Origin: Candidatus Heimdallarchaeota archaeon
Lineage (GTDB): Archaea > Asgardarchaeota > Heimdallarchaeia > Heimdallarchaeales > Heimdallarchaeaceae
Direction: 5' to 3'
NCBI GenBank assembly: GCA_023705985.1
Contig: BPTO01000005.1
Coordinates: 1 to 45,548 of the forward strand
Length of the DNA stretch: 45,548 nucleotides
Each line of letters opens with the position of its first letter. The stretch's first letter is position 1. Below the pieces are notes generated by a model, which did no database searches, was not told where the DNA came from, and worked only from the letters and a program-made list of their open reading frames with translations. This document shows positions 1-45,548 of the stretch, piece by piece. A program made the translations under genes and the position numbers.

Positions 1-1
1 A

Positions 2-523
2 GCTCCATTCACAGTAGATTATTCTCAAAATCACATAACAGAAGACGAACTTCTTGTGATAAATTACATAAAGACAGAAGGAATCGAAGGAATTATTATT
101 ACATCTTCAACAACATTAGCGAGAAGGATAGGAGGAATGGGTTTTTTACCAACAATTCCTGGCTATCATATTGAACATCCGCTTTTTTATGGTTGGGTAT
201 TAGTAGAAGAAGTCATAAATAATACGCAATTCAACTTAACAGAGTTTATTGATTCATTTAGTCTAAAATATCAGGGAGAATCTTATGAGGATTACATATT
301 ATCACAAATTAGGCATCTAAACATTACAAGGGTAACCACAATTAATACTCTAATTTCATTAAATATTCAGTATTTTGTAGCAATAAAAAACCCTAGTGAT
401 AATTCGATCTATCCATGTTTATTTCATCCTTATGGTAATAGTAGTTATTACATTTTTGATTCATTAAACAGACTAAATCCAACATTTAGCACCGATTACC
501 TAGCTGTTTTTAAAATCTACTAA
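2..523 (+). CDS. C-terminal part of a probable membrane/surface protein (5' end outside window)
   Basis: The reading frame is open to the left edge of the window, so the gene begins upstream; the internal GTG at 56 is probably not the real start. About 173 residues are visible, ending in TAA. They look like a folded extracytoplasmic domain with several N-x-S/T sequons (NNT, NIT, NSS) and no membrane helix. Motifs such as SSTTLARRIGG and PTIPGYHIEHP resemble soluble tails of large archaeal glycan-handling membrane proteins, but I do not recognise the family. It is convergent, 17 bp apart, with a sugar-nucleotide epimerase, which fits a surface-glycan setting. The function is not assigned. Confidence 0.6.
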   Translation, partial: APFTVDYSQNHITEDELLVINYIKTEGIEGIIITSSTTLARRIGGMGFLPTIPGYHIEHPLFYGWVLVEEVINNTQFNLTEFIDSFSLKYQGESYEDYILSQIRHLNITRVTTINTLISLNIQYFVAIKNPSDNSIYPCLFHPYGNSSYYIFDSLNRLNPTFSTDYLAVFKIY

Positions 524-540
524 ATAGTTATGAAAATAAA

Positions 541-1491
541 TCAGGAGTTTGATAACCAATTGATATAGTGTTTTATGCCTCTTTTTATTGAGATTTTGGG
601 AGACCACCCCGATTGTCTTACTTTTTTTATATTCATAGAAGTATTAGGGACATCTCCTTTCCAACCTCCTTTCCAACCTCCACTCACATTAAAAGTAAAA
701 GTAACATCCTTTAAATTCATTACATTAACAATCTCATTTGCTATATCAACTACTGAAATAGCTTCATCAGAGCTAACATTATAATTGTCATATCCCTTAT
801 TGATATTATTGGACAGGTGTGTAAATGCCTCAATCGTATCACTGATGTAAAGGTACGACTTTGTTTGTTTTCCGTCCCCAAGGATTTCAAGTTTTGAGGG
901 ATCTTTATTCAATTTATGGAAAAAATCATACATAACACCATGAGTAGACCGTGGACCAAAAATATTTCCCAAACGTAAGCAAACGATATTTAAATCATAT
1001 AGCGATGCAAAACTTGAACAATACATTTCGGCTGCAGCTTTAGCGGCACCATAATTGCTTATGGGTTTAAGAGGATAATTTTCAGGAGTAGGAAGTAAAT
1101 CAGGTTCTCCATATATTGTTCCACTTGAACCAGCAAAAACTAAATTTGGTATATCTTTCTTTCTCATTAATTCCAAAATATTAAAAGTGCCAACAGTGTT
1201 GATTTCGAAATCAATTTGGGGATTAGATACGCTTATTTTTACATCAGGTTGAGCTGCTAGATGAAAAATGAAGTCAAAATTTGTAGGTATAGATAGGAGA
1301 TTATCTAAATCTCTAATGTCGTACTGGTAAAAGGCAGCAGAATGGGTTTTGATGTGTTTTTGAAGGTAGGTTGTAGTACCTGCTGAAAGATTATCTACAA
1401 CAGTTACAGTAATACCCTTCTCAATAAGGGTGTCGACTAAATATGATCCAATGAAACCACAACCACCTGTGACTAAAGCGTTTTTTATCAT
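541..1491 (-). CDS. NAD-dependent sugar-nucleotide epimerase/dehydratase (SDR family)
   Basis: This is an extended short-chain dehydrogenase/reductase of 316 aa, the family of UDP-glucose 4-epimerase and UDP-glucuronate decarboxylase. The N-terminal Rossmann motif TGGCGFIGSYL is intact. HLAAQPDVKIS, SSGTIYGEPD and the catalytic YGAAK (Y-x3-K) follow in the expected order, and GNIFGPRS matches the substrate-binding region. The enzyme would act on a nucleotide-activated hexose for glycan synthesis. The exact sugar cannot be read from sequence. It follows the cysteine-desulfurase-like gene by 21 bp on the same strand and may be cotranscribed. The ATG at 1491 gives a full-length N-terminus. Confidence 0.88.
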   Translation of the reverse strand: MIKNALVTGGCGFIGSYLVDTLIEKGITVTVVDNLSAGTTTYLQKHIKTHSAAFYQYDIRDLDNLLSIPTNFDFIFHLAAQPDVKISVSNPQIDFEINTVGTFNILELMRKKDIPNLVFAGSSGTIYGEPDLLPTPENYPLKPISNYGAAKAAAEMYCSSFASLYDLNIVCLRLGNIFGPRSTHGVMYDFFHKLNKDPSKLEILGDGKQTKSYLYISDTIEAFTHLSNNINKGYDNYNVSSDEAISVVDIANEIVNVMNLKDVTFTFNVSGGWKGGWKGDVPNTSMNIKKVRQSGWSPKISIKRGIKHYINWLSNS

Positions 1492-1512
1492 TTATTATCC
1501 AACCATCTAAGT

Positions 1513-2778
1513 TTATTCAATAATTTTAGCAAAATCTTCGAGTGCACTCAGGAAAATCTCAATTTCGTTTATAGTATTGTATATATAAAGAGATGCCCTT
1601 ATTATACCATCTCCTTTAGCTGGGCTCATTCCGATTTGATATTGGAATGGGTGCACACACATATTTCCTGCTCTCATGAGTATTTTATGCTGAGGGAGCA
1701 TATCGTTGAAGTATTCTGCAATATCATTATGATTTATTTCAGCAGATTTTGGTCGGAATGACACTAAAGCTGTCCTTTGTTTATAATCTAAAGGACCAAG
1801 CACAGCAAATTTATCAAGTTCCAATATTCCCTCTAGAAGCTTCTTTGAAAAGACTTGTTCTCTTTGGCGTACATTATCCATACCTATGTTTTGAAGATAG
1901 TCTATAGCAGCACCTGCACCCATCATTCCTCCATAGTTTTGCAACCCTGCTTCGAATTTTTGGGGTGGGGGGAGGTATTTAGCTGTAATTTGTCCATTCT
2001 CATAAATTACATCCTCAATTACATCTCCACCAACAAGAAACATATTCAATTCTTCAAGAAGATCATATTTTCCATACAAAACACCAACGCCTGTTGGACC
2101 ACAAGCTTTGTGAACACTTAATACACTGAAGTCAGTATCTAAACTTTTCACGTCTAATTTTGCATGTGGAGCATATTGAGCCTCATCAGACACAACTAAT
2201 GCGTCATGATCATGTGCAATTTCAATTATTTCTTTTAGAGGGGCAATTGTTCCAGTTAAATTTGATGCGTGAACAAATGAAACTATTTTAGTATTATCAT
2301 CAATTTGTTTCTCAAAATCTGCAATATCAAACGTTCCATCATTTTTTGCGCGAACTAATCTGAGTTCACTACCTACCTCTTTTGAGCGTTTTAAGAAGGG
2401 TAACATACCACTGTGATGCTCAAGTGTTGTTGTAACAATATTTTGTTCTTTCTTCAAAGGGATAGTAGCAGCAATTATGTTTAACCCTTCAGTAGCATTT
2501 CTTGTCCAAATAATTTCATTCACATCACTAGCATTAATGAACGAGGTCATTTTCTTTCTTGCTTCTTCAGTTAACAAACTTGTTTCTAACCCAAGACAAT
2601 GTGTAGACCTACCAGCCCCCCCACAAGCACCCAAGTATTTATAATAATATTCCATGGCTTCCCAGACTTGCACTGGTTTAAGAGCCATACACGCTGAATC
2701 AAAATATATCAAACTTTTTCCTTCATATAATTGATTAAGAACGGGAAAATCTTTTCTGATACGAGACCAAACTACCAT
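1513..2778 (-). CDS. Cysteine desulfurase-like class V aminotransferase (SufS type)
   Basis: A PLP enzyme of about 421 aa with the SufS/NifS series of motifs: DSACMALKP, TTLEHHSG, HASNLTGTIAP, DEAQYAPHAKLDV, the Schiff-base lysine in SVHKACGPTGVG, and a late cysteine in RAGNMCVHP where SufS carries its persulfide cysteine. It probably mobilises sulfur from cysteine for Fe-S clusters or thio-modification; another class V reaction is possible. An ATG at 2802 is in frame, but GAGGTG sits just before the ATG at 2778, so I prefer 2778. That places the Shine-Dalgarno in the 10-bp gap after the upstream small gene, suggesting translational pairing. The usual HRGxH motif is altered (GRSTHCLG). Confidence 0.85.
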   Translation of the reverse strand: MVVWSRIRKDFPVLNQLYEGKSLIYFDSACMALKPVQVWEAMEYYYKYLGACGGAGRSTHCLGLETSLLTEEARKKMTSFINASDVNEIIWTRNATEGLNIIAATIPLKKEQNIVTTTLEHHSGMLPFLKRSKEVGSELRLVRAKNDGTFDIADFEKQIDDNTKIVSFVHASNLTGTIAPLKEIIEIAHDHDALVVSDEAQYAPHAKLDVKSLDTDFSVLSVHKACGPTGVGVLYGKYDLLEELNMFLVGGDVIEDVIYENGQITAKYLPPPQKFEAGLQNYGGMMGAGAAIDYLQNIGMDNVRQREQVFSKKLLEGILELDKFAVLGPLDYKQRTALVSFRPKSAEINHNDIAEYFNDMLPQHKILMRAGNMCVHPFQYQIGMSPAKGDGIIRASLYIYNTINEIEIFLSALEDFAKIIE

Positions 2779-2788
2779 TTTTACACCT

Positions 2789-3052
2789 CTACTGTTTCTC
2801 ATCTTCGGGATCGCTAACTAGTTCCCAAATAAAGCCGATAGAAGACCACTTTCTTTCAACGATACCTTTTTCCACCAAAGATTTACCAGCTAAAACAACA
2901 TCACCTCCAGAAGCGCAACCAGCGCACAACTTTGGGAAAAGGTCCCTCATCGCCATTATTTCTTTAGTTGATGCTGGATTCTTTTTTTGGAGTATAGCCA
3001 ATACACATTCAATGTTACGATCCTTATGTTCACCCATATTTATCAAGACCAT
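2789..3052 (-). CDS. Small winged-helix-like protein with a CxxC pair
   Basis: An 87-aa soluble protein, possibly starting at the second ATG (3037). The middle reads as helix (CVLAILQKKNP), helix (STKEIMAMRDLFP), a CAGC pair at residues 43-46, a helix (VVLAGKSLVEKGIVERK) and a terminal beta wing (SSIGFIWEL), which is winged-helix-like. It directly precedes the cysteine-desulfurase-like gene and is probably in the same transcript. The CxxC could bind metal or accept sulfur, making it a possible regulator or partner of that enzyme; this is inferred from context only. I do not recognise a named family. Confidence 0.65.
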   Translation of the reverse strand: MVLINMGEHKDRNIECVLAILQKKNPASTKEIMAMRDLFPKLCAGCASGGDVVLAGKSLVEKGIVERKWSSIGFIWELVSDPEDEKQ

Positions 3053-3113
3053 AAGAAAGGAAAATCATTTAAATCATTCTATGCGAAAGAATGTTTTTAG
3101 TAATTAATATAAT

Positions 3114-4025
3114 TTAGAAAAAATCAGATAAAGATTTTTGCCTTTTTGCCCTTAAAGCTGTATTAGTAAAAGTAAGACTGTGTCCATATATTTGCGTTAG
3201 ATGTGTGCTGTAGTAGCTATTACCAACTTTTGTAACTAGTATAGATCCCTTTGTCCCAACTACTTCACCCGCTATGCTTTTGGTTTTATTGACATCATTG
3301 ATTATTGGATTAACTGTCAAAAAAGGTATCTTTCCATAGTAAGGCGCTAATTCTGTTTCTACTTGTAGGATATTAGAAGGACTTGATTTGTAATCAGTTT
3401 TTTGAAGGTATAAAGAAACTTTTCTTGTTAACTCTCGAAAAGCGTCAATCGATTTTTTGGAATCATAGTAAAGCTTTTTACTTTTCTGATTAACCTTAAC
3501 ACTTTGAGATATTTCTAAGTTTGTTGCCAAATCTCGCTCAATCTTCCTTGCTTCAATTCCATTTATAGCTCTAAAAACTTCAATTGCCACATCTGCACCT
3601 TGATTCATCCACCTTTTAAGAGGATCAAAAGAGACTCCAACCTTTACTTTGTCCGCAATGAGTGCCAAATATACCGAACAGGCATGTGTTTTGCAATATT
3701 CATATGCTTCTTGATTTTCTGTGCAGACGCCAAGAAGTTTAGTTGGATCACAAAAAAGGAAGCATTTTTGGAAGTCTCTCTGGCTACAATTATAACATTG
3801 GCTGAATTTTTTTTCGACATTATTAAGACAGAAATGGTACTGTTCAGAATTAATTTTATGTCCCACACAAATTTTGTCATCTGATATTGTAACATTAAAA
3901 AATTCTTGAGGTAACAGGGGTTTTTTTATAATAGTTTTGGGATCTTTTTCTATATCGCGAAGAAAGAGAAAAGAATAGGGGGTAGTTGTTGGATCCCATT
4001 TCACTGTAATAAAATGTTCTGCCAA
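3114..4025 (-). CDS. DUF2797 family protein with GIY-YIG-like segment and C-terminal PIP box
   Basis: 303 aa. A cysteine cluster (C77-x2-C80-x7-C88-x3-C92, plus C101, C111 and C116) suggests a zinc site. It is followed by VYLALIADKVKVGVS, an R-W pair and NQGA, then glutamates at about 158 and 163, a pattern typical of DUF2797 and reminiscent of the GIY-YIG nuclease core. The last eight residues, QKSLSDFF, form a textbook PCNA-interacting peptide (Q-x2-L-x2-F-F) at the extreme C-terminus. I infer a DNA-repair or replication role tethered to the sliding clamp. The gene lies 19 bp downstream of FAU-1 on the same strand. No biochemical function is established for the family as far as I know. Confidence 0.85.
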   Translation of the reverse strand: MAEHFITVKWDPTTTPYSFLFLRDIEKDPKTIIKKPLLPQEFFNVTISDDKICVGHKINSEQYHFCLNNVEKKFSQCYNCSQRDFQKCFLFCDPTKLLGVCTENQEAYEYCKTHACSVYLALIADKVKVGVSFDPLKRWMNQGADVAIEVFRAINGIEARKIERDLATNLEISQSVKVNQKSKKLYYDSKKSIDAFRELTRKVSLYLQKTDYKSSPSNILQVETELAPYYGKIPFLTVNPIINDVNKTKSIAGEVVGTKGSILVTKVGNSYYSTHLTQIYGHSLTFTNTALRAKRQKSLSDFF

Positions 4026-4044
4026 CTTAATCCCTATACCTTAA

Positions 4045-5481
4045 TTATTTAGGTAAGATAACTATGTGTTCTTTGTTTGCTTTTAACTCTTCTTGACTTT
4101 GCTCAAAGAAAGATAAAACCTTGTTTCCAAACTCCTTGGAAATGAAACCTTGTTCTACTAAATTATCAATAATTCCTGAATCATTTGGTTGTACCACATC
4201 ATTCTTTTTAACTATAAGAAGTCCAAGATCAATATATCGAAGTTTTCCTCCATCATAGAGTTCAACTGGTGTAACAATTTTTACTGTTTCACCCACAAGT
4301 AATTCTTTACGGAAAATTTTGGTATGAATACTCCAACTTCCTTCTTTAGTTAATATAACAGCAGAATCTCCTTGATGAATACCCTCATCAAGTGCAAAAT
4401 GTTCTCCCCGAGAAGAGCGAAAACTTCTTTCAATTACCATAACATCCTTTGACCAGTTAAGTTGTCCCAAAACACGATACGTAGGAGCTGAAATTAAGCA
4501 ATATTCCTGTAAATGGAGTATTGAGTTCTCAGAAAAATCTCTTTCTAATATTGTCTCTTTAAGAAAAAGGGCAAGTTTTGTAGAGTCAACATCGGAAGAC
4601 AATTTCTCTGCGAAAGTTGTGGTTAATTTGAGTTCAGGTGAGTAAGACATAAACCAATAGTAATTTGGAAGAGTTGGAGTGATCTCATTGCGAATTTCAC
4701 CTAGTTTCTCTTTAGCAGCCTTAACAAAAACTATATGGGCAACAGCATGTCCTGGTTGTAAAATACCCGGCCCATAAGAAGAACCAGAAATAAGAAGATC
4801 TAACTCTTCTGCTTGTTGAATCAAATGGTCGATATCTGCTTGAATTGCCTCAGAAGAAGATTCCACCGCACTTGTACGCATTATCAATCCATAATCTCGA
4901 GGTCTTAATTGCTTCCCAAGTTCGAAAAGCCTATCTCTATCATCCTTTGATAGTTTGCGGGAAACACGAACAAAATCAGCATCTCGCTCAAGAATAACAG
5001 CTTGACCAGGAAAATGTACTGTAGTAGAACAAACGGGAAGTTGATCTTCAAAGATATTTAGACTCTTTATTTGAACTACAATTTTTTGTTCTCGTCTATA
5101 TTGTGCACCAAAAAGGATTGCATTAACATTCTCTCCAATATCAATGATAGATAGATTCTTCTGATCATTTACGTGAACTACTGTCCCATTGTAAACAGCA
5201 TGTAATTGAACTGGATGTTGAATTGTAATTGCGTGTTGTATATTATCTCTAATAAGGGAAACTATTTCTGAAACATATTCCTCATCAGCTTCAATTGAGA
5301 TACCATAGCCATCCATTACATCTAAAATCTCAATTTCGCTTGGATTATACTTTTGAGGAATTTTAAATAGATTAGATTGTTCAGAGGTAGGTTGACATAA
5401 TTTGTACTTTAGATTTTCAGTAATCAATTTAATAAGGGGTATGTCATAAACACTTTTAACACGAAACATTGGATTAACCAT
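4045..5481 (-). CDS. Ribonuclease FAU-1-like (RNase E/G-like with DUF402 domain)
   Basis: 478 aa, matching archaeal FAU-1, an AU-rich-RNA-binding RNase E/G relative. The middle has an S1-like strand set (YNGTVVHVNDQ, SIIDIGENVNAILF) and an RNase E/G-like segment (VRVSRKLSKDDRDRLFELG, GLIMRTSA). The C-terminal third contains a DUF402-type barrel with ALDEGIHQGDSAV and YDGGKLRYIDLGLLIV. It should process or turn over RNA in the cytoplasm. The start is either the ATG at 5481 or the second ATG at 5469; both leave the domains complete. It heads a leftward run that continues into the DUF2797 gene. tRNA-Ser lies upstream. Confidence 0.85.
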   Translation of the reverse strand: MVNPMFRVKSVYDIPLIKLITENLKYKLCQPTSEQSNLFKIPQKYNPSEIEILDVMDGYGISIEADEEYVSEIVSLIRDNIQHAITIQHPVQLHAVYNGTVVHVNDQKNLSIIDIGENVNAILFGAQYRREQKIVVQIKSLNIFEDQLPVCSTTVHFPGQAVILERDADFVRVSRKLSKDDRDRLFELGKQLRPRDYGLIMRTSAVESSSEAIQADIDHLIQQAEELDLLISGSSYGPGILQPGHAVAHIVFVKAAKEKLGEIRNEITPTLPNYYWFMSYSPELKLTTTFAEKLSSDVDSTKLALFLKETILERDFSENSILHLQEYCLISAPTYRVLGQLNWSKDVMVIERSFRSSRGEHFALDEGIHQGDSAVILTKEGSWSIHTKIFRKELLVGETVKIVTPVELYDGGKLRYIDLGLLIVKKNDVVQPNDSGIIDNLVEQGFISKEFGNKVLSFFEQSQEELKANKEHIVILPK

Positions 5482-5585
5482 ACAAAATCACCATAAATAG
5501 AAGAGAAATACAAGCAATTAAAAAGTTAATGAAATAAAAGAGATGACAAAATATCAAAACACAGTATCCATAAAAATAACAAAAT

Positions 5586-5668
5586 TGGAGCCAGGACGGG
5601 GATTTGAACCCCGGCGCCAAAAGGCAGAGGCTTTCGAAGCCACCGTCATACCACTAGACTATCCTGGC
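5586..5668 (-). tRNA. tRNA-Ser(CGA), CCA encoded
   Basis: Read on the minus strand. The acceptor GCCAGGA pairs with TCCTGGC, the D stem is GTC/GAC, the anticodon loop is TTCGAAA with anticodon CGA, a long variable arm forms GCC-TTTT-GGC, and the T arm is CGGGG-TTCAAAT-CCCCG. The long variable arm plus CGA identify serine. CCA is encoded (complement of 5586-5588). Oddities: the discriminator is U73 where archaeal tRNA-Ser normally has G73, and the anticodon stem has a U-U mismatch at its second pair. No intron. Confidence 0.9.
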
Positions 5669-5730
5669 CTTAGAAATCACTCGAAATAGAAAAATAAAAT
5701 TAAAAAATCCTTCGCTCACAACTTGAATCC

Positions 5731-6342
5731 TCACATTCGTACATACTTAGTACTTCCACAGTCTTTACATCCTTTTGTCGAGCAATTAGAACAATAATAA
5801 ACCCCACATTTAGCACATTTTGATGTTGCTTTGGTACTACAAGAAATACAGCTCTTTGCTTTAAGTCGACGAAGAATGAAAATGAAACCATATACACCTA
5901 AAGCGAAGATTCCGATACCACTAGCTACTTTTATAATAGTCAAAAAAACACCACCAGCTGGCGAGCTATTTCCGGGGGTTGAATCTTTTACTATTTCGAT
6001 AATTGTTGTATTATGGTATTCATAAAGAGTAACCGTTTCATCTTCTTGTGTAACGTACCACGAAATTAATTCTTTAGTTTCTCCCAATTTCATGCCAAGT
6101 AATTCATTTATGAAGTTTTCATTGAAAGATTCTGGATTGATAACAATAGTCAATGGATAATCGGGAGTGTAGATATAGGGCTCCCAGGTTTTGTGATCAA
6201 TTATCCGTGTACAAGTTACGTTAACAGTATCATCATATTCGACACCTAGTCTATCATCGTAAGATTGAACGAGAAGATTTGGAAGTATTAAGAAATTGAA
6301 CATCAACAAACCTACGACTGTATAAAAGGATGCCCTTTTCAT
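5731..6342 (-). CDS. Membrane protein: FKBP-like ectodomain, one TM helix, cytosolic eight-Cys zinc finger (paralog A)
   Basis: 203 aa. Residues 1-27 are a signal sequence. Residues 30-120 have an FKBP-like layout: a strand (YDDTVNVTCTRI), YPLTIVINPESF, LLGMKLGETKEL, then a closing strand (NTTIIEIVKD). A TM helix spans about 131-156 and is followed by RRLKAK, so the C-terminus should be cytosolic. The tail has C165/C168, C176/C179, C184/C187 and C192/C195, spaced CX2C-X7-CX2C-X4-CX2C-X4-CX2C, a cross-brace or B-box-like zinc finger. The next gene upstream encodes a paralog with the same cysteine spacing. FKBP active-site residues appear degenerate, so isomerase activity is uncertain; a receptor or chaperone role is possible. 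Confidence 0.82.
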   Translation of the reverse strand: MKRASFYTVVGLLMFNFLILPNLLVQSYDDRLGVEYDDTVNVTCTRIIDHKTWEPYIYTPDYPLTIVINPESFNENFINELLGMKLGETKELISWYVTQEDETVTLYEYHNTTIIEIVKDSTPGNSSPAGGVFLTIIKVASGIGIFALGVYGFIFILRRLKAKSCISCSTKATSKCAKCGVYYCSNCSTKGCKDCGSTKYVRM

Positions 6343-6396
6343 CGAGCTGAAAGAGAAAAGGAAACATAAAAGAATTTCGGAAACTGTCTTAATTTC

Positions 6397-7044
6397 TTAC
6401 CTTTTGAAACGGATTAATGTACGGCCTTTACAAGCTGGACAACCATTAGAGTAACATCGTTCACAAAAAGCTTTGTTACATTTTGTGCATTTTCCAATAG
6501 CACTTTTCTTGCATACCAAGCAACGTTTACCAAAAATCTTAGGATAATAACGATAACCAAAATAAACAAGACTTAAAACTGCACAAAAGCCCAGAACACC
6601 AAGACCTATTCGAAGGAAATAATAGCCGAATTGACCAAGATTATCGTCCGGTTCTTCTGTCGTTGAAACACCGTTTATTTCATAAATCTCAAGAGCATAA
6701 TAGTATAAAGTTTTACCCTCTAATTCAGGATGGTAGGGATCAGAAAAAGTGAACCCTTCTTCGGGTAAGACTGTAATATCTTTAGGAGTATGAAGCGCCA
6801 TTCCAATAAGAGCATTAAACAACCCTACAGGAGTAACAATGTCCGGAACTAAGCGTTTCTTAGCAGGAGCTTCCCGATTATAATAATCGATAACTACGTG
6901 ATCAACTTCCAAACGATAACCGTAAGACAATAAATCTCCAGCCTCAACATAAGGTGGAGTAGCTGAACAATGCTCAGTATAGGCGGGCAGAGTAAAAATT
7001 ATCATAGACAACAAAAATACAATAGAAGCTTTGATTCTAACCAT
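6397..7044 (-). CDS. Membrane protein: FKBP-like ectodomain, one TM helix, cytosolic eight-Cys zinc finger (paralog B)
   Basis: 215 aa from the ATG at 7044. A longer frame opens at 7161, but its extra 39 residues are low-complexity hydrophobic and would precede a complete signal peptide (KASIVFLLSMIIFTLPA), so I reject them. The ectodomain shows FKBP/SlyD-like segments: GDLLSYGYRLEVD, FNALIGMALHTPKDITVLPEEGF and the final strand YYYALEIYEING. A TM helix at about 140-165 is followed by C175/C178, C186/C189, C194/C197 and C202/C205, with exactly the same spacing as paralog A. The two genes are 54 bp apart on one strand, so tandem duplication is likely. The substrate and the cytosolic partner of the zinc finger are unknown. 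Confidence 0.82.
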   Translation of the reverse strand: MVRIKASIVFLLSMIIFTLPAYTEHCSATPPYVEAGDLLSYGYRLEVDHVVIDYYNREAPAKKRLVPDIVTPVGLFNALIGMALHTPKDITVLPEEGFTFSDPYHPELEGKTLYYYALEIYEINGVSTTEEPDDNLGQFGYYFLRIGLGVLGFCAVLSLVYFGYRYYPKIFGKRCLVCKKSAIGKCTKCNKAFCERCYSNGCPACKGRTLIRFKR

Positions 7045-7253
7045 CAAAAGAAAAGAATCGTTTATAAATAAAAAACTATCGAATTCTTGAAAAAAAATAC
7101 AAAAGAAAAAGTTACAGAGCAAAATTGATAGAAGAACTATATAGAATAAGAAACATTGCATGTATGAGGGGTTAAGTTAATCATCGATAAGTTTAAATGA
7201 AAATTATTAAAAAAAAAATTGCACAATATGTGCCAGAAATATGAAAATAAACA

Positions 7254-7363
7254 GGGGCAGTAGTTTAGTCTGGTCAATGATCGTGGACTGTCAAACGAGT
7301 TACAGCATCTGTAATCAGTGCTGAACTCCATGGACCCGGGTTCAAATCCCGGCTGCCTCGCCA
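7254..7363 (+). tRNA. tRNA-Asp(GTC) with 32-nt intron at 37/38, CCA encoded
   Basis: Exon 1 is 7254-7293, the intron 7294-7325 and exon 2 7326-7363. The acceptor GGGGCAG pairs with CTGCCTC (one G-U), the T arm is CCGGG-TTCAAAT-CCCGG, and G73 is followed by encoded CCA. After splicing the anticodon stem is GTGGA/TCCAT and the loop is CTGTCAC, the conserved tRNA-Asp loop including C38. The intron folds as a bulge-helix-bulge (3' bulge AA|C, 5' bulge CA|A) with an internal hairpin GTTACAG-CAT-CTGTAAT. The central helix carries one U-U mismatch. Confidence 0.9.
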
Positions 7364-7397
7364 AATATACTTTTCTTATATTTTCAATTCTCATTCT

Positions 7398-8369
7398 CTA
7401 TTGACTTCTCATCCGCTTTAGAATCCTTTCTACTAAGAATGTTATCCATGCTGATGGTTTTCTTTTTTGGCCAAAGTCCCACTCTTTCCAAGCCCGCCAT
7501 ACCGATTCTGCTGTATACATACCCTTTTCATCTGCTTTTTGTTTGATTATATCTACCATTTCAATTAATCTTTCATCGTTTCTTAACCAAGGAAATTGCG
7601 ATAAAACTTCAGTAACATGCAAAATATCATACCATATTAAAGGGGCTTTTAATTTTTTGAATCGGCTACCCATCCCAAACAAATATGGTTTCCTTTCTTT
7701 TCTTTTTTCCCATAATTCAAGTAAAGATTCTGCCCCAATCCTACATTCGTTGCTATTTCTCCACTTTTTCATTTGAGAAAGAGCTTTAAGTATTACAAGA
7801 TTAGCGTAAGGGCAAGGATCAGCTTTTCTTCCAGGGCCCCTGAACTTTCCTAAATCGTTAGATACAGCACAAGGCCATCCATTTTCTCTTATTAAACTTA
7901 CTATATGCTTTGCTGATTGCTCAACACTTTTCTCCCCATCTAACCCAAATTTGGCAATAACATACATAATTAATGGTGCATCACAGAGCATCCATGAAAA
8001 CTGATTTGTACCAGATCCCCCAAATCTAATTGGAATATTTACGAGCACTTGAAAAAATCCTTCCTCAGATTTTCTATTTAAAATTTTATTGATTACTACC
8101 TTGATTCCATCGTCTTCTTGTGTTAACCCCAAATCAGCTACCAAAGTTAATTTATGTAACAGGTGGCTAGCATCGTTGTGACGTTTTAATGGTGACCCAG
8201 GCCATAGATGGAGATCTTCAATTACTTTCTTTATTTTAGAGTCCTTCAACATTATTTTTTTTGCAGAAACAACCTCTGGTGATTTTTCAGGCTGGTTAAG
8301 CAAATGCACACGAGCATTATATTCAACCCAGGGTTCTGATTGAACCAACCATACTATAACATCCTTCAT
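7398..8369 (-). CDS. Predicted alpha/alpha-toroid-like protein, function unknown
   Basis: 323 aa, soluble, rich in helices and in Trp and Leu. Repeated helical pairs with small motifs (DASHLLHKLTLVADLGL, FSWMLCDAPLIMYVIAKFG, PCPYANLVILKAL, APLIWYDILHVTEVLSQF) resemble the prenyltransferase/terpene-cyclase type alpha/alpha toroid. A basic C-terminus ends the protein. No DxDD-type cyclase motif or zinc ligand set is evident, so enzymatic activity is not claimed. It lies downstream of the Rab-like GTPase on the same strand but 293 bp away, so it probably has its own promoter. Confidence 0.7.
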   Translation of the reverse strand: MKDVIVWLVQSEPWVEYNARVHLLNQPEKSPEVVSAKKIMLKDSKIKKVIEDLHLWPGSPLKRHNDASHLLHKLTLVADLGLTQEDDGIKVVINKILNRKSEEGFFQVLVNIPIRFGGSGTNQFSWMLCDAPLIMYVIAKFGLDGEKSVEQSAKHIVSLIRENGWPCAVSNDLGKFRGPGRKADPCPYANLVILKALSQMKKWRNSNECRIGAESLLELWEKRKERKPYLFGMGSRFKKLKAPLIWYDILHVTEVLSQFPWLRNDERLIEMVDIIKQKADEKGMYTAESVWRAWKEWDFGQKRKPSAWITFLVERILKRMRSQ

Positions 8370-8531
8370 AACCTAGAAATATAGGAATTCATTATTAAAC
8401 AATTTTAGTAAAATTCGCTTAATTGAACTTCGAGTAATTCAAATCTCGGCTTTTTTGTTACATATAGTTAACTTTCTTTATTTTCCTTCTACTTTTTTTA
8501 CTAAAAAATTATTTCATCTAAGTTCAATTTT

Positions 8532-8545
8532 TCGAAAATTTTCGA
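8532..8545. repeat. Perfect 14-bp palindrome in the 293-bp gap 8370-8662
   Basis: TCGAAAATTTTCGA is a perfect palindrome. A related TTTTTCGAAAATA occurs nearby at about 8608-8620. The gap is otherwise very AT-rich with T-tracts. It lies after the Rab-like GTPase gene and before the toroid gene, so it could serve termination of the first or regulation of the second. No gene is seen in this gap. Confidence 0.4.
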
Positions 8546-8662
8546 TTTTTTCAGCTTACACATCTGTTTCTCCCGACAAAAATCAAAAATAATCCTTCTA
8601 AAAGCTATTTTTCGAAAATATTTAGGTCTAGAGTTTTAAGAGAACGGTCAAAAACATTCGAT

Positions 8663-9229
8663 TTAATCTAGGCCCACTTCTACACGTTTCTTTTCAACTG
8701 CAGCCATAAGTTCTTTAGCAAAAGTTATGAAAGCATCTTCAACTTTTTCTCCTGTTTTAGCAGAAGTAATAAAAAATGATTCCTTTGGCAGTTTTAGCTC
8801 TTCCACTAGTTTGTAAGTTTCATCATCTGAAATTACAACTTGTTCTTTTAGATCGGCTTTATTTCCAACAACAAAGAAAATAACTTCCTCTTCCACGCTA
8901 TCTAACCCCTTTTTCCACAAATTCAAGGATGTTAGTGTATTTTCTCTAGTGAGATCAAAAACAAGGAGACACCCCTTGGCACCGCGATAAAATTTCTCCC
9001 TGACAGAGGCAAATCTTTCTTGTCCACCTATATCACTTATCAAAAATAAAACTTCGTCATCACCGACAAACAGCTGTTTACTTAGGATATCAACGCCTAT
9101 AGTCATTAGATAAGAAGCAGAGAATCTATTATGTACAAAGCGTGTGATAAGCGAACTTTTTCCTACTCCAGGATCTCCAAGTAAGACTATCTTGAAGATG
9201 TATTTCCGTCCTTGCTTCTTCTCGACCAT
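8663..9229 (-). CDS. Rab/Ras-like small GTPase
   Basis: 188 aa, a complete small GTPase domain of Ras-superfamily type: G1 GDPGVGKS (18-25), G2 threonine in TIGVD (43), G3 DIGGQE (66-71), G4 NKAD (123-126) and G5 SAK (156-158). The switch II region DIGGQERFASVREKFYRGAKG is Rab-like, with Gly instead of Ala in the usual DTAGQE. The C-terminus (VEVGLD) has no cysteine, so it is not prenylated by the classic route; membrane recruitment would need a partner. Such GTPases are expanded in Asgard archaea. The HIT gene is the next gene upstream on the same strand, 75 bp away. Confidence 0.93.
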   Translation of the reverse strand: MVEKKQGRKYIFKIVLLGDPGVGKSSLITRFVHNRFSASYLMTIGVDILSKQLFVGDDEVLFLISDIGGQERFASVREKFYRGAKGCLLVFDLTRENTLTSLNLWKKGLDSVEEEVIFFVVGNKADLKEQVVISDDETYKLVEELKLPKESFFITSAKTGEKVEDAFITFAKELMAAVEKKRVEVGLD

Positions 9230-9304
9230 TTAGTTTTTCCCTACTTGTTGTATTTTTAGTTTCTCTTTTTATTAATCTTGTGCTTTAAATTCCATATTGA
9301 CTTT

Positions 9305-9709
9305 CTAGTTCTTGAATTTTTTAATAATCTCTTCAGCTGTTTTTTGCTCTAGTTTTCCTTGCTCTGGAAACTTAATAATTCCATCATTAGACCACCGTGG
9401 AATGAGATGGAAATGAACATGAAAGATAACTTGCCCTGCCGCTCTTTCGTTGCTTTGTACGATGTTCACTCCTTCTGCTTCTGTAGTTTCCTTTAGCTTT
9501 TTTGCAACCATTGGTAATTTTTTCAAAAAAACTATATCCTCTTCTGGAACGGAGAAAAGAGTTTTATAATGCTTTTTCGGGATAAAAAGACTGTGCCCTT
9601 TTGAAATAGGGTTTATATCTAAAAACACTTTTACATCCTCATCTTCATAAAGTGTATAACTTGGAATCTCTCCTTTTACAATCATGCAAAAAATGCAGTT
9701 ATCTGTCAT
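9305..9709 (-). CDS. HIT-family nucleotide hydrolase/transferase
   Basis: 134 aa, the normal length for a single-domain HIT protein. The N-terminal CIFC and IPSYTLYEDEDV, then the loop GHSLFIPKKHY, and the histidine triad HVHFHLIPRW near the C-terminus match the Hint/Fhit branch, which hydrolyses nucleoside phosphoramidates or dinucleoside polyphosphates. The ATG at 9709 is preceded by AAGGTGA, a good Shine-Dalgarno. It sits between the deaminase-like gene (51 bp upstream) and the small GTPase on the same strand. Confidence 0.92.
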   Translation of the reverse strand: MTDNCIFCMIVKGEIPSYTLYEDEDVKVFLDINPISKGHSLFIPKKHYKTLFSVPEEDIVFLKKLPMVAKKLKETTEAEGVNIVQSNERAAGQVIFHVHFHLIPRWSNDGIIKFPEQGKLEQKTAEEIIKKFKN

Positions 9710-9760
9710 ATATTATTCACCTTATTTGTTTTTTTAGTATTATATCCTACCTTTTTCAGT

Positions 9761-11092
9761 TTACTCATTCCACCGATTTTGATAAAGTGTAGCTTTTTCT
9801 CTTAAATTTTGTAAATCTATAATTGTAAACTGATTATCCTTAAACAAAATCTTACCATCAACCATCACCATATTAACATCTTTCCCAGATGCAGAATAAA
9901 CAAGATGCGAAATAGGATCATATAGTGGGATACAGTTTACATCTGAAATATCAACTTGGAATAAATCAGCTTTTTTTCCAATTTCAAGAGAGCCAATTTC
10001 TTTGTCCAAGTTTAGAGCCTTCGCACCCTCAATTGTAGCCATTTTTAACACAACCTTCGAAGGGAGAACTCTTTCATTTAAGTGTTTAACTTTTTGCAGA
10101 AAGCTTGCTAATCTCATTTCTCTAAACATATCTAAATTATTATTACAAGGCGCTCCATCGGTGCCTAATCCAACAATGACATCCATATCAAGGTATTTAC
10201 TGACATCACAAATACCAGAAGCAAGTTTGGAATTACTGGAAGGGTTATGTGTTATTCGTGTATCAGTTTGTTTAATAAGATTATATTCTACATCATCTAA
10301 CCATATACCATGTGCTAGAATCGTCTGGTTTCCTAACGCATCAAGTTCATTTAACGCCCGTATGTATGACTTGCCATAATATCTTTCAACTTGAGCACAT
10401 TCTTCTCTATTTTCAGACGCATGTGTATGAATCATAATATCAGGATAGTTTTTCTGAATTTCAGAGAGTTTTTTCATTAACTGAGGGGAACACGATAAGA
10501 GAAATCTAGCGTTGAGCGAATACTTTATTCTATTTTTTTGGGTTTGATGGTAATCTCCAATATCCTTTATCACATCTTCAACAATCTTCTCTGTATGCTC
10601 AATCATATCATCTGGGAAACCATTGTTTACATCCATAAGCATTTTACCAATTCGTGTCCTTATACCACTATCAATTGCTGCTTGTATTCCATAATCCGAA
10701 TATTTTGTAGTCAACATATCATTACAAGTAGTTGTACCTGTTCTAATCATTTCAGCAAAACCGAGAAGTGAGGAAGTGTGGACTTCATCAGTAGTAAAAC
10801 TCGTTTCACCAGGTAAAACAATTTTCTGTAACCAATCTATAAGAGCTAAATCATCTGCTTTTCCTCTTAAAAGAGTTTGAACACTATGACTATGTGTGTT
10901 TACCAATCCTGGAACAAGAATCTTATTTAAACCCTCTATTACTACATTAGCAGAAAAATCTTTGTGAATATTTTTTCTTGATCCAATTGCTTTAATTCTG
11001 TCATCCACAACATAAACAGCACCATCTTGTATTACAGCATTCGTTAGATTACAGGTAATAAGATAATCAGCTTCAATAATTACATCAGACAC
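9761..11092 (-). CDS. mtaD: MtaD-like amidohydrolase (MTA/SAH or related adenosine deaminase)
   Basis: About 443 aa of the ATZ/TRZ amidohydrolase family. The metal-site motifs are present: NTHSHSVQTLLRG, HTHASEN, LAHGIWL and GLGTDGAPCNNNLDMF. The closest known role is deamination of 5'-methylthioadenosine or S-adenosylhomocysteine, in nucleoside salvage. The frame opens at 11212, but its first 40 residues are unlike the family and overlap the divergent UDG region. I prefer GTG 11092 (or TTG 11101), giving an N-terminus beginning at SDVIIEADYLI. Divergent from UDG across a roughly 70-bp shared promoter region. Confidence 0.82.
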   Translation of the reverse strand: MSDVIIEADYLITCNLTNAVIQDGAVYVVDDRIKAIGSRKNIHKDFSANVVIEGLNKILVPGLVNTHSHSVQTLLRGKADDLALIDWLQKIVLPGETSFTTDEVHTSSLLGFAEMIRTGTTTCNDMLTTKYSDYGIQAAIDSGIRTRIGKMLMDVNNGFPDDMIEHTEKIVEDVIKDIGDYHQTQKNRIKYSLNARFLLSCSPQLMKKLSEIQKNYPDIMIHTHASENREECAQVERYYGKSYIRALNELDALGNQTILAHGIWLDDVEYNLIKQTDTRITHNPSSNSKLASGICDVSKYLDMDVIVGLGTDGAPCNNNLDMFREMRLASFLQKVKHLNERVLPSKVVLKMATIEGAKALNLDKEIGSLEIGKKADLFQVDISDVNCIPLYDPISHLVYSASGKDVNMVMVDGKILFKDNQFTIIDLQNLREKATLYQNRWNE

Positions 11093-11162
11093 TTTTACCA
11101 ATGCAATGATTACATTAAGCTTAATAAAGTCTATTTTTAAGATAAAGAGTGAGGAGAAAAGT

Positions 11163-11822
11163 TTGTCAGAGGTTTCTTTAGAAAAATTAACAGAAACAAT
11201 GAAAACTTGCATAGCATGTCAGCTTCATAAGGATCGTACGCAAGTGGTTCCAGGAATATACGGACCAAAAAATGGACTGTGTTTGATTGGAGAAGCTCCA
11301 GGATATAATGAAGATCTCAAAGGACAACCATTTATAGGCAGGTCGGGAAAATTACTAGATAAAATGCTCAATAATGTTGGTTTAGTGCGAGGGAAAAATC
11401 TAAGCATATTGAATGTTGTTAAATGCCGTCCAACAATAGATGGTTCAAATCGGACGCCCACAGCATCAGAACTGAAATTTTGTGGTGAAAAGTGGTTAAC
11501 TAAACAACTTCAAATCCTTAAACCAAAATTACTTGTCACACTTGGGGGAATATCTCTAAAATTCTTTTTCCCTAAAGCTAGTGTAACTCGTTCAGCTGGG
11601 ACAATTATGGTTTCTACTGATGGATACCCTATATTCTCAACTTTCCATCCAGCTTATTTATTAAGGAATGGTAGACCTGAATTGTATGAAAAATATGAGA
11701 GTCATTTCAAAGAAATTACAGATATAATGAATAAGGATTCAAGCACGATTTCTGAAATAGCGCCACTAGAGCCAGCAAAGCCTAAGAGTCAGAAAAAATT
11801 GACTGATTTTTTTGAGAAGTAG
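11163..11822 (+). CDS. Type-4 (family 4) uracil-DNA glycosylase with C-terminal PIP box
   Basis: 219 aa from TTG 11163, which follows GAGGAG by six bases; an ATG at 11106 is in frame but lacks a good ribosome site and adds an unusual tail. Fe-S ligands appear as CIACQLH and KCRP...FC (C-x17-C). GEAPGYNEDLKGQPFIGRSG is the uracil-pocket region and HPAYLLRN the conserved late motif. The C-terminus has QKKLTDFF, a PCNA-interacting peptide, as expected for clamp-linked base excision of uracil from deaminated DNA. It is followed after 53 bp by the phosphohexomutase gene. Confidence 0.92.
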   Translation: MSEVSLEKLTETMKTCIACQLHKDRTQVVPGIYGPKNGLCLIGEAPGYNEDLKGQPFIGRSGKLLDKMLNNVGLVRGKNLSILNVVKCRPTIDGSNRTPTASELKFCGEKWLTKQLQILKPKLLVTLGGISLKFFFPKASVTRSAGTIMVSTDGYPIFSTFHPAYLLRNGRPELYEKYESHFKEITDIMNKDSSTISEIAPLEPAKPKSQKKLTDFFEK

Positions 11823-11875
11823 ATAATGTACTCATGTTGGAAACTTTTTAAATTTCGTAATCAAACGTCAACAAG

Positions 11876-13273
11876 ATGAAAAAACTCGAAAAATTGTTTG
11901 GCACAGCTGGAATACGTGGCTTATTTGGAGAGAAGGTGACAGCTGATTTAATCATACAACTTAGCCAATCAATAGCAGAACTATATCCAGAAAGTGGTAT
12001 GCTTGTTGGTCATGATGCAAGAACATCGTCAGAAGTTCTAGCTCAGTATGCTTATGCATCACTTGCTATTGTAGGAAAGAGCGTTTTTCAAGTAGGATTG
12101 TGTTCTTTTCCTGTCATAGCTAACCTTACAACAACTTCAAAACATGAAATAGCAATTTATATTACTGCTTCACACAATGCACCAGAGTATAATGGGGTAA
12201 AAGTCTTGCAAAATGGGAGAGAGTTTACTAAGGAAGAGCAAGATAAACTAGAAGAAGCGATTCACACAAAATTAGATGCTAAAACAGCCATTATTCATAA
12301 AGAATGGCATGAAATAATTCCACAGCAGAAAATATATGACGCAGACAGACAATACATTAGGAGGATAAAAAACTATCTTCAATTTGAAGGAGATGGTAGA
12401 ACAATAATTATAGATCCAGCTAATGGTCCTATGGGTTTACTCTCCCCTATATTATTCAGTGAACTAGGGTTTAAAGTTATATCCATAAATTCACATGTTG
12501 ATGGTTCCTTTCCAGGAAGACCAGGAGAACCTATTGAAGAAAACCTTCAACAACTCATAGGTTTATGTAAATTAGAAAATGCTATAGGTATTGCGCATGA
12601 TGGAGATGGAGACCGTGTCAGCATTATTGACGAAACTGGTTCCTTTATTGAGCTCTCAAGATTTAACGCTTTGCTAGCCAAGCTTGCTATTGAAGAAGAG
12701 GGAGAAGGAAATGTCATTCTAAGCATTGATTCTTCAACTTGTATTGACAATGTTGTGAAATTAACAAATTCAAAAGTTATTCGTACTAATCTGGGTGAAC
12801 TTCATGGTAAAGCTATAGCAATGATTGCTAAAGGTGAAAGAGTTATTTTTGCAGCTGAACCTTGGAAACCCATTCATCCTAAATGGGGGTTTTGGATAGA
12901 TGGACTATTCAGCATAGGAAATATTTTGAAAGTGATAAGTACAAAGAAAACAACTGTTTCTGAACTAATGAAAGAGATCCCAAAGAATATCGCAGAAAGA
13001 AGAGCATACTTAGTTGATGAAAAGAAGCAAGAAGAGAAATATAACCAATGTAAAGAAACATTAGAAAAAATACTGAAAGATGAACAAAAAGAAGAATTAA
13101 CAATTGATGGGCTAAGATATGATATGGAGGATGGGACGTGGATACTTGTTAGGAAATCTGGAACTGAATCAAAAATACGTATTTACTTCGAATCACCTAC
13201 ACAAGAAAGATTTAATTGGATAAAAACAATAATAGAAGAGATTGAAAAAGAGATTTTATTGGGAAAAGAGTAG
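11876..13273 (+). CDS. Phosphohexomutase (phosphoglucosamine/phosphomannomutase family)
   Basis: 465 aa, alpha-D-phosphohexomutase superfamily. The order is GTAGIRGLFGE at the N-terminus, the phosphoserine loop ITASHNAPEYNGVK, the metal loop HDGDGDRVS, the sugar-binding loop AEPWKPIHP and the phosphate-binding loop RKSGTESKIRIY. It interconverts hexose 1- and 6-phosphates (glucosamine or mannose) for nucleotide-sugar synthesis; the sugar-binding loop resembles archaeal GlmM-type enzymes more than bacterial ones. It would feed the nucleotidyltransferase and epimerase encoded elsewhere in the window, though this link is inference. Confidence 0.92.
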   Translation: MKKLEKLFGTAGIRGLFGEKVTADLIIQLSQSIAELYPESGMLVGHDARTSSEVLAQYAYASLAIVGKSVFQVGLCSFPVIANLTTTSKHEIAIYITASHNAPEYNGVKVLQNGREFTKEEQDKLEEAIHTKLDAKTAIIHKEWHEIIPQQKIYDADRQYIRRIKNYLQFEGDGRTIIIDPANGPMGLLSPILFSELGFKVISINSHVDGSFPGRPGEPIEENLQQLIGLCKLENAIGIAHDGDGDRVSIIDETGSFIELSRFNALLAKLAIEEEGEGNVILSIDSSTCIDNVVKLTNSKVIRTNLGELHGKAIAMIAKGERVIFAAEPWKPIHPKWGFWIDGLFSIGNILKVISTKKTTVSELMKEIPKNIAERRAYLVDEKKQEEKYNQCKETLEKILKDEQKEELTIDGLRYDMEDGTWILVRKSGTESKIRIYFESPTQERFNWIKTIIEEIEKEILLGKE

Positions 13274-13279
13274 ATTAGA

Positions 13280-13657
13280 ATGGTTTCAAACACAATCAAG
13301 GAAGAATGGAAAATAGCAAATGAAAGAATTCGTATGACACTAGTTATTCTTATATTTTGGGTTATTTTGACAATACTTGGGCTATCAGGTGCTATCAACC
13401 TAACCACGGATTATAACTACTTCTTAGTATATGCAATAATGTCACCATCAGCTATAATCATCTTACTTCTCGGTATGGGAATACAAATTGAACCGCTCTT
13501 AAAAGTGATAATCAAGGGAAGAAAAACTAAGGAAGATGTATGGGCACTGGAAGAAAAACTTCAACCTAGTATTGAAAAGAGAACAAAAAGAAGCGAATTG
13601 TTTCAACTATTAGCCATCTTATTACTATTAATTTCGCTAATTTTTGTTTCTATTTAA
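13280..13657 (+). CDS. Small membrane protein, unknown
   Basis: 125 aa with three likely membrane helices: MTLVILIFWVILTILGLSG, a second around FLVYAIMSPSAIIILLLGMG and a C-terminal LLAILLLLISLIFVS. A charged cytosolic segment lies between the second and third (KGRKTKEDVWALEEKL). It starts 6 bp after the phosphohexomutase stop, so it is probably cotranscribed. No family is recognised. Its stop lies 11 bp from the end of the convergent hydrolase gene. Confidence 0.75.
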   Translation: MVSNTIKEEWKIANERIRMTLVILIFWVILTILGLSGAINLTTDYNYFLVYAIMSPSAIIILLLGMGIQIEPLLKVIIKGRKTKEDVWALEEKLQPSIEKRTKRSELFQLLAILLLLISLIFVSI

Positions 13658-13668
13658 CTAAGTTAATT

Positions 13669-14664
13669 TTAACTTTCTCTATCAAGTATTTTCTCAAATT
13701 TTGAAAGAGATTGGGGTATATCATCATCCTTCAGTACTGTTGTAAACTCTCGTGCAATTAGACCCATCAATCGTTCTCTATTTGATTCATCTGTTTTCAT
13801 AAAAATGAAGCGCCCATTAGGCATTTGTTTAGCAATTTTAGGATATTCTGTTTGATTGTGGATTCTATCTATAGTTCCATTAATGACGAAAACCTCCTCT
13901 TTAATCCTATGCAAATTTCCATAGAGTTCAAAATCCTTTACTTCTTCAGCTCCTTTTTTCCACTTCCATGGAACTGCATTGTCTATAAAGGCTATGGTAC
14001 GTTGCTTCTGAACTTTTTCTTTCATTCCAAAGGTTACTATTCTTTTTATTATTGGTCTCAATAAATTAACAATGAAAATTGGTAATATTGGGGAAACATA
14101 GCGTAGGATCCATTTTGGAAACCACAAAGTGTGCATAGGATCTGTTGCTAAAATCGTAGGAGCTGTTAGTATACCTTCGATAAGCCCGTGAAGAATAATG
14201 GATGAACCCCAACAAGTTCCGTGAAGAACAAAGTCTTTATCCCTTAACTTCAAGTAATTAATGGCATCCTGAACATCCTTTGCTTTCTGACTCATGTCCA
14301 TTCTGGCTTTTGTTTTATCTAAGATGCTACTACCTTTCTCTCTTGTTTCTATAAAGAAACATTCAACTTTCTCGTGTATTGGCTCGTAAAAATCCTCATA
14401 AGCGTGAGGTATTCCTCCCCATCCAGGGATTAACACTAAAGGTCTTTTGGAAATAGGTTTTTTTGGTTTAATATGGAAAACCCTAATTTGACCATCATCA
14501 ACGGGGATGTAGAAGTTATTGCTGACCTCATCACTCCAAAAATCAGGAGCTTTTATTCTTGTAGCATCAAGCATTTTAGCTATTTCTGCTTCATATTCCT
14601 TTGTTAAGGTTATTTCCGGAGGTTTTGACGAATCATCAATTAGCTTCTTTGGCATAGCTTTCAT
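13669..14664 (-). CDS. Alpha/beta hydrolase with a cysteine in the nucleophile elbow
   Basis: 331 aa. LVLIPGWGG begins the hydrolase core. The nucleophile elbow reads HGTCWGSS, a G-x-C-x-G box as in PHA synthases and dienelactone hydrolases rather than G-x-S-x-G. An acid is available in NGTIDRIHN. The region where the catalytic histidine is expected (MKTDESNRERL) contains no histidine, so the triad may be incomplete or rearranged. A hydrophobic stretch (WILRYVSPILPIFIVNLL) may contact membrane or lipid. The substrate is unknown. A single-gene unit convergent with the phosphohexomutase operon. Confidence 0.8.
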   Translation of the reverse strand: MKAMPKKLIDDSSKPPEITLTKEYEAEIAKMLDATRIKAPDFWSDEVSNNFYIPVDDGQIRVFHIKPKKPISKRPLVLIPGWGGIPHAYEDFYEPIHEKVECFFIETREKGSSILDKTKARMDMSQKAKDVQDAINYLKLRDKDFVLHGTCWGSSIILHGLIEGILTAPTILATDPMHTLWFPKWILRYVSPILPIFIVNLLRPIIKRIVTFGMKEKVQKQRTIAFIDNAVPWKWKKGAEEVKDFELYGNLHRIKEEVFVINGTIDRIHNQTEYPKIAKQMPNGRFIFMKTDESNRERLMGLIAREFTTVLKDDDIPQSLSKFEKILDRES

Positions 14665-15190
14665 TTAATTTAGTATTTTTTTAATTTTTCTCATTGAAGT
14701 AATTAGACCCCCGTGTTGAATGGTGTTCTCATGACAACTAGCTCTTAGATTCCAGTCGAAATATTGGTGATGTAAATGCTACAGAGGTCATTGAAAGTAA
14801 TCTACACCTTATTAGAAGAAATCAAATTGATTGATCAGTTGTGAAGAGAAATCAAACAGTTAAACTAACATTAATAATCAGATTTCATTCCGATCGTAAG
14901 GAGCAAAAATAAACATCCGAGACAGCTAATTAATTGAAACAATATCTTATTGGAAGGGTATTTGAAGGACAAAGCAACCTTGTTGTTTAGGTCACTTTCT
15001 GTGAAAGGATCCTTGCTACAAAGTAAATTATACATCGACTTAATTCCCTGTTTTATGTAAATTTTCTCTGTTTATTTTTTAGTACTCATAATTTTCTACT
15101 TAGACTCAAGTAATTACTTTTGTTTTAAAGTAGGTAAAATTAACAAATTATTTCCTAAAAGGACAAGAAACAGACAGTGATTTTGTGGTG
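14665..15190. other. Gene-free stretch upstream of the pilin-like gene
   Basis: About 526 bp with stop codons in all frames and no tRNA fold that I can see. A short open stretch near 14749-14834 (plus strand) has no start codon and does not look coding. The right-hand part is T-rich and becomes promoter-like just before 15191. Confidence 0.5.
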
Positions 15191-15200
15191 TTTATATACA
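15191..15200 (+). promoter_or_regulatory. TATA box for the pilin-like mini-gene
   Basis: TTTATATACA is centred about 32 bases before the ATG at 15227, which places transcription start roughly five bases upstream of the start codon by the usual archaeal spacing. A GTGAGGA element lies between the two. Confidence 0.5.
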
Positions 15201-15226
15201 ATTAAATAGAGAAAGAAGTGAGGAAA

Positions 15227-15397
15227 ATGAATATTCTACAATATATAAGAATGTTGAAATACAGAAAAAGAGGTTCGCCTATTCTAGAGGAGATTTTGCT
15301 TATAGGTATTGCTGTTCTGATTTTCGTAATTATCTTTGGTATAGTGGCTAGTTTGCTTGATTGGACAGAATCGGGTATAAAAGACTTCTTTTCATAG
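15227..15397 (+). CDS. Type IV pilin/archaellin-like mini-protein (class III signal peptide)
   Basis: 56 aa. A basic leader (KYRKRG, residues 11-16) is followed by SPILEEILLIGIAV: a cleavage site after R-G, glutamate at +5 and then about 20 hydrophobic residues, the hallmark of archaeal prepilins processed by a FlaK/PibD-type peptidase. Only about 15 residues follow the hydrophobic helix, so the mature protein would be essentially the N-terminal pilin helix, or a small membrane subunit. A TATA box and GTGAGGAAA precede the ATG. No other pilus genes are in the window. Confidence 0.6.
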   Translation: MNILQYIRMLKYRKRGSPILEEILLIGIAVLIFVIIFGIVASLLDWTESGIKDFFS

Positions 15398-15575
15398 AAC
15401 CTGTCTAAAAATTTACTATTAACTCATTTTCTTGGTGTTTTATATCAATTCTTTAAGAGTATTTTTTAAGATCAACATTTCTCGTTGGGGTAGTTGTCCT
15501 CACTTTTAGAGAAAAATGTGATTATTCAAACATTTACACAATAAAATTTTTTAACGTTCCTTAAAAGTTGACTTG

Positions 15576-16523
15576 ATGTCATTTGGTATAGGGGTTACTT
15601 TATCCTTTGTTGCAGCGATTGCTTGGGGTTCCTCGATGGTTATTTTTAAAGTAGGGATAAAAAATACTGACCCTTTAATAGCAACATACATCAAAGGAAT
15701 TGTTGCAGTACCTGTTTTGATATTATTAGGCTGGATCTTATATGGTGTTGAATCCTTAGCACTACTTTTTACCTATCCTAATTCTTTATGGCTTTTATTA
15801 GCGACTGTTAGTATAACCTTTGGGGACTTTTTCTCACTTTTTGCTCTTAAGAAGATTAATGTTTCAATTGCACAACCCATCTCTGCAGTTTATCCGTTCT
15901 TCACAACACTTATTTTGTTAATAGCTAAAATAGAAAAAATCACTTGGGTGATAATTACAGGAACACTCCTAATTATCCTTGGCGTATCTACCATTTCCTA
16001 TTTCACTCAAAGAACAAGCAATCAAGAAGCAAAAAGAGAACATGATAAAAACAACGGAAAAAATACAATATATGGAATTATACTATCTGTACTCGCGGCT
16101 ACGTTTTGGGGATTAACAATTGTATTCACAAGGTTAATCTTGGATGGTGAAGGTGTCGAAGTCATATCGATGATGGGGATAAGAAATGGTTTAATGGTAG
16201 CGATGGCTTTCATACTCGTACTAATTCGTGCTACTATTAAAAGAGATAATTTCATGAAAAACATCTTTACTCAAAAGAAAGAGGCATTCATTCTAATGGG
16301 AGGAGGAGCTATTGCTTGGTGCATAGGAGGTGTTTCGTTTTTTACAGCTGTCACAATGATTGGTGCAGGAATCAGCACACCTTTATCGTCAATTTCACCA
16401 TTTATAGTTACAATTTTAAGTGTAATTTTTCTGAAGGAGAAAATAACAAAAAAGCAAATCTCGAGTATATTTATCATCGTTATGGGGGCCGTAATACTTT
16501 CATTGAAAGAGATATTCAGCTGA
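15576..16523 (+). CDS. EamA/DMT-family transporter
   Basis: 315 aa from the ATG at 15576 (a TTG one codon earlier is also possible). There are ten hydrophobic helices in two EamA repeats, with typical motifs: AAIAWGSSMVIFK and SIAQPISAVYPF in the first half, LAATFWGLTIVFTR and ISTPLSSISPFIV in the second, and a hydrophilic linker (TSNQEAKREHDKNNGKN) between. It is a drug/metabolite-type exporter or permease of the cell membrane; the substrate is not predictable. An AT-rich TATA-like region (AATAAAATTTTTTAA) lies about 25-35 bases upstream. Confidence 0.88.
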   Translation: MSFGIGVTLSFVAAIAWGSSMVIFKVGIKNTDPLIATYIKGIVAVPVLILLGWILYGVESLALLFTYPNSLWLLLATVSITFGDFFSLFALKKINVSIAQPISAVYPFFTTLILLIAKIEKITWVIITGTLLIILGVSTISYFTQRTSNQEAKREHDKNNGKNTIYGIILSVLAATFWGLTIVFTRLILDGEGVEVISMMGIRNGLMVAMAFILVLIRATIKRDNFMKNIFTQKKEAFILMGGGAIAWCIGGVSFFTAVTMIGAGISTPLSSISPFIVTILSVIFLKEKITKKQISSIFIIVMGAVILSLKEIFS

Positions 16524-16649
16524 TTACTTTTAAATATAAATCATGATAATTATTTTCAAGAAAAAAATTCAGATAATCAAGTGGTTGAAAAGCTGATAGA
16601 ACAAAAGTCATAAAATAGCTTGATAGAATATAGTTGAGGAGACTAAATT

Positions 16650-17123
16650 ATGACAAAAGCAATAATTGAAACCAATAAAGGAATAATTAAAATTGAATTC
16701 TTTGATGAACACACACCCAATACAGTGAAGAATTTTACATCATTGGCAAGTTCTGGTTTTTATAATGGAGTAAGCTTTCATCGCGTAATTCCGGATTTTA
16801 TGATACAAGGAGGAGATCCAGAAGGTTCAGGTCGAGGTGGTCCAGGATATAAAATTGCAGATGAAGTTGATAATCCTGTTCAAAAACATGTTGATGGAGC
16901 ATTAAGTATGGCAAATGCGGGACCAAATACAAATGGTTCACAATTCTTTATTGTATTAAATCCAAATAATTGTAAACACTTGGATAGGAAGCATACAATT
17001 TTTGGAAAAACAATAGAAGGGATGGATACAGTAAAGAAAATAGTTCAAGGAGATAAAATGCTCAAAGTAACTATAGAAGAAGAATCAGATCTTATCAAAA
17101 ATCACACCTTACAAAAACTGTGA
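16650..17123 (+). CDS. Cyclophilin-type peptidyl-prolyl cis-trans isomerase
   Basis: 157 aa, a compact single-domain cyclophilin. The catalytic arginine is in [16 protein letters not shown], followed by [25 protein letters not shown] and [12 protein letters not shown], all diagnostic. There is no signal peptide, so it is cytosolic and would help protein folding. The tryptophan that binds cyclosporin in eukaryotic cyclophilins is replaced by His in HLDRKH. GTTGAGGAG precedes the ATG. It stands alone between the transporter and the CAU tRNA and is followed by an inverted repeat. Confidence 0.95.
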
Positions 17124-17127
17124 GGTT

Positions 17128-17172
17128 TAGAATCTCAATTGTAATGGCTTCAAACTTATCTTAGAGATTCTA
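17128..17172 (+). terminator. Inverted repeat after the cyclophilin gene, probable 3' hairpin
   Basis: TAGAATCTC (17128-17136) and GAGATTCTA (17164-17172) form a perfect 9-bp stem with a 27-nt loop starting four bases after the stop codon. T-rich sequence follows at about 17188-17210. The rest of the 333-bp gap to the tRNA gene shows no coding region. Confidence 0.45.
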
Positions 17173-17456
17173 TTCTCAAAATACATTTTCATTTCTTTTT
17201 TTACTTTCCTTTTTAGACTACCATCATCAAGTTTCTTCTTGTCGATAATAATCACCATTTACAGATAATTTTCTCGTTATATTTAATCAGAAGAACTAAT
17301 ATAAATTTCTCATAAGAATACATTATGCTCTATTTGCACTTGCGATTTAATTTCTTGTTTAACTAATTGATTCTACAAATCAGAAAACAACGGAAAAAGG
17401 AATAATTACCTGAATTAGAAATAGAAGAAAGCATTTCAAATATAAAAAGGATTTAT

Positions 17457-17611
17457 TGGTGGCTTGGGGGGGTATTTCGCCCTTTTCTTCACGAGCTATA
17501 GAGTTTCGATCCCCCGACCTCAGGATTTCTCATCCCGAGATTTTACTGGCATTCTAGCCCTTTGTTACAAGATTATGAGTCCTGCGCTCTAGCCAGCTGA
17601 GCTACCAAGCC
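17457..17611 (-). tRNA. tRNA with CAU anticodon (Met elongator or Ile2) carrying two introns, CCA encoded
   Basis: Minus strand. Exons are 17574-17611, 17505-17526 and 17457-17473; introns are 17527-17573 (47 nt, position 37/38) and 17474-17504 (31 nt, position 59/60 in the T loop). The acceptor is GGCTTGG/CCAAGCC with A73 and encoded CCA, the D stem GCTC/GAGC, the anticodon stem CAGGA/TCCTG, the loop CTCATAA and the T stem GGGGG/CCCCC. Intron 1 has a perfect bulge-helix-bulge (CTCA/TGAG central helix, bulges TA|A and AA|A). Intron 2 has TCG/CGA plus one A-A mismatch, bulges AA|A and AT|A, and inner helix CTCT/AGGG. The spliced T loop is AUCGAAA. Confidence 0.88.
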
Positions 17612-17629
17612 ATGTTTTATTTTAGTAAC

Positions 17630-18169
17630 TTATTTCTTTCTAAGGTACTCTTTTACTAACTCCTCACCTTTTCCTATCTTATAACTACAAGGAGTGGGGA
17701 ATCTATCTGATGCTCTTTTTAGTGCATCCAACGCCTCATGATATTTCTCTGGATGGATTCTTACTGTTATCAGTTCTTGTCCAACTTTTACTCTTGCTGC
17801 TCTGTCTGTTGACTTTCCGAAAGATCTTCTCATTCCATCCTGTATTCTGTCAGCTCCAGCTACTGCCATCATTTTATTTTCTCTCAAAATGTGGTGAGGA
17901 TGGATTCTTATTGTCATATGGTAATCGTCTATTCCTATATTTCTTTGCAATTGTCTATTAACAGCTATTCTTGAGGCTTCTAAAGCAGTGTGCCTTATCT
18001 GACATCTTTCTTTTGCCACTAGATGGACATGAACTGGAAAATCACCTTGCCTATTTCCAGCATCATAAGAACGTATTCTTGAGTCTGGAACACCTCTCAC
18101 GAACTTACCTACTCTTGTATTTGCTGGACCTCTTACATGAGTATAACATCTTGCAGGTCTTTTACCCAT
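17630..18169 (-). CDS. rpl10e: 50S ribosomal protein L10e (uL16)
   Basis: 179 aa from ATG 18169. A GTG at 18178 is in frame, but it overlaps the AAGGTGAG Shine-Dalgarno that serves the ATG. MGKRPARCYTHV, KFVRGVPDSRI, FPVHVHLVA, IRIHPHHILRENK and GADRIQDGMRRSFGK are characteristic of the archaeal/eukaryotic L10e family, which lies near the peptidyl-transferase centre and tRNA sites of the large subunit. It follows S7 by 13 bp in the same operon, an arrangement different from the usual S7-EF-1A order. Confidence 0.96.
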   Translation of the reverse strand: MGKRPARCYTHVRGPANTRVGKFVRGVPDSRIRSYDAGNRQGDFPVHVHLVAKERCQIRHTALEASRIAVNRQLQRNIGIDDYHMTIRIHPHHILRENKMMAVAGADRIQDGMRRSFGKSTDRAARVKVGQELITVRIHPEKYHEALDALKRASDRFPTPCSYKIGKGEELVKEYLRKK

Positions 18170-18182
18170 TTTTCTCACCTTA

Positions 18183-18752
18183 TTACCGTGCAGATAGAGC
18201 TATGCGCTCGATTTCTCTTCTCTTCTTAACTGCAACACTTGCTGCATCATTATTTGCAGCAAGAATCAATTCGTCCGCTACTATCTCCTCAGCACTTTTT
18301 ATATTGTTGAAACTTTTTTGATAAATAGCAGCTGTTATGTATCGTAATGCGAGATCAACTCTTCTAAGAGGGGAAATGTCCACTGATTGATGTGTTGCAA
18401 CTCCTCCATAGCTTATACGAGTTGTTTCCTCTCGTGGAGCAACATTGCAAATTGCATCAACTAGAGCTTGTACTGGACTTTTTCCCGTCCTTAAGTTAAT
18501 TATCTCAAATGCTACTTTTATAATGTTTATTGCTCTTTGTTTCTTTCCGGCATTCTTTCCTTTTCTCATTAGTTTGTTTACAAACCTTTCAACTATGTTC
18601 ATTTCGGCTTTCTTGAATCGTTGATCTTGATATCTGCCGCTTGAATGAGGTAGATACACAGGCTTGAGAGAGATATATCTTCTCAAACCAGGATCATTTA
18701 CTTCAACTTCTTCGAAATCCCATTTGCCGAAAAGCCGAATTTCTTCGCTCAT
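18183..18752 (-). CDS. rps7: 30S ribosomal protein S7 (uS7)
   Basis: 189 aa from ATG 18752, which follows GAGGAT by a suitable distance; a TTG at 18770 would add six residues not typical of the family. [60 protein letters not shown] and [13 protein letters not shown] are standard archaeal S7, a primary 16S rRNA binder of the small-subunit head. It is normally next to S12 and EF-1A; here it is the first gene of a two-gene unit with L10e. Confidence 0.96.
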
Positions 18753-18820
18753 TTTAGAATCCTCTTTCAACTAATTTAGGCAAGGCATGTTTAGTTTAAA
18801 AATCTGATGTTGAAAGACAG

Positions 18821-18834
18821 AATGATATAAAACT
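18821..18834 (-). promoter_or_regulatory. Probable TATA box of the S7-L10e operon
   Basis: On the minus strand AGTTTTATATCATT lies about 70 bases upstream of the S7 ATG. With usual archaeal spacing the transcript would start near 18800 and have a leader of about 50 nt containing the GAGGAT ribosome site. Confidence 0.4.
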
Positions 18835-18912
18835 AGTACGACGTTTAATTCTATTAGTTAAAAATGATGAATATCAAGAAAAAAAGAAGAAAAATTTACT
18901 TCTTTCATAATT

Positions 18913-19941
18913 TTAACACTTTAGCTTCTTTATCAACCATGGAATTAATAGTATTACAATTGGCCCAAGCAGTGAATAGACTACCAAATCAACAATCATT
19001 TTGGTTTGTGTTACAGGTTCAGGATCATAAAATACATTATCGTATAAGTAAATAAGTGCTACAACTACAATTCCAAACATTATTCTTATTATAATCTTCC
19101 ACCATTTGTCTACTTTATTCTCAAAGTTTACAAGGTTTTTTTCAAATACATACGCTATTGATACAGTAATGAACAAGGCTAAATATTTCAGATTTTTAAT
19201 CATATATTCTTTTTCAGCTTGAACTCCTAAGTCGTGTAAGAAGATTATTGGTAATCCAAGTACAACAAGTAGTACGCCAATATATGACATTTTTATAACA
19301 GTAGACTGCTTTTCCAAGTGATTCTCAATAGGTTGCTTTATTATAAGATATATAGCTATAATAATCAAACCCAAACCAAAACCCATGAGCACATCTGTAA
19401 ACCAGTGGACAACTAAATATATTCTTGAGAATCCTATTAACAAGGGTAATATTATGGCAACAGTTATTATTCCCCATTTTGTGATGAAAGATGTTAATAC
19501 ACCCCAAAAAGTAGAACTTATTTGAGCATGACCACTAGGTAAACCGTAGGAAGGCTCACCTGGATCAGCATATCCCCAAGATGTATCGGGTCTGTCTAGA
19601 CTAAAAGCAGCTTTTGAGGAAGCATTAATTACTGTTGAAGAAACTACTACAAATATAGCTCTGTAAGCTTTCTTTTTATCCCAAGCATAATAAAGAATTA
19701 ACAGAACACCAATATATATAATGGATTCTCCAAGATAAGTTATTACTTTCATTATTGTTTCTAAGGTACTATTGTCAATATTAAAGAAAAAATCAGCAAT
19801 TGTTTTATCAACAGGATTAGCTCTGTTAGGATGAGATGCATAAACTAGAACTAAGGCTGCGGTTATTAATGCCACTCCTATTTCTATCATTATTATTACA
19901 ATAATGTTTTTCTTTTTCATAGTGCTTAGAATTGTCATCAC
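18913..19941 (-). CDS. PAP2-family membrane phosphatase (phosphatidic acid phosphatase type 2)
   Basis: 342 aa, polytopic. The three PAP2 signature parts are present in order: KAAFSLDRPDT, LPSGHAQIS and SRIYLVVHWFTDVLMG, giving the K-x6-RP, PSGH and SR-x5-H catalytic set. About eight to nine helices; the second half (after about residue 215) is an additional membrane region beyond the core PAP2 domain. It probably dephosphorylates a lipid phosphate or pyrophosphate such as a polyprenyl pyrophosphate carrier. It is read toward the S7 promoter from its own upstream region. Confidence 0.9.
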   Translation of the reverse strand: MMTILSTMKKKNIIVIIMIEIGVALITAALVLVYASHPNRANPVDKTIADFFFNIDNSTLETIMKVITYLGESIIYIGVLLILYYAWDKKKAYRAIFVVVSSTVINASSKAAFSLDRPDTSWGYADPGEPSYGLPSGHAQISSTFWGVLTSFITKWGIITVAIILPLLIGFSRIYLVVHWFTDVLMGFGLGLIIIAIYLIIKQPIENHLEKQSTVIKMSYIGVLLVVLGLPIIFLHDLGVQAEKEYMIKNLKYLALFITVSIAYVFEKNLVNFENKVDKWWKIIIRIMFGIVVVALIYLYDNVFYDPEPVTQTKMIVDLVVYSLLGPIVILLIPWLIKKLKC

Positions 19942-20505
19942 TTGTTGATAAATCTTTTTTGTTTTCTTGACTTAAACGTGTTATTAAAAGTAGGTATATC
20001 GTATTATTTTTGTATTGTTTATGTACAAGAAATGGTGTTTAGAGGCACAAGACGAATATAATCAGCAATATCAACATCGAATAAGATTCTGACAATATGT
20101 AAATCATTTTTTAGTAGTGATCACCTTACTTAAAGTTACTATAAGCAGGTTATTATTTGTATCATAGTCACACATTTTCTCTGTATTCTTGTTCACAACA
20201 AGCATCACTAAGAAACATAACACACAATATTAGTCACTTAAAAGTATCATCATTTTTATCATTGTAAACATAGTCACAATGAAATGTTTTTTGTGGAGTG
20301 ATTTAGCTAGGTCTAGAAACATTTCTTTGATTCCTTTGAAATTTAATTGATGTTATTAACACTACCAAGACAATCATTCCAGCTCCTATTGCTGTCCACA
20401 TCTCTGATATAGTTGAGAATATAATCCACTCCAACAGAAAAGCAATTTTTCCTACTTTTTAGCTACAAACACATTGTCAGGGTTTTGCAAGTTTTTTTTA
20501 TTAGG
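19942..20505. other. Long intergenic region with TAGTCAC repeats and one doubtful mini-ORF
   Basis: The region between divergent genes holds TAGTCAC at 20165-20171, 20231-20237 and 20271-20277 on the plus strand, and GTGATCAC near 20117. Minus-strand 20303-20434 has a TTG-initiated frame of 43 codons, listed separately. No tRNA or other RNA gene is recognised. Confidence 0.4.
20303..20434 (-). CDS. Possible small membrane protein (doubtful)
   Basis: 43 aa from a TTG start: a short acidic N-terminus (EWIIFSTISEMW), one hydrophobic helix (AIGAGMIVLVVLITSI) and a basic tail (KFQRNQRNVSRPS), which follows the positive-inside rule. There is no strong ribosome site and the start is non-ATG, so it may be chance. 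A TATATAAA on the minus strand (20506-20513) could be its promoter, but that element better suits the rightward gene. Confidence 0.28.
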   Translation of the reverse strand: MEWIIFSTISEMWTAIGAGMIVLVVLITSIKFQRNQRNVSRPS

Positions 20506-20513
20506 TTTATATA
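20506..20513 (+). promoter_or_regulatory. TATA box for the Panacea-like gene
   Basis: TTTATATA is centred about 28 bases before ATG 20538, so transcription would begin within a couple of bases of the start codon: a probably leaderless mRNA. Confidence 0.5.
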
Positions 20514-20537
20514 GCAATCTCTCTTTGTATTAATAGA

Positions 20538-21485
20538 ATGACCCGTGAATCTGTCCTACTCTTACTTTTAAAGTACATGGGATACATAAATGGTCGTGTT
20601 ATGTTCCAAAAATTGCTGTTTCTTTTGGAAAAAAACTATCATATAATTACGGGTTATGATTTTATTCCTTTCAAATATGGCCCATATTGTCAAGCACTCC
20701 AAAAAGATTTACACCGTTTGAATGATTATGGTTATATTGACCATGAAGAACTCACAAAGAATGATAATGAAATTCTTCATCGTTATCAGTTGACGGAAAT
20801 TGGAGAACAGCAACTATTGGAAAATGAAATCCCTCACATCTATGACCAAGTTGTTCAAGACATATGTTATGATTTCAAGAATTACAGTGTAAGACAATTA
20901 GTTGAATATGTTTATGAAAACTATCCTGAATATACAGTACACTCAGAAATCATCGAACAATTTAAACCTAAACCAAAACAAGAAGAATTTACTTCAGCTG
21001 ATATGCTTCTTAATCATAAACCAATAATTGTACCCTCTTTTGTTAATTGGTTGGATGAAGAGATTAACAAAGCCACAAAAAGATTGGGAATTTCCAATGA
21101 ACCTCTAGAAAGGAAAGTAGATGACCTTGAAGTTGATGATTTGATAATTGAAATGCTTTATATTGCATACGAAGACATCATGGCTAAAACACAAGAAGTT
21201 TCCACACAGCTTATGGTAGAAAACTACAGTGAAGCTGGTGAAATAAATAACAAGTGTTATTTCATTATGGACATTATGGATAAACTTCTTGGTTCGCTTC
21301 AGGAAGGCGATGTAATTGGACTATATACAGAATTTGCCAATACTCGGACAAATCTTCAAATGCTTGAAGAGCTCATAGCCCTACATCGAGCTTCTCTACA
21401 TTCTGATCTTGTGCGATTACTTTTCGAATTCATAGAAGATGTCAGATACCTATTGGATAGTATTGATCATATAGTGTATCTTTAG
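20538..21485 (+). CDS. Winged-helix protein resembling DUF4065/Panacea (SocA-like) at its N-terminus
   Basis: 315 aa. Residues about 10-110 read INGRVMFQKLLFLLE, GYDFIPFKYGPYC, LHRLNDYGYI and YQLTEIGEQ, close to the pattern of DUF4065/Panacea domains (metal-free, DNA- or toxin-binding antitoxin folds) and related archaeal regulators. The remaining 200 residues are acidic and helical, with no catalytic signature. It has no toxin-like neighbour, so a role as a stand-alone regulator is more likely than a toxin-antitoxin pair. The TATA position suggests a leaderless transcript. Convergent with the dikinase gene. Confidence 0.75.
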   Translation: MTRESVLLLLLKYMGYINGRVMFQKLLFLLEKNYHIITGYDFIPFKYGPYCQALQKDLHRLNDYGYIDHEELTKNDNEILHRYQLTEIGEQQLLENEIPHIYDQVVQDICYDFKNYSVRQLVEYVYENYPEYTVHSEIIEQFKPKPKQEEFTSADMLLNHKPIIVPSFVNWLDEEINKATKRLGISNEPLERKVDDLEVDDLIIEMLYIAYEDIMAKTQEVSTQLMVENYSEAGEINNKCYFIMDIMDKLLGSLQEGDVIGLYTEFANTRTNLQMLEELIALHRASLHSDLVRLLFEFIEDVRYLLDSIDHIVYL

Positions 21486-21509
21486 AAGTTTACACCTTTC
21501 TTTTAACCG

Positions 21510-21537
21510 CTATTTTTCGAAAAAAGAAGAAAAATAG
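21510..21537. terminator. Inverted repeat between convergent genes
   Basis: CTATTTTTC (21510-21518) and GAAAAATAG (21529-21537) form a 9-bp stem with a 10-nt loop, placed between the stop codons of the Panacea-like gene and the dikinase fragment. Its T- and A-rich arms suit bidirectional termination. Confidence 0.5.
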
Positions 21538-21548
21538 GAGAAATTATT

Positions 21549-22265
21549 TTATTCATTTTCCTTTTTTATTGTTGCATGCGCAGCAGCTAACCTAGCAATG
21601 GGAACTCTAAATGGAGAACAACTAACATAATCCAAGCCAATTCTGTAACAAAAATCTATTGATTTTAGTTCACCGCCTTGTTCTCCGCATATACCTATCT
21701 CAAGATTGGGATTGGCTTGTTTTCCTTCATCTACACACATCTTCATTAGACGACCGACTCCTGGTTGATCTATTGTCACGAAAGGATCATCAGCAATTAG
21801 GTCCAGTTCCAAGTATCGTGCTATGAGTGTTCCAGTATCATCTCTACTGAAACCTAGTGCCATTTGGTGTAAATCATTTGTTCCAAAAGAGAAGAATTGT
21901 GCGCCATTTTCACCACCCGCTATCTCTCCAGCAGTTAAAGCAGCACGAGGAACTTCAATCATTGTTCCAACAAGGTAGTCAAATTCTATAGCTTCTTCTT
22001 CCATTACTTGTTTTGCAACCTTATCAACTATTTCCTTCTGATGTTGGAATTCTTTTGAAAAGCCAATAAGTGGTACCATAATTTCAGGCATTACGTCTTT
22101 TCCTCTTTTCTTTACTATTGCTGCAGCACGGAATATTGCTTCACTTTGCATTACAGTTACCATCTGAAGAGTGATTCCCAACCTACAGCCACGAAGTCCA
22201 AGCATTGGATTTTGCTCATGCATTGATTTTACAACTTCAAGGAGTTCGTATTTGTCCTTCAACAT
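21549..22265 (-). CDS. ppdK: Pyruvate phosphate dikinase, C-terminal part after a frameshift
   Basis: 238 aa forming the end of the PEP/pyruvate TIM barrel. MHEQNPMLGLRGCRLGIT, FSFGTNDLHQMALGFSRDD and GICGEQGGE (catalytic cysteine) are all intact. The frame continues the protein of the adjoining upstream piece but is displaced by one base, with the crossing near 22269-22272. The ATG at 22265 lies inside the overlap and has no clear ribosome site, so this is more likely one gene with an indel, or a recoding site, than an independent subunit. Together the two parts give about 905 residues, near the normal dikinase length. Confidence 0.85.
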   Translation of the reverse strand: MLKDKYELLEVVKSMHEQNPMLGLRGCRLGITLQMVTVMQSEAIFRAAAIVKKRGKDVMPEIMVPLIGFSKEFQHQKEIVDKVAKQVMEEEAIEFDYLVGTMIEVPRAALTAGEIAGGENGAQFFSFGTNDLHQMALGFSRDDTGTLIARYLELDLIADDPFVTIDQPGVGRLMKMCVDEGKQANPNLEIGICGEQGGELKSIDFCYRIGLDYVSCSPFRVPIARLAAAHATIKKENE

Positions 22266-24264
22266 ATCTTTTGCTCTTGCCTGCTAAACGTTCTTCATAT
22301 ATCTCTGTTATGAGCTCTTCAATGCTTGGTAGAAATTCATGTAAAGGAGGATCTATAAGACGAATAATAACAGGTTTTCCTTCCGCGACTTCAAATAAAC
22401 CTTCAAAATCTGCTTGTTGTAGGGGTTCAAGTTTGTCTACTGCGTCTTGTCGTTCTTTCTCTGTTTTAGCTAAAATCATATCTCTAACTAGAGGGATATT
22501 ATCAAAGAACATGTGCTCTGTTCTGCAAAGACCTATTCCCTCTGCCCCAAATTCAAGTGCTTTTCTGAATTGATCTGGTTTATCAGCATTTGCTTTTACA
22601 CTAATTTTTGCTATATCATCACACCATTCAAGTATCTTTGTCATACCTTCCGGCAAAGAAGCTGGTGTTGTAGGTAATTTCCCTTTATATACAATTCCAT
22701 CCGTACCATCTATTGTAATCCATTCACCCTCTCTGATTATCAAACCTTTACCTTTCAATTCTATTTTTTCAACATCAATGAAAATACCACCTCGTTCACT
22801 TCCCACTATACATGCTTTACCTATTTGACGAGCAACAATAGCAGCATGAGATGTTAAACCGCCTTTCATTGTTAGTATTCCTTGACTTGCTGCCATGCCA
22901 TGAAAATCTTCAGGTGTTGTTTCAACACGAACAAGAATGACATCATCACCACGATCAGCAGCTTCTTTAGCTCTATCAGCATCAAAATAAGCTTTACCGC
23001 TTGCTGCAGCAGCTCCAGCGGCTAGCCCTGTACCAATAACACTAGCTTCCATTTCATGTTTAATTTGTTTAATAGGAGCATTTGGGTTAATCTCAGACCA
23101 GTTTACTGAAGGGAATAAACAATTATCTACATCACTTGGTTGGATGCGCATTATTGCTTCTTCCTTACTTATTACCCCCTCTGTTACAAAATCATGAGCA
23201 ATTTTTCCTGCAGCAACACCTGTTCTTTTACCATTTCGAGTTTGGAGAATATACATTTTTCCTTGTTGAATTGTAAATTCCATATCCTGCATGTCGTGGT
23301 ATAGTTTCTCTAGTGTTTTAGATACCTCAAAAAGTTGATTATAAACATCGGGCATAACCTTTGTCAATTCTTCAATGGGTTGAGGAGTACGAATCCCTGC
23401 AACTACGTCTTCTCCTTGAGCATTAATGAGATACTCACCATATAGCTTTCTATCACCATTTGAGGGGTTACGAGTAAAGGCTACACCAGTTGCTGAGTCA
23501 TCACCCATATTACCATAAACCATTGTTTGAATATTTACAGCTGTTCCCAAATCATGGGGTATTCCTTGATGATTTCTATAATCTATTGCACGTCTGGTAT
23601 TCCAACTACGAAACACTGCGCGAATAGATCTATCCAATTGCTCTTTTGGATTTTGGGGGAAAGATTCTCCCAATTTTTCTTTGTATAGATTTTTATTAAT
23701 CTCAACAAGTTTCTTTAGTCCTTCAGTAGGAATATCTGTATCAGATTCAACACCATATTCTTTCTTTATTTTTTCAAGTTCTATTTCAAAATGGCGTTTA
23801 GAAAGACCCATAACGACATCTCCGTACATATAAATTAGTCTACGGTAGCTGTCATAGGCGAATCTTTCATTATTAGTTGCTTTCGATAATTCCTCGACTG
23901 AAATATCATTCAATCCTAAATTAAGGATTGTATCCATCATTCCTGGCATTGAAATCGCTGCTCCAGACCTAACAGAAACAAGTAGGGGGTCATTGTCACC
24001 ACCTAATTTCTTTCCATTGGTTTCTTCCAATGCGGCTAGAGCTTCGTTTATTTGTTCAGATAGTCCTTCGGGATATTCTTCATTATTTTCTAAAAAGTGT
24101 AAACATGCACTTGTGGAAATAATAAAACCTGGGGGAATAGGAAGACCCAGAGAAGTCATTTGAGAAAGATTAGCGCCTTTCCCACCTAAGAGATTCTTCA
24201 TTTCAGCGCTTCCTTCACATTTCTCTTGACTGAAAAATTTATAGACATACTTATTTTTTATCAT
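22237..24264 (-). CDS. ppdK: Pyruvate phosphate dikinase, N-terminal and central part (frameshifted at 3' end)
   Basis: 675 aa. It begins with the ATP-grasp part (GGKGANLSQMTSLGLPIPPGF, SVRSGAAISMPGMMDT, ATGVAFTRNP), then the phosphohistidine domain (TMKGGLTSHAAIVARQIGKACI) and the first half of the PEP-binding barrel (GIGLCRTEHMF, IRLIDPPLHEFLPS). The enzyme interconverts pyruvate and PEP using ATP and phosphate. After GKSK the frame runs into about nine unrelated residues and stops, while the expected continuation is in the +1 frame. A single extra A in the minus-strand AAAA run explains this. The gene is divergent from surE over a 220-bp gap. Confidence 0.9.
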   Translation of the reverse strand: MIKNKYVYKFFSQEKCEGSAEMKNLLGGKGANLSQMTSLGLPIPPGFIISTSACLHFLENNEEYPEGLSEQINEALAALEETNGKKLGGDNDPLLVSVRSGAAISMPGMMDTILNLGLNDISVEELSKATNNERFAYDSYRRLIYMYGDVVMGLSKRHFEIELEKIKKEYGVESDTDIPTEGLKKLVEINKNLYKEKLGESFPQNPKEQLDRSIRAVFRSWNTRRAIDYRNHQGIPHDLGTAVNIQTMVYGNMGDDSATGVAFTRNPSNGDRKLYGEYLINAQGEDVVAGIRTPQPIEELTKVMPDVYNQLFEVSKTLEKLYHDMQDMEFTIQQGKMYILQTRNGKRTGVAAGKIAHDFVTEGVISKEEAIMRIQPSDVDNCLFPSVNWSEINPNAPIKQIKHEMEASVIGTGLAAGAAAASGKAYFDADRAKEAADRGDDVILVRVETTPEDFHGMAASQGILTMKGGLTSHAAIVARQIGKACIVGSERGGIFIDVEKIELKGKGLIIREGEWITIDGTDGIVYKGKLPTTPASLPEGMTKILEWCDDIAKISVKANADKPDQFRKALEFGAEGIGLCRTEHMFFDNIPLVRDMILAKTEKERQDAVDKLEPLQQADFEGLFEVAEGKPVIIRLIDPPLHEFLPSIEELITEIYEERLAGKSKRYVEGQIRTP

Positions 24265-24484
24265 ATAAGCACCAGTTTATTTCAATATTTATCTTAATTT
24301 AATTTAATCGAACTTCATAGTCTGGTTTTTTTAACATTATGATATCGTGGTAATTTTTAAAAAGGCTAGTTACGTTACTTTCATACTTAAAACTGCCTAA
24401 CAGTATTTGAATCAGTATATTTTACAGAAAAAAGGAATTCTTTCCAAAGATAAAGTTTAACAAAAACATCCGTTTTTATTTTTC

Positions 24485-25297
24485 ATGAAACAAAAACTTA
24501 TTTTGCTGACGAATGACGATGGAATATTTTCTTTAGGCTTACTTTCTTTGCATAAAGAGCTAAGTAATTTTGGAAAGGTTTTTTGTGTTGCACCTGGAAA
24601 CCCAAGTTCTGCTATATCAAAAGCACTTACCTTCCACAAACCAATTCGTTTCTCAACCCATACATTTGAAGACGGAACGACAGCTTACAGTACCACAGGT
24701 GCTCCAGCAGATAATGTTCTACTTAGTTTTCATCTTCTGAAAGGGAAGCCAGACATAGTTGTTTCTGGTATAAATTATGGGGATAATTCATCTATACATT
24801 CTATACTCACTAGCGGTACATGTGCTGCTGCCTTTGAAAGCGCTTTTAGTGGTGTACCAGCTATCGCCTTTTCAGTAGATGTTGAGCACGATATTCAATT
24901 AATTGAACAAAAGGGTATTAATTTTGACTATATTGCTATGATTTCAAGTGAAATAGTAAAATTCACACTCGAAAAAGAATGGCCTAAAGATCTAGCATTT
25001 CTCAACATTAATTTTCCAACAAATGTTACAAAGCACACAAAAATCTATATCACATCTCCAACTTTGTGTAAATATGATAATTTTATGATTGAAAAAGACG
25101 ATCCAAGAGGATTACCTTACCTTTGGTTATGGGGAGAGATGAAAAAAACGTTTCCTGAAGGATCAGATACATGGGCGGTCAAACATAAAAATGGGATATC
25201 TATCACACCAATAGGTCTCAATTTCCATGAAAAGACAGATCAATCTATGAATCTAACATGTTTTATCCAAGAACAAGTTAAGAATATCCTTACCTGA
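24485..25297 (+). CDS. surE: SurE survival protein / 5'-nucleotidase
   Basis: 270 aa. The N-terminus LLTNDDGIFSLGL contains the NDD metal ligands, with APGNPSSAISKALTF (the SurE Ser and substrate loop) and SGINYGDNSSIHSILTSGTCAAAFE following, all SurE-specific. The C-terminus TPIGLNFHEKTDQ matches the family end. It is a metal-dependent nucleoside-monophosphate phosphatase, cytosolic. Single gene with its own AT-rich upstream region, divergent from ppdK. Confidence 0.95.
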   Translation: MKQKLILLTNDDGIFSLGLLSLHKELSNFGKVFCVAPGNPSSAISKALTFHKPIRFSTHTFEDGTTAYSTTGAPADNVLLSFHLLKGKPDIVVSGINYGDNSSIHSILTSGTCAAAFESAFSGVPAIAFSVDVEHDIQLIEQKGINFDYIAMISSEIVKFTLEKEWPKDLAFLNINFPTNVTKHTKIYITSPTLCKYDNFMIEKDDPRGLPYLWLWGEMKKTFPEGSDTWAVKHKNGISITPIGLNFHEKTDQSMNLTCFIQEQVKNILT

Positions 25298-25418
25298 ACC
25301 CTTAACTTTTCAACGCCCTTATATATTAATTACATATTATTATAATTGCTAAATTAAATAAGAGCATTTAGCGCCTTAATTAGCAGTACTAAAAGAATCA
25401 CACTGACTATCCCTAGGT

Positions 25419-26900
25419 ATGTTTAGAATTAATATAATCTCTCAAATACAGCATTTCTTCAGTAGTAGAGAATGTTTGGTGAATAGTTTGTCACGGCTTG
25501 AATCCAGAGAATACCAGAACGTTATAGTAAATAAAATCAAAGAACTTGTTTTAAAAAATAATAGTGTTATTTTGGAACTTGATTGTGGAATGGGTAAACG
25601 AGTGCTTTCATATCGTTTACTCACAGAGGTTTTTAGTAACAAGAAAATTGTTTTTTTCCTTCAGACTCATTCTTCACTCCAAGAAACAGTGCATTATCTG
25701 ACTAACGAATACGGTGGTGTTAATGGATTAAGTGTAATCAAAAGTGGTTTGGATAAAAATTATCGTAAATATTTGCTAGAGAACAATCGTGTTATTTTAA
25801 CTCTTCCCACTGTTTTTTTGAATACTATAAAATCATTCCCTGAACTTGCTGGAATGTTTGAAATTGCAATTATTAATGAAGTCGATGAAATCGTCCGTCG
25901 TTTCACACACCGCAACGTTCTATGTGTTCCTTGGAGCAAATTAATCCCATCACTAAAAAATGCTATGTTCATAGGAATGAGTGGTACTTTACGAGATGAT
26001 CACTTGGTTCTTGATGAGAGTCAGCTTCAACTTAGAAAGGAACTAAGTACTATTAGTGAATTCATTCCTAATAGCGCTCTTATCACCATTGAAGAATTTA
26101 TAGACACAGACTTGAGAGACTACATCAAATACTCAGAAGTGCGCATATTACCAGTAAAAGACTCGAGAACAGCAGAAGTAATATTGAAACTTACAGCATT
26201 AATCGATGAAACTAAGGAAGAGATAATGCATACAGTGAGGGAATTTTCACCCCAAGACTTTCTAAAACTCCAGCAAAATTTCTTTCAACAGCTACCATTT
26301 TTATCAATTGAAACTGAATTAGTTGAAAAATTTAATCGTCTTCTTCTTTTAAGAAAGTATGTTTATTCTATGCCAGCTAATACTTATCGCAATTACTTGA
26401 CGCGATATGGTTTTGATGAGACTGAGCTTCAAGAGCTCCCACCAATTAGTGGAAAAGAAACCATAGTTATAAAAATGGCCAAAAAACACAATAAAACAGC
26501 TGTTTTGTGCTCTTTTCTATCAACTGTGAATTCTCTTACAAAGCAATTAGAAAAGGAAAATATAAGAACATTTCAAGTTACAGGCAAAGTTAAGAATAAA
26601 AATACAATTATTAATAATTTTAAGGAAGCACAAGAGCAATCAGCTCTAATTCTCTCACCAGTTGGTGAAAGAGATATTGATATCCCTCAAACCGATTTAC
26701 TTATTGTATATGATTTAGTAAATTCACCGAAAACAGTTTACCAGAAAATGAAACGAAGCCGTGGTGGAAAAGTAGTCTTGTTATTTTATGATGGCACACC
26801 AGAACGGAGTAAGGTTAAACAAGTAGTAAGTGAAATTGCTGTACGTTACCCGTGGTCTCTTATTTTCACGAATAACAAGGAATCAGCAAGGAAACTATGA
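25419..26900 (+). CDS. Hef/FANCM-like SF2 helicase domain protein with degenerate ATPase motifs, no nuclease domain
   Basis: 493 aa. A Q-motif-like REYQ (30-33), a Walker A remnant CGMGKR (56-61), TLPTVF (128-133), INEVDE (about 152-157) and MSGT (187-190) form RecA domain 1. A helical insertion (about 200-345) is followed by RecA domain 2, ending with QKMKRSRGGKVVLLFYDGTPE, which resembles Hef motif VI (QRxGRTGR..GT). The Walker A Thr/Ser is Arg and the DEAH box is changed, so ATP hydrolysis is doubtful. No ERCC4 nuclease or HhH domain is present. It is a probable structural or regulatory paralog of Hef in fork repair. It lies 96 bp upstream of rpoB. Confidence 0.78.
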   Translation: MFRINIISQIQHFFSSRECLVNSLSRLESREYQNVIVNKIKELVLKNNSVILELDCGMGKRVLSYRLLTEVFSNKKIVFFLQTHSSLQETVHYLTNEYGGVNGLSVIKSGLDKNYRKYLLENNRVILTLPTVFLNTIKSFPELAGMFEIAIINEVDEIVRRFTHRNVLCVPWSKLIPSLKNAMFIGMSGTLRDDHLVLDESQLQLRKELSTISEFIPNSALITIEEFIDTDLRDYIKYSEVRILPVKDSRTAEVILKLTALIDETKEEIMHTVREFSPQDFLKLQQNFFQQLPFLSIETELVEKFNRLLLLRKYVYSMPANTYRNYLTRYGFDETELQELPPISGKETIVIKMAKKHNKTAVLCSFLSTVNSLTKQLEKENIRTFQVTGKVKNKNTIINNFKEAQEQSALILSPVGERDIDIPQTDLLIVYDLVNSPKTVYQKMKRSRGGKVVLLFYDGTPERSKVKQVVSEIAVRYPWSLIFTNNKESARKL

Positions 26901-26996
26901 ATAACGAAGATACTCTTGATTCATAATCTTTTTAATGTGTCAAAAACCCCTCCACCCGAAGATATGTTCATTTTTACTCTTATAAGGTGTCTCTAA

Positions 26997-29900
26997 ATGG
27001 GAAAGAAAATAAAGAAGGCTAATACCAATAAACGTTGGGTTCTTATGAACTCAATGTTTGATGAACTAGGTTTAGTTCGTCAACATCTAGATTCTTTTAA
27101 TGATTTCATTGAAAAAGGATTACAGTCCGTTATTAGTGAAATAGAAGCAATTGAACCGGAAGACTCTGAGTTTTATGTTGAATTAGAAAAAATAGAAGTA
27201 GAAGAGCCAACAGTCCGTGAAGCAGATGGTTCTCAGAGTCCAATTTATCCAATGGAAGCAAGAATACGCAATTTAACTTATGCCTCACGCTTGTTTTTAC
27301 ACATGAAGCCTATCCACAAGGATCCTTTGACGGGTCTTGAAACACCCAGAGAATCCACTAGTGTTTTCATTGGTTATTTACCAATCATGTTAAAATCAAA
27401 AAAATGTGCACTCTACAATTTACCTGACGAGTCCTTGATTAAACTAGGAGAGGATCCCAGAGATCCTGGTGGTTATTTCATCATTAATGGCAGTGAAAGA
27501 GTTATAGTTACACAAGAAGATTTGGCCCCAAATCGCATTCTTATTGAAAAACTTACGAGTAAGGGGAATGTAACTAGTGAAGGTAAGGTTTTCAGTGTAA
27601 TTCATGGTTTTCGTGCTCCTGTTAGCGTAGAACATACTTCAGATGGACAATTACGTGTTAGTTTTCCAAGCATGCCTAGAAAAATCTCTTTAATCCTTTT
27701 GATGAGGGCGTTAGGTATAGAGAGAGACGACATGATTGCGATGGTTATTAGTCCAACTCCTAAACTACGATCGCGTGTTATGTCTATTCTCATGAGAGAA
27801 TCTTCTGAGATAGTCTCAACAGAAGAATCACTGGATTATATTGGAAAACGTGTAGCTGTAGGGCAAACCAAAGAATATCGTATTAACCGAGCGATGCAAG
27901 TTTTGGATAAATATTTACTCCCCCATTTAGGGAATGACGAAGAATCACGATTGAAAAAAGCCTTTTTCCTAGCTAGAATGGCTCAACGTCTATTAGAATT
28001 AGAAAGCGGTGTCCGAACAGAAGACGATAAAGATCATTATGCAAATAAAAGATTGAAATTAGCAGGAGACCTTTTGTTAATGCTTTATCGTGTAGCGTTT
28101 CATGCACTATGTAGAGATATTAAATACCAATTAGAAAGAGTTACAGTAAGAGGAAGAAAACCCAATCTTAAAACAGCCGTTAGAGCGGATCTTATTACAG
28201 AACGATTAAGACATGCTTTGGCCACCGGTAATTGGACAGGAGGTAAATCTGGTGTTAGCCAACTACTAGACAGAACTAATTACATATCTGCACTCAGCCA
28301 CCTTCGAAGAGTTGTTAGTCCATTAAGTAGAAGCCAACCACACTTTGAGGCTAGAGATCTTCATCCAACACATTTTGGCAAAATATGTCCAAATGAGACA
28401 CCTGAAGGACCCAACTGTGGTCTTGTAAAAAATCTAGCTTTACAAGCCTATATTAGCGTTGGTATAGATTCTCAAGAAATTGAGAGGAAATTAGTTGATG
28501 ATTTAGGTCTTAGTAGAATCGCACCTAAAGATATTGCAGTACCTAGTTCGGAAGTTGCAAAGCTTATTACTAATCCAAATTACTATAAAATTTTCATTAA
28601 CGGAAGCTTCTTAGGAGTAACAAAAGATGGAATTGAATTTCGAAGAAAAATCACTGATGAACGAAGAAAGGGTAATTTCCATCATGAAGTAAATGTAGCA
28701 TTCTATGAAGACACAAAAGAACTAATGGTCAACTGTGACGCTGGAAGAGTGCGTCGTCCTCTAATAATTGTTGAAAATGGTTCGCCTCGGTTAACTAAAG
28801 AGATGTATAGTTGGATTAAAAGCGGAAAATGGGAATGGAGCGATTTACTCAGAAATCAAGTTGTTGAGTATGTGGATGCTGAAGAAGAAGAAAACTTATA
28901 CATAGCTATTTCTGAAGATGATCTAAATCCCGACATATCACACATGGAAATAGCACCAAGCACAATTTTAGGAATATGCGCATCTCTTATCCCCTATCCA
29001 GAACACAATCGTTCTGATCGTAATGTATATGAGGCAGGGATGGCAAAACAAGCTTTAGGACTATTTTCAGCTAACTACATGCACCGTTTAGATACAAGAG
29101 CACATATACTTCATTATCCACAAAAACCGCTTGTTAAAACACATGGAATGGATGCGATACATTTCCAACAACGACCTGCTGGTCAAAATTTTGTTGTAGC
29201 ACTTTTATCTTATGAAGGATACAATATGGAAGATGCCATCTTAATAAGTAAAGCTGCTATTGAGAGAGGGTTGGGTAGAAGTACGTTCTTTAGAACATAT
29301 GACGCCGAAGAAAGGAAATATCCTAATGGACAAGAAGATACTTTTGAAATTCCTGATGAAACAGTAAGAGGTTACAAAGATGAATCTGCGTATGTTCATT
29401 TAGGTGAAGATGGTATTATTGAACCTGAGATAGGAGTCGATGGTACAAAAGGCGAAGTTTTAATTGGAAGAACAAGCCCTCCAAGATTTTTAGAGGAATA
29501 TACAGAATTTGACGTCCCCCCTCAAAACAGAAGAGAAACAAGCAAAGCAATGAGACATGGGGAAATAGGTATCTCAGATTTAGTAGTTTTAACCGATACC
29601 AATGAAGGTAATAGATTGGTCAAGGTTAAAGTAAGATCTGAAAGAATCCCTGAAATTGGGGATAAATTCGCTTCACGACATGGTCAAAAGGGTGTAATTG
29701 GTTTGATAATTCCTCAGGAAGATATGCCATTCACAGAATCGGGTATTGTACCCGATATCATCGTCAACCCACATGCAGTCCCCAGTCGTATGACAGTAGG
29801 ACACTTGATGGAATTATTAGGAGGGAAAGTAGCATCTCAAAAAGGAGAAGCAATATATGGAACAGCCTTCAGCAATACTCCTCTTGATGAATTACATAAT

Positions 29901-30395
29901 GCATTAAAAGAATCAAATGTTCATCCCTACGGCAGAGAAGTGATGTATGATGGTAAAACAGGTAATAAATTAGAGGGTACAATCTTTGTAGGTTGCCAGT
30001 TTTATCAAAAACTTCACCATTTAGTTTCTGATAAAATACATGCTCGCGCTAGAGGCCCCATCCAAATGCTTACTCGTCAACCAACAGAAGGGCGTGCAAG
30101 AGAAGGTGGTCTTCGTTTCGGAGAGATGGAACGAGATTGTTTGATTGGTCACGGTACATCAATATTACTCAAGGAAAGGTTGCTAGATGAATCAGATAGA
30201 ACAGAGGGGTTAATATGTTCTAAATGCGGTTTCTTAGCCATGTATGATAAAAATCGAGATAAATATCATTGTCCAATTTGTAAGGAAGAAACTACTGTTT
30301 CTAAAGTTATTATTAGTTATGCATTTAAATTGCTTTTACAAGAACTAATGAGTTTAGGCATAGCTCCACATGTGGAACTTGAAGATATAGCATAG
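26997..30395 (+). CDS. rpoB: DNA-directed RNA polymerase subunit B (unsplit)
   Basis: 1132 aa, the full B subunit in a single chain (many euryarchaea split it into B' and B''). NGSERVIVTQED, PNETPEGPNCGLVKN, FQQRPAGQNFVVALLSYEGYNMEDA, GDKFASRHGQKGV (catalytic-core contacts), RQPTEGRAREGGLRFGEMERD and the C-terminal zinc site CSKCGF...CPIC are intact. AAGGTG lies nine bases before the ATG. In most archaea rpoA1 follows directly; here the next genes are leftward (SWS1-like, nusA, L30e) and rpoA1 is 11.5 kb away. No rpoH lies upstream. Confidence 0.98.
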   Translation: MGKKIKKANTNKRWVLMNSMFDELGLVRQHLDSFNDFIEKGLQSVISEIEAIEPEDSEFYVELEKIEVEEPTVREADGSQSPIYPMEARIRNLTYASRLFLHMKPIHKDPLTGLETPRESTSVFIGYLPIMLKSKKCALYNLPDESLIKLGEDPRDPGGYFIINGSERVIVTQEDLAPNRILIEKLTSKGNVTSEGKVFSVIHGFRAPVSVEHTSDGQLRVSFPSMPRKISLILLMRALGIERDDMIAMVISPTPKLRSRVMSILMRESSEIVSTEESLDYIGKRVAVGQTKEYRINRAMQVLDKYLLPHLGNDEESRLKKAFFLARMAQRLLELESGVRTEDDKDHYANKRLKLAGDLLLMLYRVAFHALCRDIKYQLERVTVRGRKPNLKTAVRADLITERLRHALATGNWTGGKSGVSQLLDRTNYISALSHLRRVVSPLSRSQPHFEARDLHPTHFGKICPNETPEGPNCGLVKNLALQAYISVGIDSQEIERKLVDDLGLSRIAPKDIAVPSSEVAKLITNPNYYKIFINGSFLGVTKDGIEFRRKITDERRKGNFHHEVNVAFYEDTKELMVNCDAGRVRRPLIIVENGSPRLTKEMYSWIKSGKWEWSDLLRNQVVEYVDAEEEENLYIAISEDDLNPDISHMEIAPSTILGICASLIPYPEHNRSDRNVYEAGMAKQALGLFSANYMHRLDTRAHILHYPQKPLVKTHGMDAIHFQQRPAGQNFVVALLSYEGYNMEDAILISKAAIERGLGRSTFFRTYDAEERKYPNGQEDTFEIPDETVRGYKDESAYVHLGEDGIIEPEIGVDGTKGEVLIGRTSPPRFLEEYTEFDVPPQNRRETSKAMRHGEIGISDLVVLTDTNEGNRLVKVKVRSERIPEIGDKFASRHGQKGVIGLIIPQEDMPFTESGIVPDIIVNPHAVPSRMTVGHLMELLGGKVASQKGEAIYGTAFSNTPLDELHNALKESNVHPYGREVMYDGKTGNKLEGTIFVGCQFYQKLHHLVSDKIHARARGPIQMLTRQPTEGRAREGGLRFGEMERDCLIGHGTSILLKERLLDESDRTEGLICSKCGFLAMYDKNRDKYHCPICKEETTVSKVIISYAFKLLLQELMSLGIAPHVELEDIA

Positions 30396-30410
30396 AATAT
30401 CTCTTTTATC

Positions 30411-30863
30411 CTATTTTTTTACTTTGTTCTTTTTATCATTAGTAATTTTCTTTAGCAACAAATTGTATTCATCAGATTTGATAGTTTTTTCAACATAAGA
30501 ACTGATTTTTTCGCCTATCATTTTGGCAAGTAGGTGATAACACATAATATTAGTCCCTCGACTTAAAGATCTTATTTGAAAGTCTTTACACTCACAAAAA
30601 TTGTTGTCAATAATTAGATAGTTTTTTCTTGTTCCTTCTACTTCCCATAGCTCTATTTCCTCAGTTAGAACTAATTTAAGTAGTTTTTTTTCTTTTAGAA
30701 CGCGAACTGCTTTTTCTCCTCTTGAGCCAAAAGCAGAAATTATTTCATTTTCAGCTGCTTCAGATAAAATAGTCTCCTTTTTTATGAAATTAAAAATCTC
30801 AATAAGGAATTTACTTTCTGAGGAATTTTTGTTTCTCATCCTATTAATTCTTATTTTCATCAT
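30411..30863 (-). CDS. SWIM zinc-finger protein, SWS1/ZSWIM7-like
   Basis: 150 aa. The SWIM motif is CECKDF...MCYHLLAKM (C-x-C-x(n)-C-x-H), and the segment around it (FQIRSLSRGTNIMCYHLLA) resembles eukaryotic and archaeal SWS1, the Shu-complex partner that supports RAD51/RadA-dependent recombination. The N-terminal half is helical and basic, and the tail is Lys-rich. AAAGGTAA precedes the ATG pair at 30863/30860. It is convergent with rpoB (15 bp between stops). A recombination role is inferred from the family; a RadA-paralog partner is not in the window. Confidence 0.75.
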   Translation of the reverse strand: MMKIRINRMRNKNSSESKFLIEIFNFIKKETILSEAAENEIISAFGSRGEKAVRVLKEKKLLKLVLTEEIELWEVEGTRKNYLIIDNNFCECKDFQIRSLSRGTNIMCYHLLAKMIGEKISSYVEKTIKSDEYNLLLKKITNDKKNKVKK

Positions 30864-30954
30864 TTTATTACCTTTACGGATAAATTCACATTAAAAATAT
30901 GATTTTTGTAATAAAATTTTGACTACAAAAAAATGTTGACGATATCGTTTAACC

Positions 30955-31398
30955 TTATTGTTGTATCAATACATCCGCTATGTCAAAAAATCTAAGAACT
31001 AGATTCTTGACTTTGTTAATCTTCTTACCATTTCTCCCTATTGCTCTTCCCTTATCTTTGCTGTCAACTGTTATTGTGGCAATTTTACCATTTCTTCTTT
31101 CTTGAATAACAATGTTTTTTATTATAATTGGGTGGAAACAATTTTTGATAAATTTAATTGGGTCGGATGAGTGTTCAATGATTTCTACATCTTTTGTAAT
31201 TAGTTCCTTCAACCTATTAATATTAACCCCCCGTTTCCCAATAGCTAGACCGGCTTTTCCCTCTGGAACCACATAAAGAATCTTATTGTCTTCCTCGTCT
31301 ATAATACAATCTAAAACAGTTACATTAATTATTCCTTGATAGGTTGTGATATATTGCATTTCTGTTTGTGATATTTTTACGCTAGGCATTTTTTTCAT
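30955..31398 (-). CDS. nusA: NusA-like KH-domain transcription factor
   Basis: 147 aa, the short archaeal NusA made of two KH domains. KH1 has VVPEGKAGLAIGKRGVNINRLKEL and KH2 has DSKDKGRAIGRNGKKINKVKNL, both with intact GxxG loops. It binds RNA and is thought to act in transcription elongation or termination. It sits downstream of L30e on the same strand, as in the conserved archaeal L30e-nusA pair, but that pair is detached from rpoA2 and S12. A start at the ATG 31398 or slightly downstream (31389) is equally possible. Confidence 0.93.
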   Translation of the reverse strand: MKKMPSVKISQTEMQYITTYQGIINVTVLDCIIDEEDNKILYVVPEGKAGLAIGKRGVNINRLKELITKDVEIIEHSSDPIKFIKNCFHPIIIKNIVIQERRNGKIATITVDSKDKGRAIGRNGKKINKVKNLVLRFFDIADVLIQQ

Positions 31399-31633
31399 CC
31401 ATTTTTAGACTTTACCCAATTTTGTGTGTATTGGAGTTTACATTTTCTAGAGTAAAATTACCCTTTTTAGAGATTGTGGTTTCGATGCGCTCTTCCAACT
31501 GTACTGGGTATAACATTCACAAATTAGTATTTTAATAATATGTGTTTCCTTGGTTTGTTTATCATTTCTGACATTTCATTCAATAATATTCTGAAAAGAA
31601 AGAAGGAATTACTTGTTCCTTGCTAACTCAATT

Positions 31634-31930
31634 CTATTCAATCGCTTTTAATATATCGCTATCTCCTAACTCATATATTGTTAAAGAAGATACAAAATGT
31701 GGTCTTCCACAAACAGCTCCTAAATCCAAAGTTGATCCTTTGTATTCTAATACAGGGATTTCCGAGAGTCCTGCATAGTATTCAATTTCTTCTTTTATGG
31801 TTTGTGGAGTATTATTAGCTATTATAACTAATTTAGCTTGTTTATTTAATAAAGCCTTTTTTGTTGATTCAACACCATATGAGGTTTTTCCTGTGTCAAC
31901 AGCTATTCTAATGCTTCGATCAATGTCCAT
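31634..31930 (-). CDS. rpl30e: 50S ribosomal protein L30e (eL30)
   Basis: 98 aa from ATG 31930, preceded by GGTG; an in-frame TTG at 31942 adds four residues. DIDRSIRIAVDTGKTSYGVEST, KLVIIANNTPQTIKEEIEYYAGL and LGAVCGRPHFVSSL match the archaeal/eukaryotic L30e fold, an RNA-binding member of the L7Ae/L30e superfamily. It is separated from nusA by 235 bp, longer than usual for this pair, and the gap has no gene. Confidence 0.94.
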   Translation of the reverse strand: MDIDRSIRIAVDTGKTSYGVESTKKALLNKQAKLVIIANNTPQTIKEEIEYYAGLSEIPVLEYKGSTLDLGAVCGRPHFVSSLTIYELGDSDILKAIE

Positions 31931-32047
31931 AATGTACACCAATATTTACTATTATTTCGAGGGTTTTCCTTAAATTCTTAAATATTTTTACTAGTGACAT
32001 ATTTAATTATGTGTTAAAACCTTTTTTAGCTTTTAATGAATGCCTAC

Positions 32048-32944
32048 TTAAATCTCGATAGCGCCTGAAAAGAGAACATCCCAAGCTTTGCTCCATCTTT
32101 CAGGATGAGCCACATCAATCCAGAAAACGTTTTTTGGGCACACATATGCCTTAACTTGTTTATCTCTTATAAGTTTAGGAATAATATCACTAGAAATAGA
32201 TTTTCCCTTTGAATCTGTAAGATAATCCATAATCTCTGGCTTAAAAATGTAAATCCCTGTATTAATATATCCACTTATCTGGGACTTTGAAGGGGTTTCC
32301 TCAAATTTTGTAACAAGATTTCCTTCCTCACCAGTATCATCAGTATAAAAAACTCCATAATCAGAATAAAATCCCTTTTCATCAGACCTTCCTGTTGCTT
32401 GATAATAGTTACTCACCTTAATTCCGCACAATGTTGCAATACAATCATTACTTTTATCTTTATGAAATTCAATAATACTTGATAAATTAATATTTGTCAA
32501 TATATCAGAATTCATCACGAGAAAATTATCCGTAATCAGGTTTTTCGCATTAAATATTGCCCCTGCTGTGTCTAATGCGGTTGCTTCGCTTACATAACTT
32601 AGATTTAACCCATTCCAGTTTTGCCCAAAATATTTCATTACACGGTTTCCAAGTTTACCTATGAGTAAAACAACATCGATTATTCCATATTTTCCTAGAA
32701 GCTCAAGATTGTATTCTAGTAGAGGTTTATAGCCAACTGGAATCATTGCTTTGGGTATTGATTCGGTTATAGGTCTCAGGCTGGCGCCCTCTCCTCCTGC
32801 TAAAATAAATGCCTTTATTTTCCTTAGCTCAAATTCTTTTTCTATTAATCGTATGAGAAAATCCTTTATTGACCCAGGGCCTTTTTTCTCTTTGATAGCT
32901 CTCCAAATTCGTTCAGGAAACTCTACTGTAAATTTATGAACCAT
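32048..32944 (-). CDS. Ribbon-helix-helix-like N-terminus fused to a sugar-phosphate nucleotidyltransferase
   Basis: 298 aa. Residues 3-40 (KFTVEFPERIWRAI, SIKDFLIRLIEKEFE) have strand-helix-helix periodicity typical of CopG/Arc DNA-binding domains. From residue 43 a nucleotidyltransferase fold begins: AFILAGGEGASLRPIT, PKAMIPVGYKPLLEY, LVMNSDIL and YINTGIYIF. The signature GxGTR is GEGAS, so the normally conserved Arg is Ser55; the PK lysine is kept. There is no left-handed beta-helix domain. It would make an NDP-sugar if active, or act as a sugar-sensing regulator; the second is speculation. Confidence 0.82.
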   Translation of the reverse strand: MVHKFTVEFPERIWRAIKEKKGPGSIKDFLIRLIEKEFELRKIKAFILAGGEGASLRPITESIPKAMIPVGYKPLLEYNLELLGKYGIIDVVLLIGKLGNRVMKYFGQNWNGLNLSYVSEATALDTAGAIFNAKNLITDNFLVMNSDILTNINLSSIIEFHKDKSNDCIATLCGIKVSNYYQATGRSDEKGFYSDYGVFYTDDTGEEGNLVTKFEETPSKSQISGYINTGIYIFKPEIMDYLTDSKGKSISSDIIPKLIRDKQVKAYVCPKNVFWIDVAHPERWSKAWDVLFSGAIEI

Positions 32945-33081
32945 TTTTATTCAACCAAGTAAAGATAGGTTCTTCATTCACAAGATATTCTATCCTGCTT
33001 TTTAGTTTTGCCTTTCAAACTGTTGATTAACCAATAGATTTTTTTAATTCCTTTTGTTTCATATTTTAATTTATCTCTTCG

Positions 33082-34194
33082 GTGATACAACTGTTTAACA
33101 AGATATCTTCAACAAAGCATAGTCTTGAACGCCTAAAGAAACAACAAGATATTGCTAATAAATACAACATTAGCTTGGACCAAATTCTCGATTTAAGTGG
33201 TGGACAGAATCTTTTCATTCCACCACATCACATACAGAAGATTATAATGAAGGAGATACAATCAATTGATCCTAGAGATAGCTATCCCATCGATTATTAT
33301 GCATTTATTGATGAATTATCTCGATTCGTAGGTGTGAAACCATCAGCAATTTATCCAGGATTAACCCACAATCAGCTAATTCAAAGAATGATATCAACGA
33401 TTACAAATCCGAATGATAACATCTTGTTATTATCCCCAGATAAGGAAATCTATTTCCAAATTGCAAACAACCAGCGACTAAACATTGAGACAATTAGTTT
33501 AACAGAAAAATTTGAACTAAATGTGGATGAAATACTTGATAAAATTAAGCAAACTAATGCAAAGACACTAATTTTCTCTTCTCCTCACTATCCGACAGCC
33601 AATCAATTCGATGAACAACGTTTGTTATTACTCGCAAAAGAAACAGAAATTCCAATAATTGTAGACGAATCTTATGTTGAGTTCGGTAAATATAGCCTTG
33701 TAAAACAAGTTCAATACTATAATAACTTGTCAATTGTCAGATCTTTTTCCAAAGCATGGGGATTAGGAGCATTTTCATGTGCTTATTTAGTATCGGACAC
33801 TTCATCTGTAAATAATTTGAAAGAGAGATATTTTATTGAAGAGATACCACCAACACACCTTTTAGTCACTACTGATGTTTTACGAGCACCCTATCGTTTT
33901 GTTGAACTTATTAATGGTTTTATTTCAGAAAGAAAAAGGGTAATTGAACACCTGAAAATGTTGAGTGGAATCAAGGTTTATAAAAGTGACACCAATTTCC
34001 TTTTTATACAATTTAAAGAGAATATAAAAACGTTATATGATCAGTTATGTAGTAAAGGTATAATCGTACAAATTTTTGATTCATCTACATATTTCAAAGA
34101 TAAGGAAAGGTCATTTTTAGCAACATTGGGAGACAACAGTGTTAACGATAGATTCATTTTAGCTTTAATAGAAACACTTGAATCGATTCTTTAA
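33082..34194 (+). CDS. Class I/II aminotransferase, HisC/CobD-like
   Basis: 370 aa from a GTG start. It has DLSGGQNLFIPP near the N-terminus, IVDESYVEFG (PLP-pyridine Asp and Tyr), the Schiff-base lysine in VRSFSKAWGLGAFSCAYLVS, and a C-terminal domain beginning near TNFLFIQF. This matches fold-type I aminotransferases closest to histidinol-phosphate aminotransferase. No other histidine genes are present, so the amino-acid substrate is open. It is divergent from the nucleotidyltransferase and convergent with nob1, three bases between stops. Confidence 0.85.
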   Translation: MIQLFNKISSTKHSLERLKKQQDIANKYNISLDQILDLSGGQNLFIPPHHIQKIIMKEIQSIDPRDSYPIDYYAFIDELSRFVGVKPSAIYPGLTHNQLIQRMISTITNPNDNILLLSPDKEIYFQIANNQRLNIETISLTEKFELNVDEILDKIKQTNAKTLIFSSPHYPTANQFDEQRLLLLAKETEIPIIVDESYVEFGKYSLVKQVQYYNNLSIVRSFSKAWGLGAFSCAYLVSDTSSVNNLKERYFIEEIPPTHLLVTTDVLRAPYRFVELINGFISERKRVIEHLKMLSGIKVYKSDTNFLFIQFKENIKTLYDQLCSKGIIVQIFDSSTYFKDKERSFLATLGDNSVNDRFILALIETLESIL

Positions 34195-34197
34195 CGA

Positions 34198-34740
34198 TTA
34201 TTTTTCAACCCTAGAGTGACTGTACTTTCTTTTTAAAGCACTTCCACAATCTTGACATTCTTTCATTTTGGTTTGAAAAACACCTCCACACCCTATGCAT
34301 TTCCAATAGTATTTTCGCTTAGATTTAATCTTAAATAAAGGAGCTTTGAAAGGTATTCCATGGGTGACACAGACGTTTTGCACTGCTTTGTCATCGCTAA
34401 TTATCACTGATTCAGGATAGTCAAAATAAAGAGCAATAACATCTATATCGTATGTTGATAAATTAGGAAAATTACCAGATTCTTCCGCATACTGTTTTGC
34501 TTTAGACAAAGCTTCGGAAGATGGCACCACAAATCTGATTCTATCTTCGGATTCTAGCAAACTCAAAGTTAGATTAGCTTTTGTAGAACGCATTTCTTCT
34601 TTTAGGTTAAAGGGTATTAGAAATTTCTCGTTGTCTTTACTAGTCTCTTCAGAAGGAAGTATATGAATAATTACAGTTGAATCAAGAATATACCAAGGAG
34701 CATTGTCATTATCATTTACCTTATTATTCATTAACATCAT
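34198..34740 (-). CDS. nob1: NOB1-like rRNA-processing endonuclease (PIN domain and zinc ribbon)
   Basis: 180 aa. The PIN domain begins with ILDSTVIIH (catalytic Asp), with DIDVIALYF and IISDDKAVQN supplying further acidic residues. The C-terminal zinc ribbon is WKCIGCGG...CQDCGS. This is the archaeal/eukaryotic NOB1 layout, an endonuclease that trims the 3' end of small-subunit rRNA. Its start overlaps the end of the NAD kinase gene by 17 bp, so the two are translationally coupled. Confidence 0.93.
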   Translation of the reverse strand: MMLMNNKVNDNDNAPWYILDSTVIIHILPSEETSKDNEKFLIPFNLKEEMRSTKANLTLSLLESEDRIRFVVPSSEALSKAKQYAEESGNFPNLSTYDIDVIALYFDYPESVIISDDKAVQNVCVTHGIPFKAPLFKIKSKRKYYWKCIGCGGVFQTKMKECQDCGSALKRKYSHSRVEK

Positions 34741-35563
34741 CGGGATCTAGTTTTAACAATTTCTCTCTAACACGTTCTACATAATTATTAGAGAAACGTA
34801 CAAATTTTACTTTTTTCTCGGATTTTGTTACAGTAATTGACTCTCCACATTTGAGTTTGCAATATATTTCACCATCAATAACAACAGTTCCATCTCTATA
34901 TTTACTTGCATTAATAACTTTAATTTCTGTTTCAGGAGGAACAACTAAAGGGTAAACCCGTCCTAAGAATGGGCAAATTGCTACTATTGAAAATGCATCA
35001 ACGGTTGGCATTATTAATGGACCGCCTGCTGAGCGAGAGTATGCGCTTGAGCCGGTTGTACTAGCTACAATTATTCCATCACCATTGAATGTATATAGCG
35101 GTTCGCCATTTATTGAAACTTTTAGCGTAATTATTCGACCAGTTTTATCAGGTATAACAATTACATCGTTTACAGCAACAAGATTTGAGCAATTCGTTGC
35201 TATAACTGAAAGGGTCGTATATTCCTCATAGAAGAATTCGTTACGCTCAAATTTCTCAATAGCTTTAATCAATTCATCTGGCTCTATTTCTGTCAAAAAA
35301 CCTACTCTCCCGCAGTTAACTCCTAAAATAGGTAAGTTAATCCAGCGGTTAAGTGTTTTTAAAATTGTTCCATCCCCACCGAAAACTAGAATTACATCGA
35401 TTTTTTGATTAGATTCATCGAATTGCTCCTTTCCACCATCTAGATTCGAATCGAGGATTACATTATAACCACTCTCTTTTAGCTTATTAAAAGCGTTCAA
35501 TGCTGTTTTTACAGCTTTTTCTCGTTTTGAACTAGTTACTAGAAAGTAGGAACCGTCTAACAT
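34724..35563 (-). CDS. nadK: NAD kinase
   Basis: 279 aa from ATG 35563, preceded by AAGGTG at good spacing; a longer frame opens at 35593. VFGGDGTILKTLN carries the GGDG motif, NGDGIIVASTTGSSAYSRSAGG the conserved second motif, and INGEPLY and VIDGE follow. It phosphorylates NAD to NADP. It is the third gene of a leftward set (phosphodiesterase, RNA methyltransferase, NAD kinase, NOB1) with short gaps, so probably one operon. Confidence 0.93.
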   Translation of the reverse strand: MLDGSYFLVTSSKREKAVKTALNAFNKLKESGYNVILDSNLDGGKEQFDESNQKIDVILVFGGDGTILKTLNRWINLPILGVNCGRVGFLTEIEPDELIKAIEKFERNEFFYEEYTTLSVIATNCSNLVAVNDVIVIPDKTGRIITLKVSINGEPLYTFNGDGIIVASTTGSSAYSRSAGGPLIMPTVDAFSIVAICPFLGRVYPLVVPPETEIKVINASKYRDGTVVIDGEIYCKLKCGESITVTKSEKKVKFVRFSNNYVERVREKLLKLDPDDVNE

Positions 35564-35618
35564 TACTTCGCACCTTGAATCCATAGAAAGCATGTGATTA
35601 AAAAAGGTTAGGAAAGAA

Positions 35619-36785
35619 CTATTTCATCCTTCTAAGCTTTGCGATAAAATAGCCAATTGTTCTGTCTTTTCCAGGGATAAAACGCTGAACAGGGAATTCA
35701 AATTCTTTTGATGTTTCCATTTTTGAAAAACGGAATCTTTGCTCTATTATTTTAAAATTAAGTTTTTGGATAGCGTAATTAATTACTTCCTCATTTTCTT
35801 CTTTTGTAATAGTACAAGTGGAATAAAGTAATTCACCACCTTGTTTTAACAACTTCTTACAAGCAAAAAGGATTGCTTTTTGATAATTAGCACTTGACTG
35901 TATATCTGTTAATTTTAAACCAAAAAATAACCGAGGACGCAAACCTAGTGCAGTGCAAGGCGGATCTACTAAAATTTTATTGAATTTCTGCGACCACTCT
36001 TTACTCAATTCAATTATGTCCCCTGCAAAAATCGAAATGTTTTGTATTTTAAATCTTTGAATCTTATCTATAAGTTTCTTAAGCCTTCTCTTTGATCTGT
36101 CAACAGCAACAATTTTCGCTTGGTCTTTTGTTAGTTCACTTAAATGAATAGTCTTGTTTCCAGGTGCTGCACAGCAATCAAGAATACAATCATTGGGTTT
36201 TGGATCAAGATTAATACTAGCTAAATAAGCTGGAAAACTTTGAAAATAGATAGGTAAATGATGCATATCCAATTGTTCAACACTAGGTACTTGAAAGGGC
36301 GATAGAATATTTTTTGCTGCTATGCCTTTTTTTGCCTTAAGCATATCTGAGTGATTCATTGAAGAAATTGCTTTAGCAACGTTTATTCCTTGTTGACTAG
36401 TAACAACGATTTCATCATTTCTCTTTACCTTGTTAGCTCTTTTAACACCTGGAACAAAAATATCAGAACCCTGATAAATCATCTCCGCTGCTCTATTATC
36501 AACTACAATTTGCTTCTGTGTATTAGATAAATCTAGTTCAAATGGTCCTTTTGGTTCAATAACAACTATATTAGGAAAAACTGAATGTTGCTGCGCTTTA
36601 TAACCACAATTTTCTAGATAATCCAATATCCCCTCAATTTGAGATAAATCATCATACACATGAAGAGTATAATCTTCCATTGGCGTTATTACTTTACGAA
36701 GGTAATTCTTTTTAGAATCAGGATCCAATAAAGTAGTTAGATAATTTTGGAGTTCTTCAGAAATTACGGGGAGATTATGCTTCAT
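35619..36785 (-). CDS. PUA-containing RNA m5C methyltransferase (NOL1/NOP2/Sun, NSUN6-like)
   Basis: 388 aa. A PUA domain at about 90-145 (IVVDNRAAEMIYQGSDIFVPGV, NDEIVVTS) is inserted before the SAM methyltransferase core. The SAM motif is DCCAAPGNKT (203-212). Catalytic cysteines are C277 in DPPC and C324 in STCT, the two-Cys arrangement of m5C enzymes. PUA plus NOL1/NOP2/Sun is the layout of NSUN6, which in archaea and humans methylates C72 of certain tRNA acceptor stems. The same target is likely here but not proven. Confidence 0.92.
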   Translation of the reverse strand: MKHNLPVISEELQNYLTTLLDPDSKKNYLRKVITPMEDYTLHVYDDLSQIEGILDYLENCGYKAQQHSVFPNIVVIEPKGPFELDLSNTQKQIVVDNRAAEMIYQGSDIFVPGVKRANKVKRNDEIVVTSQQGINVAKAISSMNHSDMLKAKKGIAAKNILSPFQVPSVEQLDMHHLPIYFQSFPAYLASINLDPKPNDCILDCCAAPGNKTIHLSELTKDQAKIVAVDRSKRRLKKLIDKIQRFKIQNISIFAGDIIELSKEWSQKFNKILVDPPCTALGLRPRLFFGLKLTDIQSSANYQKAILFACKKLLKQGGELLYSTCTITKEENEEVINYAIQKLNFKIIEQRFRFSKMETSKEFEFPVQRFIPGKDRTIGYFIAKLRRMK

Positions 36786-36802
36786 GCTGAGGTTTACTCA
36801 CT

Positions 36803-37300
36803 TTAACAATCTAATTTATGGAATTCAACTCTGTTTGTTGTAGTTTCAAGTATTGCAAAAGTTGCTTCACCAAATAAGTTTCCATAGAGTTCTCCAGGAT
36901 TTATCAGAATTGTCTTTCCATGTGTTTTTGTCTCTTTTTTGTGCGTATGTCCAACAATTACATAGTCATATAATTGTGATTTTAGTAGAGCTTCAACAAT
37001 CAAATCACTAGTACCATGATAAAGCGCAAACGTTTTGTCAGCTAACTCTATACGACCAACATACTTAAAATAGTGCCCAATACCCGCAATTAATTCTCTA
37101 AGATAGTCTTCATCGCCTAGATTGTTTCCCGCACACACATAAAATCTACCCTTAAAATCTGAAAATGGAACCACACAAAATGGAGAAATAAGATCACCAG
37201 CATGTAAAATGGCTTCAATATTATTATCTTTGAAAATTTGTATGGCTTTCTTTAAGTTTTCAAGATTATCATGTGAATCGCTTATAATGCCTATTTTCAT
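36803..37300 (-). CDS. Calcineurin-like phosphodiesterase, YfcE/MJ0936 type
   Basis: 165 aa, the typical length of the YfcE/MJ0936 family. Metal-binding motifs occur in order: GIISDSHDN, HAGDLIS, AGNNLGD, YHGTSD and VGHTHKKE. It is a binuclear-metal phosphodiesterase with activity on model cyclic or bis-phosphodiesters; the in-cell substrate is unknown. It is the first gene of the leftward operon and begins 43 bp downstream of tRNA-Leu on the same strand. Confidence 0.92.
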   Translation of the reverse strand: MKIGIISDSHDNLENLKKAIQIFKDNNIEAILHAGDLISPFCVVPFSDFKGRFYVCAGNNLGDEDYLRELIAGIGHYFKYVGRIELADKTFALYHGTSDLIVEALLKSQLYDYVIVGHTHKKETKTHGKTILINPGELYGNLFGEATFAILETTTNRVEFHKLDC

Positions 37301-37342
37301 ATTGATTACCTAACCAACAAAACCTAAGATCGGATTGTCTTC

Positions 37343-37427
37343 TGGTGCGGGAAGGGAGATTCGAACTCCCGAACCACTAAGGACTAGGACCTGAACCTAG
37401 CATCTTTGACCACTCGACAATCCCCGC
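37343..37427 (-). tRNA. tRNA-Leu(CAG), CCA encoded
   Basis: Minus strand. The acceptor GCGGGGA pairs with TTCCCGC (one G-U), followed by A73 and encoded CCA. The anticodon stem-loop is CTAGG-TTCAGGT-CCTAG with anticodon CAG, a long variable arm (TCCTTAGTGGTTC) and T arm GGGAG-TTCGAAT-CTCCC. Long arm plus CAG gives leucine. No intron. Confidence 0.95.
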
Positions 37428-37493
37428 TAGTGTATTTAGAAAATTTACCTAATGTTTAAATTCTTTTTTGTGTTGAACTTATTTAGTGATTAC

Positions 37494-38780
37494 ATGAGCT
37501 TCCGTGAATATCTTAAAACTCTCCGCAATAATAACTTATTAGTTGAAATAGATGATAAGACAGATCTTGAATTGTCAATTACGAAACAGCTTCAGATTAA
37601 TAAAGAGAAAGCTACACTATTTACCAATATTAAAGAATCTAATTATCAACTAATTGGCAACCTGATTACTTCAAAAGACCAACTTGGGAAGATACTCAAA
37701 ACACAAAATCTTTATCATAACAAGTTTCAAGGGTATGTAAAAAATCCAAAAATACCCGAAAAGATAGAATTTAATCCAACGTTTAAAAATGAAATAACGG
37801 TTAATCTCTTTGAACTCCCAATCCCAAAATTTTTCTCTTCCGATGGAGGACGATATTTAACGGCTGGAATTGTTTTTGCTAAATTTCCAAATAGCGAGGA
37901 AGTAAATGGTAGTATTCATAGAATTATGATAATAGGTAAAGATAAAGGAGTTATACGTCTTGTACCACGTGATTTATTTCAAATCCATGAAGAAAATTCA
38001 AAAAGTGGAAAAGATACTTCAATTGCTATAATTGTAGGTTATCATCCCGCAATAGCCTTATCAATTTCTTTCCAACGACCTTATGGAGAATCTGAATTAC
38101 CTTTAGCAAATGCTCTCATGAATGGCACCTTGAAAACTGCCAAAACACCTAAGTATGGAATTGAAATTCCTGCTGAAACAGAATTTGTATTAGAAGGGAA
38201 AATATCGGCTACAGAACGACACAAGGAGGGACCATTTGTTGACATCACAGGAACAAAAGATACTGTTCGAACCCAACCAACGATCACAATTGAGAAAATA
38301 TACCATCGTGATAATCCAATCTTTCAAACCATTTTACCAGCTTATGAAGAACATTTTATTCTCATGGGTTTTCCACGAGAGGTGCAAATTTATGAACGTG
38401 TATCAAAAATAGTCAAAGAAGTTCATGGTATATATTTAACGGCAGGAGGGTGTGGTTGGTTACATGCTGTAATATCAATTACACCGGAAAAAACTAGGTG
38501 CACAAAGAACATAGGACATGCTGCCTTTGCGGCTCATCCATCGTTAAAATGGTGCACATTAGTAGATAAGGATATAGATATTTACAATAGAAAAGCTGTT
38601 GAATGGGCAACAATAACACGAGCTGGGGAAGGAGATATAGTAGTAATTAATAGTGTTACAGGTTCAAGTCTTGATCCATCAAGAAATAAAATGAACAATA
38701 CTACAATCAAAGTGATAGTTGATGCTACGAAGAAAGGAGAACAAAAAATTGAAGAGTATGAAAGAATTATTCCTTTTTAA
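37494..38780 (+). CDS. UbiD-family prFMN-dependent decarboxylase
   Basis: 428 aa from ATG 37494; an earlier ATG (37452) would add a hydrophobic 14-residue tail not seen in the family. SFREYLKTLRNNNLLVEI is the usual start, SDGGRYLTAGIV, GSIHRIMIIGKDKG, IIVGYHPAIALS, ERHKEGPFVDITG and the ending VTGSSLDPS match UbiD. Members use prenylated FMN. In archaea one UbiD homolog decarboxylates anhydromevalonate phosphate in the modified mevalonate pathway for lipids, a plausible but unproven role here. No UbiX is in the window. Confidence 0.9.
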   Translation: MSFREYLKTLRNNNLLVEIDDKTDLELSITKQLQINKEKATLFTNIKESNYQLIGNLITSKDQLGKILKTQNLYHNKFQGYVKNPKIPEKIEFNPTFKNEITVNLFELPIPKFFSSDGGRYLTAGIVFAKFPNSEEVNGSIHRIMIIGKDKGVIRLVPRDLFQIHEENSKSGKDTSIAIIVGYHPAIALSISFQRPYGESELPLANALMNGTLKTAKTPKYGIEIPAETEFVLEGKISATERHKEGPFVDITGTKDTVRTQPTITIEKIYHRDNPIFQTILPAYEEHFILMGFPREVQIYERVSKIVKEVHGIYLTAGGCGWLHAVISITPEKTRCTKNIGHAAFAAHPSLKWCTLVDKDIDIYNRKAVEWATITRAGEGDIVVINSVTGSSLDPSRNKMNNTTIKVIVDATKKGEQKIEEYERIIPF

Positions 38781-38930
38781 TCAAAATCACTGCTGGAAGA
38801 TTCAGAAAGAGCAAGTTGTTTAAACACTACTTATATGCTACCTCCTTTGTATAATAGAACTATTGTCATTATGTAGAGCCGTTTTATTTAATATTACTTA
38901 CATAAACAACGTCACATCTATTGAAAAAGA

Positions 38931-38938
38931 TATATAAA
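38931..38938 (+). promoter_or_regulatory. TATA box for glyA
   Basis: TATATAAA is centred about 36 bases before the glyA ATG at 38971, predicting transcription start near 38961 and a leader of about ten bases. GAGGT at 38960-38964 would be the ribosome site. The rest of the 190-bp gap after the UbiD gene holds no gene. Confidence 0.5.
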
Positions 38939-38970
38939 GAAACTTTGAAATTGCCATTAGAGGTTAAAAT

Positions 38971-40281
38971 ATGAAAATAATGAATGATTTATCAAACTCT
39001 GATCCTGAAGTGGCAGATACACTCTTAAGAGAGTTGAAACGCCAAGAAGAGGGGATAGAGTTAATCCCTTCTGAAAATTACACTTCTCGAGCTGTTCTTC
39101 AGTCTATTGGGAGTGTTTTTACCAACAAATATTCTGAAGGCTACCCTAAAAAGAGATATTATGGCGGAAATGAAATCGTTGATGAAGTTGAAATCATTGC
39201 CATTGATCGAGCAAAAGAGCTTTTTGGTTGTGAGCATGTTAACGTGCAACCCTATTCTGGATCTCCTGCAAACCAAGCAGTCTTCTTTGCTTTATTAAAC
39301 TTGAAGGATAAGTTTATAGGCTTTAGTCTTACTTCTGGTGGCCACCTTACTCATGGCAGTCATGTAAACTTTTCCGGAAAAAATTACGCTTGTGTTAGTT
39401 ATGATGTTAATAAAGAAACAGAAATATTAGATATGGAAAATATTCGCAAATTAGCTCTAGAAGAAAAGCCGAAGATGATTATTTCAGGTTTAACTGCCTA
39501 TCCACGAGAAATTGATTTTAAGGCTTTTCAGGAAATAGCTGAAGAAGTTAATGCTTATCATTTAGCAGATATTTCACATATAGCAGGTTTAGTAGTAGGT
39601 GATGCCCATTCAAGTCCTGTTCCTCATGCAGACGTAATTACAACTACAACTCACAAAAGTCTAAGGGGTCCACGTGGAGCAATTATCATGTGTAAGATAG
39701 AGGACAGATTACATGACCTTCATCATCCCAACTCTAAGAAAAATTTGTCGCAACTAATTGATTCTGCGGTGTTTCCAGGGTTACAAGGAGGACCTCATGA
39801 TCATACAACAGCAGCTAAAGCTGTAGCTTTTGGCGAAGCACTTAAACCTGAATTCAAGGATTATGCTAAACAAATCGTAAAAAACGCTAAAAGTTTAGCA
39901 GATGATTTAATGTCTCTTGATATAAAACTAGTGACAAATGGAACAGATAACCATTTAGTTCTCATTGATTTACGTCCAGAAGGCCTAACTGGTAAAGGAG
40001 GTCCTATACAGAATGCTTTAGACGATGCAGGAATTACAGTGAATAAGAATACAGTCCCTTATGAGCCTTCAAGTCCTTTCCATCCCTCAGGACTCAGGCT
40101 AGGTACCCCAGCTATAACAACTAGAGGCATGAAAGAATCTGAAATGACGGTTATAGCCGAGGGTTTAGCAAAAGTCATAAAATCTAAAGGTGACCCAGAA
40201 CTAAGTGTAACGGTAAAGGAAAGCATTTTGGAACTCACTAAACAATTTCCACTTTATCCAGGATTATCTATTCTGAAATAA
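38971..40281 (+). CDS. glyA: Serine hydroxymethyltransferase
   Basis: 436 aa. LIPSENYTSRAVLQSIGSVF, NKYSEGYPKKRYYGG, NVQPYSGSPANQAVFFALL, ADISHIAGLVVG and the PLP lysine in TTTTHKSLRGPRGAI are diagnostic. It moves the hydroxymethyl of serine to the folate or pterin C1 carrier, giving glycine. It is near folD, linking both to one-carbon metabolism, although they are on opposite strands with the PSMG4-like gene between. TATATAAA and GAGGT lie upstream. Confidence 0.97.
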   Translation: MKIMNDLSNSDPEVADTLLRELKRQEEGIELIPSENYTSRAVLQSIGSVFTNKYSEGYPKKRYYGGNEIVDEVEIIAIDRAKELFGCEHVNVQPYSGSPANQAVFFALLNLKDKFIGFSLTSGGHLTHGSHVNFSGKNYACVSYDVNKETEILDMENIRKLALEEKPKMIISGLTAYPREIDFKAFQEIAEEVNAYHLADISHIAGLVVGDAHSSPVPHADVITTTTHKSLRGPRGAIIMCKIEDRLHDLHHPNSKKNLSQLIDSAVFPGLQGGPHDHTTAAKAVAFGEALKPEFKDYAKQIVKNAKSLADDLMSLDIKLVTNGTDNHLVLIDLRPEGLTGKGGPIQNALDDAGITVNKNTVPYEPSSPFHPSGLRLGTPAITTRGMKESEMTVIAEGLAKVIKSKGDPELSVTVKESILELTKQFPLYPGLSILK

Positions 40282-40333
40282 ATCTTATTTGTACAGAAAT
40301 TCTTCTTTTTCTCTTTTCTTCTTTCTTTATTTA

Positions 40334-40666
40334 TTACATTCTTTCTTTTAGCTGTAGATAGATAAACTCCCATATTCCCTTAAACAAACCTTCATTTGAA
40401 ACATTAATTGAAAGCAGAACCATCTTCTCTGTCATCTTTGAAAGTCTTTCTCCCATTCCTCTTACCATTAACTCGTTTTTAATACCAGAAATAAACATAG
40501 TAGATGGTGGTAGAATATCGCTTCCTGGTATGGATAGCCCTATTGTTCCTAGCTTAGGTTCACCCTCATATACATAAATTGAAATTGCATTATCCAAAAG
40601 AAAAGCAAACATTCCAAGATCAATTTCATCAACTTGAAAAATTTTCATAATTATTCTATCATCCAT
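40334..40666 (-). CDS. Proteasome assembly chaperone 4-like (PSMG4/PAC4-like) protein
   Basis: 110 aa from ATG 40666; the frame extends to 40714 but with a hydrophobic 16-residue tail unlike the rest. The pattern is strand-rich, with FAFLLDNAISIYVYEG, IGLSIPGSDILPPSTMF and a late GMGERLSKMTEKMVLLSINVSNEG segment. It follows the layout of eukaryotic PSMG4, whose second half has LAQRLARKTNKQVFVSYNL. It is therefore a candidate chaperone for the 20S proteasome alpha ring. No proteasome gene is in the window; the assignment is by pattern only. It lies 58 bp downstream of folD on the same strand. Confidence 0.62.
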   Translation of the reverse strand: MDDRIIMKIFQVDEIDLGMFAFLLDNAISIYVYEGEPKLGTIGLSIPGSDILPPSTMFISGIKNELMVRGMGERLSKMTEKMVLLSINVSNEGLFKGIWEFIYLQLKERM

Positions 40667-40724
40667 ATTTTTTAAGAGATTACAAAATAAAAAAATGTAT
40701 TGGATTGGAAACAACTAAAATTTC

Positions 40725-41537
40725 TTAACAATAATTAGTATCTGGTACAATTGCATAATTTGTGTAATAGTGCCTTAAACACTCTTTCTGTTTTTTATTA
40801 TCCCCTGTTTTTTGTAATTCTGCGGCGAGTAACAAGTTTCCAGCTAACATACTTACAGTTGCAGGACCAGACCCTCCAGGAACAGGAGAAATATAACTTG
40901 TCTTTGATTTTAAAGCTTTAAAATCCACATCACCAACGAGTTTTCCGTCAAGGAAATTTACCCCAACATCAACAATAATTGCGCCTTTTTTCACCATATC
41001 AGCTTTGATTAAATGTGCTTCACCAACTGCTGCTATTAAAATATCGGCTTGACGTGTATGCCTCTCAAGTTGCTTTGTTCGTGAATGGCAAATGGTGACT
41101 GTACAATTTTCTTTTAGCAGGAGATGCAACACAGGTTTACCCACAATCATGCTTCTCCCCACAATCACGGCATGTTTACCTTCTAACGATATCCGATAAT
41201 ACTTCAGCAACGCGAGAACTCCCAAAGCTGTTGCTGGAACAAGGTTAGGAATAGCTTTAGCCCAAGCATGAACATTTCCAGGTGATAAACCTTCAACATC
41301 CTTTTCAACACTGATAGATTCTATAACCTTATCCGCATCTATGTGTCCAGGTAAAGGTAGTTGGACAAGAATTCCATCAACATTGGAATTAGTATTTAGA
41401 GAGTTAATAGTGTTCAATAGATCACATTCATTGATATTCTTAGGAAGCCTTATGACCTCTGAATCAAGACAAAGGGTGGAGAAATATCTTGACTTAATCC
41501 TTAGGTAAGATTCAGATGCTGGGTTTTTACCTACCAA
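40725..41537 (-). CDS. folD: FolD methylene-THF dehydrogenase/cyclohydrolase, part downstream of a premature stop
   Basis: 270 aa if started at TTG 41537. DGILVQLPLPGHID, VPATALGVLALL, HAVIVGRSMIVGKPV and ISPVPGGSGPATVSMLAGN are intact, covering the catalytic and NADP domains. The N-terminal helix and strand expected before residue 1 are encoded upstream in the same frame but separated by TAA (41574-41576). The catalytic lysine of FolD (Y-x3-K) corresponds to SYLRIK here and is present. An unusual C-terminal tail of about 25 residues ends in TNYC. Confidence 0.88.
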   Translation of the reverse strand: MVGKNPASESYLRIKSRYFSTLCLDSEVIRLPKNINECDLLNTINSLNTNSNVDGILVQLPLPGHIDADKVIESISVEKDVEGLSPGNVHAWAKAIPNLVPATALGVLALLKYYRISLEGKHAVIVGRSMIVGKPVLHLLLKENCTVTICHSRTKQLERHTRQADILIAAVGEAHLIKADMVKKGAIIVDVGVNFLDGKLVGDVDFKALKSKTSYISPVPGGSGPATVSMLAGNLLLAAELQKTGDNKKQKECLRHYYTNYAIVPDTNYC

Positions 41538-41573
41538 TATTGTTGCAAGTTTAGGTAGTCGTCCATATTTTTT

Positions 41574-41675
41574 TTAAAAACCTATACAACGCGGTTTTAA
41601 AACCCTCTCTGCATATTCATCAGCAAATTTACGACCATTTATAACAATTGTATCCGAGTCATTAGGTAAGAACAT
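41574..41675 (-). pseudogene. folD: folD 5' segment cut off by an in-frame TAA
   Basis: An ATG at 41675 opens 33 codons ending TAA at 41574-41576. They contain TIVINGRKFADEYAERVLK, the FolD start (usually IDGK...A..). Reading through the TAA in the same frame gives KKYGRLPKLATILVG, the next expected FolD strand, and the spacing is exactly that of E. coli FolD (30 positions from IDGK to LAVVLVG). The stop falls in the run TTTTTAAAAAAAA. This indicates a nonsense change, recoding or a sequence error within an otherwise complete gene. Confidence 0.8.
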
Positions 41676-41898
41676 TACATCACCACACATTGCGTAATAC
41701 GGGAAATACAAGAATATATTAATAGATTCTTATCTAAAAAATTTTGGTTCATTACTGGAAGAAAAAAATGCTTCTTCTAAATAATCACCCAAAAATATTG
41801 GTTTGAAATCAAAAGCTTTTTATCAATTATCTTAAGCAAATTTTTAGCCAATATAGTTTAGTGTAGAGGTTCAAAGTTTTTTGGAGTATTAAAATAGA

Positions 41899-45548
<3,650 letters not shown>

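Follow-up and report, generated by a model that had tools for sequence, protein, structure and literature searches.

A bulge-helix-bulge intron in the T loop of the elongator tRNA-Met gene of a Heimdallarchaeaceae genome, and T-loop introns across Heimdallarchaeia

An elongator tRNA-Met gene with two introns

We identified an elongator tRNA-Met (CAU) gene interrupted by two bulge-helix-bulge (BHB) introns, one at the canonical position 37/38 and one inside the T loop at position 59/60, in a 45,548-nt stretch of DNA (the window) that belongs to a Heimdallarchaeaceae metagenome-assembled genome (MAG) of 3.6 Mb (387 contigs, ~90% complete; referred to as G000; Table 1). Removing both introns gives a canonical CAU tRNA of 77 nt with normal arms, an acceptor stem GGCUUGG/CCAAGCC, and A73 followed by the encoded CCA end; the predicted spliced junctions are GGGGGAUCGAAACCCCC and CUCAUA|AUCCUG. 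A CAU tRNA with two introns in an Asgard genome had been proposed in a first-pass annotation of the window, and our analysis confirms it, the host being a member of Heimdallarchaeia. The gene is almost certainly real and spliced, the splicing itself being predicted from the sequence. We consider it very probable that the gene is functional and apparently the only one in its genome for elongator tRNA-Met, with two BHB introns that would be cut by an (alpha-beta)2 EndA and exons that would be joined by RtcB, and that the 59/60 intron is a gain of this lineage.

Table 1. Positions of the tRNA gene, its exons and introns, and the neighboring protein gene in the window
Feature	Coordinates	Strand	Remarks
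Elongator tRNA-Met (CAU) gene, interrupted, encoded CCA	17457..17611	minus	155 nt; sequence reading and orthologues
Exon 1: acceptor 5' strand, D arm, anticodon arm up to position 37	17574..17611	minus	sequence reading
Canonical 37/38 intron, strict BHB	17527..17573	minus	47 nt; CUCA/UGAG central helix, bulges UA|A and AA|A
Exon 2: position 38, anticodon 3' stem, variable loop, T stem 5' strand, T-loop 54-59 (AUCGAA)	17505..17526	minus	
T-loop intron at 59/60, BHB	17474..17504	minus	31 nt; motif, shuffle, folding; absent from 21/21 readable family orthologues
Exon 3: A60, T stem 3' strand, acceptor 3' strand, A73, CCA	17457..17473	minus	
Ribosomal protein L10e gene (Pfam Ribosomal_L16, PF00252)	17630..18178	minus	just upstream of the tRNA, same strand

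Three tRNAs with a CAU anticodon were found in G000, whose tRNA inventory was compiled from Rfam matches that were each read individually. The gene described here has G1-C72 and a CAGGA/UCCUG anticodon stem, and lacks the A1-U72 pair and the GGG/CCC anticodon stem, both of which are present in the initiator tRNA-Met (L067); the third CAU tRNA (L076) is Ile2-like, being closest to Ile(GAU). Judged by these sequence features, the gene is elongator Met by elimination.

ARAGORN misses the gene, and so does Rfam at the gathering score; the 19-bit Rfam match spans just 17611-17538. These misses by general gene finders, together with the incompleteness of the MAG, would fit a copy that is decayed or silent, its T arm having been disrupted by a chance insertion, in a genome where another gene supplies elongator tRNA-Met. 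We consider such a copy very unlikely: all stems are intact, the ancestral intron and the synteny with L10e (see below) are retained, and the insert is a BHB at a recurrent intron position. A second elongator-Met gene, including the intact single-intron CAU copy that the first-pass annotation had named as grounds for rejecting its own reading, was searched for at the DNA level and none was found in G000 (~90% complete) or seen in G001, a Heimdallarchaeum genome assembled as a single 3.3-Mb contig. Elsewhere in the window, a tRNA-Asp(GTC) gene (7254-7363) also bears an intron; a tRNA scan with default settings overlooks it, and it is recovered only when introns are permitted.

Structure and register of the T-loop intron

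The two strands of the T stem, GGGGG and CCCCC, lie 38 nt apart instead of 7, and removal of 31 nt at 59/60 restores a seven-base loop; the resulting T arm, GGGGG-AUCGAAA-CCCCC, is the same as that of the G001 orthologue. With the T stem as the outer helix, the insert forms a BHB with bulges AA|A and AU|A, a central helix UCG/CGA (U55-A, C56-G, and G57-C) with one A-A mismatch at position 54, and a four-bp inner helix (CUCU/AGGG). Re-reading thus reproduces the spacing, the excised length, and every detail of the motif as first annotated, and the same is true of the 47-nt intron at 37/38 with its perfect CTCA/TGAG central helix. The T-loop motif has the 3-4-3 arrangement with flanking helices, slightly relaxed by the one mismatched pair among the four central ones.

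When the 31-nt insert was shuffled, ~0.1% of the shuffled sequences attained at least three of four central pairs and all four inner pairs. Folding of the isolated arm with ViennaRNA places the BHB fold 0.7 kcal/mol above the minimum-energy fold, and hence it is not the minimum; this gap is smaller than in many other T-loop introns. Orthologue alignment would allow the insert to be placed at 59/60, 60/61, or 61/62, each giving the same mature product; the latter two registers were dropped, as neither yields a BHB and 59/60 alone does.

The 31 nt could instead stay in the mature tRNA as an enlarged T loop. T-loop bases 54-60 are required for the elbow formed by the D loop and the T loop, which counts against this possibility; in addition, 39 further T-loop inserts of Asgard tRNAs occupy exactly this site, and the pairing of the insert with bases 54-57 is that of an intron. 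Retention of the insert is accordingly a most improbable alternative, and we treat the 31 nt as an intron below.

Orthologues and the age of the two introns

The same tRNA was detected by DNA search in all 22 other Heimdallarchaeaceae genomes compared, and its T arm is readable in 21 of them (in G006 the gene is truncated at the end of a contig). None of the 21 has the insert; since their T loops are uninterrupted and 7 nt long, the insert is private to G000 among the family genomes compared, in which its genus is represented by one genome. The L10e protein of G000 shares at most 85% identity with named Heimdallarchaeota MAGs, and the L10e gene is found upstream of the elongator tRNA-Met in most relatives where the locus holds both (tblastn/blastn searches with both markers). 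That the insert comes from the one genome of its genus would also fit an artefact created when the metagenome bin was assembled; a random error, however, is not expected to make a BHB at 59/60 and an exact orthologous T loop, and we give an artefact hardly any probability.

Every family orthologue whose anticodon region is readable has an intron at 37/38, so this intron is, by its distribution, ancestral in Heimdallarchaeaceae. The sequence AAGGGCUAGA lies inside it and is kept in nearly all orthologues: the word AAGGG[C/T]TAGA is constant in the 37/38 intron of almost every family member, while the remainder varies. It also occurs in the intron of Leu(UAA) in G000 (L069), and is possibly a guide or modification signal.

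We also observed that the elongator tRNA-Met has A54 throughout the family, with the T loop being AUCGAAA, AUCGAGU, or AUCGAGA (17504-17511 and orthologues), whereas the initiator tRNA of G000 has the T loop UUCAAAU. The A54-type T loop of the family's elongator tRNA-Met recalls that of eukaryotic initiator tRNA.

T-loop introns in other tRNAs and genomes

We built a covariance model from seven tRNAs with T-loop introns and used it to search the family genomes as well as 228 genomes from the phylum. At least 40 T-loop inserts were read at 59/60 in Asgard tRNAs, these counts being lower bounds (the model leans to Ala, and part of the matches was read). They fall into nine amino-acid families (Phe, Ala, Lys, Gln, Thr, Pro, Asn, Arg, and Met), with the isotype assigned from the anticodon as read by eye. 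T-loop bases 54-57 pair perfectly (4/4) with the intron in 35 of 40 inserts. At least 18 of the 23 Heimdallarchaeaceae genomes have one or more T-loop introns, and four genomes from outside the family (G028, G081, G177, and G178) contain further ones, besides the elongator-Met cases of G039 and G040 (see below). The first-pass annotation had regarded a T-loop intron as surprising here, such introns being known mainly from Thermoproteales; the surprise shrinks because 59/60 introns are widespread in Heimdallarchaeia, and T-loop introns are a common, not an exotic, feature of this group.

Several other tRNAs of G000 contain introns or inserts at non-canonical positions. For example, Ala(CGC) (L072; contig C33, 21207-21312, minus strand), whose plain Rfam score is under the cut-off, also has a 31-nt intron at 59/60, whose 4-bp central helix is fully paired. 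The Ile2-like CAU tRNA (L076; contig C1, ~40529-40662, minus strand) has a 32-nt intron in the D stem at 23/24, with four of four central pairs, besides an intron at 37/38, and Gly(GCC), the second tRNA on L009, has an intron at 29/30, also with four of four central pairs. Ser(GCT) (L065) has an insert in the D arm that no single clean BHB register fits.

Splicing enzymes

G000 encodes two EndA-type proteins, alpha and beta, and RtcB. The alpha protein falls in the size class of about 180-200 aa and keeps the Tyr/His/Lys catalytic triad; its closest solved relatives are the crenarchaeal alpha subunits 3p1z, 2zyz, and 2cv8. In the beta protein, which resembles the EndA of M. jannaschii and M. 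kandleri more, the catalytic His is not conserved at the aligned position in either G000 or its relatives, the active site being degenerate. The likely assembly of the two is (alpha-beta)2.

The alpha protein contains a loop with the conserved Lys of the Crenarchaea-specific type: its VRKPKSED aligns to VEKPRGAD of A. pernix, with KPK opposite K44-P45-R46 and a one-residue gap, and the aligned alpha proteins of two relatives retain the K and the P, with N or Q at the third loop position. The loop is absent from M. jannaschii EndA, in a comparison over the part of this protein covered by the search alignment. Residues K44-P45-R46 of A. pernix have been linked both to cleavage and to broad specificity (PMC12397907, PMC6379350). 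Because the Heimdallarchaeaceae EndA alpha carries the aligned loop (L115/L169 on contig C177 of G000, and L102), this loop, which was thought to be Crenarchaea-specific, is on the alignment not restricted to Crenarchaeota. The intron had been taken at first to imply a splicing endonuclease tolerant of relaxed motifs, and an inspection of the EndA type had been recommended. The motif does not on its own imply such an enzyme, because it is nearly strict (3-4-3, with one A-A mismatch); the enzyme itself is nevertheless of the type associated with broad specificity, to judge from the crenarchaeal-type loop of its alpha subunit.

We propose that the transcript of the elongator tRNA-Met gene bears the two BHB introns, that the heterotetrameric (alpha-beta)2 endonuclease would make its cut behind the second nucleotide of each bulge, and that RtcB would then ligate the exons.

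Origin of the T-loop intron

The lineage leading to G000 most likely acquired the 59/60 intron itself, probably from a stock of T-loop introns found repeatedly in tRNAs of different isotypes in these archaea. The introns of Phe, Pro, and Thr share a GATGCGTTCTGAA-like core, with alignment z values of 4.9 to 7.2 against shuffles, and this likeness across isotypes recalls the intron transposition described for Thermoproteales (PMC4090602). For the elongator-Met intron, no convincing relative was found as a source among the 37 other T-loop introns aligned (best z ~3). Its 3' strand CGAA, which faces A54 here, is a perfect complement of UUCG, and this hints at a donor with U54.

In the order, the elongator tRNA-Met of G039 and G040 (both from another family) has a 59/60 T-loop intron, and that of G028, G035, and G036 has none; since the latter three lack it, the simplest reading of this distribution is a separate gain in G039/G040. 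A broader scenario, which we put forward tentatively and hold to be somewhat less probable than its contrary, is that mobile T-loop introns have been colonising the tRNA genes of Heimdallarchaeia, passing between isotypes, alongside an EndA with the Crenarchaea-type loop; the elongator-Met intron would then derive from a donor with a UUCG loop, and the A-A mismatch would be a scar of this transfer.

Comparison with known systems

Position 59/60 is already on the published list of archaeal tRNA intron sites (PMC4090602); the position is thus known in archaea, and the elongator-Met gene of G000 is a newly found case. The non-canonical BHB introns of Crenarchaeota/Thermoproteales (PMC4090602) share with it the 59/60 position, the BHB anatomy, the presence of several introns per tRNA, and an (alpha-beta)2 EndA, whereas the host here belongs to Heimdallarchaeia and A54 gives an A-A mismatch in the central helix. 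Likewise, the crenarchaeal (alpha-beta)2 EndA enzymes (A. pernix 3p1z/3ajv, P. aerophilum 2zyz) are, among solved structures, the closest to the G000 alpha subunit and share K44 and P45 with it, but the host of the latter is an Asgard archaeon.

Within Asgard archaea, tRNA introns at non-canonical sites, with more than one intron per gene, have been published for Atabeyarchaeia and Freyarchaeia (PMC11291895); these are other classes, and the accessible part of that report gives no detail on T-loop introns or on elongator-Met. We found no published description of T-loop introns in Heimdallarchaeia, in a search that lay mostly outside the subscription literature. Among eukaryotes, Cyanidioschyzon merolae and the Guillardia theta nucleomorph have multi-intron tRNAs, with introns in the T arm as well as the D and anticodon arms of a single tRNA, including an elongator-Met with three introns in the G. 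theta nucleomorph, where introns can be as short as 3 nt (PMC4090602, PMC9602550).

Overall, an essential tRNA gene in Asgard genomes can escape simple scans. The crenarchaeal-type EndA loop, found here in a group near eukaryotes, bears on the published view that the analogous loop of TSEN was acquired independently. T-loop introns, known from Crenarchaeota, are extended by these results across Heimdallarchaeia, in many isotypes and with one probable recent gain.
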